NCBI RefSeq assembly: GCF_004025965.2
Contig: NZ_SAYU02000017.1
Location: 1-62,294, forward strand
Reading direction: 5' to 3'
From: Phycicoccus flavus
Lineage (GTDB): Bacteria; Actinomycetota; Actinomycetes; Actinomycetales; Dermatophilaceae
Length of the DNA stretch: 62,294 nucleotides
Positions 1 through 62,294 of this stretch are shown piece by piece (within the stretch, counting starts at the first letter, position 1; each line of letters begins with the position of its first letter). The position numbers and the translations under genes were made by a program. A model generated the notes under the pieces. The model did no database searches. It worked only from the letters and a program-made list of their open reading frames with translations, and was not told where the DNA came from.

Positions 1-123
1 GTGGGCCCGATCAAGCCGCAGGCCCGCGCCCTGGTCACCGTCGAGCAGCTGGGCGGGGTGCTGTACGTCGCGATGGTCATCTCGCGGCTCGTCGCTCTTA
101 CGGTGATGCGCGCCCGGCAGTGA
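1..123 (+). CDS. C-terminal end of a probable ion-channel membrane protein (partial)
   Basis: Frame 1 is open from the window edge to a TGA at 121-123, giving 40 residues that end LVALTVMRARQ. The stretch VEQLGGVLYVAMVISRLVALTV is hydrophobic with a conserved-looking E..GGVLY pattern. From family memory this resembles the end of two-TM potassium-channel-like (Ion_trans_2) proteins, where the last helix follows the pore. The leading GTG is the window edge and need not be the start. Too short for a firm assignment. Confidence 0.45.
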   Translation: MGPIKPQARALVTVEQLGGVLYVAMVISRLVALTVMRARQ

Positions 124-148
124 GGGCCGGGGCCGGAGGGCGAGCCGG

Positions 149-1342
149 TCAGGCCGGGACGCCGTCCAGGTCCTCGATGCGGGCCAGGCCCGGGCCGCGC
201 CGCTCGCGCAGGCCCGCGGCCGCGTCCTCGACGTCGCCGAGCAGCCGCAGCGTGTTCCCGCCGGTGAGCGCGGCGAGGTCGTCGTCGCTCCAGCCCCGGT
301 CGGCCAGCGCCTCGAGCAGCCGCGGGTAGCCGCTGACGTCCTCGAGCCCCTCGGGCTGGACGTCGACCCCGTCGTAGTCGCCGCCGAGACCGATGTGCCC
401 GATGCCCGCGACCTCCCGCACGTGCTCGCAGTGCGCGACGACGTCGGCGACGGTCGCCGCCGGGGCGGGGTGGGAGCGGCGGTAGGCGGCCGTGAAGTCG
501 CCGTAGGCCCGGAAGTCCGAGGACGAGATCCCCTCGGCGGCCGCGGCGTCAGTGGCCTCGAGGTCCCACTCGCGCACGGCCGGTGAGACGAACTTGGGGA
601 CGAAGGTGACCATGCAGACGCCGCCGTTGCCGGCCAGCCGGGCCAGGACGTCGTCCGGCACGTTGCGCGGGTGGTCGCAGACGGCGCGGGCCGAGGAGTG
701 CGAGAAGACCACCGGCGCCTCGGTCGTGTCGAGGGCGGCGCGCATCGTGTCGGCCGAGACGTGGCTGAGGTCGACGAGCATGCCGAGCCGGTTCATCTCG
801 CGGACGACCTCGTGGCCGAAGGCCGACAGCCCGCCGAGCACGGGCTCGTCCGTCGCGGAGTCCGCCCAGGGCACGTTGTCGTTGTGGGTGAGGGTCAGGT
901 AACGCACCCCGAGGGCGTGGAGCATCCGCAGCGTGCCGAGCGAGGAGTCGATGCTGTGCCCGCCCTCGGCCCCCATGAGCGAGGCGATCCGCCCCGTCGT
1001 CCACGCGGCCTCGACCTCGGCGCGGGTCGTCGCCAGGGCGAGGTCGCCCGGGTGGCGCCGGACGAGCTCGTGCACGGCGTCGACCTGCTCGAGGGTGGCC
1101 GCGACCGCCCGGTCGCCCTGGAGGGTGGCCGGGACGAACACCGACCAGAACTGCGCCCCGACCCCGCCCTCGCGCAGCCGCGGCAGGTCGGTGTGGGTCG
1201 GCAGGCCGCCGGCGGCGAGGTCCAGCCGGTCCCAGTCGTACCCGGCCCGCTCGCGCGCCTCCCACGGCAGGTCGTTGTGTCCGTCGATGACGGGCTGCCG
1301 CTCCAGCAGCCGTGCGATCCGTCCCCCGTCGTGCCCAGGCAT
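149..1342 (-). CDS. Membrane dipeptidase (peptidase M19, renal dipeptidase family)
   Basis: Predicted zinc dipeptidase of 397 residues, the usual family length. The metal site is visible: the HxD pair in [10 protein letters not shown] (H22, D24), the bridging Glu in LMGAEGG, and the His residues in DLSHVS and FSHSSAR. The C-terminal part has [10 protein letters not shown], typical of M19. The family hydrolyses dipeptides and some beta-lactam-like bonds; the substrate here is unknown. ATG at 1342 is chosen because a TAGGGT -10 box (1350-1355 on this strand) ends 7 nt upstream, which indicates a leaderless start; the open frame runs much further upstream but only through codon-bias shadow sequence. 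It is divergent from rimO. Confidence 0.9.
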
Positions 1343-1402
1343 GGCGGCGACCCTACCCGGGGGTGGACGGAGCGGCGCGCGCTCGCCTCTAGAGTTGGGG
1401 AC

Positions 1403-2815
1403 ATGAGTGCGCAGGCGGCCCGGGGCAGTGTCGCGCTCGTGACCCTCGGGTGCACCCGCAACGAGGTGGACTCCGAGGAGCTCGCCGGGCGCCTGGCCGC
1501 CGACGGCTGGACCCTCGTCGACGACGCCGCCGACGCCGACGTCGCGCTCGTCAACACCTGCGGCTTCGTCGAGCAGGCGAAGAAGGACTCGATCGACACC
1601 CTCCTGGAGGCCGCCGACCTCAAGGAGACCGGGCGCACCCGCGCCGTCGTCGCCGTCGGCTGCCTCGCCGAGCGGTACGGCCGGACCCTGGCCGAGGAGC
1701 TGCCGGACGCCGACGCCGTGCTCGGCTTCGACTCCTACGCCGACATGTCGACCCACCTGCGCTCGATCCTCGACGGCGGCCGGCCCGCGTCGCACGTGCC
1801 CACCGACCGGCGCCGCCTGCTGCCGCTCTCGCCCGTCGCCCGGCCCGCGGCCTCCGGCGACGTCGCGCTGCCGGGGCACGCCGCCGGTGTCGTCCGCTCT
1901 CGCCTCGGCGACGCACCGTGGGCCCCGCTGAAGATCGCCAGCGGCTGCGACCGACGCTGCGCGTTCTGCGCCATCCCGATGTTCCGCGGCTCGTTCGTCT
2001 CGCGCCGGCCCACCGACGTCCTCGCCGAGGCCCGCTGGCTCGCCGAGCACGGGGTGCACGAGCTGCTGCTCGTCAGCGAGAACTCGACGTCCTACGGCAA
2101 GGACCTCGGCGACCTCACGCTGCTGGAGACGATGCTGCCCGAGCTCACCGGCATCGACGGCATCGAGCGGGTCCGGGTCTCCTACCTCCAGCCCGCCGAG
2201 GTCCGGCCCGGCCTGCTGGAGACGATGGCCGCCACCCCCGGGGTCTCGCCCTGGTACGACCTGTCCTTCCAGCACGCCTCGACCCCGCTGCTGCGGCGGA
2301 TGCGACGCTTCGGCGGCACCGAGCCGTTCCTCGGTCTGCTCGAGGGCATCCGTTCGCGCCAGCCCGGGGCCGGCGCCCGCAGCAACGTCATCGTCGGCTT
2401 CCCGGGGGAGACCGAGGACGACGTCGCGGAGCTCGAGCGGTTCCTCGAGTCCGCCCGCCTCGACGTCGTCGGGGTCTTCGGCTACTCCGACGAGGACGGC
2501 ACCGAGGGCGAGACCCTGGACGGCCACCTGCCCGAGCACGTCGTCGCCGAGCGGGTCGAGCGGGTCTCGGCGCTCGTCGAGGAGCTCACGGCTCAGCGTG
2601 CTGGGGAGCGCGTCGGCGAGCCCGTGCGGGTGCTGGTCGAGGAGGAGGACGAGGACGAGCCCGACGTCGTCGTCGGCCGCGCCGACCACCAGGGCCCCGA
2701 GGTCGACGGCGTGTGCCGGGTGCGGGTGGACGGTCCGCTGCCGGCCCCCGGGTCCTTCGTCGACGGCGTCGTCGTCGCGGCCGAGGGGGTCGACCTCCTC
2801 GTGGAGCCCCGGTGA
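1403..2815 (+). CDS. rimO: Ribosomal protein S12 methylthiotransferase RimO
   Basis: Radical-SAM enzyme of 470 residues that methylthiolates an aspartate of ribosomal protein S12. The N-terminal UPF0004 domain carries three Fe-S cysteines (C17 in LGCTRN, C53 in NTCGF, C87 in VGCLAE). The radical-SAM motif is CDRRCAFC (C182, C186, C189), and a C-terminal TRAM domain follows. RimO rather than MiaB is favoured by the LGC-RN-VDSEE N terminus; miaB occurs separately at 24684. The ATG lies 7 nt after TAGAGT (1390-1395), indicating a leaderless start. The gene heads a run with four-base GTGA overlaps into pgsA, cinA and clgR. Confidence 0.95.
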
Positions 2816-3573
2816 GCGAGCAGTCCCCGGGCCCCCAGCGCGGGGTCCGGCCCGGTCCGCTCGCCGAGGGCCGGGCCAGCGACCCGTACCGGGTCGGTAT
2901 CGACCCCGCGAGCCCGGTCGTCCCCGAGACCGGGCCGAGCCCCTGGAACATCGCGAACTACCTCACCGTGCTGCGGCTGCTGCTCGTGCCCGTCTTCGGG
3001 TGGCTGCTGCTGCTCCGCGGCGGCGACACGCCCGGCCTGCGCTGGGCGGCCTTCGCCGTCTTCGCGGTGGCGATGGTCACCGACCGGGTGGACGGCGACC
3101 TCGCCCGCAGCCGGGGGCTGGTGACGAACTTCGGCAAGGTCGCCGACCCCATCGCCGACAAGGCGCTCGTGACAATGGCGCTCGTCGGGCTCTCGATCGT
3201 CGGCGAGGTCTGGTGGTGGGTGACCGCGCTCGTGCTGGCCCGCGAGTGGGGCATCACGGCCGTCCGCTTCTGGGTGATCCGGCACGGCGTCATGGCCGCC
3301 GGGCGGGGCGGCAAGCTCAAGACGCTGCTCCAGACCTTCGGCATCGGCTTCCTGCTCTGGCCGCGGTGGACGCTGCCGGCCCCCGAGCTGTGGGACCTCC
3401 TCGCCTACGGGCTGCTCGCCGCGGCGGTGGCCGTCACCGTCGTCACGGGGGTCGACTACCTGGTCCAGGCCGTCCGGCTGCGCCAGCGCAGCGACCGCAC
3501 CGCCCGCAAACGGGCCGCGCGGGCCGCCCGCGAGGCCCGGGCCGCCCGGCGCCGGGAGCGGCGGGAGGGGTGA
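2812..3573 (+). CDS. pgsA: CDP-diacylglycerol--glycerol-3-phosphate 3-phosphatidyltransferase
   Basis: Makes phosphatidylglycerol phosphate from CDP-diacylglycerol and glycerol-3-phosphate at the membrane. It has 253 residues with several membrane helices. The CDP-alcohol phosphotransferase motif DGxxARx8Gx3Dx3D is complete (D94, G95, A98, R99, G108, D112, D116). The first about 45 residues are a polar extension before the first helix, and the C terminus is a run of Arg and Ala. The GTG start overlaps the rimO stop as GTGA, so translation is probably coupled. The adjacency rimO-pgsA-cinA is a standard actinobacterial arrangement and supports PgsA over other CDP-alcohol transferases. Confidence 0.93.
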
Positions 3574-4109
3574 GCGCGCGGGACGTCGTCCGCGACCTCG
3601 CCGCGGCCGGTTGGACGGTGGCCGGAGCGGAGTCGCTCACCGGTGGCCTGGTCACCGCCGCCCTCACGTCCGTGCCCGGTGCGTCCGCGGTGGTCCGCGG
3701 CGGTGTCGTGTCGTACGCCACGGACGTCAAGGCCTCGGTGCTCGGGGTGGACGCCGGCCTGCTCGCGGAGCGCGGTGCGGTCGACCCCGACGTCGCGCGG
3801 GGCATGGCCGAGGGGGTGCGGCGGCTCCTCGGCGCGACCTTCGGGGTGGCGACCACCGGGGTCGCCGGGCCGGAGCCCGCGGACGGGAAACCCGTCGGCG
3901 AGGTCCACGTCGCGGTCGCAGGACCGGCGGGAACACGGGCCGAGCGGCGGATGTTCTCCGGTGGGCGGGAGGAGATCCGACGACAGACCGTCGACGCGGT
4001 CCTGCTCCTGCTGGGGGAGGAGTGCCGGAACCTCCGGGACGCCGACCCCCCTGCGGGGTACGGTGGTGCCCTGTCAGGTCCGCCGACGACCCGGAAGGAG
4101 GCGCCGTGA
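3570..4109 (+). CDS. cinA: CinA C-terminal-type nicotinamide-nucleotide amidohydrolase
   Basis: A 179-residue stand-alone CinA C-terminal (PncC) domain, a family that deamidates nicotinamide mononucleotide for pyridine-nucleotide recycling. Visible signatures are AESLTGG (residues 20-26), [11 protein letters not shown] and TTGVAGPEP. The N-terminal molybdopterin-binding domain of full CinA is absent, as is common in actinobacteria. The GTG start overlaps the pgsA stop by four bases, and the stop codon overlaps the next GTG in the same way. The position between pgsA and clgR, upstream of recA, is conserved in the phylum. Confidence 0.92.
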
Positions 4110-4414
4110 TCCTGCTCCGCCACGAGCTCGGCGAGGCGCTGCGCGAGGCGCGCCGCGCCCAGGGCCGCACCCTGCGCGACGTCGCCGGGTCCGCCGCCGT
4201 CTCACTCGGGTACCTGAGCGAGGTCGAGCGCGGCACCAAGGAGGCGTCCTCGGAGCTGCTGGCCTCGATCTGCGACGGCCTCGGGCTCACCCTCTCGGAG
4301 CTGCTCGGCGTCGTCCGGGACCGCGTCGAGCACGTCGAGACCCTCTCGGCCCCGGTGACCCTGCCGGTCGCGCCGGCCCTCGACCCCGACCAGGTCTCCG
4401 CCTCCGCGGCCTGA
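4106..4414 (+). CDS. clgR: XRE-family transcriptional regulator ClgR
   Basis: Small DNA-binding protein of 102 residues. The helix-turn-helix covers about residues 10-70; the segment [20 protein letters not shown] and the following [14 protein letters not shown] are close to remembered ClgR sequences of Mycobacterium and Corynebacterium. ClgR activates clp protease genes, and the mycobacterial homologue has also been reported to bind RecA-independent DNA-damage promoters. The GTG start overlaps the cinA stop, with GGAGG five bases upstream. Last gene of the rimO operon, convergent with nei. Confidence 0.88.
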
Positions 4415-4416
4415 CC

Positions 4417-4445
4417 CGGCGCGGGTCGCCACCTCCCGGGCGCCG
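4417..4445. terminator. Possible bidirectional terminator between clgR and nei
   Basis: An imperfect inverted repeat fills the 31-bp gap between the convergent clgR and nei stops: CGGCGCGGG pairs with CCC-GG-GCGCCG, leaving a two-base bulge and a loop of about 9 nt. No T-run follows on either strand, so this is suggestive only. Confidence 0.33.
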
Positions 4446-5321
4446 TCAGGCGTTGCGGCGACGGTAGCCGCCGCGCGACCCCGGGCTGCTGCTGAGCGGC
4501 CGCTGCGGCCGGCCGTCGTCCGTGGGCGCGATACCGCCCTGGCACGTGGGGCAGGAGAAGATCGTCCGCTCCCGGGGCGGTACCCCCGCCGTCGCGACCC
4601 GGACGGTGTCGCCGCACCTCCGGCACGGTCGTCCCGACCGCGCGTGGACGTAGGCCTCCTCGCCGGAGCGCTGCACCCCGGTCGTCATCTGCCAGCCGGA
4701 CCGCTCACCGGCGGCCATGAGCCGATGGGTGCGCGCCAGCAGACGGTCGAGCACCTCCGGGTCGACCTCGGCGGCGGGCGTCCACGGGTGGATCCGCTCG
4801 AGGAAGAGCAGCTCGCTGGCCCAGAAGGTCCCCACCCCGGCGAGGTTGCGCTGGTCGAGTAGGGCCTCGACGACGGTCCGACGGTCGGCGCCCACCGCGT
4901 CGCGGGCTCGCTCCGGGTCCCAGTCGGGGCCGAGCACGTCGGGGCCGAGGTGACCGACGAGGTCGGCCTCCCGGGCGGTGGGCACGAGGTCGAGCATGCC
5001 GAGCCGCAGCCCGAGCGCCGTCCACTCGGCGGTGAGGACGGCGGCGCGCAGGTCGGGACGGCGCAGCCCGCGCTCGGTGCGCGGGCCGGGGTGCTCGACC
5101 CGCCACTGCCCCTCCATCCGCAGGTGGGTGTGCAGGGTCGAGCCGGTGTCGAAGCGCTGGAGGACGTGCTTGCCGCGGGCGAGGACCTCCAGGGTCACCG
5201 ACCCGCGCAGGTCGACGTCGGGCGCGGACGGCCAGCGCAGCTCGGCGTGCGTCACCGGCGCCCCCGCGAGCGCGGCGTGCAGGCGCGCGGCGGTGCGGTG
5301 GACGGTGTCACCCTCGGGCAC
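4446..5321 (-). CDS. nei: Fpg/Nei-family DNA glycosylase / AP lyase
   Basis: Base-excision-repair enzyme of 291 residues that removes oxidised bases. It starts MPEGDT, giving the catalytic Pro2 and Glu3 of the family. The helix-two-turn-helix region contains DQRNLAGVGTFWASE (residues 156-170). A C-terminal zinc finger is formed by C233, C236, C257 and C260. The start is GTG, nine bases after the lhr stop, so it is almost certainly co-transcribed with lhr. The lhr-nei order is the same as that of Rv3296-Rv3297 in M. tuberculosis, which supports Nei over Fpg. Confidence 0.9.
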   Translation of the reverse strand: MPEGDTVHRTAARLHAALAGAPVTHAELRWPSAPDVDLRGSVTLEVLARGKHVLQRFDTGSTLHTHLRMEGQWRVEHPGPRTERGLRRPDLRAAVLTAEWTALGLRLGMLDLVPTAREADLVGHLGPDVLGPDWDPERARDAVGADRRTVVEALLDQRNLAGVGTFWASELLFLERIHPWTPAAEVDPEVLDRLLARTHRLMAAGERSGWQMTTGVQRSGEEAYVHARSGRPCRRCGDTVRVATAGVPPRERTIFSCPTCQGGIAPTDDGRPQRPLSSSPGSRGGYRRRNA

Positions 5322-5330
5322 GAGCGACCC

Positions 5331-8300
5331 TCACCGGCGCATCCGCAGGCCGCGCGGCGTGAGGTGGAAGCCCGCGGACTCCAGCGCCGAGATGACCGGG
5401 TGGTCCGACCCCAGCAGCCGCCCGCCGTCGGCCTTCTCGACGGTGATCCGGCCCAGGTGGCCCCGCCGGACCGCGTCGGCCAGGGCCCCGGCCGCGGCGG
5501 CGAGGAGGTCGGGGTCCTCGGTGTAGGTGAGCAGGGTCTTGCCGCCGCGCTCGACGTAGAGGGCGAGGACGCCGTCGACGAGGACGACGACGGAGCCGGC
5601 CTTGCGACCGGGCTGGTGCCGCCGGCGCTTGTCGCCGTCGCCGCCGTCCTCGGCGGGGTCGACGGCCCGCTCGGGCCAGGGCAGCGCGCCCCCGTACGGG
5701 TTGGCCGGGTCACTGGCGGCGAGGACGACGGGCACGGGGTCGGGACGGTCCCGCTCGCGCACCGCGGAACCGCCGGCCCGGAGCCGGTCGATGGCCCCGC
5801 CGGTCCCGAACTGCGAGGCGCCGAGGCCCTCGACGAAGTAGCCGCGCCGCACCCGTCCGCTCTCCTCGGCCTTGCCGAGCACGCGGTAGACGGCGGCGAA
5901 GCCGCCGGTGATGTCCTCGGCCGCGACGGCGCCCCGGGTGACGATGCCGTGCCGGTCGAGCAGGAGCTCGGCGGTGGCGAGGGCGCGCAGGGTGGGGTCG
6001 TCCTCGGCGGGGGGGAGGAGCGACCACCGGCCGGTCGCCCGGGCCGGACCCGAGCGCGCGGGCAGGGCCGGGCGGCTGGGCGCCGAGCCCAGCGCTCCGA
6101 GCGGGCCGCGCCGCGACCCGTACCGGGTCCGCCGCGGGCCGGGGGTCGTCCGCTTGTGGGTCGTGCGGCCCCCGGCGAGCAGCGCCCGGACCGGGGCGAA
6201 GGTGTCGCCGGTGACGCGCCCGGCCCAGACGAGGTCCCAGAGGGTGCCGGTCAGCGTCTCGTCGTCGGTGCTGCCGACCTGGTCCGAGAGGGAGCGGAAG
6301 AAGTGCGCCCCGCCCCCGGCCAGCGCGTCCAGCACGGCCAGGCCCTGCTCGGACGGCACCCGCTCGGGGTCCGGCCCGGGCAGGGTGAGGTGCGCGGAGT
6401 CGGCGAGGTGCAGCGACACCCAGCCGTCGTCGCCCGGGAGCGACCCGTGCCCGCACCACAGCACCTCCCCGGAGGCCATGAGCTCGTCGAGCATCCCGGG
6501 TGCGTAGTCGGCGACCCGCGCCGGCAGCACGAGGGACTCCCAGGCGCTCGCGGGCAGCACGGCCCCGCTCAGCTGCTCGACGGCCCGGACGACGCCGTCG
6601 CGCCCCCGCAGCCGGCCGCCGACGCCCTGCCACTCCTGGAGGAACCGCGCGAGCTCGACCGGCGTGACCGGCTCGACCTCGGCCCGCAGCGCCGCGAGCG
6701 AGCGCCGGCGCAGCATCCGCAGGACCTCGGCGTCGCAGTACTCGGTGCCCCCGCCGCCGGTGGGCAGGAACTCGCCCTCGACGACGCGGCCGGACGAGGC
6801 GAGCCGGGCCAGCGCCCCCGTCGCGACGGCGACGCCGATGCCGTAGGCGCGGGCGACCTGCGCGGCCTGGAACGGCGCGTGGGTGCGGGCGAAACGGGCG
6901 ACGAGGTCGCCGAGCGGGTCGGTGACCGGCTCGAGGAAGGTCTGCGGGACACCGGGGGGCAGCGAGGCGCCGAGGGCGTCGCGCAGCCGGGAGGCGTCCT
7001 CGATGGCCGACCAGCGCTCCTCGCCGGCGACCCGGACGGGGATGACCTGGCGGGCGGACTCGAGGCCGGCCAGCCAGCCCTCGACGTCGTCGCCGCTCAC
7101 GCCCTCGCGGCAGCGCTGGAGGACGGCGTCGACCGACAACGGCCCGAGGACGCGCAGCAGGTCGAGGGCGTCGTCGGCGTCGCGGGCGGCGCGCTCGGGG
7201 GTGAGGCGCTGCAGCTCGGTCTCGGTGCGGGCGACCTGCTCGGCGTCGAGGAGGTCGCGCAGGGCCAGCCCCTCGGACCCGCCGAGCAGCTCGGCGAGCA
7301 GGGAGGGGTCCAGGGCCAGGGCGGCGGCGCGCTTCTCGGCGAGCGGGCTGTCGCCCTCGTAGAGGAACTGGGCGACGTAGCCGAAGAGCAGCGACTTCGC
7401 GAACGGCGACGGCGTGGTGCTCTCGACGTCGACGACGGTGACCCTGCGGCCGGCGACGTCCTGCATGAGCGCGACGAGGCCGGGCACGTCGAAGACGTCC
7501 TGCACGCACTCGCGGACGGCCTCGAGCACGATGGGGAAGGTGGGGTAGCGGCTCGCGACCTCGAGCAGCTGGGAGGCGCGCTGGCGCTGCTGCCACAGCG
7601 GCTGCCGCCGGTCCGGGCGGCGGCGCGGCAGGAGCAGCGCCCGGGCGGCGCACTCGCGGAAGCGGGAGGCGAAGAGCGCCGAGCCGCCGATCTCCTCGGT
7701 GACCAGGCCGCGGACGTCGTCGGGGTCGAGGACGACGAGGTCGAGCAGCTCGCGGCCGACGCCCCGGCGGTCCAGGCCCTCGACGTCGTTCCACTCCAGG
7801 TCGGGCAGCCGCAGGACGATGCCGTCGTCGCCGTGCATGGCCTGGACGTCGACGCCGAAGCGGTCGCGCATCCGGGCGCTCACGGCCAGCGCCCAGGGGG
7901 CGTGGACCTGGGCGCCGAAGGGGGAGTGGACCGCCACCCGCCAGTCGCCGAGCTCGTCGCGGAACCGCTCGACGACGACGGTGCGGTCGTCCGGGACGTG
8001 CCCGGTGGCCTCGCGCTGCTCGCGCAGGTAGGTGAGGAGGTTGTCGGCGGCCCAGGTGTCGAGCCCGGCGGCCATGACCCGCTCCCGCGCGGACTCGGGC
8101 GAGAGGGCGTCGACCTCGCGGACGAATGCGCCGACCGCCTTGCCCAGCTCGGCCGGACGGCCGAGGCTGTCACCCTTCCAGAACGGCAGCCGGCCGGGCA
8201 GGCCCGGCGCCGGGGTGACGAGGACGCGGTCGTGGGTGATGTCCTCGATGCGCCAGGTGGAGGTGCCCAGGGTGAAGAGGTCGCCGACCCGGGACTCGTA

Positions 8301-10037
8301 GACCATCTCCTCGTCGAGCTCGCCGACCCGCCGGCCCGGACCCTCGCCCGTCGCGAGGAAGACGGCGTAGAGGCCACGGTCGGGGATGGTCCCACCGGAG
8401 GTGACGGCCAGGCGCTGGGCGCCCCGGCGGCCGGTGAGGGTGTCGGCCAGCCGGTCCCAGGTGATCCGGGCCCGTAACTCGGCGAAGTCCTCGCTCGGGT
8501 ACTTGCCGGCGAGCATGTCGAGCACCGACTCCAGGACCGAGCGGGTGAGCGTCGCGTAGGGCGCCGACCGCCGGGCCAGGGCGAGGACGTCCTCGACGGT
8601 CCACTCGTCGAGCGCGCACATGGCGACGACCTGCTGGGCCAGGACGTCCAGCGGGTTCTGCGGGACGTGCAGCGCCTCGATGGAGCCGGACAGCATCCGC
8701 TCGACGACGACGGCGGTCTGGACGAGGTCGCCGCGGAACTTCGGGAACAGCACGCCGCGCGACACGGCGCCGACCTGGTGGCCGGCGCGCCCGACCCGCT
8801 GGAGCCCGGAGGCCACCGACGGCGGCGACTCGACCTGGACGACGAGGTCGACCGCGCCCATGTCGATGCCGAGCTCGAGGCTCGAGGTGGCGACGACGGC
8901 GGGCAGCCGGCCGGACTTCAGCTCCTCCTCGATCTGGGCGCGCTGCTCCTTGCTCACCGACCCGTGGTGGGCGCGGGCGATGACGGCCGCGGCGCCACCG
9001 CCCTGCCCGGACTGGGCCATGACCTGCGCCGGGGTGTTCCTCAGCACCGCCGGGCGCGCCTGGCCGTGCTCGGCCCCCACCGTCTCCGCCCCGGCGGCGA
9101 CCTCGACCCGCTCCTCCCAGATCTCGTTGAGCCGGGTGGTGAGTCGCTCGGCGAGGCGCCGGCTGTTGGAGAAGACGAGGGTCGAGGTGTGGTCGGCGAC
9201 GAGGCCGACGATGCGCTCCTCGACGTGCGGCCAGATCGAGGCGCGCTGCTCCTGCCCGGACGCGGCGCCGGCGAGGTCGCCGGTGGGCTGCCCGAGCTCG
9301 GACATGTCGGGGACCGGGACGACGACCTTGAGGTCCCACTCCTTGGTCGAGGGCGGCTGGACGACGTCGACCGGGCGCCCGCCCGCGAGGTACCGCGCGA
9401 CCTCCTCGACCGGGCGGACCGTGGCCGACAGCCCGATCCGCTGCGCCGGGCTGTCGAGCAGGCCGTCGAGCCGCTCCAGCGACAGGGCGAGGTGCGCCCC
9501 GCGCTTGGTGCCCGCGAGGGCGTGGACCTCGTCGAGGATGACGGTCTCGACACCGGTGAGCGCCTCGCGGGCGGCGCTGGTGAGGAGGAGGAAGAGCGAC
9601 TCGGGCGTCGTGATGAGCACGTCGCTGGGGGTGCGGGCGAAGGCGCGCCGCTCGTCGGCCGGGGTGTCGCCGGAGCGCACGGCGACGGTGATGTCGGGCT
9701 CGGGGAGGCCGAGCCGTGACGCCGCGTGCCGGATGCCGACGAGCGGGCTGCGCAGGTTGCGCTCGACGTCGACGGCCAGGGCCTTCATCGGCGAGACGTA
9801 GAGGACCCGGCACCGCTGCAGCCGCTCCTCGGGGACGGGCCGCGAGGCGAGCCGGTCCAGCGCCCAGAGGAACGCCGAGAGCGTCTTCCCCGACCCCGTG
9901 GGCGCGACGACGAGCGCGTGCCGGCCCCCGGAGACGGCCTCCCAGGCGCCGGCCTGCGCGGCCGTGGGCTCGCTGAAGCTGCCGCGGAACCAGGCGGCGG
10001 TGGCGGGGGAGAACCGGTCGAGGACGTCGTCGCTCAT
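5331..10037 (-). CDS. lhr: Large ATP-dependent DNA helicase Lhr
   Basis: Superfamily 2 helicase of 1568 residues, the long Lhr form. The N-terminal RecA-like domains show motif I (APTGSGKT, residues 45-52), motif II as DEVH (169-172), motif III (LSATVRP) and the motif VI region QRVGRAGHQVG. The Lhr core and a long C-terminal domain of unknown function follow, ending at the stop at 5331. Mycobacterial Lhr is a damage-inducible 3'-to-5' translocase. The ATG at 10037 lies 9 nt from a GAGGCT -10 that follows a CTGTCGGTG damage motif. Co-oriented with nei and divergent from the aldo/keto reductase. Confidence 0.96.
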   Translation of the reverse strand: MSDDVLDRFSPATAAWFRGSFSEPTAAQAGAWEAVSGGRHALVVAPTGSGKTLSAFLWALDRLASRPVPEERLQRCRVLYVSPMKALAVDVERNLRSPLVGIRHAASRLGLPEPDITVAVRSGDTPADERRAFARTPSDVLITTPESLFLLLTSAAREALTGVETVILDEVHALAGTKRGAHLALSLERLDGLLDSPAQRIGLSATVRPVEEVARYLAGGRPVDVVQPPSTKEWDLKVVVPVPDMSELGQPTGDLAGAASGQEQRASIWPHVEERIVGLVADHTSTLVFSNSRRLAERLTTRLNEIWEERVEVAAGAETVGAEHGQARPAVLRNTPAQVMAQSGQGGGAAAVIARAHHGSVSKEQRAQIEEELKSGRLPAVVATSSLELGIDMGAVDLVVQVESPPSVASGLQRVGRAGHQVGAVSRGVLFPKFRGDLVQTAVVVERMLSGSIEALHVPQNPLDVLAQQVVAMCALDEWTVEDVLALARRSAPYATLTRSVLESVLDMLAGKYPSEDFAELRARITWDRLADTLTGRRGAQRLAVTSGGTIPDRGLYAVFLATGEGPGRRVGELDEEMVYESRVGDLFTLGTSTWRIEDITHDRVLVTPAPGLPGRLPFWKGDSLGRPAELGKAVGAFVREVDALSPESARERVMAAGLDTWAADNLLTYLREQREATGHVPDDRTVVVERFRDELGDWRVAVHSPFGAQVHAPWALAVSARMRDRFGVDVQAMHGDDGIVLRLPDLEWNDVEGLDRRGVGRELLDLVVLDPDDVRGLVTEEIGGSALFASRFRECAARALLLPRRRPDRRQPLWQQRQRASQLLEVASRYPTFPIVLEAVRECVQDVFDVPGLVALMQDVAGRRVTVVDVESTTPSPFAKSLLFGYVAQFLYEGDSPLAEKRAAALALDPSLLAELLGGSEGLALRDLLDAEQVARTETELQRLTPERAARDADDALDLLRVLGPLSVDAVLQRCREGVSGDDVEGWLAGLESARQVIPVRVAGEERWSAIEDASRLRDALGASLPPGVPQTFLEPVTDPLGDLVARFARTHAPFQAAQVARAYGIGVAVATGALARLASSGRVVEGEFLPTGGGGTEYCDAEVLRMLRRRSLAALRAEVEPVTPVELARFLQEWQGVGGRLRGRDGVVRAVEQLSGAVLPASAWESLVLPARVADYAPGMLDELMASGEVLWCGHGSLPGDDGWVSLHLADSAHLTLPGPDPERVPSEQGLAVLDALAGGGAHFFRSLSDQVGSTDDETLTGTLWDLVWAGRVTGDTFAPVRALLAGGRTTHKRTTPGPRRTRYGSRRGPLGALGSAPSRPALPARSGPARATGRWSLLPPAEDDPTLRALATAELLLDRHGIVTRGAVAAEDITGGFAAVYRVLGKAEESGRVRRGYFVEGLGASQFGTGGAIDRLRAGGSAVRERDRPDPVPVVLAASDPANPYGGALPWPERAVDPAEDGGDGDKRRRHQPGRKAGSVVVLVDGVLALYVERGGKTLLTYTEDPDLLAAAAGALADAVRRGHLGRITVEKADGGRLLGSDHPVISALESAGFHLTPRGLRMRR

Positions 10038-10046
10038 GCTGGCGTC

Positions 10047-10069
10047 AGCCTCTCACCCGCCACCGACAG
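10047..10069 (-). promoter_or_regulatory. RecA-independent DNA-damage promoter motif upstream of lhr
   Basis: On the minus strand the sequence reads CTGTCGGTG (10069-10061), eight bases, then GAGGCT (10052-10047), nine bases before the lhr ATG. It matches the published actinobacterial motif tTGTCRgtg-N8-TAnnnT, except that the first -10 base is G and the first motif base is C. The identical 9-mer with N8 spacing sits upstream of recA in this window. Confidence 0.6.
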
Positions 10070-10106
10070 CCGGGCCCCGGGACGCCGCACCGGGGGACGA
10101 CGTCGC

Positions 10107-10112
10107 TAGGGT
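10107..10112 (+). promoter_or_regulatory. -10 box of the aldo/keto reductase gene
   Basis: TAGGGT lies about 37 bp upstream of the ATG at 10150, in the divergent gap with lhr. A GGAAGG ribosome-binding site lies about 7 bases before the ATG, so this transcript should have a short leader, unlike many neighbours. Confidence 0.45.
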
Positions 10113-10149
10113 CGAGGAGGCCCACTGACCAGCGACGGAAGGACCCCTC

Positions 10150-11142
10150 ATGGAGCAGCGACCCCTCGGACGGACCGGACGCGAGGTCTCGGTCATGGGG
10201 CTCGGCACCTGGCAGCTCGGCGCCGACTGGGGAGAGGTCAGCGAGGCCGACGCGACCGCGGTGCTCGAGGCCGCGGCCGACCGGGGCGTCACGCTCTTCG
10301 ACACCGCCGACGTCTACGGCGACGGGCGCAGCGAGTCCCTCATCGGGTCCTTCCTCGCCGCCCGGCCCGGCCACGGCATCACGGTCGCGACGAAGATGGG
10401 CCGCCGGGTGGACCAGGAGCCGGAGAACTACACCCCGGAGAACTTCGCCGCCTGGACCGCGCGCAGCCGCCGCAACCTCGGCGTCGACACCCTCGACCTC
10501 GTGCAGCTGCACTGCCCGCCGACCGCGACCATCGAGGCCGACGCCACCTACGACGCCCTCGACGCGCTCGTGGCCGACGGCGCGATCGCCGCCTACGGGG
10601 TCTCGGTCGAGACCTGCGACCAGGCGCTGGCGGCCATCGCCCGCCCGCACGTGACGAACGTGCAGATCATCCTCAACGCCTTCCGGCTCAAGCCGCTCGA
10701 CGCCGTGCTGCCCGCCGCCCGCGAGGCCGGCGTCGCGATCTTCGCCCGGGTCCCCCTGGCCTCCGGTCTGCTCACCGGCAAGTACACCCGCGACACGACC
10801 TTCGCGCAGGACGACCACCGCAGCTACAACCGCGACGGCGAGGCCTTCGACCGTGGCGAGACCTTCTCCGGCGTCGACTTCGGCACGGGGCTCGAGGCGG
10901 CCTCGCGCCTGGCCGAGCGGCTGCCCGACGGGGTGTCCCTGGCCGCCGCCAGCCTGGCCTGGGTCGCCTCCCGTCCGGGCGTCACGTCGGTCATCCCCGG
11001 CGCCCGCAACCCCGAGCAGGCGCGCGGCAACGTCGAGGCGGCCGACCTGCTGGACGGCGGTCTCGACCTGGACGCCTTCGACGCCGCGGTCCACGAGGTC
11101 TACGACGACCTACTGCGGGAGTCGGTGCATCCGCACTGGTGA
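10150..11142 (+). CDS. Aldo/keto reductase
   Basis: NADPH-dependent oxidoreductase with a TIM-barrel fold, 330 residues. The catalytic tetrad is visible: D51 and Y56 in FDTADVYGDGRSE, K82 in VATKMGRR and H121 in DLVQLHCPP. The C-terminal SVIPGARNPEQ segment is the usual cofactor-binding loop region. Sequence style is that of the YghZ/AKR11-like subfamily, but the substrate cannot be told. The ATG is preceded by GGAAGGACCCCTC, a good ribosome-binding site. Confidence 0.9.
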   Translation: MEQRPLGRTGREVSVMGLGTWQLGADWGEVSEADATAVLEAAADRGVTLFDTADVYGDGRSESLIGSFLAARPGHGITVATKMGRRVDQEPENYTPENFAAWTARSRRNLGVDTLDLVQLHCPPTATIEADATYDALDALVADGAIAAYGVSVETCDQALAAIARPHVTNVQIILNAFRLKPLDAVLPAAREAGVAIFARVPLASGLLTGKYTRDTTFAQDDHRSYNRDGEAFDRGETFSGVDFGTGLEAASRLAERLPDGVSLAAASLAWVASRPGVTSVIPGARNPEQARGNVEAADLLDGGLDLDAFDAAVHEVYDDLLRESVHPHW

Positions 11143-11174
11143 CCGCCCGGAGCGGCTCGCCGTCGGGGTGGGCG

Positions 11175-11197
11175 ACCCTAGGGCCTGCCACCGACAC
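11175..11197 (-). promoter_or_regulatory. Orphan damage-type promoter motif facing away from DUF3046
   Basis: On the minus strand: GTGTCGGTG (11197-11189), 8 nt, TAGGGT (11180-11175). This fits TGTCRgtg-N8-TAnnnT with a consensus -10, but no supported minus-strand gene follows; transcription would run antisense into the 3' end of the aldo/keto reductase gene. Chance cannot be excluded. Confidence 0.35.
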
Positions 11198-11232
11198 CCG
11201 ACGGCTGGGAGCCCGTCGTTAGGCTCGGGCGC

Positions 11233-11457
11233 ATGCGGCACTCGCGCTTCTGGGAGCTCATGGCCGAGGAGTTCGGCGCGACGTACGCGCCGACCCTCGC
11301 CGGCAGCCATGTGCTCGGGGCGCTCGGCGACCGGACGGCCCAGGAGGCCCTCGACGACGGCGTCGCGCCGCGCGAGGTGTGGCTCGCCCTCTGCGACGAC
11401 CTCGACGTCCCGGAGTCGCGCCGGCACGGCCGGGAGGTGCCGCCACCGCGCGACTGA
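11233..11457 (+). CDS. DUF3046 family protein
   Basis: Small protein of 74 residues beginning MRHSRFWELMAEEFG, with LGALGDRTAQEALDDGV and VWLALCDDLDVPE. These are hallmarks of DUF3046, an actinobacterial family of unknown function normally found just upstream of recA. Here about 5.5 kb separates it from recA. The ATG lies seven bases after TAGGCT (11220-11225), so the mRNA is probably leaderless. Confidence 0.88.
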   Translation: MRHSRFWELMAEEFGATYAPTLAGSHVLGALGDRTAQEALDDGVAPREVWLALCDDLDVPESRRHGREVPPPRD

Positions 11458-11528
11458 CCTCGACGGGCCGCGGGGTCGCGGGGAACCCGGAGGTGGACCG
11501 TCGGCGGGCTCGGCTAGCCTCTCGCGAC

Positions 11529-12458
11529 GTGACGGACGAGGTGCTGCTGAGCGCGCGGGGGCTGACGAAGACGTTCGGCGACTTCGTCGCGGTCGACGGC
11601 ATCGACGTCGAGGTGCGCCGCGGCGAGGCCTTCGGGTTCCTCGGCCCGAACGGCGCGGGGAAGTCCTCGACGATGCGGATGGTCGGCTGCGTCTCGCCGG
11701 TCACCTCCGGCGAGCTGACGATCCTCGGTCTGGACCCCGCGGTCGACGGCCCGCGGATCCGGGCCCGGCTGGGGGTCTGCCCGCAGAAGGACATTCTCGA
11801 CGAGGACCTGTCGGTCGAGGAGAACCTCTGGGTCTACGGCCGTTTCTTCGGCCTCACCCGCGCCGAGGTCCGCCGCCGCGCCGAGGACCTGCTGGAGTTC
11901 GCCCAGCTCACCGAGCGCCGCGGCGACCGGGTCGAGCCGCTCTCCGGCGGGATGAAGCGGCGGCTCACCATCGCCCGCTCGCTGATGAACGACCCCGAGG
12001 TCCTGCTGCTCGACGAGCCCACCACCGGTCTGGACCCGCAGGCCCGGCACGTGCTGTGGGACCGGCTCTTCCGGCTCAAGCGCGAGGGCGTCACCCTCAT
12101 CATCACGACGCACTACATGGACGAGGCCGAGCAGCTGTGCGACCGGCTCGTCGTCATGGACCACGGACGGATCGTCGCCGAGGGCTCGCCGCGCGCCCTC
12201 ATCGAGACCCACTCCACCCGCGAGGTCGTCGAGCTGCGGTTCGCCGTCGACGAGCAGGAGCGGCACCTCGACGCGCTCGACGGCGTCGGCGAGCGGGTCG
12301 AGGTCCTGCCGGACCGCCTGCTCGTCTACGCCGACGACGGGGACGCCGCGCTCGCCGAGCTCGGCGGGCGTGGGGTGCACCCGCTGTCCTCGCTCGTGCG
12401 GCGCTCGACCCTCGAGGACGTCTTCCTCACCCTCACCGGCCGGACGCTGGTCGACTGA
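11529..12458 (+). CDS. ABC transporter ATP-binding protein (DrrA/NodI type)
   Basis: ATPase subunit of an ABC-2 exporter, 309 residues. Walker A is GPNGAGKS (residues 39-46); the signature LSGGMKRR, Walker [12 protein letters not shown] and the switch His in TTHYMDEAEQ are all present. A C-terminal extension of about 80 residues ends in [11 protein letters not shown], as in DrrA-like subunits. The GTG start is chosen because TAGCCT (11515-11520) ends eight bases upstream. The stop overlaps the ATG of the first permease by one base. Cargo unknown. Confidence 0.93.
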   Translation: MTDEVLLSARGLTKTFGDFVAVDGIDVEVRRGEAFGFLGPNGAGKSSTMRMVGCVSPVTSGELTILGLDPAVDGPRIRARLGVCPQKDILDEDLSVEENLWVYGRFFGLTRAEVRRRAEDLLEFAQLTERRGDRVEPLSGGMKRRLTIARSLMNDPEVLLLDEPTTGLDPQARHVLWDRLFRLKREGVTLIITTHYMDEAEQLCDRLVVMDHGRIVAEGSPRALIETHSTREVVELRFAVDEQERHLDALDGVGERVEVLPDRLLVYADDGDAALAELGGRGVHPLSSLVRRSTLEDVFLTLTGRTLVD

Positions 12459-13303
12459 TGGCGAGCGCCGACGCCCTCACCGCGACCACCCCCAGCGGCC
12501 GGCTGGGCCGCGGCCCGCGCCGCCCGACGAGCGCCACGGAGCGCATCGCGGCGGTCATGGGCCACCACCTGCTCGTCGCCCGGCGCACCTGGAAGGGCAC
12601 CGTCGTCGGCCGGTTCGCCTCGCCGCTGTTCTTCCTGCTCGCGATGGGCCTCGGCCTCGGGGCCCTCGTCGACGAGCGCACCGGGGGGATCGACGGCCTG
12701 CCCTACCTACGCTTCGTCGTCCCCGGCATCGTCGCGATGCAGGCGATGACGACGGCGTTCGGCGAGTCGACGTACGCCGTCATGGGCTACATCAAGTGGA
12801 ACCAGATGTACTCCGCGATGCTCGCCACCCCGCTGCGGTCCTCCGAGTTGCTCCTCGGCCACCTGGCCGTCGTCGCCCTCCAGCTGACCGTCAGCAGCGC
12901 CGCGTTCGTCCTCGTCGCGGCACCCTTCGGGGCCTTCGGCTCCTGGTGGGCGGTTCTCGCGGTACCGGTCGCCGTCCTCACCGGCCTCGCGTTCGCGGTC
13001 CCGACCTTCGCACTGTCGGCCACGGTCGACACCGACAACGTCTTCAGCATCCTCTTCCGCTTCGTCGTCACCCCGCTCATGCTCTTCTCCGGCACCTTCT
13101 TCCCCATCGAGCAGCTGCCCGGGTGGATGCAGCCGCTCGCCTGGGTCACCCCGCTCTGGCACGGGGTCGTGCTGAGCCGCGAGGCCTCCGAGGGCGTCGC
13201 CCCCGGCTGGTCCACGCTCGCGCATCTCGCGGTCCTGCTGCTCTACGTCGGCGTCGGCTGGGTGCTCGCCCGGTGGCGCTTCCGGGTGAGGCTGCTGCCG
13301 TGA
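12458..13303 (+). CDS. ABC-2 type transporter permease
   Basis: Membrane subunit of 281 residues with about six predicted helices and a polar N-terminal tail of about 35 residues. The central motif (LMLFSGTFFPIEQLPGWMQP) is typical of DrrB/NodJ-like permeases. It overlaps the ATPase gene as TGATG and the next permease as GTGA, so the three genes form a unit. With two distinct permease genes and one ATPase, the exporter is probably a permease heterodimer. Confidence 0.91.
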   Translation: MASADALTATTPSGRLGRGPRRPTSATERIAAVMGHHLLVARRTWKGTVVGRFASPLFFLLAMGLGLGALVDERTGGIDGLPYLRFVVPGIVAMQAMTTAFGESTYAVMGYIKWNQMYSAMLATPLRSSELLLGHLAVVALQLTVSSAAFVLVAAPFGAFGSWWAVLAVPVAVLTGLAFAVPTFALSATVDTDNVFSILFRFVVTPLMLFSGTFFPIEQLPGWMQPLAWVTPLWHGVVLSREASEGVAPGWSTLAHLAVLLLYVGVGWVLARWRFRVRLLP

Positions 13304-14085
13304 CCGTCACCGCAACCCCCTCGCTCGGGCTCGCCCGCTTCGTCCTGCTGCGCAACGTCACGGCGTTCCGGCGGGCGTGGATCCTCCTGCTCAGCGGCCT
13401 CGTCGAGCCGGTGTTCTACCTGTTCTCGATCGGCGTGGGCCTCGGGGCGCTCATCCGCACGGTCACCACCGACAGCGGCGCCGTGGTCCCGTACGCGGAG
13501 TTCGTGGCGCCGGCCCTCCTCGCGGTGTCGGCGATGAACGGGGCGGTCGCGGACTCGGTCTACAACTTCTACTTCAAGCTCAAGCACGCCAAGGTCTACG
13601 ACGCCATGCTCGCGACGCCGGTCTCGCCCCGCGACGTCGCGGTGGGGGAGGTGTCGTGGTCGCTGCTGCGCGGGGCGCTCTACTCCTCGATGTTCCTCGC
13701 CGTCGCGTGGGTGGCCGGGCTCGTGCACTCGTGGTGGTCCCTGCTCGCCGTGCCGGCCGCGACCCTCGTCGGGCTGGCCTTCGGGGCGGTGGGGATGTAC
13801 GCCGCGACGTTCATGCGCACGTGGCAGCACGTCGACTACGTCAACCTCGTCGTCCAGCCACTGTTCCTCTTCTCGGCGACCTTCTTCCCGCTGTCCACCT
13901 ACCCCGATGCGCTGCAGTGGCTGGTCCGGGCCACCCCGCTCTACCACGGGGTCGCCCTGGAGCGGGCCCTCGTCCTCGGCGAGGTCTCCTGGGGGCTGCT
14001 CTGGCACGCGGGCTACCTCGTCGTGCTCGGCGTCGTCGGGGTCCTCGGGACCTCGCGCCGCATCGGCGCCCTGCTGCTCACCTGA
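13300..14085 (+). CDS. ABC-2 type transporter permease, second subunit
   Basis: Membrane protein of 261 residues, paralogous to the preceding permease. The motif FLFSATFFPLSTYPDALQWL occupies the same place as LFSGTFFPIEQLPGWMQPL in its partner, and YDAMLATPVSP parallels YSAMLATPLRS. The GTG start overlaps the preceding stop by four bases. Last gene of the exporter operon; no clear terminator hairpin follows in the 119-bp gap before the secreted protein. Confidence 0.9.
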   Translation: MTVTATPSLGLARFVLLRNVTAFRRAWILLLSGLVEPVFYLFSIGVGLGALIRTVTTDSGAVVPYAEFVAPALLAVSAMNGAVADSVYNFYFKLKHAKVYDAMLATPVSPRDVAVGEVSWSLLRGALYSSMFLAVAWVAGLVHSWWSLLAVPAATLVGLAFGAVGMYAATFMRTWQHVDYVNLVVQPLFLFSATFFPLSTYPDALQWLVRATPLYHGVALERALVLGEVSWGLLWHAGYLVVLGVVGVLGTSRRIGALLLT

Positions 14086-14204
14086 GGCCGACCGGAGCGG
14101 CCGACCCTCGACAGATCCTGAGAGCCGCCTGAATTCATCTGTTGCAGAACGACTCGCGCGGAGTGATGGTTGACCGTCCTGTCCAGTACCCCCCGGGAGC
14201 ATCC

Positions 14205-16268
14205 ATGAGAGCCATGCGCTACCTCGCCGCCGTCTGCGTCGGCCTCGCCGCCCTGGGGGTCGCGGGAGCCGGCGAGGCGGCGACCCCGACGCGGGGAACC
14301 GTCACCGACACCGCTCGCAGCGTGTCGTGGAGCGGGGGACCGTTCGTCACCGCCAACACCACCGGCACGGCGCTGGACCAGCCCGACTGCACCGTGCCGA
14401 CGTCGTGCGACGACTTCGCGCTGCACGTGGGCACCCCGGCCGGCTACGGCGACGCCCACGCCCTCACCATCACGGTGCAGTGGCCGCTCGCCGCCGCCGA
14501 CTTCGACCTCTACGTCCTGGACGCCGCGGGCTCCGTCGTCGGCTCGTCCGCCTCCAGCGCCGACCCCGAGACCGTCGTCCTGCCGCCCACCACCGGCGAC
14601 TACACGGTGCGGGTCGTGCCCTTCGCCCCGGCCGGACAGTCCTACAGCGCGACGGCCACCCTCACCGACAAGCCCGCCGACCCGGCGCCCGGCACCGCGA
14701 CCCCGCCCGGCTTCGGGGTCTACCCGGCGCCCTCGTCGCTCGCCGACGCGAACAACGCCGGCGAGCCGTCCATCGGGACGAACTGGAAGAGCGGGGCGAG
14801 CCTCTACCAGGCCTACCTCTCGACGTACAAGGTCACCTTCGACGACAGCTCGAGCCCCGCGACCGCGACGTGGAAGGACGTGTCGGCGTCGCTGGCCAAC
14901 GGCTGCGCCGCCGGGAGCACGGTGAGCCTGGACCCGATCCTCTTCACCGACAGCCACACCGGCCGGACCTTCCAGTCCCAGCTCACCGGGGCGAACTCAC
15001 TGACCTGCTGGACCGACGACGACGGCACCTCGTGGAACCCCTCCACCGGAGGCGGCATCCCGAGCGGCGTCGACCACCAGACCATCGGCGGCGGGCCGTT
15101 CTCGGCCACCGGCGTCGGGCCGCTGCCCGGGACCACGTACCCGAACGCCGTGTACTACTGCTCGCAGGACATCGCGACCGCCTTCTGCGCCGTCTCCCGT
15201 GACGGCGGCACGACGTTCGGTGCCGGCGTCCCGACCTACAGCCTCCTCGACTGCGGCGGCCTGCACGGGCACGTCAAGGTCGCCCCCGACGGCACCGCGT
15301 ACCTGCCGAACAAGTCCTGCGGGAGCACCTCGGCCGTCGCCGTCTCCGGTGACAACGGCACCTCGTGGACCGTCCGATCCGTCCCCGGCAGCACGCCCGG
15401 CGACAGCGACCCGGCCGTCGGCATCGGCGCCAACGGCACGACGTACTTCGGCTACGTCGGCGCGGACGGCCGCCCGGCGGTCGCCACCAGCCGCGACAAG
15501 GGCGCGACCTGGACCGACCTGCAGCCCGTCGGCCTCGAGGCCGGCATCAAGAACGCCGTCTTCCCGGCCATGGTCGCGGGCGACGACGACCGCGCGGCCT
15601 TCGCCTTCCTCGGGACGCCCACCGGCGGCAACTATCAGGACCAGGCCACCTTCACCGGCATCTGGCACCTCTACGTCGCGACGACCTACGACGGCGGCAG
15701 GACCTGGCAGACCTCGGACGCGACGCCGAACGACCCCGTGCAGCGCGGCAGCATCTGCACCGGCGGCACCACCTGCGGCGACGACCGCAACCTGCTCGAC
15801 TTCATGGACGTGCAGGTCGACAAGGCCGGCCGCATCGAGGTCGGGTTCGCCGACGGGTGCATCGACGCCTGCGTCACCCACCCCGCGCAGAACGGCCGCG
15901 ACGCGTACGCGACGATCGCCCGGCAGAGCAGCGGAAAGACCCTCTTCGCGGCGTCCGACCCGCTGCCCGACCTCACCGTCTCCGGCTTCACCGTCGGCAA
16001 GAGCAAGTCGGGGCTCACGGCCTCGGTGACGGTGAAGAACGTCGGCGGCGCCAAGGCCACCGGCTTCGGCACCCAGGTCACCGACAACGGCAGCGTCGTC
16101 GGCACGACCGCGTCGACGACGCTGGCCCCCGGGGCGAGCACGACCTTGACGTACTCGTGGAAGGCGGCCAGGGGCAGCCACTCCGTGCTCGCCTCCGTCG
16201 ACCCGGCGAACACGGTGCGCGAGGCCGACGAGGGCGACAACAAGGCCGTGCGGACGGTCACGAAGTGA
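14205..16268 (+). CDS. Secreted Asp-box (sialidase/BNR-like) protein with CARDB domain
   Basis: Exported protein of 687 residues. The signal peptide starts MRAMRYLAAVCVGLAALGVA and is probably cleaved near GEAA. Next comes a beta domain (about residues 60-165) resembling a pre-peptidase C-terminal domain, then a beta-propeller-like region with Asp-box repeats (TDDDGTSW, SRDGGTTF, SGDNGTSW, SRDKGATW, TYDGGRTW). It ends with a CARDB-like domain (LPDLTVSGFTVGKSKSG onward). No sialidase active-site set was recognised, so the function may be binding rather than catalysis. ATG 14205 has GGGAG six bases upstream; an upstream in-frame ATG at 14142 would bury the signal peptide. Confidence 0.85.
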   Translation: MRAMRYLAAVCVGLAALGVAGAGEAATPTRGTVTDTARSVSWSGGPFVTANTTGTALDQPDCTVPTSCDDFALHVGTPAGYGDAHALTITVQWPLAAADFDLYVLDAAGSVVGSSASSADPETVVLPPTTGDYTVRVVPFAPAGQSYSATATLTDKPADPAPGTATPPGFGVYPAPSSLADANNAGEPSIGTNWKSGASLYQAYLSTYKVTFDDSSSPATATWKDVSASLANGCAAGSTVSLDPILFTDSHTGRTFQSQLTGANSLTCWTDDDGTSWNPSTGGGIPSGVDHQTIGGGPFSATGVGPLPGTTYPNAVYYCSQDIATAFCAVSRDGGTTFGAGVPTYSLLDCGGLHGHVKVAPDGTAYLPNKSCGSTSAVAVSGDNGTSWTVRSVPGSTPGDSDPAVGIGANGTTYFGYVGADGRPAVATSRDKGATWTDLQPVGLEAGIKNAVFPAMVAGDDDRAAFAFLGTPTGGNYQDQATFTGIWHLYVATTYDGGRTWQTSDATPNDPVQRGSICTGGTTCGDDRNLLDFMDVQVDKAGRIEVGFADGCIDACVTHPAQNGRDAYATIARQSSGKTLFAASDPLPDLTVSGFTVGKSKSGLTASVTVKNVGGAKATGFGTQVTDNGSVVGTTASTTLAPGASTTLTYSWKAARGSHSVLASVDPANTVREADEGDNKAVRTVTK

Positions 16269-16693
16269 CGCGGCTGCCCCTCACGGCAGCCGTCCTCGCC
16301 GTCGGCCTCCTCGCTTCCGGCTGCTCCGAGGGGATCGACAGCTCCGCCGACCGCACCGTGTGCGTCGGGGACGCCACGGCGTTGTCGAAGACGCCCGACG
16401 GGTTCCCGGCCGACTTCCCGTTCCCGCCGGGCACGGTCGTCTACCACGGCGAGGACCGCGGCGCCGACGGTCTCGTCATCACCGGGGTCACGGCCACGCC
16501 ATTCCAGGACGTGCTCGCGGCGCTCAACGGCCCGGTCCAGGACGCCGGGTTCACGGTGACCTCGGGCGAGACCGAGGAACACGACGCCGAGGCGAACTGG
16601 GAGAAGGGCGACCAGCGGGGCCGATGGGCGATCCGGGAGTCGGCCGACTGCCCCGGCGAGACGGTGGTCCAGGTCCTCGCGTCGTCGGGCTGA
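16265..16693 (+). CDS. Putative lipoprotein of unknown function
   Basis: 142 residues with a lipoprotein signal peptide: a short charged start, a hydrophobic core and the lipobox LLASGC. The mature part includes FPADFPFPPGTVVYHGE and repeated acidic residues; I do not recognise a domain. The GTG start overlaps the stop of the secreted Asp-box gene as GTGA, so the two are probably made together and may act together at the cell surface (inference). Confidence 0.75.
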   Translation: MTRLPLTAAVLAVGLLASGCSEGIDSSADRTVCVGDATALSKTPDGFPADFPFPPGTVVYHGEDRGADGLVITGVTATPFQDVLAALNGPVQDAGFTVTSGETEEHDAEANWEKGDQRGRWAIRESADCPGETVVQVLASSG

Positions 16694-16765
16694 GCCCTCG
16701 CGGTCGCCGGGGTGGTGCGTGACCTCCGGTCCGCCTCGGCGTGTCGCGGCGCGCCGTCCCGGGGT

Positions 16766-16787
16766 CGAACACGTGTTCGTCTACGCT
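16766..16787 (+). promoter_or_regulatory. LexA (SOS) box and -10 element of recA
   Basis: CGAACACGTGTTCG at 16766-16779 is a perfect 14-nt palindrome matching the actinobacterial SOS consensus CGAAC-N4-GTTCG. A -10 candidate TACGCT (16782-16787) follows after two bases, so bound LexA would cover the promoter. No good -35 is seen at the standard distance. This promoter would give a leader of about 160 nt before the first recA ATG. Confidence 0.88.
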
Positions 16788-16827
16788 CGTCCACAGGTGG
16801 TGGTCCCGGCGGCGCTCGTCCACAGGT
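16785..16827 (+). repeat. 14-bp direct repeat with DnaA-box-like 9-mers
   Basis: GCTCGTCCACAGGT occurs at 16785-16798 and again at 16814-16827, a 29-bp period. Each copy contains TCGTCCACA, one mismatch from the high-GC actinobacterial DnaA box TTGTCCACA. The first copy overlaps the SOS promoter -10. DnaA binding is an inference. Confidence 0.5.
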
Positions 16828-16847
16828 CCCACGGCGACCCGTGACGG

Positions 16848-16870
16848 CTGTCGGTGCCTCCACCTAGCGT
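16848..16870 (+). promoter_or_regulatory. Second, RecA/LexA-independent damage promoter of recA
   Basis: CTGTCGGTG (16848-16856), eight bases, then TAGCGT (16865-16870). This fits the RecA-NDp motif tTGTCRgtg-N8-TAnnnT described for mycobacterial damage genes, missing only the first T. In mycobacteria such promoters are activated by PafBC, with ClgR/ClpR also proposed. It would give a leader of about 80 nt. Confidence 0.72.
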
Positions 16871-16955
16871 CTGACCAGACCTCGCGACGAGGCCGACGGC
16901 GAGAGCTGGTCGACGGTGGACGCGATCGACGACGACACGAAGGACTAGGTGTGAC

Positions 16956-18053
16956 ATGGCTGGACCCAACGGCGCTCGCGGTGCCGTCCTCAACCCGCCC
17001 AGTGTGAAGGGCGCCGGCATGGGCGACGAGAAGAACAAGGCCATCGCCTCGGTGATGGCGCAGATCGAGAAGACGCACGGCAAGGGTGCGGTCATGCGCC
17101 TCGGCGACGACGTCCGTCCGCCGATCGCCGTCATCCCCACGGGCTCGATCTCCCTGGACGTCGCGCTCGGCATCGGGGGGCTGCCCCGTGGCCGCGTCGT
17201 CGAGATCTACGGCCCGGAGTCCTCCGGAAAGACGACGGTGGCGCTGCACGCCGTCGCGAACGCCCAGAAGGGCGGCGGCATCGCGGCGTTCATCGACGCC
17301 GAGCATGCCCTCGACCCCGAGTACGCGAAGAAGCTCGGCGTCGACATCGACGCCCTCCTGGTGTCCCAGCCGGACACGGGGGAGCAGGCCCTCGAGATCG
17401 CCGACATGCTCATCCGCTCCGGCGCGCTCGACATCATCGTCATCGACTCCGTCGCGGCCCTCGTGCCGCGCGCCGAGATCGAGGGCGAGATGGGCGACAG
17501 CCACGTCGGTCTCCAGGCCCGCCTGATGTCGCAGGCCCTGCGGAAGATCACCGGCGCCCTCAACAGCACCGGCACCACGGCGATCTTCATCAACCAGCTG
17601 CGCGAGAAGATCGGCGTGATGTTCGGCTCGCCCGAGACCACGACGGGCGGCAAGGCGCTGAAGTTCTACGCCTCGGTCCGGCTCGACGTGCGCCGCATCG
17701 AGACCCTCAAGGACGGCAGCGACCCGGTCGGCAACCGCACCCGGGTCAAGGTCGTGAAGAACAAGGTGTCGCCGCCGTTCAAGCAGGCCGAGTTCGACAT
17801 CCTCTACGGGCAGGGCATCTCCCGCGAGGGCGGCCTCATCGACATGGGCGTCGACCATGGCTTCGTCCGCAAGGCCGGTGCCTGGTACACCTACGAGGGC
17901 GACCAGCTCGGCCAGGGCAAGGAGAACGCCCGCACCTTCCTCAAGGACAACCCCGAGCTCGCCGACGAGATCGAGCGCAAGATCAAGGACAAGCTCGGGG
18001 TCGGCGCCAGGCCGGACCCGGAGCCGACGACGGACGTCCCCGTCGACTTCTGA
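16956..18053 (+). CDS. recA: Recombinase RecA
   Basis: DNA-dependent ATPase for homologous recombination and LexA autocleavage. It has 365 residues from ATG 16956; Walker A is GPESSGKT (residues 86-93), and MAW-like and loop-2 segments ([19 protein letters not shown]) are intact. There is no intein. The first 21 residues ([20 protein letters not shown] then G) precede [22 protein letters not shown], which is where most RecA proteins begin. An internal ATG at 17019 is therefore a serious alternative start. Neither has a strong ribosome-binding site. recX follows 40 bp downstream. Confidence 0.97.
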
Positions 18054-18093
18054 GCCGTGGTGGCCGCAGTCCCGCCCGTGACCCCCGCCCGCC

Positions 18094-18738
18094 GTGGGCT
18101 TCGCTGACGGCTCGGCTCCGCCGCCCGAGTGGGCGGCCGAGCCGGCCGGCGACGGCTCCGGTCGGCGCGGGCGGCGGAGTGGTCGAGGTGTGGGAACGCG
18201 CCGGGCCGCCCCGCGGCCGGACCCGGAGGCCGACCCGCGCACCCGCGGCGAGGAGCCGGACCCGCACGACTGGGCCCGGCAGATCGTCCTGCGGCAGCTG
18301 ACCGCGGGGCCCCGCAGCCGGTCCCAGCTGGCGCAGGCGCTGCGCCGCAAGGACTGCCCCGGGGAGGTCGCGGACGCTGTCCTGGACCGGATGGAGGAGG
18401 TCGGCCTCGTCGACGACGGCGCCTACGCCGGCATGCTCGTGCGATCGCAGCAGGCCGGGCGCGGGCTCGCCCGGCGGGCGCTGCGCCAGGAGCTGCGCAA
18501 GAAGGGTGTCGACGACGACACCGCGGCCGCGGCCCTGGCCGAGGTCGACCCCCACGACGAGGAGGAGCGGGCTCGACAGCTCGTCGCGAAGAAGCTGCGG
18601 ACGATGCACGGCCTCGAGCCCCACGTCCAGACCCGCCGGCTCGCCGGCATGCTCGCCCGCAAGGGCTACGACGGTGAGGTCGCGATGCGCGTGGTCCGCG
18701 AGGCCGTCCGCGACGCCCCCGAGCACCAGCGCGACTGA
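18094..18738 (+). CDS. recX: Regulatory protein RecX
   Basis: Inhibitor or modulator of RecA filaments. 214 residues from GTG 18094: a charged, disordered N-terminal stretch of about 55 residues, then the three-helix repeats typical of RecX (ARQIVLRQLTAGPRSRSQLA, LVDDGAYAGMLVRS, LRQELRKKGVDDDTAAAAL, RLAGMLARKGYDGEVAMRVV). A second in-frame GTG at 18190, after CGAGGT, would give a 182-residue protein closer to mycobacterial RecX; the start is uncertain. Its position directly behind recA supports the call. Convergent with the YccF gene, 27 bp away. Confidence 0.92.
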   Translation: MGFADGSAPPPEWAAEPAGDGSGRRGRRSGRGVGTRRAAPRPDPEADPRTRGEEPDPHDWARQIVLRQLTAGPRSRSQLAQALRRKDCPGEVADAVLDRMEEVGLVDDGAYAGMLVRSQQAGRGLARRALRQELRKKGVDDDTAAAALAEVDPHDEEERARQLVAKKLRTMHGLEPHVQTRRLAGMLARKGYDGEVAMRVVREAVRDAPEHQRD

Positions 18739-18765
18739 CCGCCGCGTCCTCGCCGGGCCGGCCGG

Positions 18766-19176
18766 TCAGAAGGAGTGCAGCGGGCGGGCCCCGGCCGGGA
18801 TGGAGTCGCGGGGCACGATGTCCTTGCCGTAGGGGACGAGCGAGACCGGGATGAGCTTGAGGTTGGCCACCGCCAGGGGGATGCCGACGATCGTCACGGC
18901 CTGCGCGACCGCGGTCGTGAGGTGACCGAGCGCCAGCCACCAGCCGGCGAGCAGGATCCATACGATGTTGAGGACGAGCGCCCCACCGCCCGAGCCCGGC
19001 TTGTCGACGACGGCCCGTCCGAACGGCCACAGCGCGTAGCTGGCCATCCGGAAGGAGGCGACCCCGAGCGGGATGGTCACGACGAGCACGCAGAACACCA
19101 CGCCGGCCAGGGCGTAGCCCAGGGCGAGCCAGAAGCCGCCGAAGACGAACCAGATGACGTTGAGCAGCGTGCGCAC
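18766..19176 (-). CDS. YccF-family (DUF307) inner membrane protein
   Basis: 136-residue membrane protein with two copies of a YccF motif: LLNVIWFVFGGFWLALGYAL near the N terminus and LNIVWILLAGWWLALGHLTT in the middle, each followed by IPLGVASFRMASY or IPLAVANLKLIPV. Four hydrophobic segments are predicted. Function unknown. The GTG start is supported by GGAGG five bases upstream. Divergent from the ATP-grasp gene. Confidence 0.87.
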   Translation of the reverse strand: MRTLLNVIWFVFGGFWLALGYALAGVVFCVLVVTIPLGVASFRMASYALWPFGRAVVDKPGSGGGALVLNIVWILLAGWWLALGHLTTAVAQAVTIVGIPLAVANLKLIPVSLVPYGKDIVPRDSIPAGARPLHSF

Positions 19177-19320
19177 GGTGCCTCCAGGAGGTCGGCCGGG
19201 TGGGCCGGACGGGAATCGCGGTACGCCCCAGCCTGTCACGACGCCCGGCCGGCGCCCATCGGGGATGTCCCGGAAACACGCCGGAGACCCGGCGGTGATG
19301 ACATGGTCACCGATTCCCCC

Positions 19321-19332
19321 TAGGTTCGGAGG
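19321..19332 (+). promoter_or_regulatory. Leaderless promoter of the ATP-grasp gene
   Basis: TAGGTT (19321-19326) is followed by six bases and the GTG at 19333. The six bases CGGAGG also contain GGAGG, but it abuts the GTG too closely to act as a normal ribosome-binding site, so leaderless initiation is favoured. Confidence 0.5.
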
Positions 19333-20970
19333 GTGAGCGAGCCGACGACGACCGACCCGAACGGCAGCCTCTTCGACGGCTACCGGCTGGGCGCCGCCTG
19401 GGACGAGATGCTCGGCACGCCGGGGGAGCCGCGCACCCCGTACAAGCCCGTCTTCCACACCCTCCGCTCGATGCGCGGCGCCACGCTCAAGGAGCGTGCG
19501 GACATCCTCGCCCGCTCCTACCTCGACCAGGGCGTCACCTTCGACTACGCCGGGGAGGAGCGCCCGTTCCCGCTCGACGCCGTGCCGCGCGTCATCTCCG
19601 CCCACGAGTGGCAGATCATCGAGTCCGGTGTGGCGCAGCGGGTCACCGCGCTCGAGACCTTCCTGGACGACATCTACTCGCGGGAGGGGGAGATCCCCCG
19701 CGCGGTGCACGAGGGCATCGTCCCGTGGAAGCTCATCGCCTCCTCCAGCCACTACCACCGCGCCGTCATGGGCATCCGGCCGCCGAACGGCGTCCGGGTG
19801 CACGTCGCCGGCGTCGACCTCATCCGCGACGAGCAGGGCACCTTCCGGGTCCTCGAGGACAACGTCCGCGTCCCGAGCGGGGTCAGCTACGTCATCGCCA
19901 ACCGCCGGGCCATGGCCAACGTCTTCCCCGAGGCCTTCGCGACGATGCGCATCCGCCCGGTCCACGACTACCCGCGGATGCTGCTCTCGGCGCTGCGGGC
20001 GGCCGCCCCGGACGGGGCGGGCGACCCCACGGTCGTCGTCCTCACCCCGGGCGTCTTCAACTCCGCGTACTTCGAGCACGCCCTCCTCGCCCGGATGATG
20101 GGCGTCGAGCTCGTCGAGGGCCGCGACCTCGTCTGCGTCGGCGGCCAGGTGCGCATGCGCACGACCACCGGGGACCGTCCGGTCGACGTCATCTACCGCC
20201 GGGTCGACGACGACTTCATCGACCCCGTCCACTTCCGCGGCGACTCGGTGCTCGGGGTCGCCGGTCTGACCTCGGCCATGCGCGCCGCCCGGGTCAGCGT
20301 CGCCAACGCCGTGGGCAACGGCGTCGCCGACGACAAGCTCATCTACAGCTACCTGCCCGACCTCATCCGCTTCTACCTCGACGAGGACCCGATCCTGCCC
20401 AACGTCGACACCTTCCGCTGCGCCGACGGCGGGGACGCGCTGCGCCACGTCATCGACCACCTCGACGAGATGGTCGTCAAGCCGGTGGACGGCTCGGGCG
20501 GCAAGGGCCTCGTCGTCGGACCCAAGGCCGACGGTGCGACGCTGGACCGGCTGCGGCGCACCCTGGAGGAGGACCCCCGCGGCTGGATCGCGCAGCCGGT
20601 GGTCCAGCTCTCCACCGTGCCGACCTTCATCGACGGTGCCCTCGCCCCGCGGCACGTCGACCTGCGCCCCTTCGCCGTCAACGACGGCGAGCGGGTGCGC
20701 GTGCTGCCCGGCGGTCTCACCCGGGTGGCGCTGCCCGAGGGCGAGCTCGTCGTCAACAGCAGCCAGGGCGGCGGGTCCAAGGACACCTGGGTGCTCTCGG
20801 ACCGGCGCGCCAGCGTCCCGGCCACGATGACCGCGACCGAGAACCGGGAGGTCGTCGTCATGAGCGCCCCGACGGCCTCGCTCGAGGACAGCATGCGCGC
20901 CCAGCAGCAACAACAGCAGCAGGAACGCGACCGCAGCGCCGGCGCGGCCGGGGGTGACCGCGCGTGCTGA
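19333..20970 (+). CDS. Circularly permuted type-2 ATP-grasp protein (DUF404/DUF407)
   Basis: 545 residues resembling the CP_ATPgrasp family: ITS-type elements include YKPVFHTLRSMR, RVLEDNVRVPSGVSYVIANR, DEMVVKPVDGSGGKGLVVGP (nucleotide-binding Lys and Gly-rich loop) and HVDLRPFAV. ATP-grasp enzymes join a carboxylate to an amine, so a peptide or amide product is likely; the substrate is unknown. The C terminus is odd: a run of seven Gln (residues 524-530) before a charged tail. The last seven bases overlap the next gene. The three-gene group with alpha-E and transglutaminase proteins is widespread but uncharacterised. Confidence 0.9.
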   Translation: MSEPTTTDPNGSLFDGYRLGAAWDEMLGTPGEPRTPYKPVFHTLRSMRGATLKERADILARSYLDQGVTFDYAGEERPFPLDAVPRVISAHEWQIIESGVAQRVTALETFLDDIYSREGEIPRAVHEGIVPWKLIASSSHYHRAVMGIRPPNGVRVHVAGVDLIRDEQGTFRVLEDNVRVPSGVSYVIANRRAMANVFPEAFATMRIRPVHDYPRMLLSALRAAAPDGAGDPTVVVLTPGVFNSAYFEHALLARMMGVELVEGRDLVCVGGQVRMRTTTGDRPVDVIYRRVDDDFIDPVHFRGDSVLGVAGLTSAMRAARVSVANAVGNGVADDKLIYSYLPDLIRFYLDEDPILPNVDTFRCADGGDALRHVIDHLDEMVVKPVDGSGGKGLVVGPKADGATLDRLRRTLEEDPRGWIAQPVVQLSTVPTFIDGALAPRHVDLRPFAVNDGERVRVLPGGLTRVALPEGELVVNSSQGGGSKDTWVLSDRRASVPATMTATENREVVVMSAPTASLEDSMRAQQQQQQQERDRSAGAAGGDRAC

Positions 20971-21890
20971 GCCGGATCGCCGAGTCCCTCTTCTGGATCG
21001 GCCGGTACACCGAGCGCGCCGACGGGACCGCCCGGATCGTCGACGTCCTGCGCCTCCAGCTGCTCGAGGACCCCGCGGCCGACGAGGCCGCCGCCTCGCA
21101 CACCGTCCTGTCGGTGATCATGGGCCTCCCGGGCCGTCCCGAGGCGACGTTCGACGACGTCGGCGCCTCGCTCGTCTTCGACCGGTCCAACGCGAGCTCG
21201 ATCACGGGTGCCTGGTTCGCCGCCCGCGAGAACGCCCGCCGCGCCCGCGAGACGCTCTCGACCGAGCTGTGGGAGGGCATCAACACGACGTGGCACCGCT
21301 GGAACGGCTTCGGCCGCGGCGTCGTCACCGACCGGCACCTGTCGTGGGTGCGCGAGCGGGCAGCGCTCGTCTCCGGCATCGCCGACTCGACGATGTCGCA
21401 CGACGAGGCCTGGGACTTTCTCGTCCTCGGCCGCAGCGTGGAACGCGCGGACATGACCGCCCGGCTCGTCGCCACCGGAGGGCTGCCCGGCGGGGGCGCG
21501 CCGTGGTCGGTCGTCCTGTCCAGCTGCGGGGCCCAGCAGGCGTTCATGCGCAGCCAGCGCGGCCTGCTCACCGACGAGCGCGCGGCCGCCTTCCTCGTCC
21601 TGGACCGCGAGTTCCCGCGCTCGGTGCACTTCTCGCTCCTCGAGGCCGAGCACCGCCTGGCCGCCCTCACCCCGCCGCAGACCGAGGGCATCGGCATCGC
21701 CGACGAGGCCCGTCGCCAGCTGGGGCGCATCCGCACCTCGCTGGAGTACCGCAACCCGCAGGACGTCATCGCCGACCTGCCGGCGCAGATGCGCCGGGTC
21801 CAGACCGCCGTCGACGCCGCGTCGACCGCCATCGCCACCCGCTACTTCCAGTCCGGACCCCTGCCGACCTGGACGAGGGACGTGATCTGA
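20964..21890 (+). CDS. Alpha-E domain-containing protein (DUF403)
   Basis: 308 residues, almost all alpha-helical, beginning LSRIAESLFWIGRYTERADGTARIVDV, the signature start of alpha-E proteins. Later segments ENARRARETLSTELWEGIN and DFLVLGRSVERADMTARLV are also typical. The family always travels with the permuted ATP-grasp protein and is presumed to assist it. The GTG start overlaps the ATP-grasp stop by seven bases; the stop lies one base before the transglutaminase start. Confidence 0.9.
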   Translation: MLSRIAESLFWIGRYTERADGTARIVDVLRLQLLEDPAADEAAASHTVLSVIMGLPGRPEATFDDVGASLVFDRSNASSITGAWFAARENARRARETLSTELWEGINTTWHRWNGFGRGVVTDRHLSWVRERAALVSGIADSTMSHDEAWDFLVLGRSVERADMTARLVATGGLPGGGAPWSVVLSSCGAQQAFMRSQRGLLTDERAAAFLVLDREFPRSVHFSLLEAEHRLAALTPPQTEGIGIADEARRQLGRIRTSLEYRNPQDVIADLPAQMRRVQTAVDAASTAIATRYFQSGPLPTWTRDVI

Positions 21891-21891
21891 G

Positions 21892-22731
21892 GTGCGCCGC
21901 TACCGCATCGTGCACACGACCGCGCTGGCCTACGACGGGCCCGTGCGCGCCGCCCACAACGAGCTGCGGATGACCCCGCTCAACGAGCCGGGCCAGACGA
22001 CGCTGGAGAACCGCATCCGCATCCGCCCGATGACGTGGAGCAACGTCTACCGCGACCACTGGGGCACCCACGTCATGGCGATGGAGAGCCTGTCGGAGCA
22101 CCGGCGCCTCGACATCGAGGCGATCTCGACCGTCGAGCGGTCCGACGCGGTCGACCACGGCCCCGGCGCCGGGTGGGACGCCGTGCGCGACCCGGCGGTG
22201 CAGGACCGCCTCTACGAGTGGCTCATGCTCTCGCCGCGAACGCAGCCCGGTGAGGGCGTGCTCGCCCTCGTCGACGCCGTGCGGGACGCCGCCACGCCAC
22301 GGGAGGCCGCCGACGGCGTCTGCGCCCGGGTCCGCGCCGAGATGGAGTACCGGCCGGGGTCCACCGGGGTGAGCAGCCGCGGCGCGGAGGCCTGGGACGA
22401 CCGGGCCGGGGTCTGCCAGGACTTCGCGCACGTCACCGTCGGCGCGCTGCGCACCCTCGGCATCCCGGCGCGGTACGTGTCCGGCTACCTCGTCCCCCGG
22501 GCCGACCTCGCCGTCGGCGAGTCCGCCACCGGTGAGAGCCACGCGTGGGTCGAGTTCTGGGACGACGCCTGGGTCGCCGCCGACCCGACCAACGGCATCC
22601 GGGTGGGGCAGGACCACGTCGTCGTGGCCCGTGGTCGCGACTACGACGACGTCCCGCCGTTCAAGGGCATCTACTCGGGGCGCGCGACCGCCGCCCAGGA
22701 GGTCGTCGTGACGATGAGCCGCCTGGCCTGA
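21892..22731 (+). CDS. Transglutaminase-family (cysteine protease-like) protein
   Basis: 279 residues. The N-terminal domain ([26 protein letters not shown]) is the bacterial transglutaminase N-terminal region; the catalytic core shows C175 (GVCQDFAHV), H217 (ESHAWVEFW) and D231 (DPTNG). Such proteins could make or cleave isopeptide or peptide bonds, matching an ATP-grasp partner. No signal peptide is seen, so it is probably cytoplasmic. Third gene of the trio. Confidence 0.9.
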
Positions 22732-22834
22732 GCCGGGGCCGCGACCCGACCGGGGCGGGCCCCGTCGGTGGGCACTCCTACAGTGGGCGGCGACGAGGTC
22801 GTGGAGACGCCGCGGTCGAGGTGGAGGGAACGCG

Positions 22835-23839
22835 ATGGTGGACGCCGTGGAGGCCGAGGGGCTGGTCAAGGTCTACGGCTCCGGGGAGGGCGAGGTCCGG
22901 GCCCTGGACGGCCTGGACCTGCGCGTCGCCGAGGGCACGGTCGTCGGGCTGCTCGGGCCGAACGGGGCGGGCAAGACGACGACGATCAAGGTGCTCACCA
23001 CGCTGCTCGTCCCGGACGCCGGGTCCGCGCGGGTCCGGGGCACCGACGTCCTGCGTGATCCCGGTGGCGTGCGCAGCACCATCGGGGTCAGCGGGCAGTA
23101 CGCCGCGGTCGACGAGTACCTCACGGGGTTCGAGAACCTCGACATGGTCGGCCGCCTCTACCACCTCGGGTCGGGAGCCGCCAAGGAGCGGGCCCGCGAG
23201 CTGCTCGAGCAGTTCGACCTCGCCGACGCCGCCGACCGCCAGGTCAAGGGGTACTCCGGCGGGATGCGCCGGCGCCTCGACCTCGCGGGCGCGCTCGTCG
23301 CCCGGCCACCGGTGCTGTTCCTCGACGAGCCGACGACCGGGCTCGACCCGCGCTCGCGCCTCGGGATGTGGAAGGTCATCGACGACCTCGTCAAGGGCGG
23401 CACGACGCTGCTGCTCACCACGCAGTACCTCGAGGAGGCCGACCAGCTGGCCGACCGGATCGCCGTCATCGACCACGGCCGGGTCATCGCCGAGGGCACC
23501 GCCGACGACCTCAAGGAGCAGGTCGGCGGGGAGCGGGTCGAGGTCGTCGTCGAGGACGCCGCCTCGCTCGGGTCCGCGCGCGAGGCGCTGGCCGGGCTCG
23601 GCCGCGGCGAGGCGGTCGTCGACGAGCGGTCGCGCCGGCTCACCGTGCCGGTCAGCGGCGGGGCGAGCGTCCTCGTCGAGGCCGTCCGCCGGCTCGACGA
23701 CGCCGGGGTCGGCGTGTCCGACCTCGGGCTGCGTCGCCCGACCCTCGACGACGTCTTCCTCACCCTCACCGGCCGGGCGACCGAGGAGCCGGACGACTCG
23801 GACGGGGCGACCCGCGAGACCCAGGAGGTTGCCGGATGA
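22835..23839 (+). CDS. Daunorubicin-resistance-type ABC transporter ATP-binding protein
   Basis: ATPase of 334 residues. Walker A GPNGAGKT (about residues 45-52), signature [10 protein letters not shown], Walker [15 protein letters not shown] and the switch region [14 protein letters not shown], where Gln replaces His as in DrrA proteins. A C-terminal DUF4162-like domain ends [11 protein letters not shown]. The ATG has GGAGGG seven bases upstream, and a -10 candidate TACAGT lies at 22779-22784. Overlaps the permease gene by four bases. Confidence 0.93.
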
Positions 23840-24645
23840 CCTCCCTCGCGCACACCGCGGCCGACGCCGTCACCGTCACCCGGCGCAACCTGATCAAGAT
23901 CCGGCGGGTCCCCGACCTGCTCGTCTTCACGACGCTGCAGCCGATCATGTTCGTCCTGCTCTTCGCCTACGTCTTCGGCGGGGCGATCGGCGAGCAGAAC
24001 ACCGGCATCGACTACAAGGAGTTCCTCATCGCGGGGATCTTCGCCCAGACGGTCGTCTTCGGCAGCACGTTCACCGGCTTCAGCCTGGCCGAGGACCTGC
24101 AGAAGGGGTTCATCGACCGGTTCCGCACCCTGCCGATGTCGCCGGCCGCGGTGCTGCTCGGGCGGACCGCCTCCGACGTCGTCAACAACCTCATCAGCCT
24201 CCTCGTCATGGGGCTGAGCGGGCTCGTCGTCGGCTGGCGGATCCGCAGCAACCCGCTCGACGCCCTCGGCGGCTTCCTGCTGCTGCTCCTGTTCGCCTAC
24301 GCGGTCTCGTGGATCATGGCACTCGTCGGGCTGCTCGTGCGCACCCCGGAGGTCGTCAACAATGCGGCCTTCATCGTCATCTTCCCGCTGACCTTCATCG
24401 CCAACACCTTCGTCAGCCCCGAGACGCTGCCCGGGCCCCTGCGCACCTTCGCGTACTGGAACCCGGTGTCCAGCGTCACCCAGGCCGCCCGCGAGCTGTT
24501 CGGCAACACCAACCCGCAGTTCCCACCGCCGGACGTCTGGCCGCTGCAGCACCCCGTCGTCTACTCGCTGCTGTGGTCGGCGGCCGTGCTCCTGGTCTTC
24601 GTCCCGCTCTCGGTCCGGCAGTACCAGCGCACCACCTCCCGCTGA
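23836..24645 (+). CDS. DrrB-type ABC transporter permease
   Basis: Membrane subunit of 269 residues with about six helices. [21 protein letters not shown] and [20 protein letters not shown] are characteristic of DrrB-family drug/lipid exporter permeases. The ATG overlaps the stop of the ATPase gene, so the pair is one exporter. Unlike the system at 11.5-14.1 kb, it has a single permease, expected to act as a homodimer. Cargo unknown. Confidence 0.92.
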
Positions 24646-24683
24646 GCGCCGGACGGCGTGGCGGCACGTACCCTGGACGCGCC

Positions 24684-26183
<1,500 letters not shown>

Positions 26184-26201
<18 letters not shown>

Positions 26202-26258
26202 CCCGGGACCGGGCGGGACCGGGGCGGCCCCGGACACGGCTGCGCCCGCCTGCTCGGC
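26184..26258 (+). repeat. Short direct repeat at the miaB 3' end
   Basis: CCCGCCTGCTCGGC occurs at 26184-26197, inside the last miaB codons, and at 26245-26258, with GACCGGGCG following in both places. The period is 61 bp, so a small local duplication probably gave rise to it. Confidence 0.45.
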
Positions 26259-26307
26259 GAGGACCGGGCGAGACGGGCGCGCGTGGATGCGATGGCGCCG
26301 GGGCGGG

Positions 26308-26511
26308 TCAGCCCATCAGCGCGAGGGTGCCGAGGACGGCTCCCACGACGGCGGCGATGCCGACGACGGCGAGGGCCGGCAGCAGCCGGGTGCGGCGACG
26401 GGCCCGGGTCTGGGCGCGCTCGCGGTTGGTCTCCTCGACGGCGGCGTAGAGGGGCGAGGGGTCGAAGGGCTGGATGTCCAGCTTGGGGAGCCCTGAGGTC
26501 CAGTGCGACAC
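26308..26511 (-). CDS. Small single-pass membrane protein of unknown function
   Basis: 67 residues from GTG 26511 (another GTG at 26520 is possible but sits one base from the GGAAGG ribosome-binding site). The N-terminal half is soluble (WTSGLPKLDIQPFDPSPLYAAVEE), followed by an Arg-rich stretch and one C-terminal helix (LLPALAVVGIAAVVGAVLGTLALM). That is a tail-anchored topology with the N terminus inside. A -10 candidate TACGGT lies upstream (26552-26547, minus strand). I do not recognise the family. Confidence 0.6.
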   Translation of the reverse strand: MSHWTSGLPKLDIQPFDPSPLYAAVEETNRERAQTRARRRTRLLPALAVVGIAAVVGAVLGTLALMG

Positions 26512-26642
26512 GAGCGTCACGTCCTTCCGGTGGCGAGAGTGGGACCACCGTAGTGACGCCACGGGCCCCGACGCACCCCGTTCGAGGGCCCCGACACGCC
26601 TTCGGTCCGAATGCCGCGGCGATGGTGTCCGAACGGACGAGA

Positions 26643-26667
26643 CCCCCCGGCGCGTCGCGCCGAGGGG
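26643..26667 (-). terminator. Possible terminator after the MT0933-like gene
   Basis: Inverted repeat: CCCC and GGCGC pair with GCGCC and GGGG across a GTC loop, with a two-base internal mismatch. It lies 16 bp past the stop at 26684 on the minus strand. There is no U-run, so confidence is modest. Confidence 0.4.
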
Positions 26668-26683
26668 CCTCACGCCGGGTGGC

Positions 26684-26875
26684 TCAGCGCTCGCCGATCA
26701 TCCCGTCGGCCCGGGTCTGGGCCTGGTCCACGTGGTCGGCGTACTTCTCGCCGGTGGCCGAGTCGGCGGCGTCGCCGCCGCGCTCGATGGCCTGGTCGCT
26801 GAGCGACTCGACCTGGTCGGGGTGCTGGTCGGAGAGCTCGGAGAGCTTGTCCTTGGCGTTGTCGAGGAATCCCAT
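26684..26875 (-). CDS. MT0933/Rv0909-like antitoxin family protein
   Basis: 63 residues, highly charged, starting MGFLDNAKDKLSELSDQHPD and continuing with GGDAADSATGEKYADHVDQA. This matches the remembered pattern of the MT0933_antitox family. Despite the name, no toxin gene lies beside it, and such solitary copies may have another role. AGGAGG lies six bases before the ATG. Confidence 0.72.
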   Translation of the reverse strand: MGFLDNAKDKLSELSDQHPDQVESLSDQAIERGGDAADSATGEKYADHVDQAQTRADGMIGER

Positions 26876-27008
26876 CGGCGGCCTCCTGGCGGTGGGGGAC
26901 GGTGGACGCGCTCCGTGGCGGAGCACCTCCAGTCCACACCCGTTCCGCGGGCGGCGCCACCCCCGGCCCGCACCGGTGACGCCGCGGGGTTCTGGAAGAA
27001 TCCGAGGC

Positions 27009-27614
27009 ATGACCATCCGCCCCGTCGTCATCACCGGCGAGCCCGTCCTGCACCGGCGCGCCGAGCCGGTCTCCGTCATCGACGACGAGGTCCGCGAGCT
27101 CGTCGCGGACATGTTCGAGACGATGGACGCGGCCCGGGGCGTCGGTCTGGCCGCACCGCAGGTCGGGGTGGGACTGCGCATCTTCACCTGGCAGCTGGCC
27201 AACGACGACGGCATCCCGCCCCGCGGGGTCGTCATCAACCCCTATCTCGTCGCCGCCAAGCCGGTCGTCGGCGACCCCGACCCGCACGAGGAGTCCGAGG
27301 GCTGCCTCTCGGTGCCGGGGGAGTCCTTCCCGCTGCGGCGCGGGGAGCGGGCCACGCTCACCGGCCAGGACGTCGACGGCCGCGAGCTGCGCTACGAGGC
27401 CACCGGCTGGTTCGCCCGGATGCTCCAGCACGAGTACGACCACCTCAACGGCTTCCTCTACGTCGACCGCCTCGCCGACCCCTGGGCCCGCAAGGCGAAG
27501 AAGGCCGTCCGGGCCAACGGGTGGGGCAAGCCGGGCGGCTCGTGGATGCCCGGGGTGGACCGCGACCCCTTCGGCCACGACGACGAGACGCCCGACGCCG
27601 ACCGCGTCGACTGA
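27009..27614 (+). CDS. def: Peptide deformylase
   Basis: Removes the formyl group from nascent proteins. 201 residues; motif 1 GVGLAAPQ (44-51), motif 2 EGCLSVPG with metal ligand C99, motif 3 HEYDH (H141, E142, H145). A C-terminal extension of about 35 residues (GGSWMPGVDRDPFGHDDE) is common in actinobacterial enzymes. The ATG lies seven bases after AAGAAT, a weak -10. Directly upstream of miaA. Confidence 0.95.
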   Translation: MTIRPVVITGEPVLHRRAEPVSVIDDEVRELVADMFETMDAARGVGLAAPQVGVGLRIFTWQLANDDGIPPRGVVINPYLVAAKPVVGDPDPHEESEGCLSVPGESFPLRRGERATLTGQDVDGRELRYEATGWFARMLQHEYDHLNGFLYVDRLADPWARKAKKAVRANGWGKPGGSWMPGVDRDPFGHDDETPDADRVD

Positions 27615-27639
27615 CCGGGCACGGCACCGCCGGTCCGTC

Positions 27640-28632
27640 GTGACTCCTCCTGAGGTCGACCCCGTGGCGCCGGCGACCCCGGATCCCGGGCTCGTCGTCG
27701 CCGTCGTCGGGCCCACCGCCACGGGCAAGTCCGACCTCGGCGTCGCGCTCGCGCTGCGGCTGGGCGGTGAGGTCGTCGGGGCGGACGCCTCGCAGCTGTA
27801 CCGGGGCATGGACATCGGCACGGCCAAGCTCGCCCCGGACGAGCGGCAGGGGGTCCCGCACCACCAGCTCGACGTCCTCGACGTCACCGAGGAGGCCACC
27901 GTCGCCGCGTACCAGCGCGACGCCCGGGCCGACCTCGAGGGGGTGCTGCGGCGGGGCCGGGTGCCGCTGGTCGTCGGCGGGTCCGGCCTGTACGTGCGGG
28001 CGGCCCTGGACCGGCTGCAGATCCCGCCCACCGACCCCGCCGTGCGCGCCGCGCTGGAGGCCCGGGCGCAGGACGAGGGCGGCGCGGCACTGTTCGCCGA
28101 GCTCGGCCGTCTGGACCCCGTCGCCGCGGCCGCCATCGAGCCCGCGAACACCCGCCGGGTGGTGCGGGCGCTCGAGGTCGTCGAGCTCACCGGACGCCCC
28201 TTCAGCGCGACCATGCCCCGCCGCGAGCACGTGCGGCCCACCGTCGTCCTCGGCCTCCGCCTGGACCGTGAGCGGCTCGACCGCCGGATCGAGCAGCGGA
28301 CGCGGGCGATGTTCGACGCCGGGCTCGTCGAGGAGACCGCCGGGCTCGCCGGCCGCGGCCTGCGCGAGGGGCGCACCGCGAGCCGGGCCGTCGGCTACGC
28401 GCAGGCGCTCGCCGTCCTCGACGGGACGATGACGCTCGCCGAGGCGGTGGCCGACACCGCCGCCCGCACCCGGCGGCTCGTCCGGCGCCAGGAGTCCTGG
28501 TTCGGCGCGGACCCGCGGGTGCACTGGCTCGACGCCCTCGCCCCGGACCTGCTCGGGCGCGCCGCGGCGCTCGTCGAGGAGGCGGCGCACTGGCTGCGGC
28601 GCGAGGGATGGGACGATGGCGGGCATGGCTGA
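27640..28632 (+). CDS. miaA: tRNA dimethylallyltransferase MiaA
   Basis: Adds a dimethylallyl group to A37 of tRNA, the step before MiaB. 330 residues: P-loop GPTATGKS (24-31), DASQLYRGMDIGTAK, and VVGGSGLYVRA. The GTG start (GTGACTCCTCCTGAG) lies 25 bp after def. It overlaps the start of dapF by 17 bp. miaB is 1.4 kb upstream, with def and two minus-strand genes between. Confidence 0.95.
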   Translation: MTPPEVDPVAPATPDPGLVVAVVGPTATGKSDLGVALALRLGGEVVGADASQLYRGMDIGTAKLAPDERQGVPHHQLDVLDVTEEATVAAYQRDARADLEGVLRRGRVPLVVGGSGLYVRAALDRLQIPPTDPAVRAALEARAQDEGGAALFAELGRLDPVAAAAIEPANTRRVVRALEVVELTGRPFSATMPRREHVRPTVVLGLRLDRERLDRRIEQRTRAMFDAGLVEETAGLAGRGLREGRTASRAVGYAQALAVLDGTMTLAEAVADTAARTRRLVRRQESWFGADPRVHWLDALAPDLLGRAAALVEEAAHWLRREGWDDGGHG

Positions 28633-29503
28633 CCCGCTGACCTTCACGAAGGGGCACGGGACCGAGAACGACTTCGTCCTCGTCCCGGACCTCGACGGCG
28701 CCCTCGGCCTCTCGGCCGGGCGCGCCGCCTTCCTCGCCGACCGGCGGGCCGGCGTCGGGGGCGACGGGGTCATCCGGGTCGTCCCGACCGAGCTCGCCGA
28801 CGAGCCCGCGGTGCGCGAGCAGGCCGACCGGGCCCGCTGGTTCATGGACTACCGCAACGCCGACGGCTCGGTGGCGGAGATGTGCGGGAACGGTACCCGC
28901 GTCTTCGCCGCCTACCTGCGACGCGAGGGTCTGGAGACGGGCGACGCCTTCACCATCGCGACCCGCACGGGCGCCAGGGTCGTCCGCGCCGACGCCGACG
29001 GCTGGGCGGTGGACCTCGGACCGTGGCGGCTCGCCGACCCGCAGACCGCCGACCGCGACGGCGCCGACGCGCTGGTCCACGTCGGCGACGGGGACCCGTT
29101 CTCGGCCATCTCGGTCGACCTCGGCAACCCGCACACCGTCGTCGCCCTGCCCGAGGACGTCGACCTCGGCGCCCTCGACCTCGGCCGCGCCCCGCTGGTC
29201 CGGCCGGCCCCGCCGAACGGCACCAACGTCGAGCTCGTCCGCCCCATCGGACCCGGCCACGTGGCGATGCGCGTCCACGAGCGCGGAGTCGGCGAGACCC
29301 GCTCGTGCGGCACCGGGGCCTGCGCCGCCGCCGTCGCGACGAGCTTCTGGGCCGGGTCCCTCGACACCGGCTCGACGTGGCTCGTCGACGTCCCCGGCGG
29401 CCGGCTCACCGTCCGACTGCTCGCCGACCACGGCGTCGAGCTCGCCGGTCCGGCCGTCCTCGTCGCCGACGGCACGGTCCCGGCGGAGGTCCTGCCGGCC
29501 TGA
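28616..29503 (+). CDS. dapF: Diaminopimelate epimerase
   Basis: Converts LL- to meso-diaminopimelate for lysine and peptidoglycan synthesis. 295 residues; the two catalytic cysteines are C90 (AEMCGNGTR) and C231 (RSCGTGAC). The start is ATG 28616, inside miaA; ATG 28625 (MADPLTF) is equally possible. The miaA-dapF-hflX order is typical of actinobacteria, interrupted here by ggt and a methyltransferase gene. Confidence 0.95.
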   Translation: MAGMADPLTFTKGHGTENDFVLVPDLDGALGLSAGRAAFLADRRAGVGGDGVIRVVPTELADEPAVREQADRARWFMDYRNADGSVAEMCGNGTRVFAAYLRREGLETGDAFTIATRTGARVVRADADGWAVDLGPWRLADPQTADRDGADALVHVGDGDPFSAISVDLGNPHTVVALPEDVDLGALDLGRAPLVRPAPPNGTNVELVRPIGPGHVAMRVHERGVGETRSCGTGACAAAVATSFWAGSLDTGSTWLVDVPGGRLTVRLLADHGVELAGPAVLVADGTVPAEVLPA

Positions 29504-29549
29504 CGCCGCTCCGGTGGCGGGACCCCCGCGGCCGCTCTACCGTTCCCGG

Positions 29550-31430
29550 ATGGGGACCCCGACCGCCGCCCGCACCACCCGTCCGTTCCACCGCCGCGCG
29601 CTCGCCGCGCTGGCGGTCGGCACCGCCGCCGCCCTCGCCCTCGGCGCGGTCCCAGCCACCGCCGCGCCGGACCGCGACCGTCCGCAGCGAGGCGGTCCAC
29701 CGCCGGTCGGGCACGACCTGCCCAAGGTCCCGGTGATGACCGGCTCGGGCGGGGCCGTCGCGTCCGTCGACCCCGTGGCCAGCCAGGTCGGCATCGACGT
29801 CCTCGCCGCCGGCGGCAACGCCACCGACGCCGCGGTCGCCACGGCGGCGGCGCTCGGGGTCACCGAGCCGTACTCGACCGGCATCGGCGGTGGCGGGTTC
29901 TTCGTCCACTACGACGCCTCCTCCGGGCGGGTCGACACCGTCGACGGCCGCGAGACCGCCCCGATGAGCTACGACGAGACCGCGTTCCTCGACGCCGACG
30001 GCGACCCGCTGCCGTTCCGGACGGCCGTGAACTCCGGCCTGTCGGTCGGCGTGCCGGGCAACCCCGCGACCTGGCAGCGCGCCGTCGACCGCTGGGGCAG
30101 CGAGCGCCTGCGCGACCTGCTCAAGCCGGCCGAGCGGCTGGCCCGCAACGGCTTCGTCGTCGACCAGACCTTCCATGACCAGACGGTCGCCAACGCGGAC
30201 CGGTTCTCGATGTTCCCCGAGACCGCCGTGGTCTTCCTGCCGGGCGGGCAGGCCCCGGCCGTCGGCTCGGTCTTCCGCAACCCGGACCTGTCCGCGGCCT
30301 ACCGGGAGATCCGCACCCACGGGGTCGAGAGCCTCTACGACGGCCGGCTGGCCCGCGCCGTCGTCGCCGAGATCCAGGACCCGACGACCGCGCCCGGTGT
30401 CGAGGTCCCCGCCGGAGAGCTGACCCGTGCCGACCTCGCCCGCTACGAGGCGCTGGACAGGGCGCCCGTGCACTCGCGCTACCGCGGCCGCGACGTCTAC
30501 GGCATGCCGGTGCCGAGCAGCGGCGGGATCGCCGTCGCCGAGATCCTCAACCTCGTCGAGGCCTACGACGAGCGCACCGGCACCCCGACGAGCGAGGTCG
30601 ACCAGGTGCAGTACCTGCACCGGTTCTCCGAGGCGTCCGCGACGGCCTTCGCCGACCGCAACCGGTACGTCGGGGACGTTCCCGGCGTGCCGACCGGTGA
30701 GCTCGTCTCGCAGGGGTTCGCGGACGAGCGCAGCTGCCTGTTCGACCCCGCCGCCGCGATGCCGCGACCCGTGCCGTTCGGCAGTCCCGACGGCTCGTAC
30801 GCCGACTGCGGTGACGCCCGGGCCTCCGGGATCCTGCCGCACGAGGGGATGTCGACGACGCACCTGTCGGTGGTCGACCGGTGGGGCAACGCGGTGTCCT
30901 ACACCTCGACCATCGAGCAGACCGGCGGCTCGGCCATCACCGTGCCCGGCTGGGGGTTCATCCTCAACAACGAGCTGACCGACTTCGACTTCGTGCCGCT
31001 GACGCCGGGCGTGCCCGACCCGAACCTGCCCGGCCCGGGCAAGCGGCCGCGCTCGTCGATGTCGCCGACGGTCGTCGTCGGCGCCGACGGCCTCGAGCTC
31101 GTCGCCGGCAGCCCCGGTGGCTCGACGATCATCACGACGACGGCGCAGATCCTCCTCGGGGTCTACGAGCGCGACCTGTCGGTCGGCGACGCCGTCGCGG
31201 CGCCGCGGCTGTCCAGCCGCAACGGGTCCACCGAGTCGGCGGAGCCGGCCATCGCCGGGTCGCCGGTCGGGGCCGGGCTCACCGCACTCGGGCACCGGCT
31301 CTCGAGCACCCCGGAGATCGGCGCCGCGACGGCGATCCGGGTGCTCGGCCCGGACCGCTACACCGCGGCGGCCGAGCCCGTCCGGCGCGGTGGCGGGTCG
31401 GCGATGGTCGTCGTCCCCGACGCCGGCTAG
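29550..31430 (+). CDS. ggt: Secreted gamma-glutamyltransferase
   Basis: N-terminal-nucleophile hydrolase of 626 residues that cleaves glutathione and other gamma-glutamyl compounds. A signal peptide (RALAALAVGTAAALALGAVPATAA) is followed by the large-subunit region (AAGGNATDAAVATAAALGVTEPYSTG). The autocleavage site is GMSTTHLSVVD with nucleophile T436. SAITVPGWGFILNNELTDFD and PRSSMSPTVV are also typical. The ATG lies six bases after TACCGT (29538-29543), suggesting a leaderless start. An extracellular location is inferred. Confidence 0.94.
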   Translation: MGTPTAARTTRPFHRRALAALAVGTAAALALGAVPATAAPDRDRPQRGGPPPVGHDLPKVPVMTGSGGAVASVDPVASQVGIDVLAAGGNATDAAVATAAALGVTEPYSTGIGGGGFFVHYDASSGRVDTVDGRETAPMSYDETAFLDADGDPLPFRTAVNSGLSVGVPGNPATWQRAVDRWGSERLRDLLKPAERLARNGFVVDQTFHDQTVANADRFSMFPETAVVFLPGGQAPAVGSVFRNPDLSAAYREIRTHGVESLYDGRLARAVVAEIQDPTTAPGVEVPAGELTRADLARYEALDRAPVHSRYRGRDVYGMPVPSSGGIAVAEILNLVEAYDERTGTPTSEVDQVQYLHRFSEASATAFADRNRYVGDVPGVPTGELVSQGFADERSCLFDPAAAMPRPVPFGSPDGSYADCGDARASGILPHEGMSTTHLSVVDRWGNAVSYTSTIEQTGGSAITVPGWGFILNNELTDFDFVPLTPGVPDPNLPGPGKRPRSSMSPTVVVGADGLELVAGSPGGSTIITTTAQILLGVYERDLSVGDAVAAPRLSSRNGSTESAEPAIAGSPVGAGLTALGHRLSSTPEIGAATAIRVLGPDRYTAAAEPVRRGGGSAMVVVPDAG

Positions 31431-31489
31431 CGGACGGCGACGGTGCCGGGACCCCGGTTCGTCACCGAGACCCCGCTTCCGAACCCCTG

Positions 31490-31530
31490 CCCGGCGGACA
31501 TTTCGGGGTCACCCCGAAATGTCCGCCGGG
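31490..31530. terminator. 19-bp perfect hairpin between convergent genes
   Basis: Bases 31490-31508 pair perfectly with 31512-31530, leaving only the triloop TCA. The arm begins CCCGGCGGACATTTC. It sits 60 bp after the ggt stop, and on the other strand it encodes the last codons of the methyltransferase, whose TGA stop is exactly the triloop. It probably serves as a terminator for ggt; as a terminator for the minus gene it would lie inside the coding end. Confidence 0.65.
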
Positions 31531-32123
31531 GGGCGGACCTCGAGGACGCGGAACCCGCGGCTGGAGGCGACGCGCTCGCACGGCATGCCGAGCTCGCCGG
31601 TGACCCAGCGCTGGAGGCTGTCGGAGCCGAGGTTCTTCTGCACGACGAGCGACGCCACCCCGTCGGGCGCGAGCCGCGGCAGCCAGGTGCGCAGCAGGTC
31701 GTGCAGGACGGCCTTGCCGACCCGGATCGGCGGGTTCGACCACAGCCGGTCGACGCGCACCTCGGCCGGCACCTGCTCGGCGGTCACCGCCCGCACGCGC
31801 TCCAGGCCGAGCGCGGCGGCGTTGCGCCGGCACAGGTCCAGCGCCCGGGCGTTGACGTCGACCGCCCAGACGGTCGCGGCGGGGGAGCGCAGGCCGAGGG
31901 TGAGGGCGAGCGGGCCCCAGCCGCAGCCGAGGTCGACGAAGGTGCCCTCGGGGGGTGGCTCGGCGACGTGCTCCAGGAGCACCGCGGTGCCCTTGTCGAG
32001 GCCGCCGGGGGAGAAGACACCCCCCGCCACCTGCACGGTGACCTCGCGACCGGCCAGCCGGACGGTCAGCGCCCGGCGCTCGTCGGCGCTCGCGGGGTCG
32101 GCGGTGAAGTAGTGCTCGCTCAT
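31509..32123 (-). CDS. RsmC-like class I SAM-dependent methyltransferase
   Basis: 204 residues with a methyltransferase-small domain. Motif I is VDLGCGWGPLALTLG, the acidic residue lies in WAVDVNARALDLCRRNA, and motif IV is SNPPIRVG. NPP plus GKA-LHDLL is typical of RsmC/RlmG, which methylate guanine in rRNA; the precise target is inferred. A TAGCCT -10 candidate lies nine bases upstream of the ATG. Its stop codon is the loop of a 41-nt perfect hairpin. Confidence 0.88.
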   Translation of the reverse strand: MSEHYFTADPASADERRALTVRLAGREVTVQVAGGVFSPGGLDKGTAVLLEHVAEPPPEGTFVDLGCGWGPLALTLGLRSPAATVWAVDVNARALDLCRRNAAALGLERVRAVTAEQVPAEVRVDRLWSNPPIRVGKAVLHDLLRTWLPRLAPDGVASLVVQKNLGSDSLQRWVTGELGMPCERVASSRGFRVLEVRPPADISG

Positions 32124-32218
32124 CGGCTCCGAAGGCTAGCGGCCGGCGGCGACGACGCCCGCACCGCGGAAGAAACCCGTCGCCGCCCGGCGTTCCACCG
32201 TGCGACAGTAGGGAGAAC

Positions 32219-33691
32219 ATGACAGCACGCGACATCCTCTCCGGACGGGCCTCCGCCCTGGCCCGCGACACCGCCCCCGAGACCCTCGACGACGCCGGCG
32301 TCGTCCTCGACGACGACCGCCTCGACTACGACGGCGACCAGTACGACCGCGAGGAGCGCGCCGCGCTCCGCCGCGTGTCCGGGCTCTCGACCGAGCTCGA
32401 GGACATCACCGAGGTCGAGTACCGCCAGCTCCGGCTGGAGCGCGTCGTCCTCGCCGCGGTGTGGTCCGAGGGCACCCTGGAGGACGCCGAGAACTCCCTG
32501 CGGGAGCTCGCCGCCCTCGCCGAGACCGCCGGGTCGGAGGTGCTCGCGGGGGTCGTCCAGCGCCGGGCGCACCCGGACCCGGCCACCTACCTCGGCAAGG
32601 GCAAGGCCGTCGAGCTGCGCGACGTCGTCGTCGCCGAGGGCGCCGACACCGTCATCGCCGACACCGAGCTCGCACCCAGCCAGCGCCGCGCGCTCGAGGA
32701 CGTCGTCAAGGTCAAGGTCATCGACCGGACGGCGCTCATCCTCGACATCTTCGCCCAGCACGCCAAGAGCCGGGAGGGCAAGGCCCAGGTCGAGCTCGCC
32801 CAGCTGCAGTACCTGCTGCCGCGGCTGCGCGGCTGGGGCGAGTCGATGTCCCGGCAGGCCGGCGGCCAGGCCGCGGGTGGCCAGGGCATGGGCTCGCGCG
32901 GACCCGGCGAGACGAAGATCGAGCTCGACCGGCGCCGGATCAACTCCCGCATCGCGCGGCTGCGCCGGGAGATCAAGGACATTAAGACCGTCCGTGACAC
33001 CAAGCGCGGCGGCCGCCGGGCGAACCGGGTCCCGAGCGTCGCCATCGCCGGCTACACCAACGCCGGGAAGTCGAGCCTCCTCAACCGGCTCACCGGGGCC
33101 GGCGTGCTCGTCGAGAACCAGCTCTTCGCGACCCTCGACCCCACCGTCCGCCGCGCCGAGACCCCGGACGGCCGGCTCTACACCCTCGCCGACACCGTCG
33201 GCTTCGTCCGCCAGCTGCCCCACCAGCTCGTCGAGGCGTTCCGCTCGACCCTCGAGGAGGTCGCCGACAGCGACCTGCTGCTCCACGTCGTCGACGGCTC
33301 CCACCCCGACCCGGAGGGCCAGATCACCGCGGTCCGCTCCGTCCTCGCCGACGTCGGCGCCACGGACGTCAAGGAGGTCGTCGTCGTCAACAAGGCCGAC
33401 CTCGCCGACCCCGAGGTCCTCGACCGTCTGCTCCGGCACGAGAAGCACTGCCTCGTCGTGTCCGCCCGCACCGGCGAGGGGCTGGACGCCCTGCGCGCCC
33501 TCGTCGCCGACGAGCTGCCGCAGCCGGACATCGACGTTGAGGTCCTCGTGCCCTACGACCGCGGCGACCTCGTGAGCCGCGTCCACGAGGTCGGCGAGGT
33601 GCTGGCCAGCGAGCACGTCGCCGAGGGCACCCGGCTCACGGCGCGGGTCGACGCCGAGCTCGCCGACGACCTCTCCGCCTTCGCGGTCTGA
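32219..33691 (+). CDS. hflX: Ribosome-associated GTPase HflX
   Basis: GTPase that splits stalled ribosomes under stress. 490 residues: the N-terminal HflX domain contains HPDPATYLGKGKAVEL and AQLQYLLPRLRGWG, plus the Gly-rich GGQGMGSRGPGETKIELDRR linker. The G domain has G1 GYTNAGKSSLLNRL (around 278-290), G3 DTVGFVRQLPHQLVEAF, G4 NKAD and G5 SARTGEG. GGGAGA lies just before the ATG. Its 3' end converges on the next gene with four bases between. Confidence 0.95.
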   Translation: MTARDILSGRASALARDTAPETLDDAGVVLDDDRLDYDGDQYDREERAALRRVSGLSTELEDITEVEYRQLRLERVVLAAVWSEGTLEDAENSLRELAALAETAGSEVLAGVVQRRAHPDPATYLGKGKAVELRDVVVAEGADTVIADTELAPSQRRALEDVVKVKVIDRTALILDIFAQHAKSREGKAQVELAQLQYLLPRLRGWGESMSRQAGGQAAGGQGMGSRGPGETKIELDRRRINSRIARLRREIKDIKTVRDTKRGGRRANRVPSVAIAGYTNAGKSSLLNRLTGAGVLVENQLFATLDPTVRRAETPDGRLYTLADTVGFVRQLPHQLVEAFRSTLEEVADSDLLLHVVDGSHPDPEGQITAVRSVLADVGATDVKEVVVVNKADLADPEVLDRLLRHEKHCLVVSARTGEGLDALRALVADELPQPDIDVEVLVPYDRGDLVSRVHEVGEVLASEHVAEGTRLTARVDAELADDLSAFAV

Positions 33692-33695
33692 CGCC

Positions 33696-34088
33696 TCAGG
33701 CGCGCCCTCGCGGGTCGGCGAGCCACCGCCAGACGTAGGACACGTAGGTCGTGACGCCGCACAGGAGCAGGACGCCGACGAAGACGTGGGCCCCGACGAC
33801 CTCCAGCGACCCCAGCGTCACCTGGAGGACGGCGGCGGCCAGCAGCGACAGCGCGAACCACAGCGGCCACGACGGCCCGTCGCCCCGCCGGACCCGCAGC
33901 GCCGCCACGACGCACGCAATCGTCGTGACGAGGACGACGTAGGCGCCGGCCTCGTGCACGGCTTCCAGGGCCTCGCTCTTCGGGGGGTCGACGAGGGTCG
34001 CCACGAGGCCGGAGCCGAACCCCGCCTGGCCCACGGCCACCGCGAGGAGGACGGTCGCGAGGACGCGCAGCAGGCGGACCGGTGTCAT
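33696..34088 (-). CDS. Four-helix membrane protein of unknown function
   Basis: 130 residues with four predicted membrane helices (LLRVLATVLLAVAVGQAGFG, EAGAYVVLVTTIACVVAALRV, LWFALSLLAAAVLQVTLGSL, HVFVGVLLLCGVTTYVSYVW). I do not recognise the family. The ATG is chosen because TAGACT (34101-34096) ends seven bases upstream on this strand, a leaderless arrangement. The GNAT gene starts divergently 39 bp away with the same kind of promoter. Confidence 0.7.
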   Translation of the reverse strand: MTPVRLLRVLATVLLAVAVGQAGFGSGLVATLVDPPKSEALEAVHEAGAYVVLVTTIACVVAALRVRRGDGPSWPLWFALSLLAAAVLQVTLGSLEVVGAHVFVGVLLLCGVTTYVSYVWRWLADPRGRA

Positions 34089-34127
34089 GGCCCGGAGTCT
34101 ACGAAAGCGCCGTCGTAGGGTCGCGGC

Positions 34128-35228
34128 GTGACCTTCCTGCGCACGGAGCGGACCCGGCTGCGGCCGCCGGCCGAGGGCGACCGGGACCTGTGGGTGCGCC
34201 TGCACACCGACCCCGCGCAGTACCCGCTGGCCCCGTGGGCCCGGGCCGCCGACCCGCAGGCGGCCGGGGCGACGTTCGAGCGCGCGCTGGCCCACTGGGC
34301 CGAGCACGGCTTCGGGTACGGCGTCGTCGAGGACGCGACGGGCGAGGCTCTGGGGGTGGCCGGCGTCATCCACGGCCGGGAGCGGGAGCACCTCAACCTG
34401 TACTACCGGTTCGACCTCGCCCACCACGGCCGGGGCCTCGGCACCGAGGTCGCCCGGGCGCTCGTCGCCGACGTCGTCGAGCACCGGCCGGTGCTGCCGC
34501 TGGTCGCCACCGCCCGACCCGGCCACGACGCGTCGATCCGTACGGCGCAGCGGGCCGGCCTGCGCCTCGTCGGCGCCGCCGCCGCGGGCGTCGAGCTGCC
34601 GGGCGTGCCGCCACCGGCGGTCGCCCGGGCCCGGGCCGCCGACCCCGACGACGTCGCCCCGCCCGTGGTGCTGCTCGCCCCGCGGGCCGAGACCCACCGC
34701 GGCCGTCTCGGTGCCGACGCCCGCGAGGGGCTCCTGGACCTGTGGTGCGCGACGAACGACGCGGGGGGAGCGGTGGGCTTCCCGCCCGGTGCCCCGCGGG
34801 AGGCGGTGGCCGAGGCCCTCGCGGCGCACGAGTCGGCCCTGGCCGCGGGGCGCGCGACCGCCGTGCTGCTGCGCGGCCCGGCGGGCGAGGTCCTCGCCTG
34901 CGGGTTCTGGGGCGCCGAGACCGGCCCGCTGCTCACGCACTTCCGGACCGGCTACCGGGTGATGAGCGACCCCGGCTCGCGCGGGCGCAACCTCGGCCGG
35001 CTCGTCCTGGCGGCGCTGCACCGGGCCGCCCGCGAGGACGGCGTCGAGGTCGTGGCCGTCGTCGCCCGCAGCGGCCTCGGGCTCAGCCGGTTCTACGAGC
35101 GCAACGGCTACGTCGAGGTCGGCCGGGTGCCCGGCAACATCCGGGTGGCGCCCGGCGACGACCGGGACAGCATCCAGCTGGCCCGGCGGCTTGACGACCG
35201 GCCGATGGTCGGCGACGGCCGCCCCTGA
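34128..35228 (+). CDS. Two-domain GNAT acetyltransferase
   Basis: 366 residues containing two GNAT folds. The first (residues 1-150) is of the RimJ/RimL type, with ERTRLRPPAEGDRDLW, LAHHGRGLGTEVARAL as the acetyl-CoA loop and RTAQRAGLRLVG. The second (about 205-350) has MSDPGSRGRNLGRLVLAAL and LSRFYERNGYVEVGRV. Tandem GNAT proteins acetylate small molecules or peptides in actinobacteria; the substrate is unknown. The GTG lies six bases after TAGGGT (34116-34121). Confidence 0.85.
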   Translation: MTFLRTERTRLRPPAEGDRDLWVRLHTDPAQYPLAPWARAADPQAAGATFERALAHWAEHGFGYGVVEDATGEALGVAGVIHGREREHLNLYYRFDLAHHGRGLGTEVARALVADVVEHRPVLPLVATARPGHDASIRTAQRAGLRLVGAAAAGVELPGVPPPAVARARAADPDDVAPPVVLLAPRAETHRGRLGADAREGLLDLWCATNDAGGAVGFPPGAPREAVAEALAAHESALAAGRATAVLLRGPAGEVLACGFWGAETGPLLTHFRTGYRVMSDPGSRGRNLGRLVLAALHRAAREDGVEVVAVVARSGLGLSRFYERNGYVEVGRVPGNIRVAPGDDRDSIQLARRLDDRPMVGDGRP

Positions 35229-35234
35229 CGCGGG

Positions 35235-36413
35235 TCAGGGCCGGCCGCCCCCGCGAGGGCCGGGACCGGGCGCGTCGACGGAGGCGAGCGCGTCCTCGCG
35301 CTCGCTCGCCTCGACCGCGACCCGTTCCGCCCGGTTCCAGAGCAGGAGCGCGAGCAGGGCGAGCGCCTGCGCGGTGGAGGCCAGGAAGACGGAGAACTGC
35401 GAGGTGTAGGACGCGAGCGGGTCGGCGACCCCGAGGAGGACGGCCATCCCCGCGACGCCCCAGACGGTGGCGGGACGGACGCGGCGGCGCGAGGGCGACA
35501 TGAGGACGACGGCGACGAGGGCGAGGACGCCGCCCACCGCACCGGCGACGGTCGAGGCGACCGCGACGCGGAACCCGAAGCCGCCGAGCTCGTAGGTGTC
35601 GCCGGAGGCGGTGACAAGGTCGACGGTCCGCAGCTCCGGGGGCAGGAACGGCAGGGCGACGAGGGTGACGATCGCGGTCACGGCGCCGAAGGCGTGCAGG
35701 AGCAGCACGGCCCGGGCCAGCCGGCGCGTCACGGTCGGGCCCAGACGGGTGGCGAGCCTGTCCCAGCGGCTGCTGCCGTGCTGTTCCGCGAGGGCCCGCT
35801 CGGTGGCGAACGCCGAGGCCATCGCGTCGATGATGCGCCGCTGCTGCTCGTCCGGGTCGCACTCACGCGCCCGGTCGAGGTGGTGGAGGAGGCGCAGGTG
35901 TCGCTGCGTCGTCAGGCGGTCGTCGGCCGCCGCCGCGGCGAGGTCGAGGACGACGTACAGGTGCGCCTCGGCGGTGTCCCGCCGGTAGCGCGACAGCGCG
36001 AACGTCGCGCCCGCGAGGAGGACGAGGAAGAGGTAGACGATGGTCGCCGCGAGCGGGAAGAAGTAGTCGTTGGTCTGCGTGATGAACTTGCCGACCTCGT
36101 CGACGAACAGCCCGGCGCCGACGCCGCCGAGCGCGCCCGCGGCCGGCGGCACCCACGTGTCGGACAGGCCGGCCGCCAGGACGACGGCGACCGTGAGGAG
36201 CACCCCGCCCCACAGCGCGTGCGCGAGGTGGTAGACCTCGCCGCCGATCTGCGGGAAGCCGGTGAGCGTGAGGTAGGCCCGGGTCGCCATGACGGTGACC
36301 GCGCAGGCGGTGGCGAAGACGAGCACGACCGTCCCGGCCTGCTCGCGGGGCACGGGCAGGCGCGAGGTCGAGCGCGAGGACCGCCCCGGTCCGTTCCGCA
36401 CCTCGCCCGTCAC
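35235..36413 (-). CDS. Multi-pass membrane protein of unknown function
   Basis: 392 residues. Four helices in the N-terminal half (including VVLVFATACAVTVMATRAYL and FFPLAATIVYLFLVLLAGATF), a soluble helical segment of about 100 residues (TAEAHLYVVLDLAAAAADDR to RRLAR), then four more helices and a charged tail. FVDEVGKFITQTNDYFFP is a conserved-looking motif between helices. I cannot name the family. The GTG start follows CACACT by six bases, a weak -10. It lies 22 bp downstream of the fhs stop only if read backwards along the minus strand: fhs is transcribed toward it. Confidence 0.7.
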   Translation of the reverse strand: MTGEVRNGPGRSSRSTSRLPVPREQAGTVVLVFATACAVTVMATRAYLTLTGFPQIGGEVYHLAHALWGGVLLTVAVVLAAGLSDTWVPPAAGALGGVGAGLFVDEVGKFITQTNDYFFPLAATIVYLFLVLLAGATFALSRYRRDTAEAHLYVVLDLAAAAADDRLTTQRHLRLLHHLDRARECDPDEQQRRIIDAMASAFATERALAEQHGSSRWDRLATRLGPTVTRRLARAVLLLHAFGAVTAIVTLVALPFLPPELRTVDLVTASGDTYELGGFGFRVAVASTVAGAVGGVLALVAVVLMSPSRRRVRPATVWGVAGMAVLLGVADPLASYTSQFSVFLASTAQALALLALLLWNRAERVAVEASEREDALASVDAPGPGPRGGGRP

Positions 36414-36435
36414 ACCGACAGTGTGCCCGGCCGGG

Positions 36436-38142
36436 TCAGCTGAGGCCGACGATGCGCCCGTCGTCGTCGACGTCGATGCGCTCGCTGGCGGGGACCTTCG
36501 GCAGGCCGGGCATCGTCATGATCTCGCCGGTGACCATGACGACGAACCCCGCTCCCGCCGCCAGGCGGACCTCGCGGACGCTCACCGTGTGGCCCTCGGG
36601 TGCGCCGCGCAGGGTCGGGTCGGTGGAGAACGAGCTCTGCGTCTTGGCCATGCAGATCGGCAGGTGGCCGTAGCCCTCGGCCTCGATGGCCGCGAGGCGC
36701 TTGGCCGCCTTGGGCTCGAAGGTCACGCCGGCGGCGCCGTAGACGCGGGTGGCGACGGCCTCGGCCTTCTGCGCCAGGGGCATGTCGTCGGGGTAGACGA
36801 ACTGCAGGTCCGCGCTGCCCTCCTCGATGACCTCGAGCACGCCGCGGGCCAGGGCCTTCGAGCCGTCCGAGCCGTCGGCGAAGTGGGTGGCCTCGTAGGC
36901 GCGCACGCCCTCGGCCTCGACGAGGCGCAGCACCTCGGCGACCTCGGCGTCGGTGTCGGAGGGGAAGCGGTTGAGCGCGACGACCGGCGGCAGGCCGTAG
37001 ACGTCGCGGACGTTGCGCAGGTGCCGGCGCAGGTTGGCCATGCCCGCCGTCACGGCCTCGACCGACTCGGTGCCGAGGTCGGGGACGTTCACCCCGCCGT
37101 GGTACTTCAGCGCGCGGACCGTCGCGACGACGACGACCGCGGAGGGGCGCAGCCCGGTGGCGCGGCACTTGATGTCGACGAACTTCTCCGCGCCGAGGTC
37201 CGCGCCGAAGCCGGCCTCGGTGACGACGTAGTCGGCGAGCTTGAGCGCCGTGCGGGTCGCCATCACCGAGTTGCAGCCGTGCGCGATGTTCGCGAACGGG
37301 CCGCCGTGGATCATCGCCGGGGTGTGCTCGAGGGTCTGGACGAGGTTGGGGGCCAGTGCGTCGCGCAGGATCACCGTCATCGCCCCGTGGACGTTGAGGT
37401 CGCGGGCGTGCACCGCCTGCTTGGTTCCGCGGGTGTAGCCGACGACGACGCGGCCGAGCCGCTCGCGCAGGTCGGCCACGGAGGTCGCGAGGCAGAGGAT
37501 GGCCATGACCTCGGAGGCGACGACGATGTCGAAGCCGTCCTCGCGCGGGATGCCGTTGGCCACGCCGCCGAGCCCGACGACGACGTCGCGCAGGGCGCGG
37601 TCGTTGAGGTCGACGACCCGCTTCCAGGTGACCGTCCGGGGGTCGATGTCCAGGGCGTTGCCGTGGTGCAGATGGTTGTCGAGCACGGCCGAGAGGAGGT
37701 TGTTCGCGGCGGCGATGGCCGCGAAGTCGCCGGTGAAGTTGAGGTTGATGTCGGCCATGGGGACGACCTGGGAGTACCCGCCGCCCGCGGCCCCGCCCTT
37801 GATGCCGAAGACCGGCCCCATCGACGGCTCGCGCAGTGCGACCATCGCGTTCTCGCCGAGCGCGGCCAGGCCGTCGGCGAGCCCGACCGAGGTCGTCGTC
37901 TTGCCCTCGCCGGCCGGGGTCGGGGAGATGGCGGTGACGAGGACGAGCCGCCCGTCGGTGCGGGACTCCAGCGCGCGCACCCCCGCGAGCGAGACCTTCG
38001 CCTTGTCGTGGCCGTAGGGCACGAGGTGCTCGGGGTCGATGCCGAGGCGCTCGCGCGCCAGGTCGAGGATCGGGGTGAGCTCGGCGGCCTCCGCGATCTC
38101 GATGTCGGGCGGGACGGGGCGGGTGCGCGCGCTCGTGGTCAC
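36436..38142 (-). CDS. fhs: Formate--tetrahydrofolate ligase
   Basis: Makes 10-formyltetrahydrofolate from formate, tetrahydrofolate and ATP. 568 residues, the normal length. Signature [15 protein letters not shown] loop [10 protein letters not shown] (74-83), [14 protein letters not shown] and the formate/folate region [20 protein letters not shown] are present. The GTG start follows CACGAT by six bases. The open frame extends far upstream, but only as an antisense shadow of the helicase gene. Confidence 0.95.
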
Positions 38143-38271
38143 GGCGCCATCGTGACACCGCGGGGGGTCCGCCGACAAGAGGAACGACGCACTGGACGCA
38201 ACCGGGTGCGTCATACGCAACGCTGGGGACGACGGCGGCGGCCGCGCCACCGCACCGCCTAGTCTGCCGGG

Positions 38272-40530
38272 GTGCCCTCCCTCGACGACCTGCTGCGCGC
38301 CGCGGTCGCCGGGGTGGGCGGTGCCGAGCGCACCGGCCAGGTCGAGATGGCCGAGGCCGTCGCCGACGCCGTCCGCCGGCGCGAGCACCTGCTCGTCCAG
38401 GCCGGCACGGGCACCGGCAAGTCGCTGGCCTACCTCGTTCCCGCGGTGCAGCACGCCGTCGACACCGGGCGCACCGCCGTCGTCGCCACGGCCACCCTCG
38501 CGCTGCAGGCCCAGATCGTCGACCGCGACATGCCCCGCCTCGCGGAGGCGCTGGAGCCGGTCCTCGGCCGCCGGCCCACGTACGCCCTCGTCAAGGGCCG
38601 GCGCAACTACGTCTGCCTGCACAAGCTCGAGGGCGGCTTCCCCGACGAGGACGCCGACAGCCTCATGGCGGTCGGCGACGTCGACCGGTCGGCCGGACGC
38701 CTCGGCCAGGAGGTCGTGCGGCTGCGGCAGTGGGCCGAGCGCACCGAGTCCGGCGACCGCGACGAGCTCGTCCCCGGCGTCTCCGAGCGCGCCTGGCGAC
38801 AGGTGTCGGTGAGCGCCCAGGAGTGCCTGGGCTCGCGCTGCCCGATGGTCTCGGAGTGCTTCGTCGAGCGTTCCCGGGAGGCCGCGCGCGACGTCGACGT
38901 CGTCGTCACGAACCACTCGTTCATGGCCATCGACGCCTTCGAAGGGCGTCAGCTGCTGCCCGAGCACGACGTCCTCGTCGTCGACGAGGGCCACGAGCTC
39001 GTCGACCGGGTCACCTCGACGATCACCGACGAGCTGACCCCCGGGTCCGTGCGCGCGGCCGGCAAGCGCGCGGGCCGGCAGGCCGACGCCGCCGAGGCCC
39101 TCGACGACGCCGCGACCCTGCTGGAGTCGGTGCTCGAGCCGCTGCCCGAGGGCCGCCTGACGAGCCTGCCCGACGCGCTGGCCACCGCGCTCGGACGCAT
39201 CCGCGACGTCGCCCGGGCCGCCTCCACCGAGCTCAAGCCCCAGCAGGGCGAGCAGCCGGACACCGCGAAGCAGGTGGCCCGGGCCGCCGTCGACGAGCTG
39301 TTCGAGTCGGCCGAGCGGATGCTCGACGAGCGCGAGCTCGACGTCGTCTGGGTCTCGAAGGACCCGCGGCGCGGTCCGGTGCTGCGGGTGGCGCCGATGA
39401 GCGTCGCCATGCTCGTGCGGGACAAGGTGTTCGGCGACCGGACGGTCGTCATCACCTCGGCGACCCTCGAGCTCGGCGGCTCCTTCGACGCCGTGGCCGG
39501 GACCATCGGGCTGCGCGGCGAGGACGCCCCCCGGTGGCGCGGCCTGGACGTCGGCAGCCCGTTCGACTACCCGCGCCAGGGTGTCGCCTACGTCGCCACC
39601 CACCTGCCGCCGCCGGGGCGCGACGGGACGGCCCCGGAGACGCTGGACGAGATCGAGGCGCTGGTGCGGGCCGCCGGCGGGCGCACGCTCGGGCTGTTCT
39701 CGTCGATGCGCGCCGCCCGCGAGGCCACCGAGGTGATGCGCGAGCGGCTCGAGGACACCGACGTCGTCGTCCTCTGCCAGGGCGAGGACCAGATCGCGAC
39801 CCTCGTGCGCGAGTTCGCCAAGGACCCGCGGACCTGCCTGTTCGGCACCCTGTCGCTGTGGCAGGGCGTCGACGTCCCCGGCTCGTCCTGCCAGCTCGTC
39901 ATCGTCGACCGCATCCCCTTCCCCCGCCCGGACGACCCGCTGGCGTCGGCGCGCTCGCAGGCCATCGCCCGGATGGGCGGCAACGGCTTCATGGCGGTCT
40001 CGGCGACGCACGCGGCGCTGCGCCTGGCCCAGGGCGCCGGACGACTCATCCGCCGGTCCGACGACCGCGGTGTCGTCGCCTTCCTCGACTCGCGGATGAT
40101 GACGGGGCGCTACGCCGGGTTCCTCCAGCGCTCGCTGCCGCCGTTCTGGCCGACGGCCGACCGCGACCTCGTCCTCGGCGCCCTGCGGCGGCTCGACGAG
40201 ACCGCGCCCCCGCCGCTGCCGGTGAGCGAGCCGACCCTGCGCGGCCTCACCGGCGCCGTCGCGGGCACGACGATGGCCGCGGCCGCCCCGGAGCCCGCCG
40301 AGCGCCCCGTCGCCCACCCGCCCCCGCCGCCGGAGTCCGCCCGGACCGCCGTCACCCAGGGCCACGCGTGGAGCGCGCAGGAGGACGAGGAGCTGCGCGA
40401 CGGCGTCGGCCTCGGCCTGACGCTGGAGGAGCTCGCGGAGTCGATGGAGCTGCCGCCCGACGTCGTCGCCGCGCGGCTGGACGGGCTCGGCCTGGAGGCG
40501 GGCGCCGACGCGCGCCTGACCTTCGACTGA
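38272..40530 (+). CDS. DinG/XPD-like ATP-dependent DNA helicase
   Basis: Superfamily 2 iron-sulfur helicase of 752 residues. Motif [13 protein letters not shown] (about 44-55), Fe-S cysteines in [21 protein letters not shown], motif [12 protein letters not shown], motif III-like ITSATLEL, and the C-terminal domain with [14 protein letters not shown] and [11 protein letters not shown]. Likely role: unwinding structured or damaged DNA. The last about 70 residues include a SANT-like helix set ([17 protein letters not shown]), unusual for DinG. The GTG lies six bases after TAGTCT (38260-38265). Confidence 0.92.
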
Positions 40531-40592
40531 GAGCGCCGAGCGCCCGGTGGGCACCGCGGCCGGACACGGCGGTCCTCGCTAGCCTCGGGGGC

Positions 40593-41843
40593 GTGCGGAT
40601 CCCGGTCGGAGAAGCGGACGCCGGGCGCCCGGCGCGGCTCATGCTCGCCGCGTCCGGCCTCACCGCGCTCGGCGCGCTCCCGCCCTTCCTCCTCGGCGCG
40701 CAGGCCGTCGGCGTCCGGGGCGACCTCGGCATCGGTCTCGGCGTCCTCGGCGGCGCGGTGAGCATCTTCTTCGCGGCCGCGGCGGCCGGGTCGGTGCTCG
40801 CCGGGCGCCTCGTGGACGGGGCGGGCCGGCGCACGGGGATCGTCGTCGCCGGGGGCCTCGTCGCGGTCGGGGGGCTCGTCATGGCCACGCTCGTGCACGG
40901 GCCCGCCGCCCTGCTCACCTGCATGGCCCTGCTGGGCCTCGGCAACGCCTGCTGCCAGACCGCGGCGAACACCTCGATGGCGCGGGCGCTGTCGGCCTCG
41001 CGGCGAGGGCTGGGGTTCGGCGTCAAGCAGTCGGCGGTGCAGCTGGCCGTCATGGCGGGCGGCATCGCCGTGCCGACGCTCGGGCGCTGGTTCGGCTGGC
41101 GCAGCACCTTCGTCACGAGCGCGGCGGTGGGGGCCGTCGTCGTCGCCTCCGCGCTGCTGCGCTCGCCCGCCGAGGCCGGGGGGCCGGTCGGCGCGGTCGA
41201 GCACCCGGACCGTCCCCCGTGGCCGCCGCTGCTGCTCTGCGGCCTGGCCATCACCTTCGCCAGCGCGGCCGCGAACTTCCTCGGCGCCTTCGTCGCGTCC
41301 TGGGGGTTCGAGGCGGGACTCGACCCGACGGCCACCGGGCTGCTCATGGCCGTGGGGTCGGCCGCGTCCATCGCGATGCGGGTGCTCGCCGGGTGGCGCG
41401 CGGACCGCCGCAACGGCGCGAACCTGCCCGTCGTCGCCGCGCAGATGCTCTCCGGGGCGGTGTGCCTGGCGGGCGTCGCCCTCGGCACGCCCTGGGCGGT
41501 CGTCGTCTTCGGGGTCCTCGCCTTCGCCGTCGGCTGGGCCTGGCCGGGGCTCATGCTCTTCGCCGTGGCCCGGGTCGGGCGGGACAGCCCGGCGCAGGCC
41601 TCGGGCGTCATCCAGGCCGGCGCTTTCGTCGGCGGCGCGGCGGGTCCGCTGCTGCTCGGGACGCTCGCGCAGCACGGGGGCTTCAGGGCGGCCTGGTTCG
41701 TCGGCGCCGGCTGCTTCGTCGTCGCCGGGGTCCTCGTGCTGCTCGCCCGGCGTGGGTTCCGGGCGGACCTGCTGGCCCGCCCGCCGCGCGAGCCCCTGGC
41801 CTGGGGCGGCGGACGGGTCCGGCCGGCGCCGCCGCAGGGCTGA
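40593..41843 (+). CDS. Major facilitator superfamily transporter
   Basis: 416 residues with about 12 predicted helices. The loop-2 motif GRLVDGAGRRTGI and the central charged loop (PAEAGGPVGAVEHPDRPPWPP) divide it into two halves; RVLAGWRADRR is the equivalent motif in the second half. Substrate unknown. The GTG at 40593 follows TAGCCT (40580-40585) by seven bases. Confidence 0.88.
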   Translation: MRIPVGEADAGRPARLMLAASGLTALGALPPFLLGAQAVGVRGDLGIGLGVLGGAVSIFFAAAAAGSVLAGRLVDGAGRRTGIVVAGGLVAVGGLVMATLVHGPAALLTCMALLGLGNACCQTAANTSMARALSASRRGLGFGVKQSAVQLAVMAGGIAVPTLGRWFGWRSTFVTSAAVGAVVVASALLRSPAEAGGPVGAVEHPDRPPWPPLLLCGLAITFASAAANFLGAFVASWGFEAGLDPTATGLLMAVGSAASIAMRVLAGWRADRRNGANLPVVAAQMLSGAVCLAGVALGTPWAVVVFGVLAFAVGWAWPGLMLFAVARVGRDSPAQASGVIQAGAFVGGAAGPLLLGTLAQHGGFRAAWFVGAGCFVVAGVLVLLARRGFRADLLARPPREPLAWGGGRVRPAPPQG

Positions 41844-41877
41844 CCCGGCGTCGGCGGCGGGTGGCAGAGTGAGCGCC

Positions 41878-42870
41878 ATGACCGAGGACCTCGCGCTCGC
41901 CCGGCGGGTGCCCCCGTACGTGCTCATCGCCGGGCCCGAGGGCGTCCTCGCCGAGCGCGGTTTGGCCGAGACCCTGGACCAGCTGCGGGTCACCTCCCCC
42001 GACCTCGAGGTCATCCGCCTCTACGCCGGCGCCTACGAGAGCGGCCAGCTCGTGCTGCACACCAGCCCGTCGCTGTTCGGCGGGGCCAAGTGCGTCGTCG
42101 TCCACGACGTCGACGAGGCCCCCGACGAGCTCCAGGCCGACCTGCTCGCCGTGCTCGCGGCGCCGCCGGAGCCCGACCTCACCCTCGTCGTGCTGCACAA
42201 GGGCGGGCAGCGGGGGAAGAAGGTGCTCGACGCACTGCGGGGGACCGGCGCGCGGGTGGTCGACGCCCCGGCGGTCAAGACCGACCGGGACAAGGCGGAC
42301 TTCGCCACCCATGAGTTCCGCCGCGCCCGGCGCAAGGCGACGGCCGAGGCCGTCCACGCCCTCGTCGAGGCCGTCGGCCGGGACGTCCGTGAGCTCGCGG
42401 CCGCGTGCGCCCAGCTCGTCGAGGACACCACCGGCGTCATCGACGAGAAGGTCGTCCTCACCTACCACGGTGGCAAGGTCGAGGCGACGGGCTTCCGGGT
42501 CGCCGACGCGACGATGGCCGGCGACCCCGCCGAGGCGCTGCGGCTGCTCCGGCACGCCATCGCCGTCGGTGTCGACCCCGTCCCCATCGTCGCCGTCCTG
42601 GCCCAGCAGGTGCGCCAGCTCATCAAGGTCGGCACCGCCGGTCGCGGCCGGTCCGGTGACATCGCCCGGGAGGTCGGCATGGCGCCGTGGCAGGTCGACC
42701 GGGCCCGCCGGACCCTCGGCGGCTGGACCGCCGACGACCTCGCGGTGGCCGTCCAGGTCCTCGCCGCGGCCGACGCGGAGGTCAAGGGTGGTGGCCGCGA
42801 CCCCGTCTACGCCGTCGAGCGGGCGGTGCTCGCCATCACCGCGCGCCACTCCCGCAACCGGACCGACTGA
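41878..42870 (+). CDS. holA: DNA polymerase III subunit delta
   Basis: Clamp-loader subunit that opens the beta clamp. 330 residues with an AAA+-like N-terminal fold lacking Walker residues ([61 protein letters not shown]) and a C-terminal helical domain ([26 protein letters not shown]). The ATG follows CAGAGT by seven bases. holA-rpsT adjacency is standard. Confidence 0.93.
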
Positions 42871-42901
42871 CCCGGCCCGGACGGCCTCGGGCCGACGCGT
42901 T

Positions 42902-42966
42902 TTGGCGGGTGGGCGCCGCCGCTGGTACCTTTGACGACTGCGTGCGCGTGTGGTCGCGCGCGCACG
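42902..42966 (+). promoter_or_regulatory. Probable rpsT promoter and 5' leader hairpin
   Basis: TTGGCG (42902-42907), 18 bases, TACCTT (42926-42931) is a good promoter pair. A hairpin with arms CGTGCGCG (42941-42948) and CGCGCACG (42959-42966) falls at the very 5' end of the predicted transcript. The leader is about 130 nt, long for this window. S20 genes elsewhere are autoregulated through their leaders; that is only a possibility here. Confidence 0.5.
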
Positions 42967-43070
42967 AGCACCATCCAGCGCGAGTCAACCACGGGTGCCC
43001 CACGCCCGGTCCCGACCCGCGTCTGCCGCCCTCTACGGCAACCGAACCCCGACCGAAGGCATACGAACCA

Positions 43071-43331
43071 GTGGCGAACATCAAGTCCCAGCTCAAGCGG
43101 ATCAAGACGAACCAGGTCGCGACCGACCGCAACAAGGCGGTCAAGTCCGAGTTCAAGACGGCGATCCGCCGCTTCCGCGCGGCCGCCGCCTCCGGCGACT
43201 CCGCCGCCGCGGGCGAGGCCCTCAAGGTCGCGTCGACCAAGCTCGACAAGGCCGTGAGCAAGGGCGTCATCCACAAGAACCAGGCCGCGAACAAGAAGTC
43301 CGCGATGGCCCGGCAGGCCGCCCAGCTCTGA
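43071..43331 (+). CDS. rpsT: 30S ribosomal protein S20
   Basis: 86 residues, Lys/Arg-rich, starting [14 protein letters not shown] after the GTG initiator and containing [13 protein letters not shown] and [20 protein letters not shown], all typical of S20. It binds 16S rRNA early in 30S assembly. The GTG start has GAAGG about eleven bases upstream. Followed by a strong hairpin. Confidence 0.97.
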
Positions 43332-43343
43332 GCCGAGCCGCCT

Positions 43344-43392
43344 GACCCGGCGAGGGCCCGTCACCGCACCGGTGACGGGCCCTCGCCGGGTC
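43344..43392. terminator. 23-bp perfect hairpin terminator after rpsT
   Basis: Bases 43344-43366 (starting GACCCGGCGAGGG) pair perfectly with 43370-43392 across the triloop CAC. It lies 13 bp past the rpsT stop and 13 bp before the stop of the convergent PemK-like gene, so it can serve both. No T-tract follows on the plus strand, as is common in high-GC actinobacteria. Confidence 0.85.
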
Positions 43393-43404
43393 CGGGCCGG
43401 AACG

Positions 43405-43935
43405 TCAGCCGGCCGCCCGCACGGCGGCGGCGACCTCGTCGAAGCGCTCGCGGGGGAGGACCGCGCCCTCCCGGCGCACGGCCGAGGGGTCGATCCGCAG
43501 GACCCGGTTCACCCGGACCTCGCTCGGCCGGCCGCGCGAGTCCCAGGCGCCGGAGCCGATGTCGACCCAGAGCCGCCCCGCCCGCCGCTCCTGCTCCTCG
43601 TCGCGGTCGTGGTCCTTGCTCGTCAGCTGGAGGGCGAGCAGCCACGGGCCGTCGCGCCCGACGAGCAGGACCGGCCGGTCCTTGCCGCGGGAGTGGTCCT
43701 CCTCGTAGGGCACCCAGGTCCAGACGATCTCCCCGGGGTCCGGCTCGCCGTCGGGCTCCGGGGCGTACGTCGGGTCCAGCGACCCGGTGAAGTCGCCGGG
43801 GTAGGCGCCGGCCGCCCGGGCCGGCGCCGAGGTACGGCGCGACGGGGCGGACGCCCGCCGGGTCCTCGTCGCGGCCCGCACCACCTCCCGGACGGCGGAG
43901 TCGAGCACGGGCCGGAGGATCCGCTGCCACTGCAT
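43405..43935 (-). CDS. PemK/MazF-like protein, copy 1
   Basis: 176 residues. After an Arg/Ala-rich N-terminal segment of about 45 residues comes a PemK-like core: [51 protein letters not shown], then [14 protein letters not shown] and [14 protein letters not shown]. MazF/PemK toxins are RNases, but they are about 110 residues and paired with an antitoxin, which is missing here. The ATG follows TAGGGT by seven bases. It is a tandem paralogue of the next minus-strand gene. Confidence 0.75.
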
Positions 43936-43966
43936 GGGGGTGACCCTACTGACGCGGACGTGCCGG

Positions 43967-44452
43967 TCAGCGGTGGCGCCGGGCGACGGCGGCGGCCACC
44001 GCGTCGAACCGCTCGCGCGGCAGCACGGCGCCCTCGCGTCGCACCCGCCTCGGGTCGACGCGCACGACCCGGTCCACCCGCACCTCGCTCGGCCGGCGCT
44101 GCGGGTCCCAGCCGCCGACGCCGACGTCCACCCAGCGCGGACCGCGCGGCCCGGCGTTGCCCGGGTGGCCGCGGTGGGACCTCGAGGTGAGCTGCAGCCC
44201 GAGCAGCCACCGCCCGTCGCGGCCGACGAGCAGCACCGGGCGGTCCTTGCCCTGCCGGTGGTCCTCGGCGAACGGCACCCAGGTCCAGACGACCTCGCCG
44301 GGATCGGGGCGGCCGTCGGCCTTCGGGGAGTACTCCGGGACGAGCCGCCCGGTGAAGTCGCCGGGGTAGGGCGGTGCCAGCCCCAGCAGGGTGCGCAGCC
44401 ACCGTCCGAGCCGCGCGAGCACGGTCTCCGAGGTCCCCTCCCGGTCCGCCAT
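43967..44452 (-). CDS. PemK/MazF-like protein, copy 2
   Basis: 161 residues, paralogous to copy 1 over nearly the whole length: [85 protein letters not shown]. The N-terminal 25 residues differ. The ATG follows TACGCT by seven bases, so each copy has its own leaderless promoter. No antitoxin-like frame lies nearby; it may be a housekeeping relative of the toxin family. Confidence 0.75.
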
Positions 44453-44578
44453 GGGCGGGAGCGTAGTGGCCGGCGCCGACGGCCGCAGGCGCTCGGCGCG
44501 GTTCGGGCGCACCGCCGGGACGTGGGACACTGGGTGCAGATCCCCGTCTCCGAGACCATCCGAGGAAACCCCGTCCCC

Positions 44579-46431
<1,853 letters not shown>

Positions 46432-46435
<4 letters not shown>

Positions 46436-47676
46436 CGGCGCCCGCAGCGACAACGACGTCCTCGGCCTCCACCACCACCGGTCACCAGCCCTCCCGGCTG
46501 CTCGTCCCGCTCTCCGCCCTCCTGTGGGGCACCCAGTTCGCCTTCCTCAACCCGGCGATCGGGATCATCCTCGTCGCCCTCTACGGCGCGAGCGCCCGCG
46601 AGGTCGGGCTGGCGCTCATGGCCTACAACGTCAGCGGGTTCGTCTCCACCCTCGTCGTGCCGTCGCGGGCCGACCGCTCGGGTGACTACCTGCGCCCGCT
46701 GCTCATGTGCGGCGGCTTCACCATCGCGCTCACGACCGCCCTGGCCCTGGTCTCGACCCTGCCGTTCGCGGTCCTCGCCCTCGTGGCGCTCGGCGGCCCG
46801 GCCGGGGTCGCGATCGGGCTGATCTTCGCCCACCAGCGGCACACCGGGGCCACCCCGGCCCAGATCATGCGGACCCGGGCGGTGTTCTCCTTCGCCTGGG
46901 TCGGCGGTCCGCCGCTCGCCGCCTTCCTCATGGGCTTCCTCGGCAACCGCTCGATCCTCTGGGCGGTCGCCGGGCTCGGCGTCCTCGGCCTCGGCCTCAC
47001 CCGGGTGATGATGCGCGAGCACGGGCGCTCTCCGCAGGCGGACGTGGCCCCGCCGTCCGGCGACCGGATGGCCGTCGCCCTGCGCCGGCCGGACGTCCTC
47101 GTGCTCCTCGCGGTCTTCGTCTCCCTCGGGGCGGCCGTGAGCGCGGCGGTGTCGGTGACGCCGCTCTACGTCACCCACGAGCTGGGCCTGAGCATGGAGT
47201 GGAGCGGGGTCGCCCTCGGCACCTGCGCCGCGCTCGAGATCCCCATCCTCGTCTCGCTCGGCCGGCTCACGACCCGGTTCGGCCCGCGCCGCGTCGTCGC
47301 CGCCGGCACCGTCCTCGGCCTCGCCTACTACGCGACGATGACCGTCGCCGGCGGCCCGGTCACCCTCGTCGCCGGCCAGCTGCTCAACGCCGTCTTCATC
47401 GCGACGATGTCCGGCGTCGGGCTCACCCTCTTCCAGGACGTCCTCGGCCGGCCGGGGCTCGCGTCCTCGCTCTTCATGAACACCACCCGCGTCGGAGCCA
47501 TCGTCTCCGGGCCGGTCATCGCGCTCGGCGGCGGCAGCGTCCTCGGGTACACCGGCGTCTACGCGCTCTGCGGCTGTCTCGTCGTCCTCGGCAGCGCCAT
47601 CCTCGTCCTCACCCGGGTGGGGGCCCGGGTGAGGACGAGCCGGCGGGCTCAGCCCGTCGGGCCCCCGGAGCGGTAG
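46432..47676 (+). CDS. MFS transporter, sugar-efflux (SetA/SetB) type
   Basis: 414 residues, about 12 helices, with a Thr/Ser-rich N-terminal tail. [18 protein letters not shown] is the loop 2-3 region; [13 protein letters not shown] is its counterpart. The pattern [24 protein letters not shown] resembles the sugar-efflux transporters SetA-C. Translation is coupled to lepA by a four-base overlap. Its last 28 bp overlap the 3' end of the convergent GH30 gene. Confidence 0.86.
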
Positions 47677-49631
47677 AGGCGGATCTGCGAGATCGACCAC
47701 CAATTGCCGGCCGAGGCCGTCGACGTGACCCGGACCCACCGGGCCGCGGTGGTCCTCGAGGTCACGGTCTCGAGCTGGCCGGTCCCGGTGCCTTCGCCGA
47801 AGGTGGTCCAGTGGGCGCCGTCCTTGCTCGTCTCCACGCGGTATCCGCGGGCGTAGTCGCCGAGGTTCCCGCCGCTGTCGACGTCGACGGTGTCGAAGGT
47901 CCGGACCCGGCGCAGGTCGATGGTCACGCTCTGACCGGGCGTCTGGCCGGTCCCGCTGGACCAGCGGGTCGAGCCGTCGCCGTCGACGACGAGCCCGGCG
48001 TCCTGCGCGTTCGAGGTGGCGGTGGCGTCGGCGCCGTCGGTCGAGACCTCGGTGGGTACCGAGCGGTCGAGGGCCCCGTCCGGGCCCCAGACGAAGGTCG
48101 CGACCGAACCGCCCGGCAGCGTGTACTCGAAGCGCTGCGCCCCGAGCCGGACGGCGAACGAGCGGGGGTCGTCGTTCTCGTTGTGGACGACGAGTGCGGT
48201 CGAACCGTCGGGGTTGCGGAACGCGACGTCGGTGACCTGCCCGTTCCACGCGGGGTTGCCGTAAGAGGTGGACCCGATGCGGACCGCGCCCGGCGCGACG
48301 AACTTCGAGAGATGGCCGATCGTGTAGTACTCCGCGTCGGTCCGCACGGTGCCGTCCGGCATCACGGTGACGAGCCCGGTGCAGGTGTCGCAGCCACCGA
48401 GGTGCGGTCCGCCGTCCTCGCGCAGGGCGATGTTCCAGTTCACGACCGACTTCGCCCAGTTGCGGGTCGTGCCGACGGTGAGGGTGCGCGCGTGCCAGGT
48501 GAGGGTGCCGCGGAAGATCTGCGGGACGGTGTCGTCCGGCCCGTGCGACCCGGAGCACTCGGTGAACCAGATCCCCTTCTTGGGGTAGGCGTCGTGCAGC
48601 GCCGTCTGGGCGCCGGGGTCGCCCGCATAGCAGTGGTAGGCGGTGCCGGCGACCCACGTGGCGGCGGGGGAGGCGAGCACCTCGTAGGGGTAGTCGGTCT
48701 CCGGGCTCTCACCGGGCGGGGTGTTCGCGACGTCGTCGGGGTGGGTGGCCCAGTTGTGGTCGTAGGCGAGGATGCGGGTGTGCGGGCTGGCAGCGCGCAG
48801 CAGCGGTCCGAGGGCCTCGATGACCTTCACCTCCTGACGCACCGGCAGGTCGGTGCCGGGGTAGCCGTCGGGTGTGCGGTTCTGCGGCTCGTTCTGCACG
48901 GTGAGGTAGTCGACCGGGACTCCGGCCGCGGCGTAGGCCTGGACGAACTTCACGAGGTAGCGGGCGTAGGCGTCGTAGACCTTCGGGTCGTCCTTGAGGC
49001 GTCCGCCGACCAGGCTGTGGCCCGTCTTCATCCACGCGGGCGGGCTCCACGGGGTGGCGAGCACGGTGATCTCCGGGTTCAGCCGCTTGGCCTCGCGCAG
49101 CAGGGGCAGCACCTGCTTCTCGTCGTGGGCGATGCTGAAGTGCTCGAGGGGGAAGTCGGTCTCCCCGGCGGGCACGTCGTCGTAGGTCCAGTGGTGGTCG
49201 TCGGCGGTGAAGTCGGAGGAGCCGACCGGCTGGCGCAGGAAGCTCACCCCGATACCGTCCCTGGGGTCGAACAGCGAGCGCATCGTCGCCTCGCGGGTGG
49301 CGGGGTCGAGACCGGAGAGCACCGCGGCCGAGGAGTCGGTGATCGAGGCGCCGAAGCCGTCCATGCTCTGGAACCGCTGCCGTGGGTCGACCCGGATGGT
49401 CGTGAGGTCGGACCCGCCCTCGGTGAAGTGGACGGGGGCCCGCTCGTGGAGCAGCTCCGCACGGTCCGGGGTGGTCACCCAGACCCGGACCGGGACCTCG
49501 TCCGCGGCGGACTTCCCGGGGGCGGCGATGCCGGGCGCCGCCGACAGCACGGTCACGCCGAGCGCGAGCGCGCCCGTGGTGGCGACGAGCGTGCGGCCGC
49601 GCCGCGCTCGCCGGTGGGTGGTTCTCGTCAT
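47649..49631 (-). CDS. Secreted GH30 glycoside hydrolase with F5/8-type C domain
   Basis: 660 residues. The signal peptide (RTLVATTGALALGVTVLSAAPGIAA) is followed by a GH30 TIM barrel and side beta-domain: QSMDGFGASITDSSA, acid/base E248 in LTVQNEPQN, nucleophile E358 in IWFTECSGS. The C-terminal about 130 residues form an F5/8 type C (CBM32-like) carbohydrate-binding domain. GH30 enzymes include glucosylceramidases and beta-1,6-glucanases; the actual glycan is unknown. The ATG has GAGGAGA eight bases upstream. Divergent from the LacI regulator, its likely controller. Confidence 0.92.
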   Translation of the reverse strand: MTRTTHRRARRGRTLVATTGALALGVTVLSAAPGIAAPGKSAADEVPVRVWVTTPDRAELLHERAPVHFTEGGSDLTTIRVDPRQRFQSMDGFGASITDSSAAVLSGLDPATREATMRSLFDPRDGIGVSFLRQPVGSSDFTADDHHWTYDDVPAGETDFPLEHFSIAHDEKQVLPLLREAKRLNPEITVLATPWSPPAWMKTGHSLVGGRLKDDPKVYDAYARYLVKFVQAYAAAGVPVDYLTVQNEPQNRTPDGYPGTDLPVRQEVKVIEALGPLLRAASPHTRILAYDHNWATHPDDVANTPPGESPETDYPYEVLASPAATWVAGTAYHCYAGDPGAQTALHDAYPKKGIWFTECSGSHGPDDTVPQIFRGTLTWHARTLTVGTTRNWAKSVVNWNIALREDGGPHLGGCDTCTGLVTVMPDGTVRTDAEYYTIGHLSKFVAPGAVRIGSTSYGNPAWNGQVTDVAFRNPDGSTALVVHNENDDPRSFAVRLGAQRFEYTLPGGSVATFVWGPDGALDRSVPTEVSTDGADATATSNAQDAGLVVDGDGSTRWSSGTGQTPGQSVTIDLRRVRTFDTVDVDSGGNLGDYARGYRVETSKDGAHWTTFGEGTGTGQLETVTSRTTAARWVRVTSTASAGNWWSISQIRLYRSGGPTG

Positions 49632-49680
49632 CGCACACGTCTCCTCGTCGAGCCGGTCGTTCGGTGCCCTCCGCGGCTCC

Positions 49681-49817
49681 TGTAACATCTGTAACGCCAG
49701 GTGCCCGCGGACTGGTGAGGGCCGCCCAGGGATGGGTCGCCCCGCGGAGTTCTCAACGATCATGCACCAGGTCAGGCTGCGGCTCCAGGGTGCGTGACGA
49801 TGAAACGGATGTAACGC
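49681..49817. promoter_or_regulatory. Candidate LacI-family operators between GH30 and lacI-like genes
   Basis: Two similar sites flank this divergent gap: TGTAACATCTGTAACGCC at 49681-49698 and TGAAACGGATGTAACGC at 49801-49817. Each is a direct repeat with a nine-base period and they share TGTAACGC. The second site abuts the regulator ATG, which would allow autoregulation. LacI proteins usually bind palindromes, so the direct-repeat form is unusual. Confidence 0.45.
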
Positions 49818-49818
49818 A

Positions 49819-50817
49819 ATGGCCCGAACCACCCCCACCGTGCGTGCGGTGGCCGCCGAGGCGGGCGTCTCCATCGCCACGGTCTCGCGGGTCCTCAACG
49901 ACGCCCGACACGTCGCCCCGGGGACCCGGGAGGCGGTCCGCGCTGCGCTGGATCGCCTCGCCCCGACCGGAAGGGACGGGGTCCCGGCCGGGCGGGTGTT
50001 CCTGCGGTGCCCGTACACGCTCACCGACTACTTCGGGCTGCTGGTGTCATCGGCGGCGGAGACGCTGGAGGCGGAGGGCTTCGAGGTCGTCCTCGAGGCC
50101 GGCGAGAGCGCCCAGCACCGGGACTCCCTGGCCACGCTGGCCACCCGTCCGCGCGTCACTGGAGCCCTCCTCCTGCTCCCTCCGGAAACGCCCGAGGCGC
50201 TGGTCGCCGTGCGTCGGGCCGGGCTTCCGCTCGTCGTCCTGGACCCCCGGACGCCCCCGCCCGCCGATGTCGCGGCGGTCTCCGCCGCACACCTGTCCGG
50301 GGCACGGCAGTGCACCCGCCACCTCCTCGGGCTCGGGCACCGGCGGATCGCCCTCCTGCGCGGCCCGGCGGGCTGGGTCGCCTCGAGCGAACGCGCCGCG
50401 GGACACGCCGCGGCGCTGCTGGAGACCGGGATGCTCCCCGATCCCGCGCTCGTCCGGCAGGTCGAGGCGACGACCGCCGACGGGCAGCGGGCCGGTGGCG
50501 AGCTCCTGGACCTGCCGGAGCCACCGACGGCGGTCGTCGCCTTCAACGACAAGGTCGCCCTCGGGGTGCTGCGCGCCGCCGAGGCCCGCGGCCTGCACGT
50601 CCCGGAGCAGGTGTCCGTGACCGGCTTCGACGACATCGACCTGGCCCGGGCCACCGCACCACAGCTGACCACCGTCCGGCAGCCGCTGGCGGAGATGGGG
50701 CGGATCGCCGTGGGCCTGCTGTCGCGGCTGATGCGGGGCTCGCGGGTCGAGGCCCTCCATGTCGAGCTCGCCACGACCCTTCTCCCCCGAGGATCGACCG
50801 GCCCCTCCCCGCTCTGA
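49819..50817 (+). CDS. LacI-family transcriptional regulator
   Basis: 332 residues. Helix-turn-helix and hinge: PTVRAVAAEAGVSIATVSRVLND, then a periplasmic-binding-protein-like sensor domain (LLGLGHRRIALLRG, VVAFNDKVALGVLRAAEARG, VSVTGFDDIDLARATAPQLTTVRQPLAEMG). The sensor should bind a sugar; the divergent GH30 gene suggests a breakdown product of its glycan (inference). The hinge helix region is shortened (APTGRDGVPAGRVFL), which may affect DNA binding. Confidence 0.92.
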   Translation: MARTTPTVRAVAAEAGVSIATVSRVLNDARHVAPGTREAVRAALDRLAPTGRDGVPAGRVFLRCPYTLTDYFGLLVSSAAETLEAEGFEVVLEAGESAQHRDSLATLATRPRVTGALLLLPPETPEALVAVRRAGLPLVVLDPRTPPPADVAAVSAAHLSGARQCTRHLLGLGHRRIALLRGPAGWVASSERAAGHAAALLETGMLPDPALVRQVEATTADGQRAGGELLDLPEPPTAVVAFNDKVALGVLRAAEARGLHVPEQVSVTGFDDIDLARATAPQLTTVRQPLAEMGRIAVGLLSRLMRGSRVEALHVELATTLLPRGSTGPSPL

Positions 50818-50844
50818 CCGCGGCCGGTCTGACCGCCTCCGGTC
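50816..50844. terminator. Tandem hairpins between lacI-like and Nudix genes
   Basis: Two small hairpins lie end to end: GACCG-CGGC-CGGTC (50816-50829) and GACCG-CCTC-CGGTC (50831-50844). They fill the gap between the convergent stops. Each has only five base pairs, so terminator function is tentative. Confidence 0.38.
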
Positions 50845-51408
50845 TCAGGCCGGCAGCGAGGACTCCTCCACCGTCCCCCCGTCCACCGGGCCGTCCCGCC
50901 ACCGTGGGCGGTCCTCGGCCAGGGCCAGCAGGTCGGCGAGGTCGGCCGGCCACACGAGGGCGCCGGACGCGAGCAGCGCCGGCACGTCCCACCAGCGGAT
51001 GTCGGCGATGGTGAGCCGCTCCTCGTCGGTGTGGCCGGAGGTGTCGACCTCGAAGGCGGGCACCCGGACCCGGAAGAACACCTCGGTCTGGTCCACCACC
51101 TTGTCGCTGTAGCCGTGGACGACGGTGCGCACGAGCAACGGTCCCTCGACCTCGTCGGCGCCGACGGTGAGGCCGGTCTCCTCGAAGAGCTCGCGGACCG
51201 CGGCCTGCTCGTCGGTCTCGCCCGGGTCCACGCCGCCACCCGGGGTGCTCCACCAGTGCGTCACGGGGTCCAGGCCGAGGTCGGAGTCCTCGATGAGGAG
51301 GATCCGGCCCGCCTCGTCGAGCAGCAGGACCCGCACCGCCCGGCGCGACGTGCGCGGCCGGCGGCGGTCGTGCCCGGTCCCCGGCTCAGGCACGGGTGAG
51401 CCGGTCAC
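50845..51408 (-). CDS. Nudix hydrolase
   Basis: 187 residues with a complete Nudix box: GGGVDPGETDEQAAVRELFE followed by ETG, giving GX5EX7REXXEEXG. Nudix enzymes cleave nucleoside diphosphates linked to other groups; the substrate is unknown. GTG 51408 overlaps the phosphatase 3' end by 23 bp; an in-frame GTG at 51393, overlapping by eight bases, is an alternative start. Co-transcribed with the phosphatase gene. Confidence 0.9.
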   Translation of the reverse strand: MTGSPVPEPGTGHDRRRPRTSRRAVRVLLLDEAGRILLIEDSDLGLDPVTHWWSTPGGGVDPGETDEQAAVRELFEETGLTVGADEVEGPLLVRTVVHGYSDKVVDQTEVFFRVRVPAFEVDTSGHTDEERLTIADIRWWDVPALLASGALVWPADLADLLALAEDRPRWRDGPVDGGTVEESSLPA

Positions 51409-52165
51409 GCAGCGCGCCGACGTCGTCGGCCGACCAGCCCTGCGCGCGCAGCCAGCCCTCCGCGCCGCCCCAGCCGTCCTCGACGGCGTCGAGGATGGCC
51501 TGCATCGACTCCGCCCGGGGGGTCTGGTCGGCGACGTCCTGGTCCCGCAGCACCGGGCCCTGGGAGTCGGTGCCGGCGACCCGGGCGATGATGGCCTCGA
51601 TCCGCTCGCCGGACAGCACGTAGTCGGCGACGATCTCCTCGTGCGGGACGCCCGCGACGTCGAGGGCCATGGCCACGACGGTGCCGGTGCGGTCCTTGCC
51701 GGCGGCGCAGTGCACCACGGCCGCGCCGCGGGCCCGGGCGACGGCCGCGAGGGCCGCGGCGACCGAGTCGGGCCGCTTGGCGAGGTAGCCGAGGTAGTGC
51801 TCGGACCAGAACGCGGGGCTGCGGTCCCGCTCCCGGCGGGGCAGGGCGAGGGCTCGGGCCGCGACCTCGTCGGCCGACTCCGGCGCGCGCGCCGGCAGCA
51901 GCGAGTGGTGGTGGTGGGTCAGCGACTCCAGCCGCCGCAACGGCCCGTCACCCTCGAGGTGCAGCTCGGTCTCGGTGCGCAGGTCGACGACGTCGGTGAC
52001 GCCGAGGTCCTCGACGAGCCGGGTGACGTCGGCCTCGGTGAGGTCCTGGAGGTTGTCGGAGCGGATGAGCCGCCCCGGCACCGTCGCGCCGCCGTCGCGG
52101 GTCGGCAGCCCGCCGACGTCGCGCATGTTGACGAGCCCGTCGAGGTCGATCCAGCGGTCCGGCAC
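51386..52165 (-). CDS. Tyrosine-protein phosphatase (Y_phosphatase3 type)
   Basis: 259 residues from GTG 52165. The CX5R site is HCAAGKDRTG (C153, R159); VNMRDVGGLPTRDGG and LIRSDNLQDLTEAD are typical of the bacterial PtpB-like family, which dephosphorylates phosphotyrosine and phosphoinositides. The start is chosen because TACGAT (52177-52172) ends six bases upstream; GTG 52189 would start upstream of that -10 box. Divergent from hemW. Confidence 0.9.
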   Translation of the reverse strand: MPDRWIDLDGLVNMRDVGGLPTRDGGATVPGRLIRSDNLQDLTEADVTRLVEDLGVTDVVDLRTETELHLEGDGPLRRLESLTHHHHSLLPARAPESADEVAARALALPRRERDRSPAFWSEHYLGYLAKRPDSVAAALAAVARARGAAVVHCAAGKDRTGTVVAMALDVAGVPHEEIVADYVLSGERIEAIIARVAGTDSQGPVLRDQDVADQTPRAESMQAILDAVEDGWGGAEGWLRAQGWSADDVGALRDRLTRA

Positions 52166-52250
52166 CGCATCATCGTAGGCCGCGGCCACCTCCCACCGAC
52201 GGCGGCGCCCGGTCCCGGCCTCCGCCGGGGCATGGCCGACAATGGCGGGC

Positions 52251-53471
52251 GTGCCACGACTGCCCGACGGCGAGCCCGCGCCCCCCAGCGGGGAGCTGCC
52301 CGCCGCGGCGCTCTCCCGGCTGGGCGAGGGCCGGTTCGGCGTCTACGTCCACGTGCCGTTCTGCGCCGTGCGCTGCGGCTACTGCGACTTCAACACCTAC
52401 ACCCTGCCCGAGCTCGGCGCGGGCGCCTCCACGGACGACTACGCGGACACGGCGCTGCGCGAGCTCGACCTCGCCGCGCGGGTGCTCGGGGATGCCGCGC
52501 CCGTCGTCGACACCGTCTTCGTCGGCGGGGGCACCCCCACCCTGCTGCCCCCCGCCGACCTCGTCCGGGTCCTCGACGGGGTGCGCGAGCGGTTCGGGCT
52601 GGCCGCGGACGCCGAGGTGACCACCGAGGCCAACCCCGACTCGGTCGACGAGGCCGGCCTGGCGACCCTGGCCGCCGGCGGCTTCACCCGGGTGAGCGTG
52701 GGCATGCAGTCGGCGGTGCCGCACGTCCTCGCGACGCTGGACCGCACCCACGACCCCGCCCGGGTGGGCCGGGCGGTGTCCGCGGCGCGGGCCGCCGGGC
52801 TGGCCACGAGCCTTGACCTCATCTACGGCACGCCGGGGGAGTCCCTCGGAGACTGGCGGCGCAGCCTGGAGGCGGCACTCGAGCACGCACCCGACCACGT
52901 CTCGGCCTACGCCCTCGTCGTCGAGGCGGGGACGGCGATGGCCCGTCAGGTCTCGCGCGGCGAGCTGCCGGCGCCCGACGGCGACGACGAGGCCGACAAG
53001 TACGAGCTCGCCGACACGCTCCTCGCGCAGGCGGGCTACGACTGGTACGAGGTGAGCAACTGGGCCCGGACGCCCGCGGGCCGGTGCCGTCACAACGAGG
53101 GGTACTGGCGGGGTGACGCCTGGTGGGGTGTCGGCCCCGGCGCACACGGGCACGTGGGCGGGGTGCGCTGGTGGAACGTCAAGCACCCCCGGGCCTACGC
53201 GGCCCGGCTGGCGTTGGGGGACTCCCCGGCGGCCGGGCGCGAGGTGCTGACCGTCGAGCAGCGCCGCGACGAGGAGGTGCTGCTCGGGGTGCGGCTGCGC
53301 GACGGCCTGCCGGTGGACCGGCTGGACGACGCCGGTCGCACGGCCGTCGCGGGACTCGTCGCCGACGGGCTGCTCGAGGGGGCCGCCGCCGTCCGCGACC
53401 GCCGCTGCGTCCTCACCCTGCGCGGCCGGCTGCTCGCCGACACGGTCGTGCGCCGGCTGCTCGGCCCGTGA
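52251..53471 (+). CDS. hemW: Radical-SAM heme chaperone HemW
   Basis: 406 residues. Radical-SAM cluster CAVRCGYCDF (C38, C42, C45); FVGGGTPTLL, TTEANPDSVD, RVSVGMQS and SLDLIYGTPGES follow in the family order, and a C-terminal HemN domain closes the protein. HemW-type proteins bind and deliver heme; the CxxxCxxC without the extra Cys of HemN supports this over coproporphyrinogen dehydrogenase. GTG 52251 is preferred over ATG 52242 because GACAAT (52238-52243) ends seven bases before it and related proteins start MP.LP.GEPAP. Confidence 0.92.
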   Translation: MPRLPDGEPAPPSGELPAAALSRLGEGRFGVYVHVPFCAVRCGYCDFNTYTLPELGAGASTDDYADTALRELDLAARVLGDAAPVVDTVFVGGGTPTLLPPADLVRVLDGVRERFGLAADAEVTTEANPDSVDEAGLATLAAGGFTRVSVGMQSAVPHVLATLDRTHDPARVGRAVSAARAAGLATSLDLIYGTPGESLGDWRRSLEAALEHAPDHVSAYALVVEAGTAMARQVSRGELPAPDGDDEADKYELADTLLAQAGYDWYEVSNWARTPAGRCRHNEGYWRGDAWWGVGPGAHGHVGGVRWWNVKHPRAYAARLALGDSPAAGREVLTVEQRRDEEVLLGVRLRDGLPVDRLDDAGRTAVAGLVADGLLEGAAAVRDRRCVLTLRGRLLADTVVRRLLGP

Positions 53472-53501
53472 GGCCGCGCCGCCGGCGCACGAGGGGTGTC
53501 G

Positions 53502-54038
53502 TCAGCGGACGAAGCTCGGGGTGAGCGGCGGGGTCCACCACTCCCCGTTGTTGGCCTTGATGAGACCGACGACGTGGAGGATCACCGCGACGATCCACGC
53601 GACGCCGAAGGTGAGGAAGCCGATGAAGACGGCCATGAGCGGCAGCGACACGAGGAACACGATGCTCGCGACGATCTGGACGTTGAGGGCGTTCGCCGCA
53701 TGCGCCCGCACGAACGGTCCCCGGTCCTTGACGACGAGGTAGACGACGAGCGCCGCGACGAAGCTGAGGAAGCCGCCGCTGAGCACCGTGGCCGCGAGGG
53801 AGACGCCGTGGGCGGCCGCGCCCCACGTCTTCTCCTCCTGCTGTGACATCGGCGTCGGCGTCGAGCCGCCGTACGTGCCGGGGGCCGGCGCGCCGTAGGG
53901 CTGGCGGTACTCCTGGCCGCCGGGCGGGGGCGGGGGCGGGGCGGCGCTGCCGGACTGCTCGGCCGGCGGGGGCGGGGGCGTGGGGTTCGCGAACGGCGAG
54001 CCGCCCTCGGGACGGTCGCCCTGGGGGTGGTCGGTCAT
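53502..54038 (-). CDS. DUF4870 membrane protein
   Basis: 178 residues. The first 70 are low-complexity Pro/Gly/Gln-rich (TPPPPPAEQ, PPPPPPGGQEYRQPYG); then SQQEEKTWGAAAHGVSLAATVL starts a DUF4870 domain with three helices, including FVRAHAANALNVQIVASIVF. Function unknown. GAGGAG lies five to seven bases before the ATG. Confidence 0.88.
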   Translation of the reverse strand: MTDHPQGDRPEGGSPFANPTPPPPPAEQSGSAAPPPPPPGGQEYRQPYGAPAPGTYGGSTPTPMSQQEEKTWGAAAHGVSLAATVLSGGFLSFVAALVVYLVVKDRGPFVRAHAANALNVQIVASIVFLVSLPLMAVFIGFLTFGVAWIVAVILHVVGLIKANNGEWWTPPLTPSFVR

Positions 54039-54187
54039 GTCTCCTCCTCGGTGGGGGTGTCTCGTCCCATCACACCAGGGACGGACGGGACGCGGGTGCG
54101 GTTCCGGGGACCGCTCGGGGTCGGGCTCCGGGTCGGGTCAGGGCCGACCCCTACCGCGGCGGCTCGCACCGCGGGCACACTGGGGCC

Positions 54188-54472
54188 GTGGAGCTCCTCG
54201 ACCGGGTCCGGACCCTCCTGCCCGACGCCGAGGAGAAGCGCATGTTCGGCGGCGTCTCGTTCATGGTCGAGGGCGCCATGGCGGTCGCGGTCGGCCCCGA
54301 CGGGCTCATGGTCCGGGTGGACCGTGCGGAGCGGGAGTCCCTGCTGGACCGGCCGGGGGTGGCTGAGCAGCGGATGGGCGAGCGCGTGATGGGCGGCTGG
54401 GTGCGCGTCGACGCCGGTGCGCTCGCCGAGGACGCCGTGTTGCGGGAGTGGGTCGGACGCGTTGTCGCATAG
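54188..54472 (+). CDS. TfoX N-terminal domain protein
   Basis: 94 residues: LDRVRTLLPDAEEKRMFGGVSFMVEGAMAVAVGPDGLMVRV matches the TfoX_N fold, known from competence regulators but common as a stand-alone domain of unknown role. The GTG at 54188 follows CACACT (54176-54181) by six bases. Confidence 0.85.
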   Translation: MELLDRVRTLLPDAEEKRMFGGVSFMVEGAMAVAVGPDGLMVRVDRAERESLLDRPGVAEQRMGERVMGGWVRVDAGALAEDAVLREWVGRVVA

Positions 54473-54498
54473 GCGCGCGCCGCCGGCTGACCCCGTCG

Positions 54499-55374
54499 TC
54501 ACTCGGGGGCGGTGACGAAGTCGATGAGCTCCTCGACCCGGCCGAGCAGCTCCGGCTCGAGGTCGGTCCACGAGGTGACGGACGCGAGGATCCGCCGCCA
54601 GGCCCGCGCCAGGTCCGCCTGGGTGTCGTGCGGCCAGCCGAGGTGGGCGCAGACGCCGTGCTTCCACGACTGCCCGCGCGGGATGACCGGCCAGGCGTCC
54701 AGGCCGAGGCGCTGCGGCTTGACCGACTGCCACACGTCGACGTAGGGGTGCCCGACGACGAGGAGGTGGTCGGCGTACGACCGGACCCGGCGGGCCTCGT
54801 CGACGACCCGGGTCTCCTTGCTGCCGGGGACGAGGTGGTCGACGAGCACGCCCATGCGGTGGCCCGGACCGGGCTGCACCTGGCGGACGACACCGGCGAG
54901 GTCGTCGACTCCGTCGAGCATCTCGACGACGACACCCTCGGCACGCAGGTCCTCGCCCCAGACCTTCTCGACGAGCTCGGCGTCGTGCCGGCCCTCGACG
55001 TAGATCCGCGAGGCCCGGGCGACCCGGGCGCGGGTGCGAGGCGCGGCCACCGAGCCGCTGGCCGTGCGGGCCGTGGCCGCCCGGGCGGCGTCGAGGCGGG
55101 CGTCCGCCGCCGCGCGGGGCGGGACGAGGGTGACGGGGGCGCCGTCGAGGAGGAACCCGGGGCCGAGGGGGAAGCCCTTGAGCCGGCCCCGCCGGTCCTC
55201 GAGATGGACGACGTGCACGCCGCCGGCCTTCTCGACGGCGACGACGGCGCCGACCCAGCCGGTCTCGACGTCCTCGACGACGGTGCCCGGCTCGGCGGGC
55301 AGCTCGGTGGACCGCCCGCGCGGGGGCTTCCGCCAGTCGTCCGAGAGCACGTCCGACCCGTACCTGTCCACCAC
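54499..55374 (-). CDS. DUF3097 family protein
   Basis: 291 residues starting VDRYGSDVLSDDWRKP. The middle contains RIYVEGRHDAELVEKVWG and LLVVGHPYVDVWQSVKP, resembling a TOPRIM-like core with an acidic EGRHDAELVE motif. DUF3097 is actinobacterial, of unknown function, and sits next to hrcA, as here. The GTG follows TAGCGT by seven bases. Divergent from hrcA. Confidence 0.85.
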   Translation of the reverse strand: MVDRYGSDVLSDDWRKPPRGRSTELPAEPGTVVEDVETGWVGAVVAVEKAGGVHVVHLEDRRGRLKGFPLGPGFLLDGAPVTLVPPRAAADARLDAARAATARTASGSVAAPRTRARVARASRIYVEGRHDAELVEKVWGEDLRAEGVVVEMLDGVDDLAGVVRQVQPGPGHRMGVLVDHLVPGSKETRVVDEARRVRSYADHLLVVGHPYVDVWQSVKPQRLGLDAWPVIPRGQSWKHGVCAHLGWPHDTQADLARAWRRILASVTSWTDLEPELLGRVEELIDFVTAPE

Positions 55375-55459
55375 GGCGGCGACGCTAGCCGCGCGGGCCG
55401 GACGGGCCGGTGACCGCCGCGCGGACGTCCCGGCTTTTCGCGATGTCCGGCCCGGCGGC

Positions 55460-55491
55460 TAGGCTTGGCACTCGGACGGCGAGAGTGCCAG
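55460..55491 (+). promoter_or_regulatory. CIRCE operator and -10 box of hrcA-dnaJ
   Basis: TGGCACTC (55466-55473), nine bases, GAGTGCCA (55483-55490) is a perfect CIRCE-type inverted repeat recognised by HrcA. The -10 candidate TAGGCT (55460-55465) ends exactly where the operator begins, so HrcA bound here would block transcription start. TTTCGC at 55436-55441 is a possible -35 with 18-bp spacing. Autoregulation of hrcA-dnaJ is the expected outcome. Confidence 0.9.
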
Positions 55492-55547
55492 CACCGGTGT
55501 CCGCCGCCCGCTCCGACTGTCGACCATGGCCCGGGAGGTGACCCCCG

Positions 55548-56579
55548 ATGAGCGAGGACCGTCGACTCCGGGTCCTCCGGGCGATCGTCCAGGACTACGT
55601 CGAGACCTCGGAGCCCGTGGGCTCCAAGGCGCTGCTCGAGCGTCACCAGCTCGGCGTGTCCGCCGCCACCGTGCGCAACGACATGGCCGCGCTGGAGGAG
55701 GAGGGCCTCATCGCCGCCCCGCACACCAGCGCCGGGCGGATCCCCACGGACGCCGGCTACCGGGTCTTCGTCGACCGCCTGAGCCAGGTCAAGCCGATGA
55801 CCGCCGCGGAGCAGCGCGCCATCGGTCACTTCCTCGAGGGCGCGCTCGACCTCGACGACGTCGTCGACCGCACGGTCCGTCTGCTGGCGTCGCTGACCCG
55901 GCAGGTCGCCGTCGTCCAGTACCCGTCGCTGTCGCGCTCGTCCGTGCGGCACGTCGAGCTCGTCCCCATCGGCGGGCCGCGGCTGCTCGTCGTCCTCATC
56001 ACGACCACCGGCCGGGTCGAGCAGCGCGTCGTCGACGTCGGCACCGACCTGATGACGGTCGAGGGCGAGAGCACGCTCGCCGTCCTGCGATCCGAGCTCA
56101 ACGGCGCGACGGCCGGACGCACGCTCGCCGACGCCTCGGCCGAGCTCGCCGTCGTCCCGGACCGGCTCGAGCCCGGGCTGCGGGACGTCGCCCGGGCCGT
56201 CGTCGCGGCGCTCGAGGACTCCCTCGTCGAGGAGCGCGAGGAGCGCGTCGTCCTCGCCGGCACCGCCAACCTCGTGCGCTCCGGCGGCGACTTCGTCGCG
56301 AGCATCGGGCCGGTGCTCGAGGCGCTCGAGGAGCACGTCGTCCTGCTCAAGCTGCTGGGCACGGTCGCCGAGCAGGGCGGCAGCCTCGCCGTGCGGATCG
56401 GCAGCGAGAACCCGTACGCCGGGCTGCGCTCGACCTCGATGGTCGCCACCGGCTACGGCGCCGGCACCGACCTCGTGGCCGGGCTCGGCGTCGTCGGGCC
56501 GACCCGCATGGACTACCCCTCGACGATGGCCGCCGTGCGCGCCGTCGCCACCTACGTCTCCCGGATCCTCGCCGACTGA
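55548..56579 (+). CDS. hrcA: Heat-inducible transcription repressor HrcA
   Basis: 343 residues. N-terminal winged helix ([54 protein letters not shown]) and a C-terminal GAF-like domain ([37 protein letters not shown]). Represses heat-shock genes by binding CIRCE, and one lies in its own promoter. The ATG has GGGAGGTGA about six bases upstream. Confidence 0.96.
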
Positions 56580-56629
56580 GGCGGGACCGACCTCCCACCG
56601 ACCACCGCCATGACAAGGACCATCCACCG

Positions 56630-57757
56630 GTGAACGACTACTACGCCGACCTCGGGGTCTCCCGCGACGCGAGCGCGGAGGACATCAAGCGCGCCTACCG
56701 GCGCGCCGCCCGCAAGCTGCACCCCGACGTCAACCCCGGCCCCGAGGCCGAGGACCAGTTCAAGAAGATGTCGCAGGCCTACGACGTCCTCTCGGACCCG
56801 CAGAAGCGCCAGGCCTACGACATGGGCTCCGACCCGTACGCGGGCGGGGCGGCCGGCTTCGGCCAGGGCTTCTCCTTCAGCGACATCATGGACGCCTTCT
56901 TCGGCGCCGGGGCCGCCGGCGCCGCGGCCGGACCGCGCTCGCGGCAGTCCCGGGGGCAGGACGCCCTCGTCCGGCTCGACATCGACCTCGGGGACGCCGT
57001 GTTCGGCGCCGAGAAGGAGCTCACCATCGACACGGCCGTCGCGTGCAGCACCTGCCACGGCGACGGCATGCAGCCGGGCACCTCGATGCGCACGTGCGAC
57101 GTGTGCGAGGGGCGCGGCGAGATCCGCCAGGTGCAGCGCAGCTTCCTCGGCCAGGTGATGACCACCCGCCCGTGCATGACCTGCCAGGGCTTCGGCCAGA
57201 TCATCACCGACCCCTGCTACGAGTGCTCCGGCGACGGGCGGGTGCGCACCCGCCGCACGCTGACCCTCAAGGTGCCCGCCGGCGTCGACACCGGGACGCG
57301 GATCCAGCTGGCCGGTGAGGGCGAGGTCGGGCACGGCGCCGGGCCGGCCGGAGACCTCTACGTCGAGGTGGCCGTGCGCAAGCACCCCGTCTTCCAGCGA
57401 CGCGGCGACGACCTGCACGCGACCATCGAGCTGCCGATGACGGCGGCGGCGCTCGGCGCGACCCTGGGCATGGAGACCTTCGACGGCAACCAGGACCTGG
57501 ACATCACCCGCGGCACCCAGTCCGGCGACACGATCACCCTCCGTGGGCTCGGGGTCACCCACCTGCGCGGCGGTGGGCGCGGCGACGTCGTCGTCCACAC
57601 GATGGTGCACACCCCGACCCGGATGGACCACGAGCAGGAGGAGCTGCTGCGCAGGCTCGCGGCGCTGCGCGGGGAGGAGCGGCCGCAGGGGCGGGTCGCC
57701 AACCCCGCCGCGGGCTCGATCTTCGGCAAGCTGCGCGACACCTTCAAGACCCGCTGA
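56630..57757 (+). CDS. dnaJ: Chaperone DnaJ
   Basis: 375 residues: J domain with HPD at 31-33, a Gly/Ala/Phe-rich linker ([20 protein letters not shown]), four zinc-binding repeats ([32 protein letters not shown]) and the client-binding domain. Stimulates DnaK. The hrcA-dnaJ pairing marks it as the DnaJ2 type of actinobacteria. The GTG start has AAGGA about eleven bases upstream. Confidence 0.96.
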
Positions 57758-57792
57758 CCGGCGCGGCCGACGACCACGCGAACGGTGCTGCG

Positions 57793-58536
57793 ATGACCCT
57801 TCCGGTGTACCTCGTCGGGCCCGGCGCGCTGGCCGGCCGCGGGGTCGGGGACGTCGTCGTCCTGGACGGCGCCGAGGGCCGGCACGCGGCCACCGTGCGG
57901 CGGACCCGGACAGGGGAGCGGCTCGTGCTCTCGGACGGTGCGGGCGCGAGCGTCGTCGGGTCGGTCCAAGCCGTCGGCCGCGACACGCTGGAGGTCCGCG
58001 TCGAGGAGGTCCGAGAGGACCCCGAGCCCAGCCCGCGCCTTGTTCTGGTGCAGGCGCTGGCCAAGGGGGACCGCGACGACCAGGCGGTCGAGACGGCGAC
58101 GGAGTACGGCGTCGACGAGGTCGTGCCGTGGCAGGCGGCGCGCTGCGTCGTGCGCTGGCAGGGCGAGCGCGGCGAGCGGTCGCGGCGGGGCTGGGAGAAG
58201 GTCCTCCTGGCGGCGACGAAGCAGTCGCGCCGGACCCGGCTGCCCGTCCTGGCCCCCACCGCCTTCACCGCGGACGTCGTCGAGCGGGTGCGGTCCGCGA
58301 CGGCGGCCTTCGTCCTCCACGAGGACGCCTGCGAGCCCCTGGCCGGCGCCGACCTGCCGGACTCCGGCGACGTCGTCCTCGTCGTCGGACCCGAGGGCGG
58401 CATCGCCCCCGAGGAGGTCGACGCCCTCGCCGCCGCCGGCGCCCGCGTCGTCCGCCTCGGGCCCACCGTCCTGCGCGCCTCCAGCGCCGGACCCGCCGCC
58501 ATCGCCGTCCTCAGCGCCGTCCGCCGCTGGCGCTGA
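57793..58536 (+). CDS. rsmE: 16S rRNA (uracil1498-N3)-methyltransferase RsmE
   Basis: 247 residues, SPOUT fold. The N-terminal PUA-like part contains EGRHAATVRRTRTGERLVL; the C-terminal knot has VLVVGPEGGIAPEEVDAL and RLGPTVLRASSAGPAA, both RsmE signatures. Methylates U1498 in 30S subunits. Follows dnaJ by 35 bp, the normal actinobacterial order. Confidence 0.94.
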   Translation: MTLPVYLVGPGALAGRGVGDVVVLDGAEGRHAATVRRTRTGERLVLSDGAGASVVGSVQAVGRDTLEVRVEEVREDPEPSPRLVLVQALAKGDRDDQAVETATEYGVDEVVPWQAARCVVRWQGERGERSRRGWEKVLLAATKQSRRTRLPVLAPTAFTADVVERVRSATAAFVLHEDACEPLAGADLPDSGDVVLVVGPEGGIAPEEVDALAAAGARVVRLGPTVLRASSAGPAAIAVLSAVRRWR

Positions 58537-58576
58537 CCGGGCCACCGACGCGGTCGACGGCGCTACCGTCGTGGGC

Positions 58577-58864
58577 GTGGACCTGGAGTTCAGCGGCGAG
58601 GTCGTGGAGTGGCGCGGCCCCGCCCCGCACCACTTCGTCGCCCTGCCGGCCGACCAGGCCGAGCGCGTCCATGAGGTGTCCCGGCTCGCCACGTACGGCT
58701 GGGGCTGCATCCCGGTCGAGGGCTCGGTCGGCGGCACGGCGTTCACCACCTCGCTCATTCCGAGGGACGGCGGCTACCTCCTGCCGCTCAAGGTGGCCGT
58801 CCGCCGCCGCGAGGACATCGCCCTCGGCGACACCGTGACCGTCCACCTGCACGTCGACGTCTGA
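58577..58864 (+). CDS. DUF1905 family protein
   Basis: 95 residues: FSGEVVEWRGPAPHHFVALP, TYGWGCIPVEGSVGGTAFTTSLIP and DTVTVHLHVDV are typical of DUF1905, a small beta-barrel family of unknown function. The GTG lies seven bases after TACCGT (58564-58569), a leaderless start, so it has its own promoter behind rsmE. Confidence 0.86.
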   Translation: MDLEFSGEVVEWRGPAPHHFVALPADQAERVHEVSRLATYGWGCIPVEGSVGGTAFTTSLIPRDGGYLLPLKVAVRRREDIALGDTVTVHLHVDV

Positions 58865-58924
58865 CCTCTGGCGCTCGGGCCGGGTCCGGCCCGCGCTCCG
58901 CGCCGTCGTGCGAGCATCTTGCGC

Positions 58925-59383
58925 GTGACCGACGACCCGGCGCCGCCCCCGTCGAACCGGGAGGCGCTCGCCGCCCACCTCGACGCCCTGGGGGTCCGGG
59001 ACGGCACCTACCACCTGTTCGGTGCCCATCTCGACGACGCGGTGGTCATGGACCGGCGGCCTCACGGGTGGGTCGTCTTCTTCTCCGAGCGCGGAGGCGA
59101 GCACTCCCTCGAGGTCCATCGTGACGAGGCACGCGCCTGCGCCGACCTGCTGTCCCGCCTGCGCCGCGAGGCCCACGTCGTCTTCGACCTCGTCGTCGGG
59201 CCCGCACCGGCCGCCCGAGCGGACGCGATGTTCGACGAGTGGCTGAGGCAGCGAGGCGTCACCCGCGACGATCTCCTGGCTGATGACTGGACGTGCGACG
59301 ACGTCCCGTGGGGCCAAGGGTCGTATCAACGGCGGTACTTCGTGCGGATCGCGGCCATCCGGCGGCTCGACGGCGCGGACTGA
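58925..59383 (+). CDS. Hypothetical protein
   Basis: 152 residues, mixed alpha/beta with many charged residues (HLFGAHLDDAVVMDRRPHGW, VVFFSERGGEHSLEVHRDEA, LLADDWTCDDVPWGQGSYQR). No family recognised; no signal or membrane segment. The start is taken as GTG 58925; TTG 58919 is also open. Convergent with the HNH nuclease gene. Confidence 0.65.
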   Translation: MTDDPAPPPSNREALAAHLDALGVRDGTYHLFGAHLDDAVVMDRRPHGWVVFFSERGGEHSLEVHRDEARACADLLSRLRREAHVVFDLVVGPAPAARADAMFDEWLRQRGVTRDDLLADDWTCDDVPWGQGSYQRRYFVRIAAIRRLDGAD

Positions 59384-59458
59384 GCGGCCGCCGTCCGCGC
59401 TCCGCCTACGGCACCAAGGCGCCAGGGGACGGGCCCGAAGGGGTCGTTCGGCGGTCGG

Positions 59459-61045
59459 TCAGAAGGGGATGGGGACGTCGGTCCACGCGTCGCCGCGTTG
59501 GCTGCGTTCGTGCGGGGGTTTCGGCGACCCCGGTGGCGGTGCCGGTAACGGTGTCGGCGGCGGGTCGTTGGGGTGGGTGCGGTGGGCGGGTTCGGTGGTG
59601 CGGGTCCGCCCGGTGGGGTCGGTCCAGCTCATCGTGCCGTCGGGTGACAGGGTGGGTTTCCAGTGGCTTTGTTGCTTGAGGCGGTGGTGGCGGCGGCAGA
59701 GTCCGGCGAGGTTGCTCGGGGTGGTGGGGCCGGTGGGCCAGGGGCGGACGTGGTCGAGGTCGCAGCGTTCGGCGGGCCGGGTGCAGCCGTACATGCGGCA
59801 GGTGCCGTCCCGGACGGTCACGAGCTGCCGCATCTTCGCCGGTGGCCGGTAGGCGTCCGAGGTGATGGAGGCCAGCGTGCCGGTGTCGGCGTCGAGGACC
59901 GCGCGGGCGACCTGCAGGGGGAGGCTGGTGAGGATGCCGGCGACGGTTCTGGCGTCGACCCAGCCGAGGCCGGGCAGCTGCACCCCGGACACCAGAGCCG
60001 TGGCGCCGGTGTCCGCACCGACACGGGTGGGGGCCATCTCGACCGCGGTGGGAACGCCGGGACCGTCCGCGCTCTCGTAGTCCGCGAACTCGTGCCAGCC
60101 GAGGTCTTCCTGGGTGTCGGCGGGCAGGTCGCCGATGCGGACCTCCTCACCGGTGGTGGCATCGACGATCGTCTCGTCCGGGTCCCGCGGGGAGAACGTC
60201 CGCACGGTCGGGACAGCAGCCGGGTCCGGGGCGGCGGTCATCACCGGCACGCCGAGGGTCACCTGGGCGCTGACGCTCACGTTGCGCAGCAGGAGATCCC
60301 CGAACGCGTCGGCACGGGACTCCGGCACCGTCAGGGTGTCGTCGACGTCCCGGTACTCCGCGGCGAGGCTCTCCACGGCGGTCCAGGCGGCCTTGCTGGT
60401 CGCCGTGGGCAGGAGGGCGAACCACTCGGTGAGGCCGTCCTCGCTCGGACAGACCTCGACCGTCCGCACCTTCCTGGTCTTGGCGGCGTGCTCGGCGACC
60501 TGGTCCGCCGCGACGCGGGCGGCGATCCGGCGGGTCTCACCGGTGACGCGGGCGGGGTCCATCGCCGCCAGGCGCGGCGCGAGCGAGGCGTCCACCCGGC
60601 CACACGCCTCGACGTCGAGGCCGGCGCAGGCGTCGAGGACCTTGTGCGCCGTCACCGCCGCCACCTCCCCGTCCAGGACCAGGTCCCGGATGAGCGGGAA
60701 GCGAGCAGACAGCTTCGCCCCGAGCCGGACCTTCCGCCCGGCGACACCTTCGGTGACCCCCGCCTCCATGGCCAGCATCGAGGGGGCCATGCCGTCGACG
60801 AACCCCACCGGATGCGTCCGCTCGATGACCCGATCGGAGACCATCCGGCTCTCGAACCGCGCCCCGAACGCGGCGGCCACCGCGACGACACCCTCCAGGG
60901 TGTTGGCGACCTTCTGCGCCTCCCCGGCGACCTCGAACGCCTCCCGCGGATCCAGGCTCCGGCCGTGCTCGGCCAGGTCCCTCGCGAGCAGAACCGCATC
61001 GCCGCGCAGTGCGGCGATGCGGCTGCTGATATCCCCCCGGTCCAT
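59459..61045 (-). CDS. DUF222 and HNH endonuclease protein (13E12 repeat family)
   Basis: 528 residues. The N-terminal about 330 residues are a DUF222 helical domain (AKLSARFPLIRDLVLDGEVA, HKVLDACAGLDVEACGRVDA). The C-terminal HNH nuclease has CRMYGCTRPAERCDLDHVRP, NLAGLCRRHHRLKQQ, then a Pro-rich tail. These proteins are present in many copies in actinobacterial genomes, in mycobacteria within REP13E12 elements. The ATG follows TAAGAT by six bases, and an SOS-like box lies between -35 and -10, so damage induction is likely. Confidence 0.92.
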   Translation of the reverse strand: MDRGDISSRIAALRGDAVLLARDLAEHGRSLDPREAFEVAGEAQKVANTLEGVVAVAAAFGARFESRMVSDRVIERTHPVGFVDGMAPSMLAMEAGVTEGVAGRKVRLGAKLSARFPLIRDLVLDGEVAAVTAHKVLDACAGLDVEACGRVDASLAPRLAAMDPARVTGETRRIAARVAADQVAEHAAKTRKVRTVEVCPSEDGLTEWFALLPTATSKAAWTAVESLAAEYRDVDDTLTVPESRADAFGDLLLRNVSVSAQVTLGVPVMTAAPDPAAVPTVRTFSPRDPDETIVDATTGEEVRIGDLPADTQEDLGWHEFADYESADGPGVPTAVEMAPTRVGADTGATALVSGVQLPGLGWVDARTVAGILTSLPLQVARAVLDADTGTLASITSDAYRPPAKMRQLVTVRDGTCRMYGCTRPAERCDLDHVRPWPTGPTTPSNLAGLCRRHHRLKQQSHWKPTLSPDGTMSWTDPTGRTRTTEPAHRTHPNDPPPTPLPAPPPGSPKPPHERSQRGDAWTDVPIPF

Positions 61046-61080
61046 GCCCTGATCTTACCCGAACACGCGTACGACGACAA
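61046..61080 (-). promoter_or_regulatory. Leaderless promoter with SOS-like LexA box for the HNH gene
   Basis: Minus strand: -35 TTGTCG (61080-61075), 17 bases, -10 TAAGAT (61057-61052), six bases, ATG. The spacer contains CGTACGCGTGTTCG (61073-61060), one mismatch from CGAAC-N4-GTTCG. LexA there would block RNA polymerase. Members of the 13E12 family in M. tuberculosis are among known LexA targets, as far as I recall. Confidence 0.75.
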
Positions 61081-61620
61081 GCCTCAGGACGCTCGTAGGA
61101 CGTTGCGAGAGAACGAGATTGCAGGAAGTTTCAGAGCGTCAGAGCGCGCCCGAAAACGCGGTCGACGCGAGCTCGAACGACGGTGTCGGGGAGGCTCGAA
61201 CACGAGCACAGGAGCGTCCGCGAGCGGGCCGAACCCGTGAATCGAAAGCGGACGCCCAAGGAGGCCGGCATCGTGAGAGGAGCCACGCGGGCCCCGTCCC
61301 AGGCCGCCTGTGATCCGCACCAGGCTGGAAGGACAGCAAGCAAGAAATGCCGCTGACGTCCATCTGTTCGGGCCGCGGGCTGTTCGAGACCAAACCACCC
61401 GAAGGGAGGGCGGCATCGTGAGGCGACCCACCGCGGACTCCGTCCCAGGCCGCCTGTGATCCGCACCAGGCCGAAAGGACAGGGAACGCGGAATGCTGCC
61501 GACGTCCAGCTACCCGGGTCACGGCCGCTCGGACGCGAGCCGCCCGGACGCGAGCCATCCGCGGCTAGGGACCGACGGCCCTACCACCCGCCGCGCGGCG
61601 AGGTCAGAGCCGGCGGGCCG
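61081..61620. other. Gene-poor stretch upstream of the HNH gene
   Basis: 540 nt between the HNH promoter and the VOC gene stop. Open frames here overlap in several frames and show low-complexity Trp/Arg/Ser-rich translations with no recognisable family, so I do not call a gene. The left half looks less GC-rich than its surroundings. It contains two copies of an imperfect repeat and a 12-bp direct repeat (GGACGCGAGCC) near 61530-61555. Confidence 0.6.
61228..61507 (+). repeat. Two copies of an imperfect ~145-bp tandem repeat
   Basis: Copy A (about 61228-61361) and copy B (about 61370-61507) share GGCATCGTGAG, then an identical 31-nt block at 61294-61324 and 61440-61470 (starting CCGTCCCAGGCCGCC), then GACGTCC at the end. 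The offset between the blocks is 146 bases. The divergence outside the core suggests an old duplication or two insertions of one element. Confidence 0.7.
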
Positions 61621-62058
61621 TCAGAGGACGCACAGCTCGTTCCCCTCGGGGTCGGCGACGACGACGTGGTCGAGCACGCCGCCCTGCTCGTGCTCGGCCA
61701 GCACCGTCGCGCCGGCGGCGACGAGCCGCTCGACGGTGGCGGCGATCGCGGTGCGCCGCTCGTCCGCCGGCCGGTCCCGCCCGCCGCTGACCTGGAGGTC
61801 GAGGTGGACCCGGTTCTTCACGGTCTTGGGCTCGGGCACGCGCAGGAAGGTGACGGACGGGCCCGCGCCGTCCGGGTCGACGAGCGTCGCGCCGTCGCCC
61901 CACTCCTCCTCCGGCACGTCGAAGGCCCGGTGCCAGTCCGCCCAGGTCGCATAGCCCTGCGGCGCGGGGGCGTCGACGTAGCCGAGCGCCTCTCGCCAGA
62001 ACGCGGCCTGCGTCCACGCGTCGTCGCAGTCGATCGTCAGTGTCCAGCGCACCGCCAT
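61621..62058 (-). CDS. VOC-superfamily (glyoxalase-like) protein
   Basis: 145 residues: RWTLTIDCDDAWTQAAFWREALGY at the N terminus and VVADPEGNELCVL at the C terminus are the two ends of a VOC module; KNRVHLDLQV supplies the middle metal-binding His. The substrate is unknown. ATG 62058 is chosen because AAGGGAG lies five bases upstream; a longer frame begins at 62136. Confidence 0.85.
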   Translation of the reverse strand: MAVRWTLTIDCDDAWTQAAFWREALGYVDAPAPQGYATWADWHRAFDVPEEEWGDGATLVDPDGAGPSVTFLRVPEPKTVKNRVHLDLQVSGGRDRPADERRTAIAATVERLVAAGATVLAEHEQGGVLDHVVVADPEGNELCVL

Positions 62059-62186
62059 GTCGGCTCCCTTCGCTCGTCCGAGGCCATCCCACACCCGCCC
62101 ACTGACACCCGCAGCCCGATACGGCCCGCCGGGCACCTCACCGACGCGCCACCCCGGGTCCGGGACCCAGCCCCTAGGGTCGGGAC

Positions 62187-62294
62187 ATGAGCGAGACCGA
62201 CCCGGACTGCCCCTTCTGCCGCATCGTCGCCGGGAGCATCCCGGCGACGGTCGTCGCCGAGAGCGAGCACTCCCTCGCCTTCCGCGACCTGGAC
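62187..62294 (+). CDS. HIT-family histidine-triad protein (partial, N terminus)
   Basis: 36 residues before the window ends: CPFCRIVAGSIPATVVAESE followed by HSLAFRDLD, the typical start of HIT nucleotide-binding hydrolases; the histidine triad itself is beyond the edge. The ATG follows TAGGGT (62175-62180) by six bases. HIT genes normally follow hrcA-dnaJ-rsmE in actinobacteria, which supports the call. Confidence 0.88.
   Translation, partial: MSETDPDCPFCRIVAGSIPATVVAESEHSLAFRDLD

Follow-up and report, generated by a model that had tools for sequence, protein, structure and literature searches.

A candidate three-input promoter at recA of Phycicoccus flavus: DnaA-type boxes between a LexA box and a PafBC motif

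Described systems and the recA upstream region

The closest described arrangement is that of mycobacterial recA, which is transcribed from a LexA-dependent promoter P2 and a PafBC-dependent promoter P1 (PMC5656591, in the part of the paper available to us). According to the accessible text of PMC8223512, Actinobacteria outside the mycobacteria also have RecA-NDp promoters, and both controls act on recA, uvrA and uvrC. The RecA-NDp promoters of Streptomyces (SCO6735, PMC5087735) share with the locus studied here a PafBC-type core promoter outside the mycobacteria, but the main text of that paper, figures aside, contains neither DnaA nor TCCACA. Two further systems involve DnaA. In E. coli, uvrB, recN and dinJ are co-repressed by DnaA and LexA, with one box near a start site (available sections of PMC6015884), and in the known system “B. 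...”, as far as its partly available source goes, DnaA is a transcriptional reporter of replication or DNA stress, parallel to SOS; that part of the source mentions neither a PafBC partner nor a fixed spacing.

The window (the whole stretch of 62,294 nucleotides that was analysed) carries recA followed by recX (Table 1). The upstream ORF stops at 16693 and the ATG of recA is at 16956, so that the gap before recA is 262 bp, as the preliminary description had reported. Direct reading confirmed the two motifs named there, the SOS palindrome CGAACACGTGTTCG with TACGCT after it and CTGTCGGTG-N8-TAGCGT at 16848–16870, and the two stacked damage promoters proposed from them, a LexA-type P2 upstream and a PafBC-type P1 proximal to the gene, are still the best reading, which matches the mycobacterial layout. 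Since this layout is already known from published work on mycobacterial recA, the two-promoter headline is not new; it was also incomplete, for two DnaA-type boxes, D1 and D2, had been overlooked. The locus has in common with mycobacterial recA the LexA box upstream, the proximal PafBC motif and the encoded PafB and PafC, but differs in the boxes between the promoters, which are found within 300 bp at neither of the two named Mycobacterium loci. That these loci lack them may be why such boxes did not emerge from work on mycobacteria.

Table 1. Elements of the recA locus in the window
Feature	Position	Strand	Basis
LexA (SOS) box CGAACACGTGTTCG, operator of promoter P2	16766..16779	+	read directly
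Putative P2 -10 TACGCT, predicted start ~16794	16782..16787	+	TANNNT kept in genus
DnaA-type box D1 TCGTCCACA	16787..16795	+	in one copy of 15-bp direct repeat
DnaA-type box D2 TCGTCCACA	16816..16824	+	top hexamer of genus-representative scan
PafBC / RecA-NDp promoter P1 TGTCGGTG-N8-TAGCGT, predicted start ~16877	16849..16870	+	pattern match
recA	16956..18053	+	TIGR02012, 568 bits
recX, downstream neighbour of recA	18094..18738	+	Pfam RecX domains

The P1 motif lies 83 bp downstream of the LexA box (start-to-start). Between them runs a 15-bp direct repeat, CGCTCGTCCACAGGT, each copy of which contains TCGTCCACA; the resulting boxes have the same orientation and stand about 59 (D1) and 30 bp (D2) before the P1 motif. 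At 7 of the 14 PafBC-motif sites of the genome an open frame begins 6–8 nt past the -10, and the P1 start of recA was therefore placed near 16877 (predicted), the position also expected in the preliminary description. Reckoned from this position, the centre of D1 is at about -86 and that of D2 at about -57. D1, which is 29 bp or about 2.8 helical turns beyond D2, overlaps the predicted P2 start. Scans of 16650–17020 for generic sigma-70 promoters and for terminators gave no match.

The LexA box columns are invariant (14/14) across 10 of the 11 same-genus sequences, L106 being omitted from the alignment for a 1-nt indel, and a TANNNT 2 nt past the box is kept in 11/11, which supports P2. Among 30 relatives the perfect 14-mer precedes recA in 20, in 18 of them 80–83 bp before the PafBC motif (92 and 128 bp in the other two). 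In the genome, the perfect palindrome occurs at five places, including recA, lexA and the dnaE/dinB operon, and its reversed control at one. LexA is encoded by a gene downstream of a LexA box (LexA_DNA_bind and Peptidase_S24 domains). PafB and PafC are both encoded by tandem WYL genes on contig C74: the upstream protein matches the first half of the solved PafBC 6sj9 (7e-57) and chain 9fnd_X (2e-59), and the downstream one the second half of 6sj9 (4e-50) and PafC 7p5x (5e-50). This identity rests on the solved structures because NCBIfam profiles gave no match for either protein; by eye, a TatA/TatC-like pair follows the two genes.

The preliminary description had also pointed to a ClgR gene 12 kb away. 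An HTH gene (HTH near 4124–4300) indeed follows cinA about 12.5 kb upstream of recA, in a position that fits ClgR, but the regulatory hint attached to it found no support. We rejected ClgR as a regulator of recA: the motif that we take to be its own, GTTCGC-N5-GCG, has no match within 16700–16960, and an HTH gene beside cinA is ordinary actinobacterial synteny.

In the 4.26-Mb genome (153 contigs), the pattern TGTCRGTG-N8-TANNNT matches 14 times and its reversed-pattern control never, and all 14 sites contain the narrower -10 TA[GC]NGT, though the search did not require it. The genes downstream include uvrA, uvrB, recA, a DnaQ/GIY-YIG nuclease, a DUF222 gene, DUF3072 and mycothiol-S-transferase. 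Upstream of recA, the exact pattern is found in 28 of the 30 relatives, the remaining two differing by one base; the occurrence of the motif at recA is far from chance. All eight named Streptomyces recA loci, a set outside which S. venezuelae falls, have the motif upstream, and the accessible text of PMC9380542 describes the smegmatis PafBC motif as not conserved in S. venezuelae.

The window holds another perfect PafBC motif, TGTCGGTG-N8-TAGGGT at 11175–11196 (-). It is oriented antisense to an aldo/keto reductase gene, into whose 3' end it points, and a divergent DUF3046 gene (Pfam 1e-29) lies 36 bp away. DUF3046 presumably adjoins recA as a rule; here about 5.5 kb (11233–16693) lie between the two, including genes for an ABC transporter ATPase and a CARDB-domain protein. 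A one-mismatch motif at 10047–10068 (-), 9 nt upstream of the start of the lhr helicase gene (5331–10037, -), which is followed by a Fpg/Nei-type glycosylase gene, is possibly a degenerate leaderless damage promoter. A second gene set combines the two controls in another geometry. In genome G000, at C110:8660–8706 (-), a perfect LexA box lies 11 bp downstream of the -10 of a PafBC motif, an AND-type layout that precedes an operon encoding a DnaE-type polymerase and DinB. PafBC-then-LexA composites of this kind were found at 10 sites in 9 of the 59 family genomes (loci L010, L022, L250 and L283; reversed control 0), and by eye six of the ten sites look like this DnaE/DinB operon and four like DUF222 genes.

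Distribution and spacing of the boxes

In a scan of 20 genus representatives of 30 recA loci from the order, in which every hexamer was compared at fixed offsets before the PafBC motif, TCCACA near -30 was the top upstream hexamer (16/20 genera), followed by the LexA half-site TCGAAC near -84 (11/20); TCCACA near -60 was present in 10/20. Two copies of TCCACA followed by the PafBC motif, with loose gaps, were found in 38 of 297 genomes of the order, and none in the reversed control. In the order loci, 29 of 30 being covered, the box-to-box distance is 27–32 bp (24–38 allowed), and the distance from D2 to the motif is 28–32 bp in 28 of the 29 and 42 bp in one (21–46 allowed). Within the genus, D1 is altered to TCCCCA in 2 of 11 genomes; the conserved columns number 7/18 in the D1–D2 spacer, 0/26 just upstream of the LexA box and 12/22 in the spacer between D2 and the PafBC motif, which is thus itself fairly conserved.

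A wider comparison used the 300 bp before recA in 42 named loci, drawn from 80 with most non-actinobacteria, some near-duplicate Streptomyces and Micromonospora loci and L068 omitted, and including one locus titled Proteobacteria MAG. The 9-mer T[TC][AG]TCCACA is present in forward orientation in 19 of these regions and in reverse in one, and the counts for its reversed control are 5/42 and 8/42, respectively. TCCACA itself occurs in 24/42 and tops all permutations of its letters, the next reaching 12 (an overlapping hexamer) and the median being 1. The forward 9-mer is absent from 23 of the 42 regions, including the two loci each of Mycobacterium, Gordonia and Cellulomonas. At five recA loci (L026, L032, L050, L055 and L058, from Pseudonocardiaceae, Amycolatopsis, Actinocatenispora, Micromonospora and Actinoplanes) two DnaA-type boxes stand 18–19 bp apart and our PafBC patterns found no motif; either the motif has diverged there, or the boxes may act without it.

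To place the box relative to any PafBC motif, TCCACA was allowed 18–48 bp (31 distances) upstream of it in 246 genomes of the class. This gave 111 matches, spread over 87 genomes and 35 of the 104 genera, with none in the reversed control. The distance is 28–32 bp in 93 of the 111 (peak at 30 with 43 matches), 18–21 bp in 11, 35–47 bp in seven and 22–27 bp in none; thus the two populated windows are about 11 bp, one helical turn, apart. Matches from related genomes are not independent, as one genus contributes 31 of the 111 and another 17, and the binomial value of 2e-55 for this survey ignores relatedness and is not to be taken at face value. Kinship was weighted only through one vote per genus, by which 30 of 35 genera fall at 28–32 bp, four at 18–20 and one at 47; counting every genus with a match in a favoured window, 34/35 qualify, 30 at 28–32 and five at 18–21 bp, one having both. 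The opposite orientation, TGTGGA, gave 30 matches in 25 of the 246 genomes (11 at 18–20, 8 at 28–32 and 11 elsewhere), several of them near-identical copies, e.g., five in one genome. Because TGTGGA, the intended orientation control, is not neutral, the hexamer ACACCT of the same composition was added; in the same genomes it gave six matches at 20, 21, 27, 38, 38 and 42 bp, two of which (20 and 21) fall in the minor 18–21 window. A draw of 346 genomes from the phylum yielded 26 matches in 17 genomes, 19 at 28–32 bp, five at 18–20 and one each at 35 and 44.

The breakdown by gene covers 49 loci (L185–L233; 48 distinct promoters) from the phylum draw and from part of the 111 class matches. recA accounts for 31 of the 48 promoters, all 31 with the box at 28–32 bp. 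The 17 non-recA promoters have it at 28–32 bp in nine cases, at 18–20 in six and elsewhere in two, with values of 5e-4 for the 28–32 window and 6e-7 for both windows, the second window of the latter having been picked after inspection of the data. These promoters include radA-like genes, uvrC, a histidine kinase gene and DUF222 genes; among ten DUF222-like candidates, Pfam assigned DUF222 to nine, eight of them over the curated cut-off, and had no match for the tenth. In one eight-member set five had box matches, and box fractions there are therefore biased. That the box-plus-PafBC unit is present at radA, uvrC and DUF222 genes as well suggests that many actinobacteria have it as a general option at PafBC promoters. 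The box is not obligatory at such promoters, because only 2 of the 14 PafBC motifs in the P. flavus genome have TCCACA within 110 bp upstream, those of recA and of a site on contig C77, where a patatin-type frame starts no closer than 736 nt after the -10. In one relative, genome G047, a box–box–PafBC array occurs six times, five ending in an identical PafBC motif sequence, and one partly masked array (L138) precedes a short ORF resembling DUF222 by eye; these arrays suggest a multi-copy damage-inducible family.

DnaA as a candidate third input

The actinomycete DnaA box is given as TT(G/C)TCCACA in the available part of a review (PMC4285127). In 79 distinct box promoters, the columns before TCCACA are mostly T/C, T/C and G/A, with C at the second position in 47%, and a G follows in 87%. 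On the P. flavus contig with dnaA and rpmH signatures, TCGTCCACA occurs three times, two of the copies having G next, and TTGTCCACA also three times; nine TCCACA sites cluster at 1297–1710, just past the end of dnaA, where oriC would be expected. The recA boxes were read as DnaA-type because the same 9-mer, TCGTCCACA, clusters beside the organism's own dnaA, and we infer that they are docking sites with DnaA as the binder. The titles and abstract openings searched gave no prior report of DnaA-type boxes at PafBC promoters, and the main text of the ssDNA–PafBC paper does not mention DnaA.

The arrangement itself, a LexA-type P2 and a PafBC-type P1 with two DnaA-type boxes interposed, is given by the sequence, in which both promoters are predicted. 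We consider it fairly probable that the recA upstream region works as a three-input promoter, with DnaA acting at P1. DnaA would bind D1 and D2; at D2 it would occupy a class I activator position and may help or tune RNA polymerase at P1, and at D1 it would also cover the predicted P2 start, so that it would favour P1 over P2. Expression of recA would then reflect three signals, namely LexA cleavage, ssDNA as the ligand of PafBC, and the state of replication initiation, and replication status would bias the choice of recA promoter. The boxes of the 18–21 bp class have their centre at about -46 from the predicted start, and centres at -46, -57 and -86 are all class-I-like activator positions. 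In the accessible text of PMC12340889, PafBC touches promoter DNA only via PafB near -24, PafC contacting sigma region 4; because of this, the DNA under D1 and D2 would be free for DnaA. E. coli DnaA is said to prefer pairs of closely spaced sites (PMC11317965, available part), and many of the box promoters in our survey were searched for one box only. As the sign of the DnaA effect at P1, we infer activation from position only, because the E. coli precedents are repression; the P2/P1 switch at recA would likewise follow from the placement of the boxes.

Alternative readings and meaning

The main rival concerns precisely this sign: DnaA may bind the boxes and repress, damping P1 and blocking P2 as at uvrB, recN and dinJ of E. 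coli. We regard this as unlikely, although those genes provide a precedent for joint repression by DnaA and LexA (PMC6015884, in part) and D1 overlaps the predicted P2 start. The P1 core promoter has D2 on its upstream side, at positions typical of activators; moreover, the box–PafBC unit is present at genes without a LexA box in the 60–70 bp before the box, e.g., at DUF222 loci. The available sections of that source name no PafBC system, whereas here D2 stands upstream of a PafBC promoter at a fixed distance and the box is common to genes without a nearby LexA box.

Less probable still is that a different protein reads YYRTCCACAG, either a response regulator such as MtrA or an unknown WYL/XRE factor. 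The trailing G and the C at the second position do exceed the textbook DnaA box, but TCGTCCACA occurs three times in the cluster next to the dnaA of P. flavus, twice with this G, and by hand count 18 of the 30 opposite-orientation matches read TGTGGAYAA, the full reversed DnaA 9-mer. As to MtrA, its site is GTCACAGCG (PMC4285127, available part), which does not contain TCCACA.

That only the LexA-dependent P2 and the PafBC-dependent P1 function, the TCCACA boxes being inherited decoration, appears quite improbable. Such a reading would need no more than the P1/P2 architecture published for mycobacteria (PMC5656591, in part), and it agrees with the strong conservation of the LexA and PafBC motifs here and with the 12 of 14 PafBC sites that have no box. 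Against it, the boxes hold their spacing in 34 of the 35 genera with matches and at unrelated genes, while in the genus alignment the flank just upstream of the LexA box has no conserved columns (0/26) and the D1–D2 spacer has 7/18.

DnaA boxes can bind DnaA irrespective of transcription. The boxes could then be titration or reactivation sites (datA/DARS-like) that lie in repair promoters by chance, as DARS1 is located in the E. coli uvrB promoter (PMC6015884, in part), but this is the least probable reading, since the constant spacing from the PafBC motif and the orientation bias (111 forward, 30 reverse) argue for a promoter role.

Returning to DnaA as a third input, we see even chances for a broader proposal: in many actinobacteria, part of the PafBC regulon (recA, radA, uvrC and DUF222/HNH genes) would have DnaA–PafBC composite promoters, with boxes about 19, 30 or 59 bp upstream of the PafBC element, that gate the LexA-independent response by replication-initiation status, and at recA this would take the form of a P2/P1 switch. 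Spacings of roughly one and roughly three helical turns separate the box positions in these composites. Such boxes hint that replication control and the damage response are directly linked. The PafBC literature, as far as its available parts go, is centred on mycobacteria, and the boxes are missing from both named Mycobacterium recA loci, so that one input into the damage response of actinobacteria may have escaped notice. If DnaA sits on the promoters of recA, radA and uvrC, replication control would be wired directly to the ssDNA-sensing damage response.
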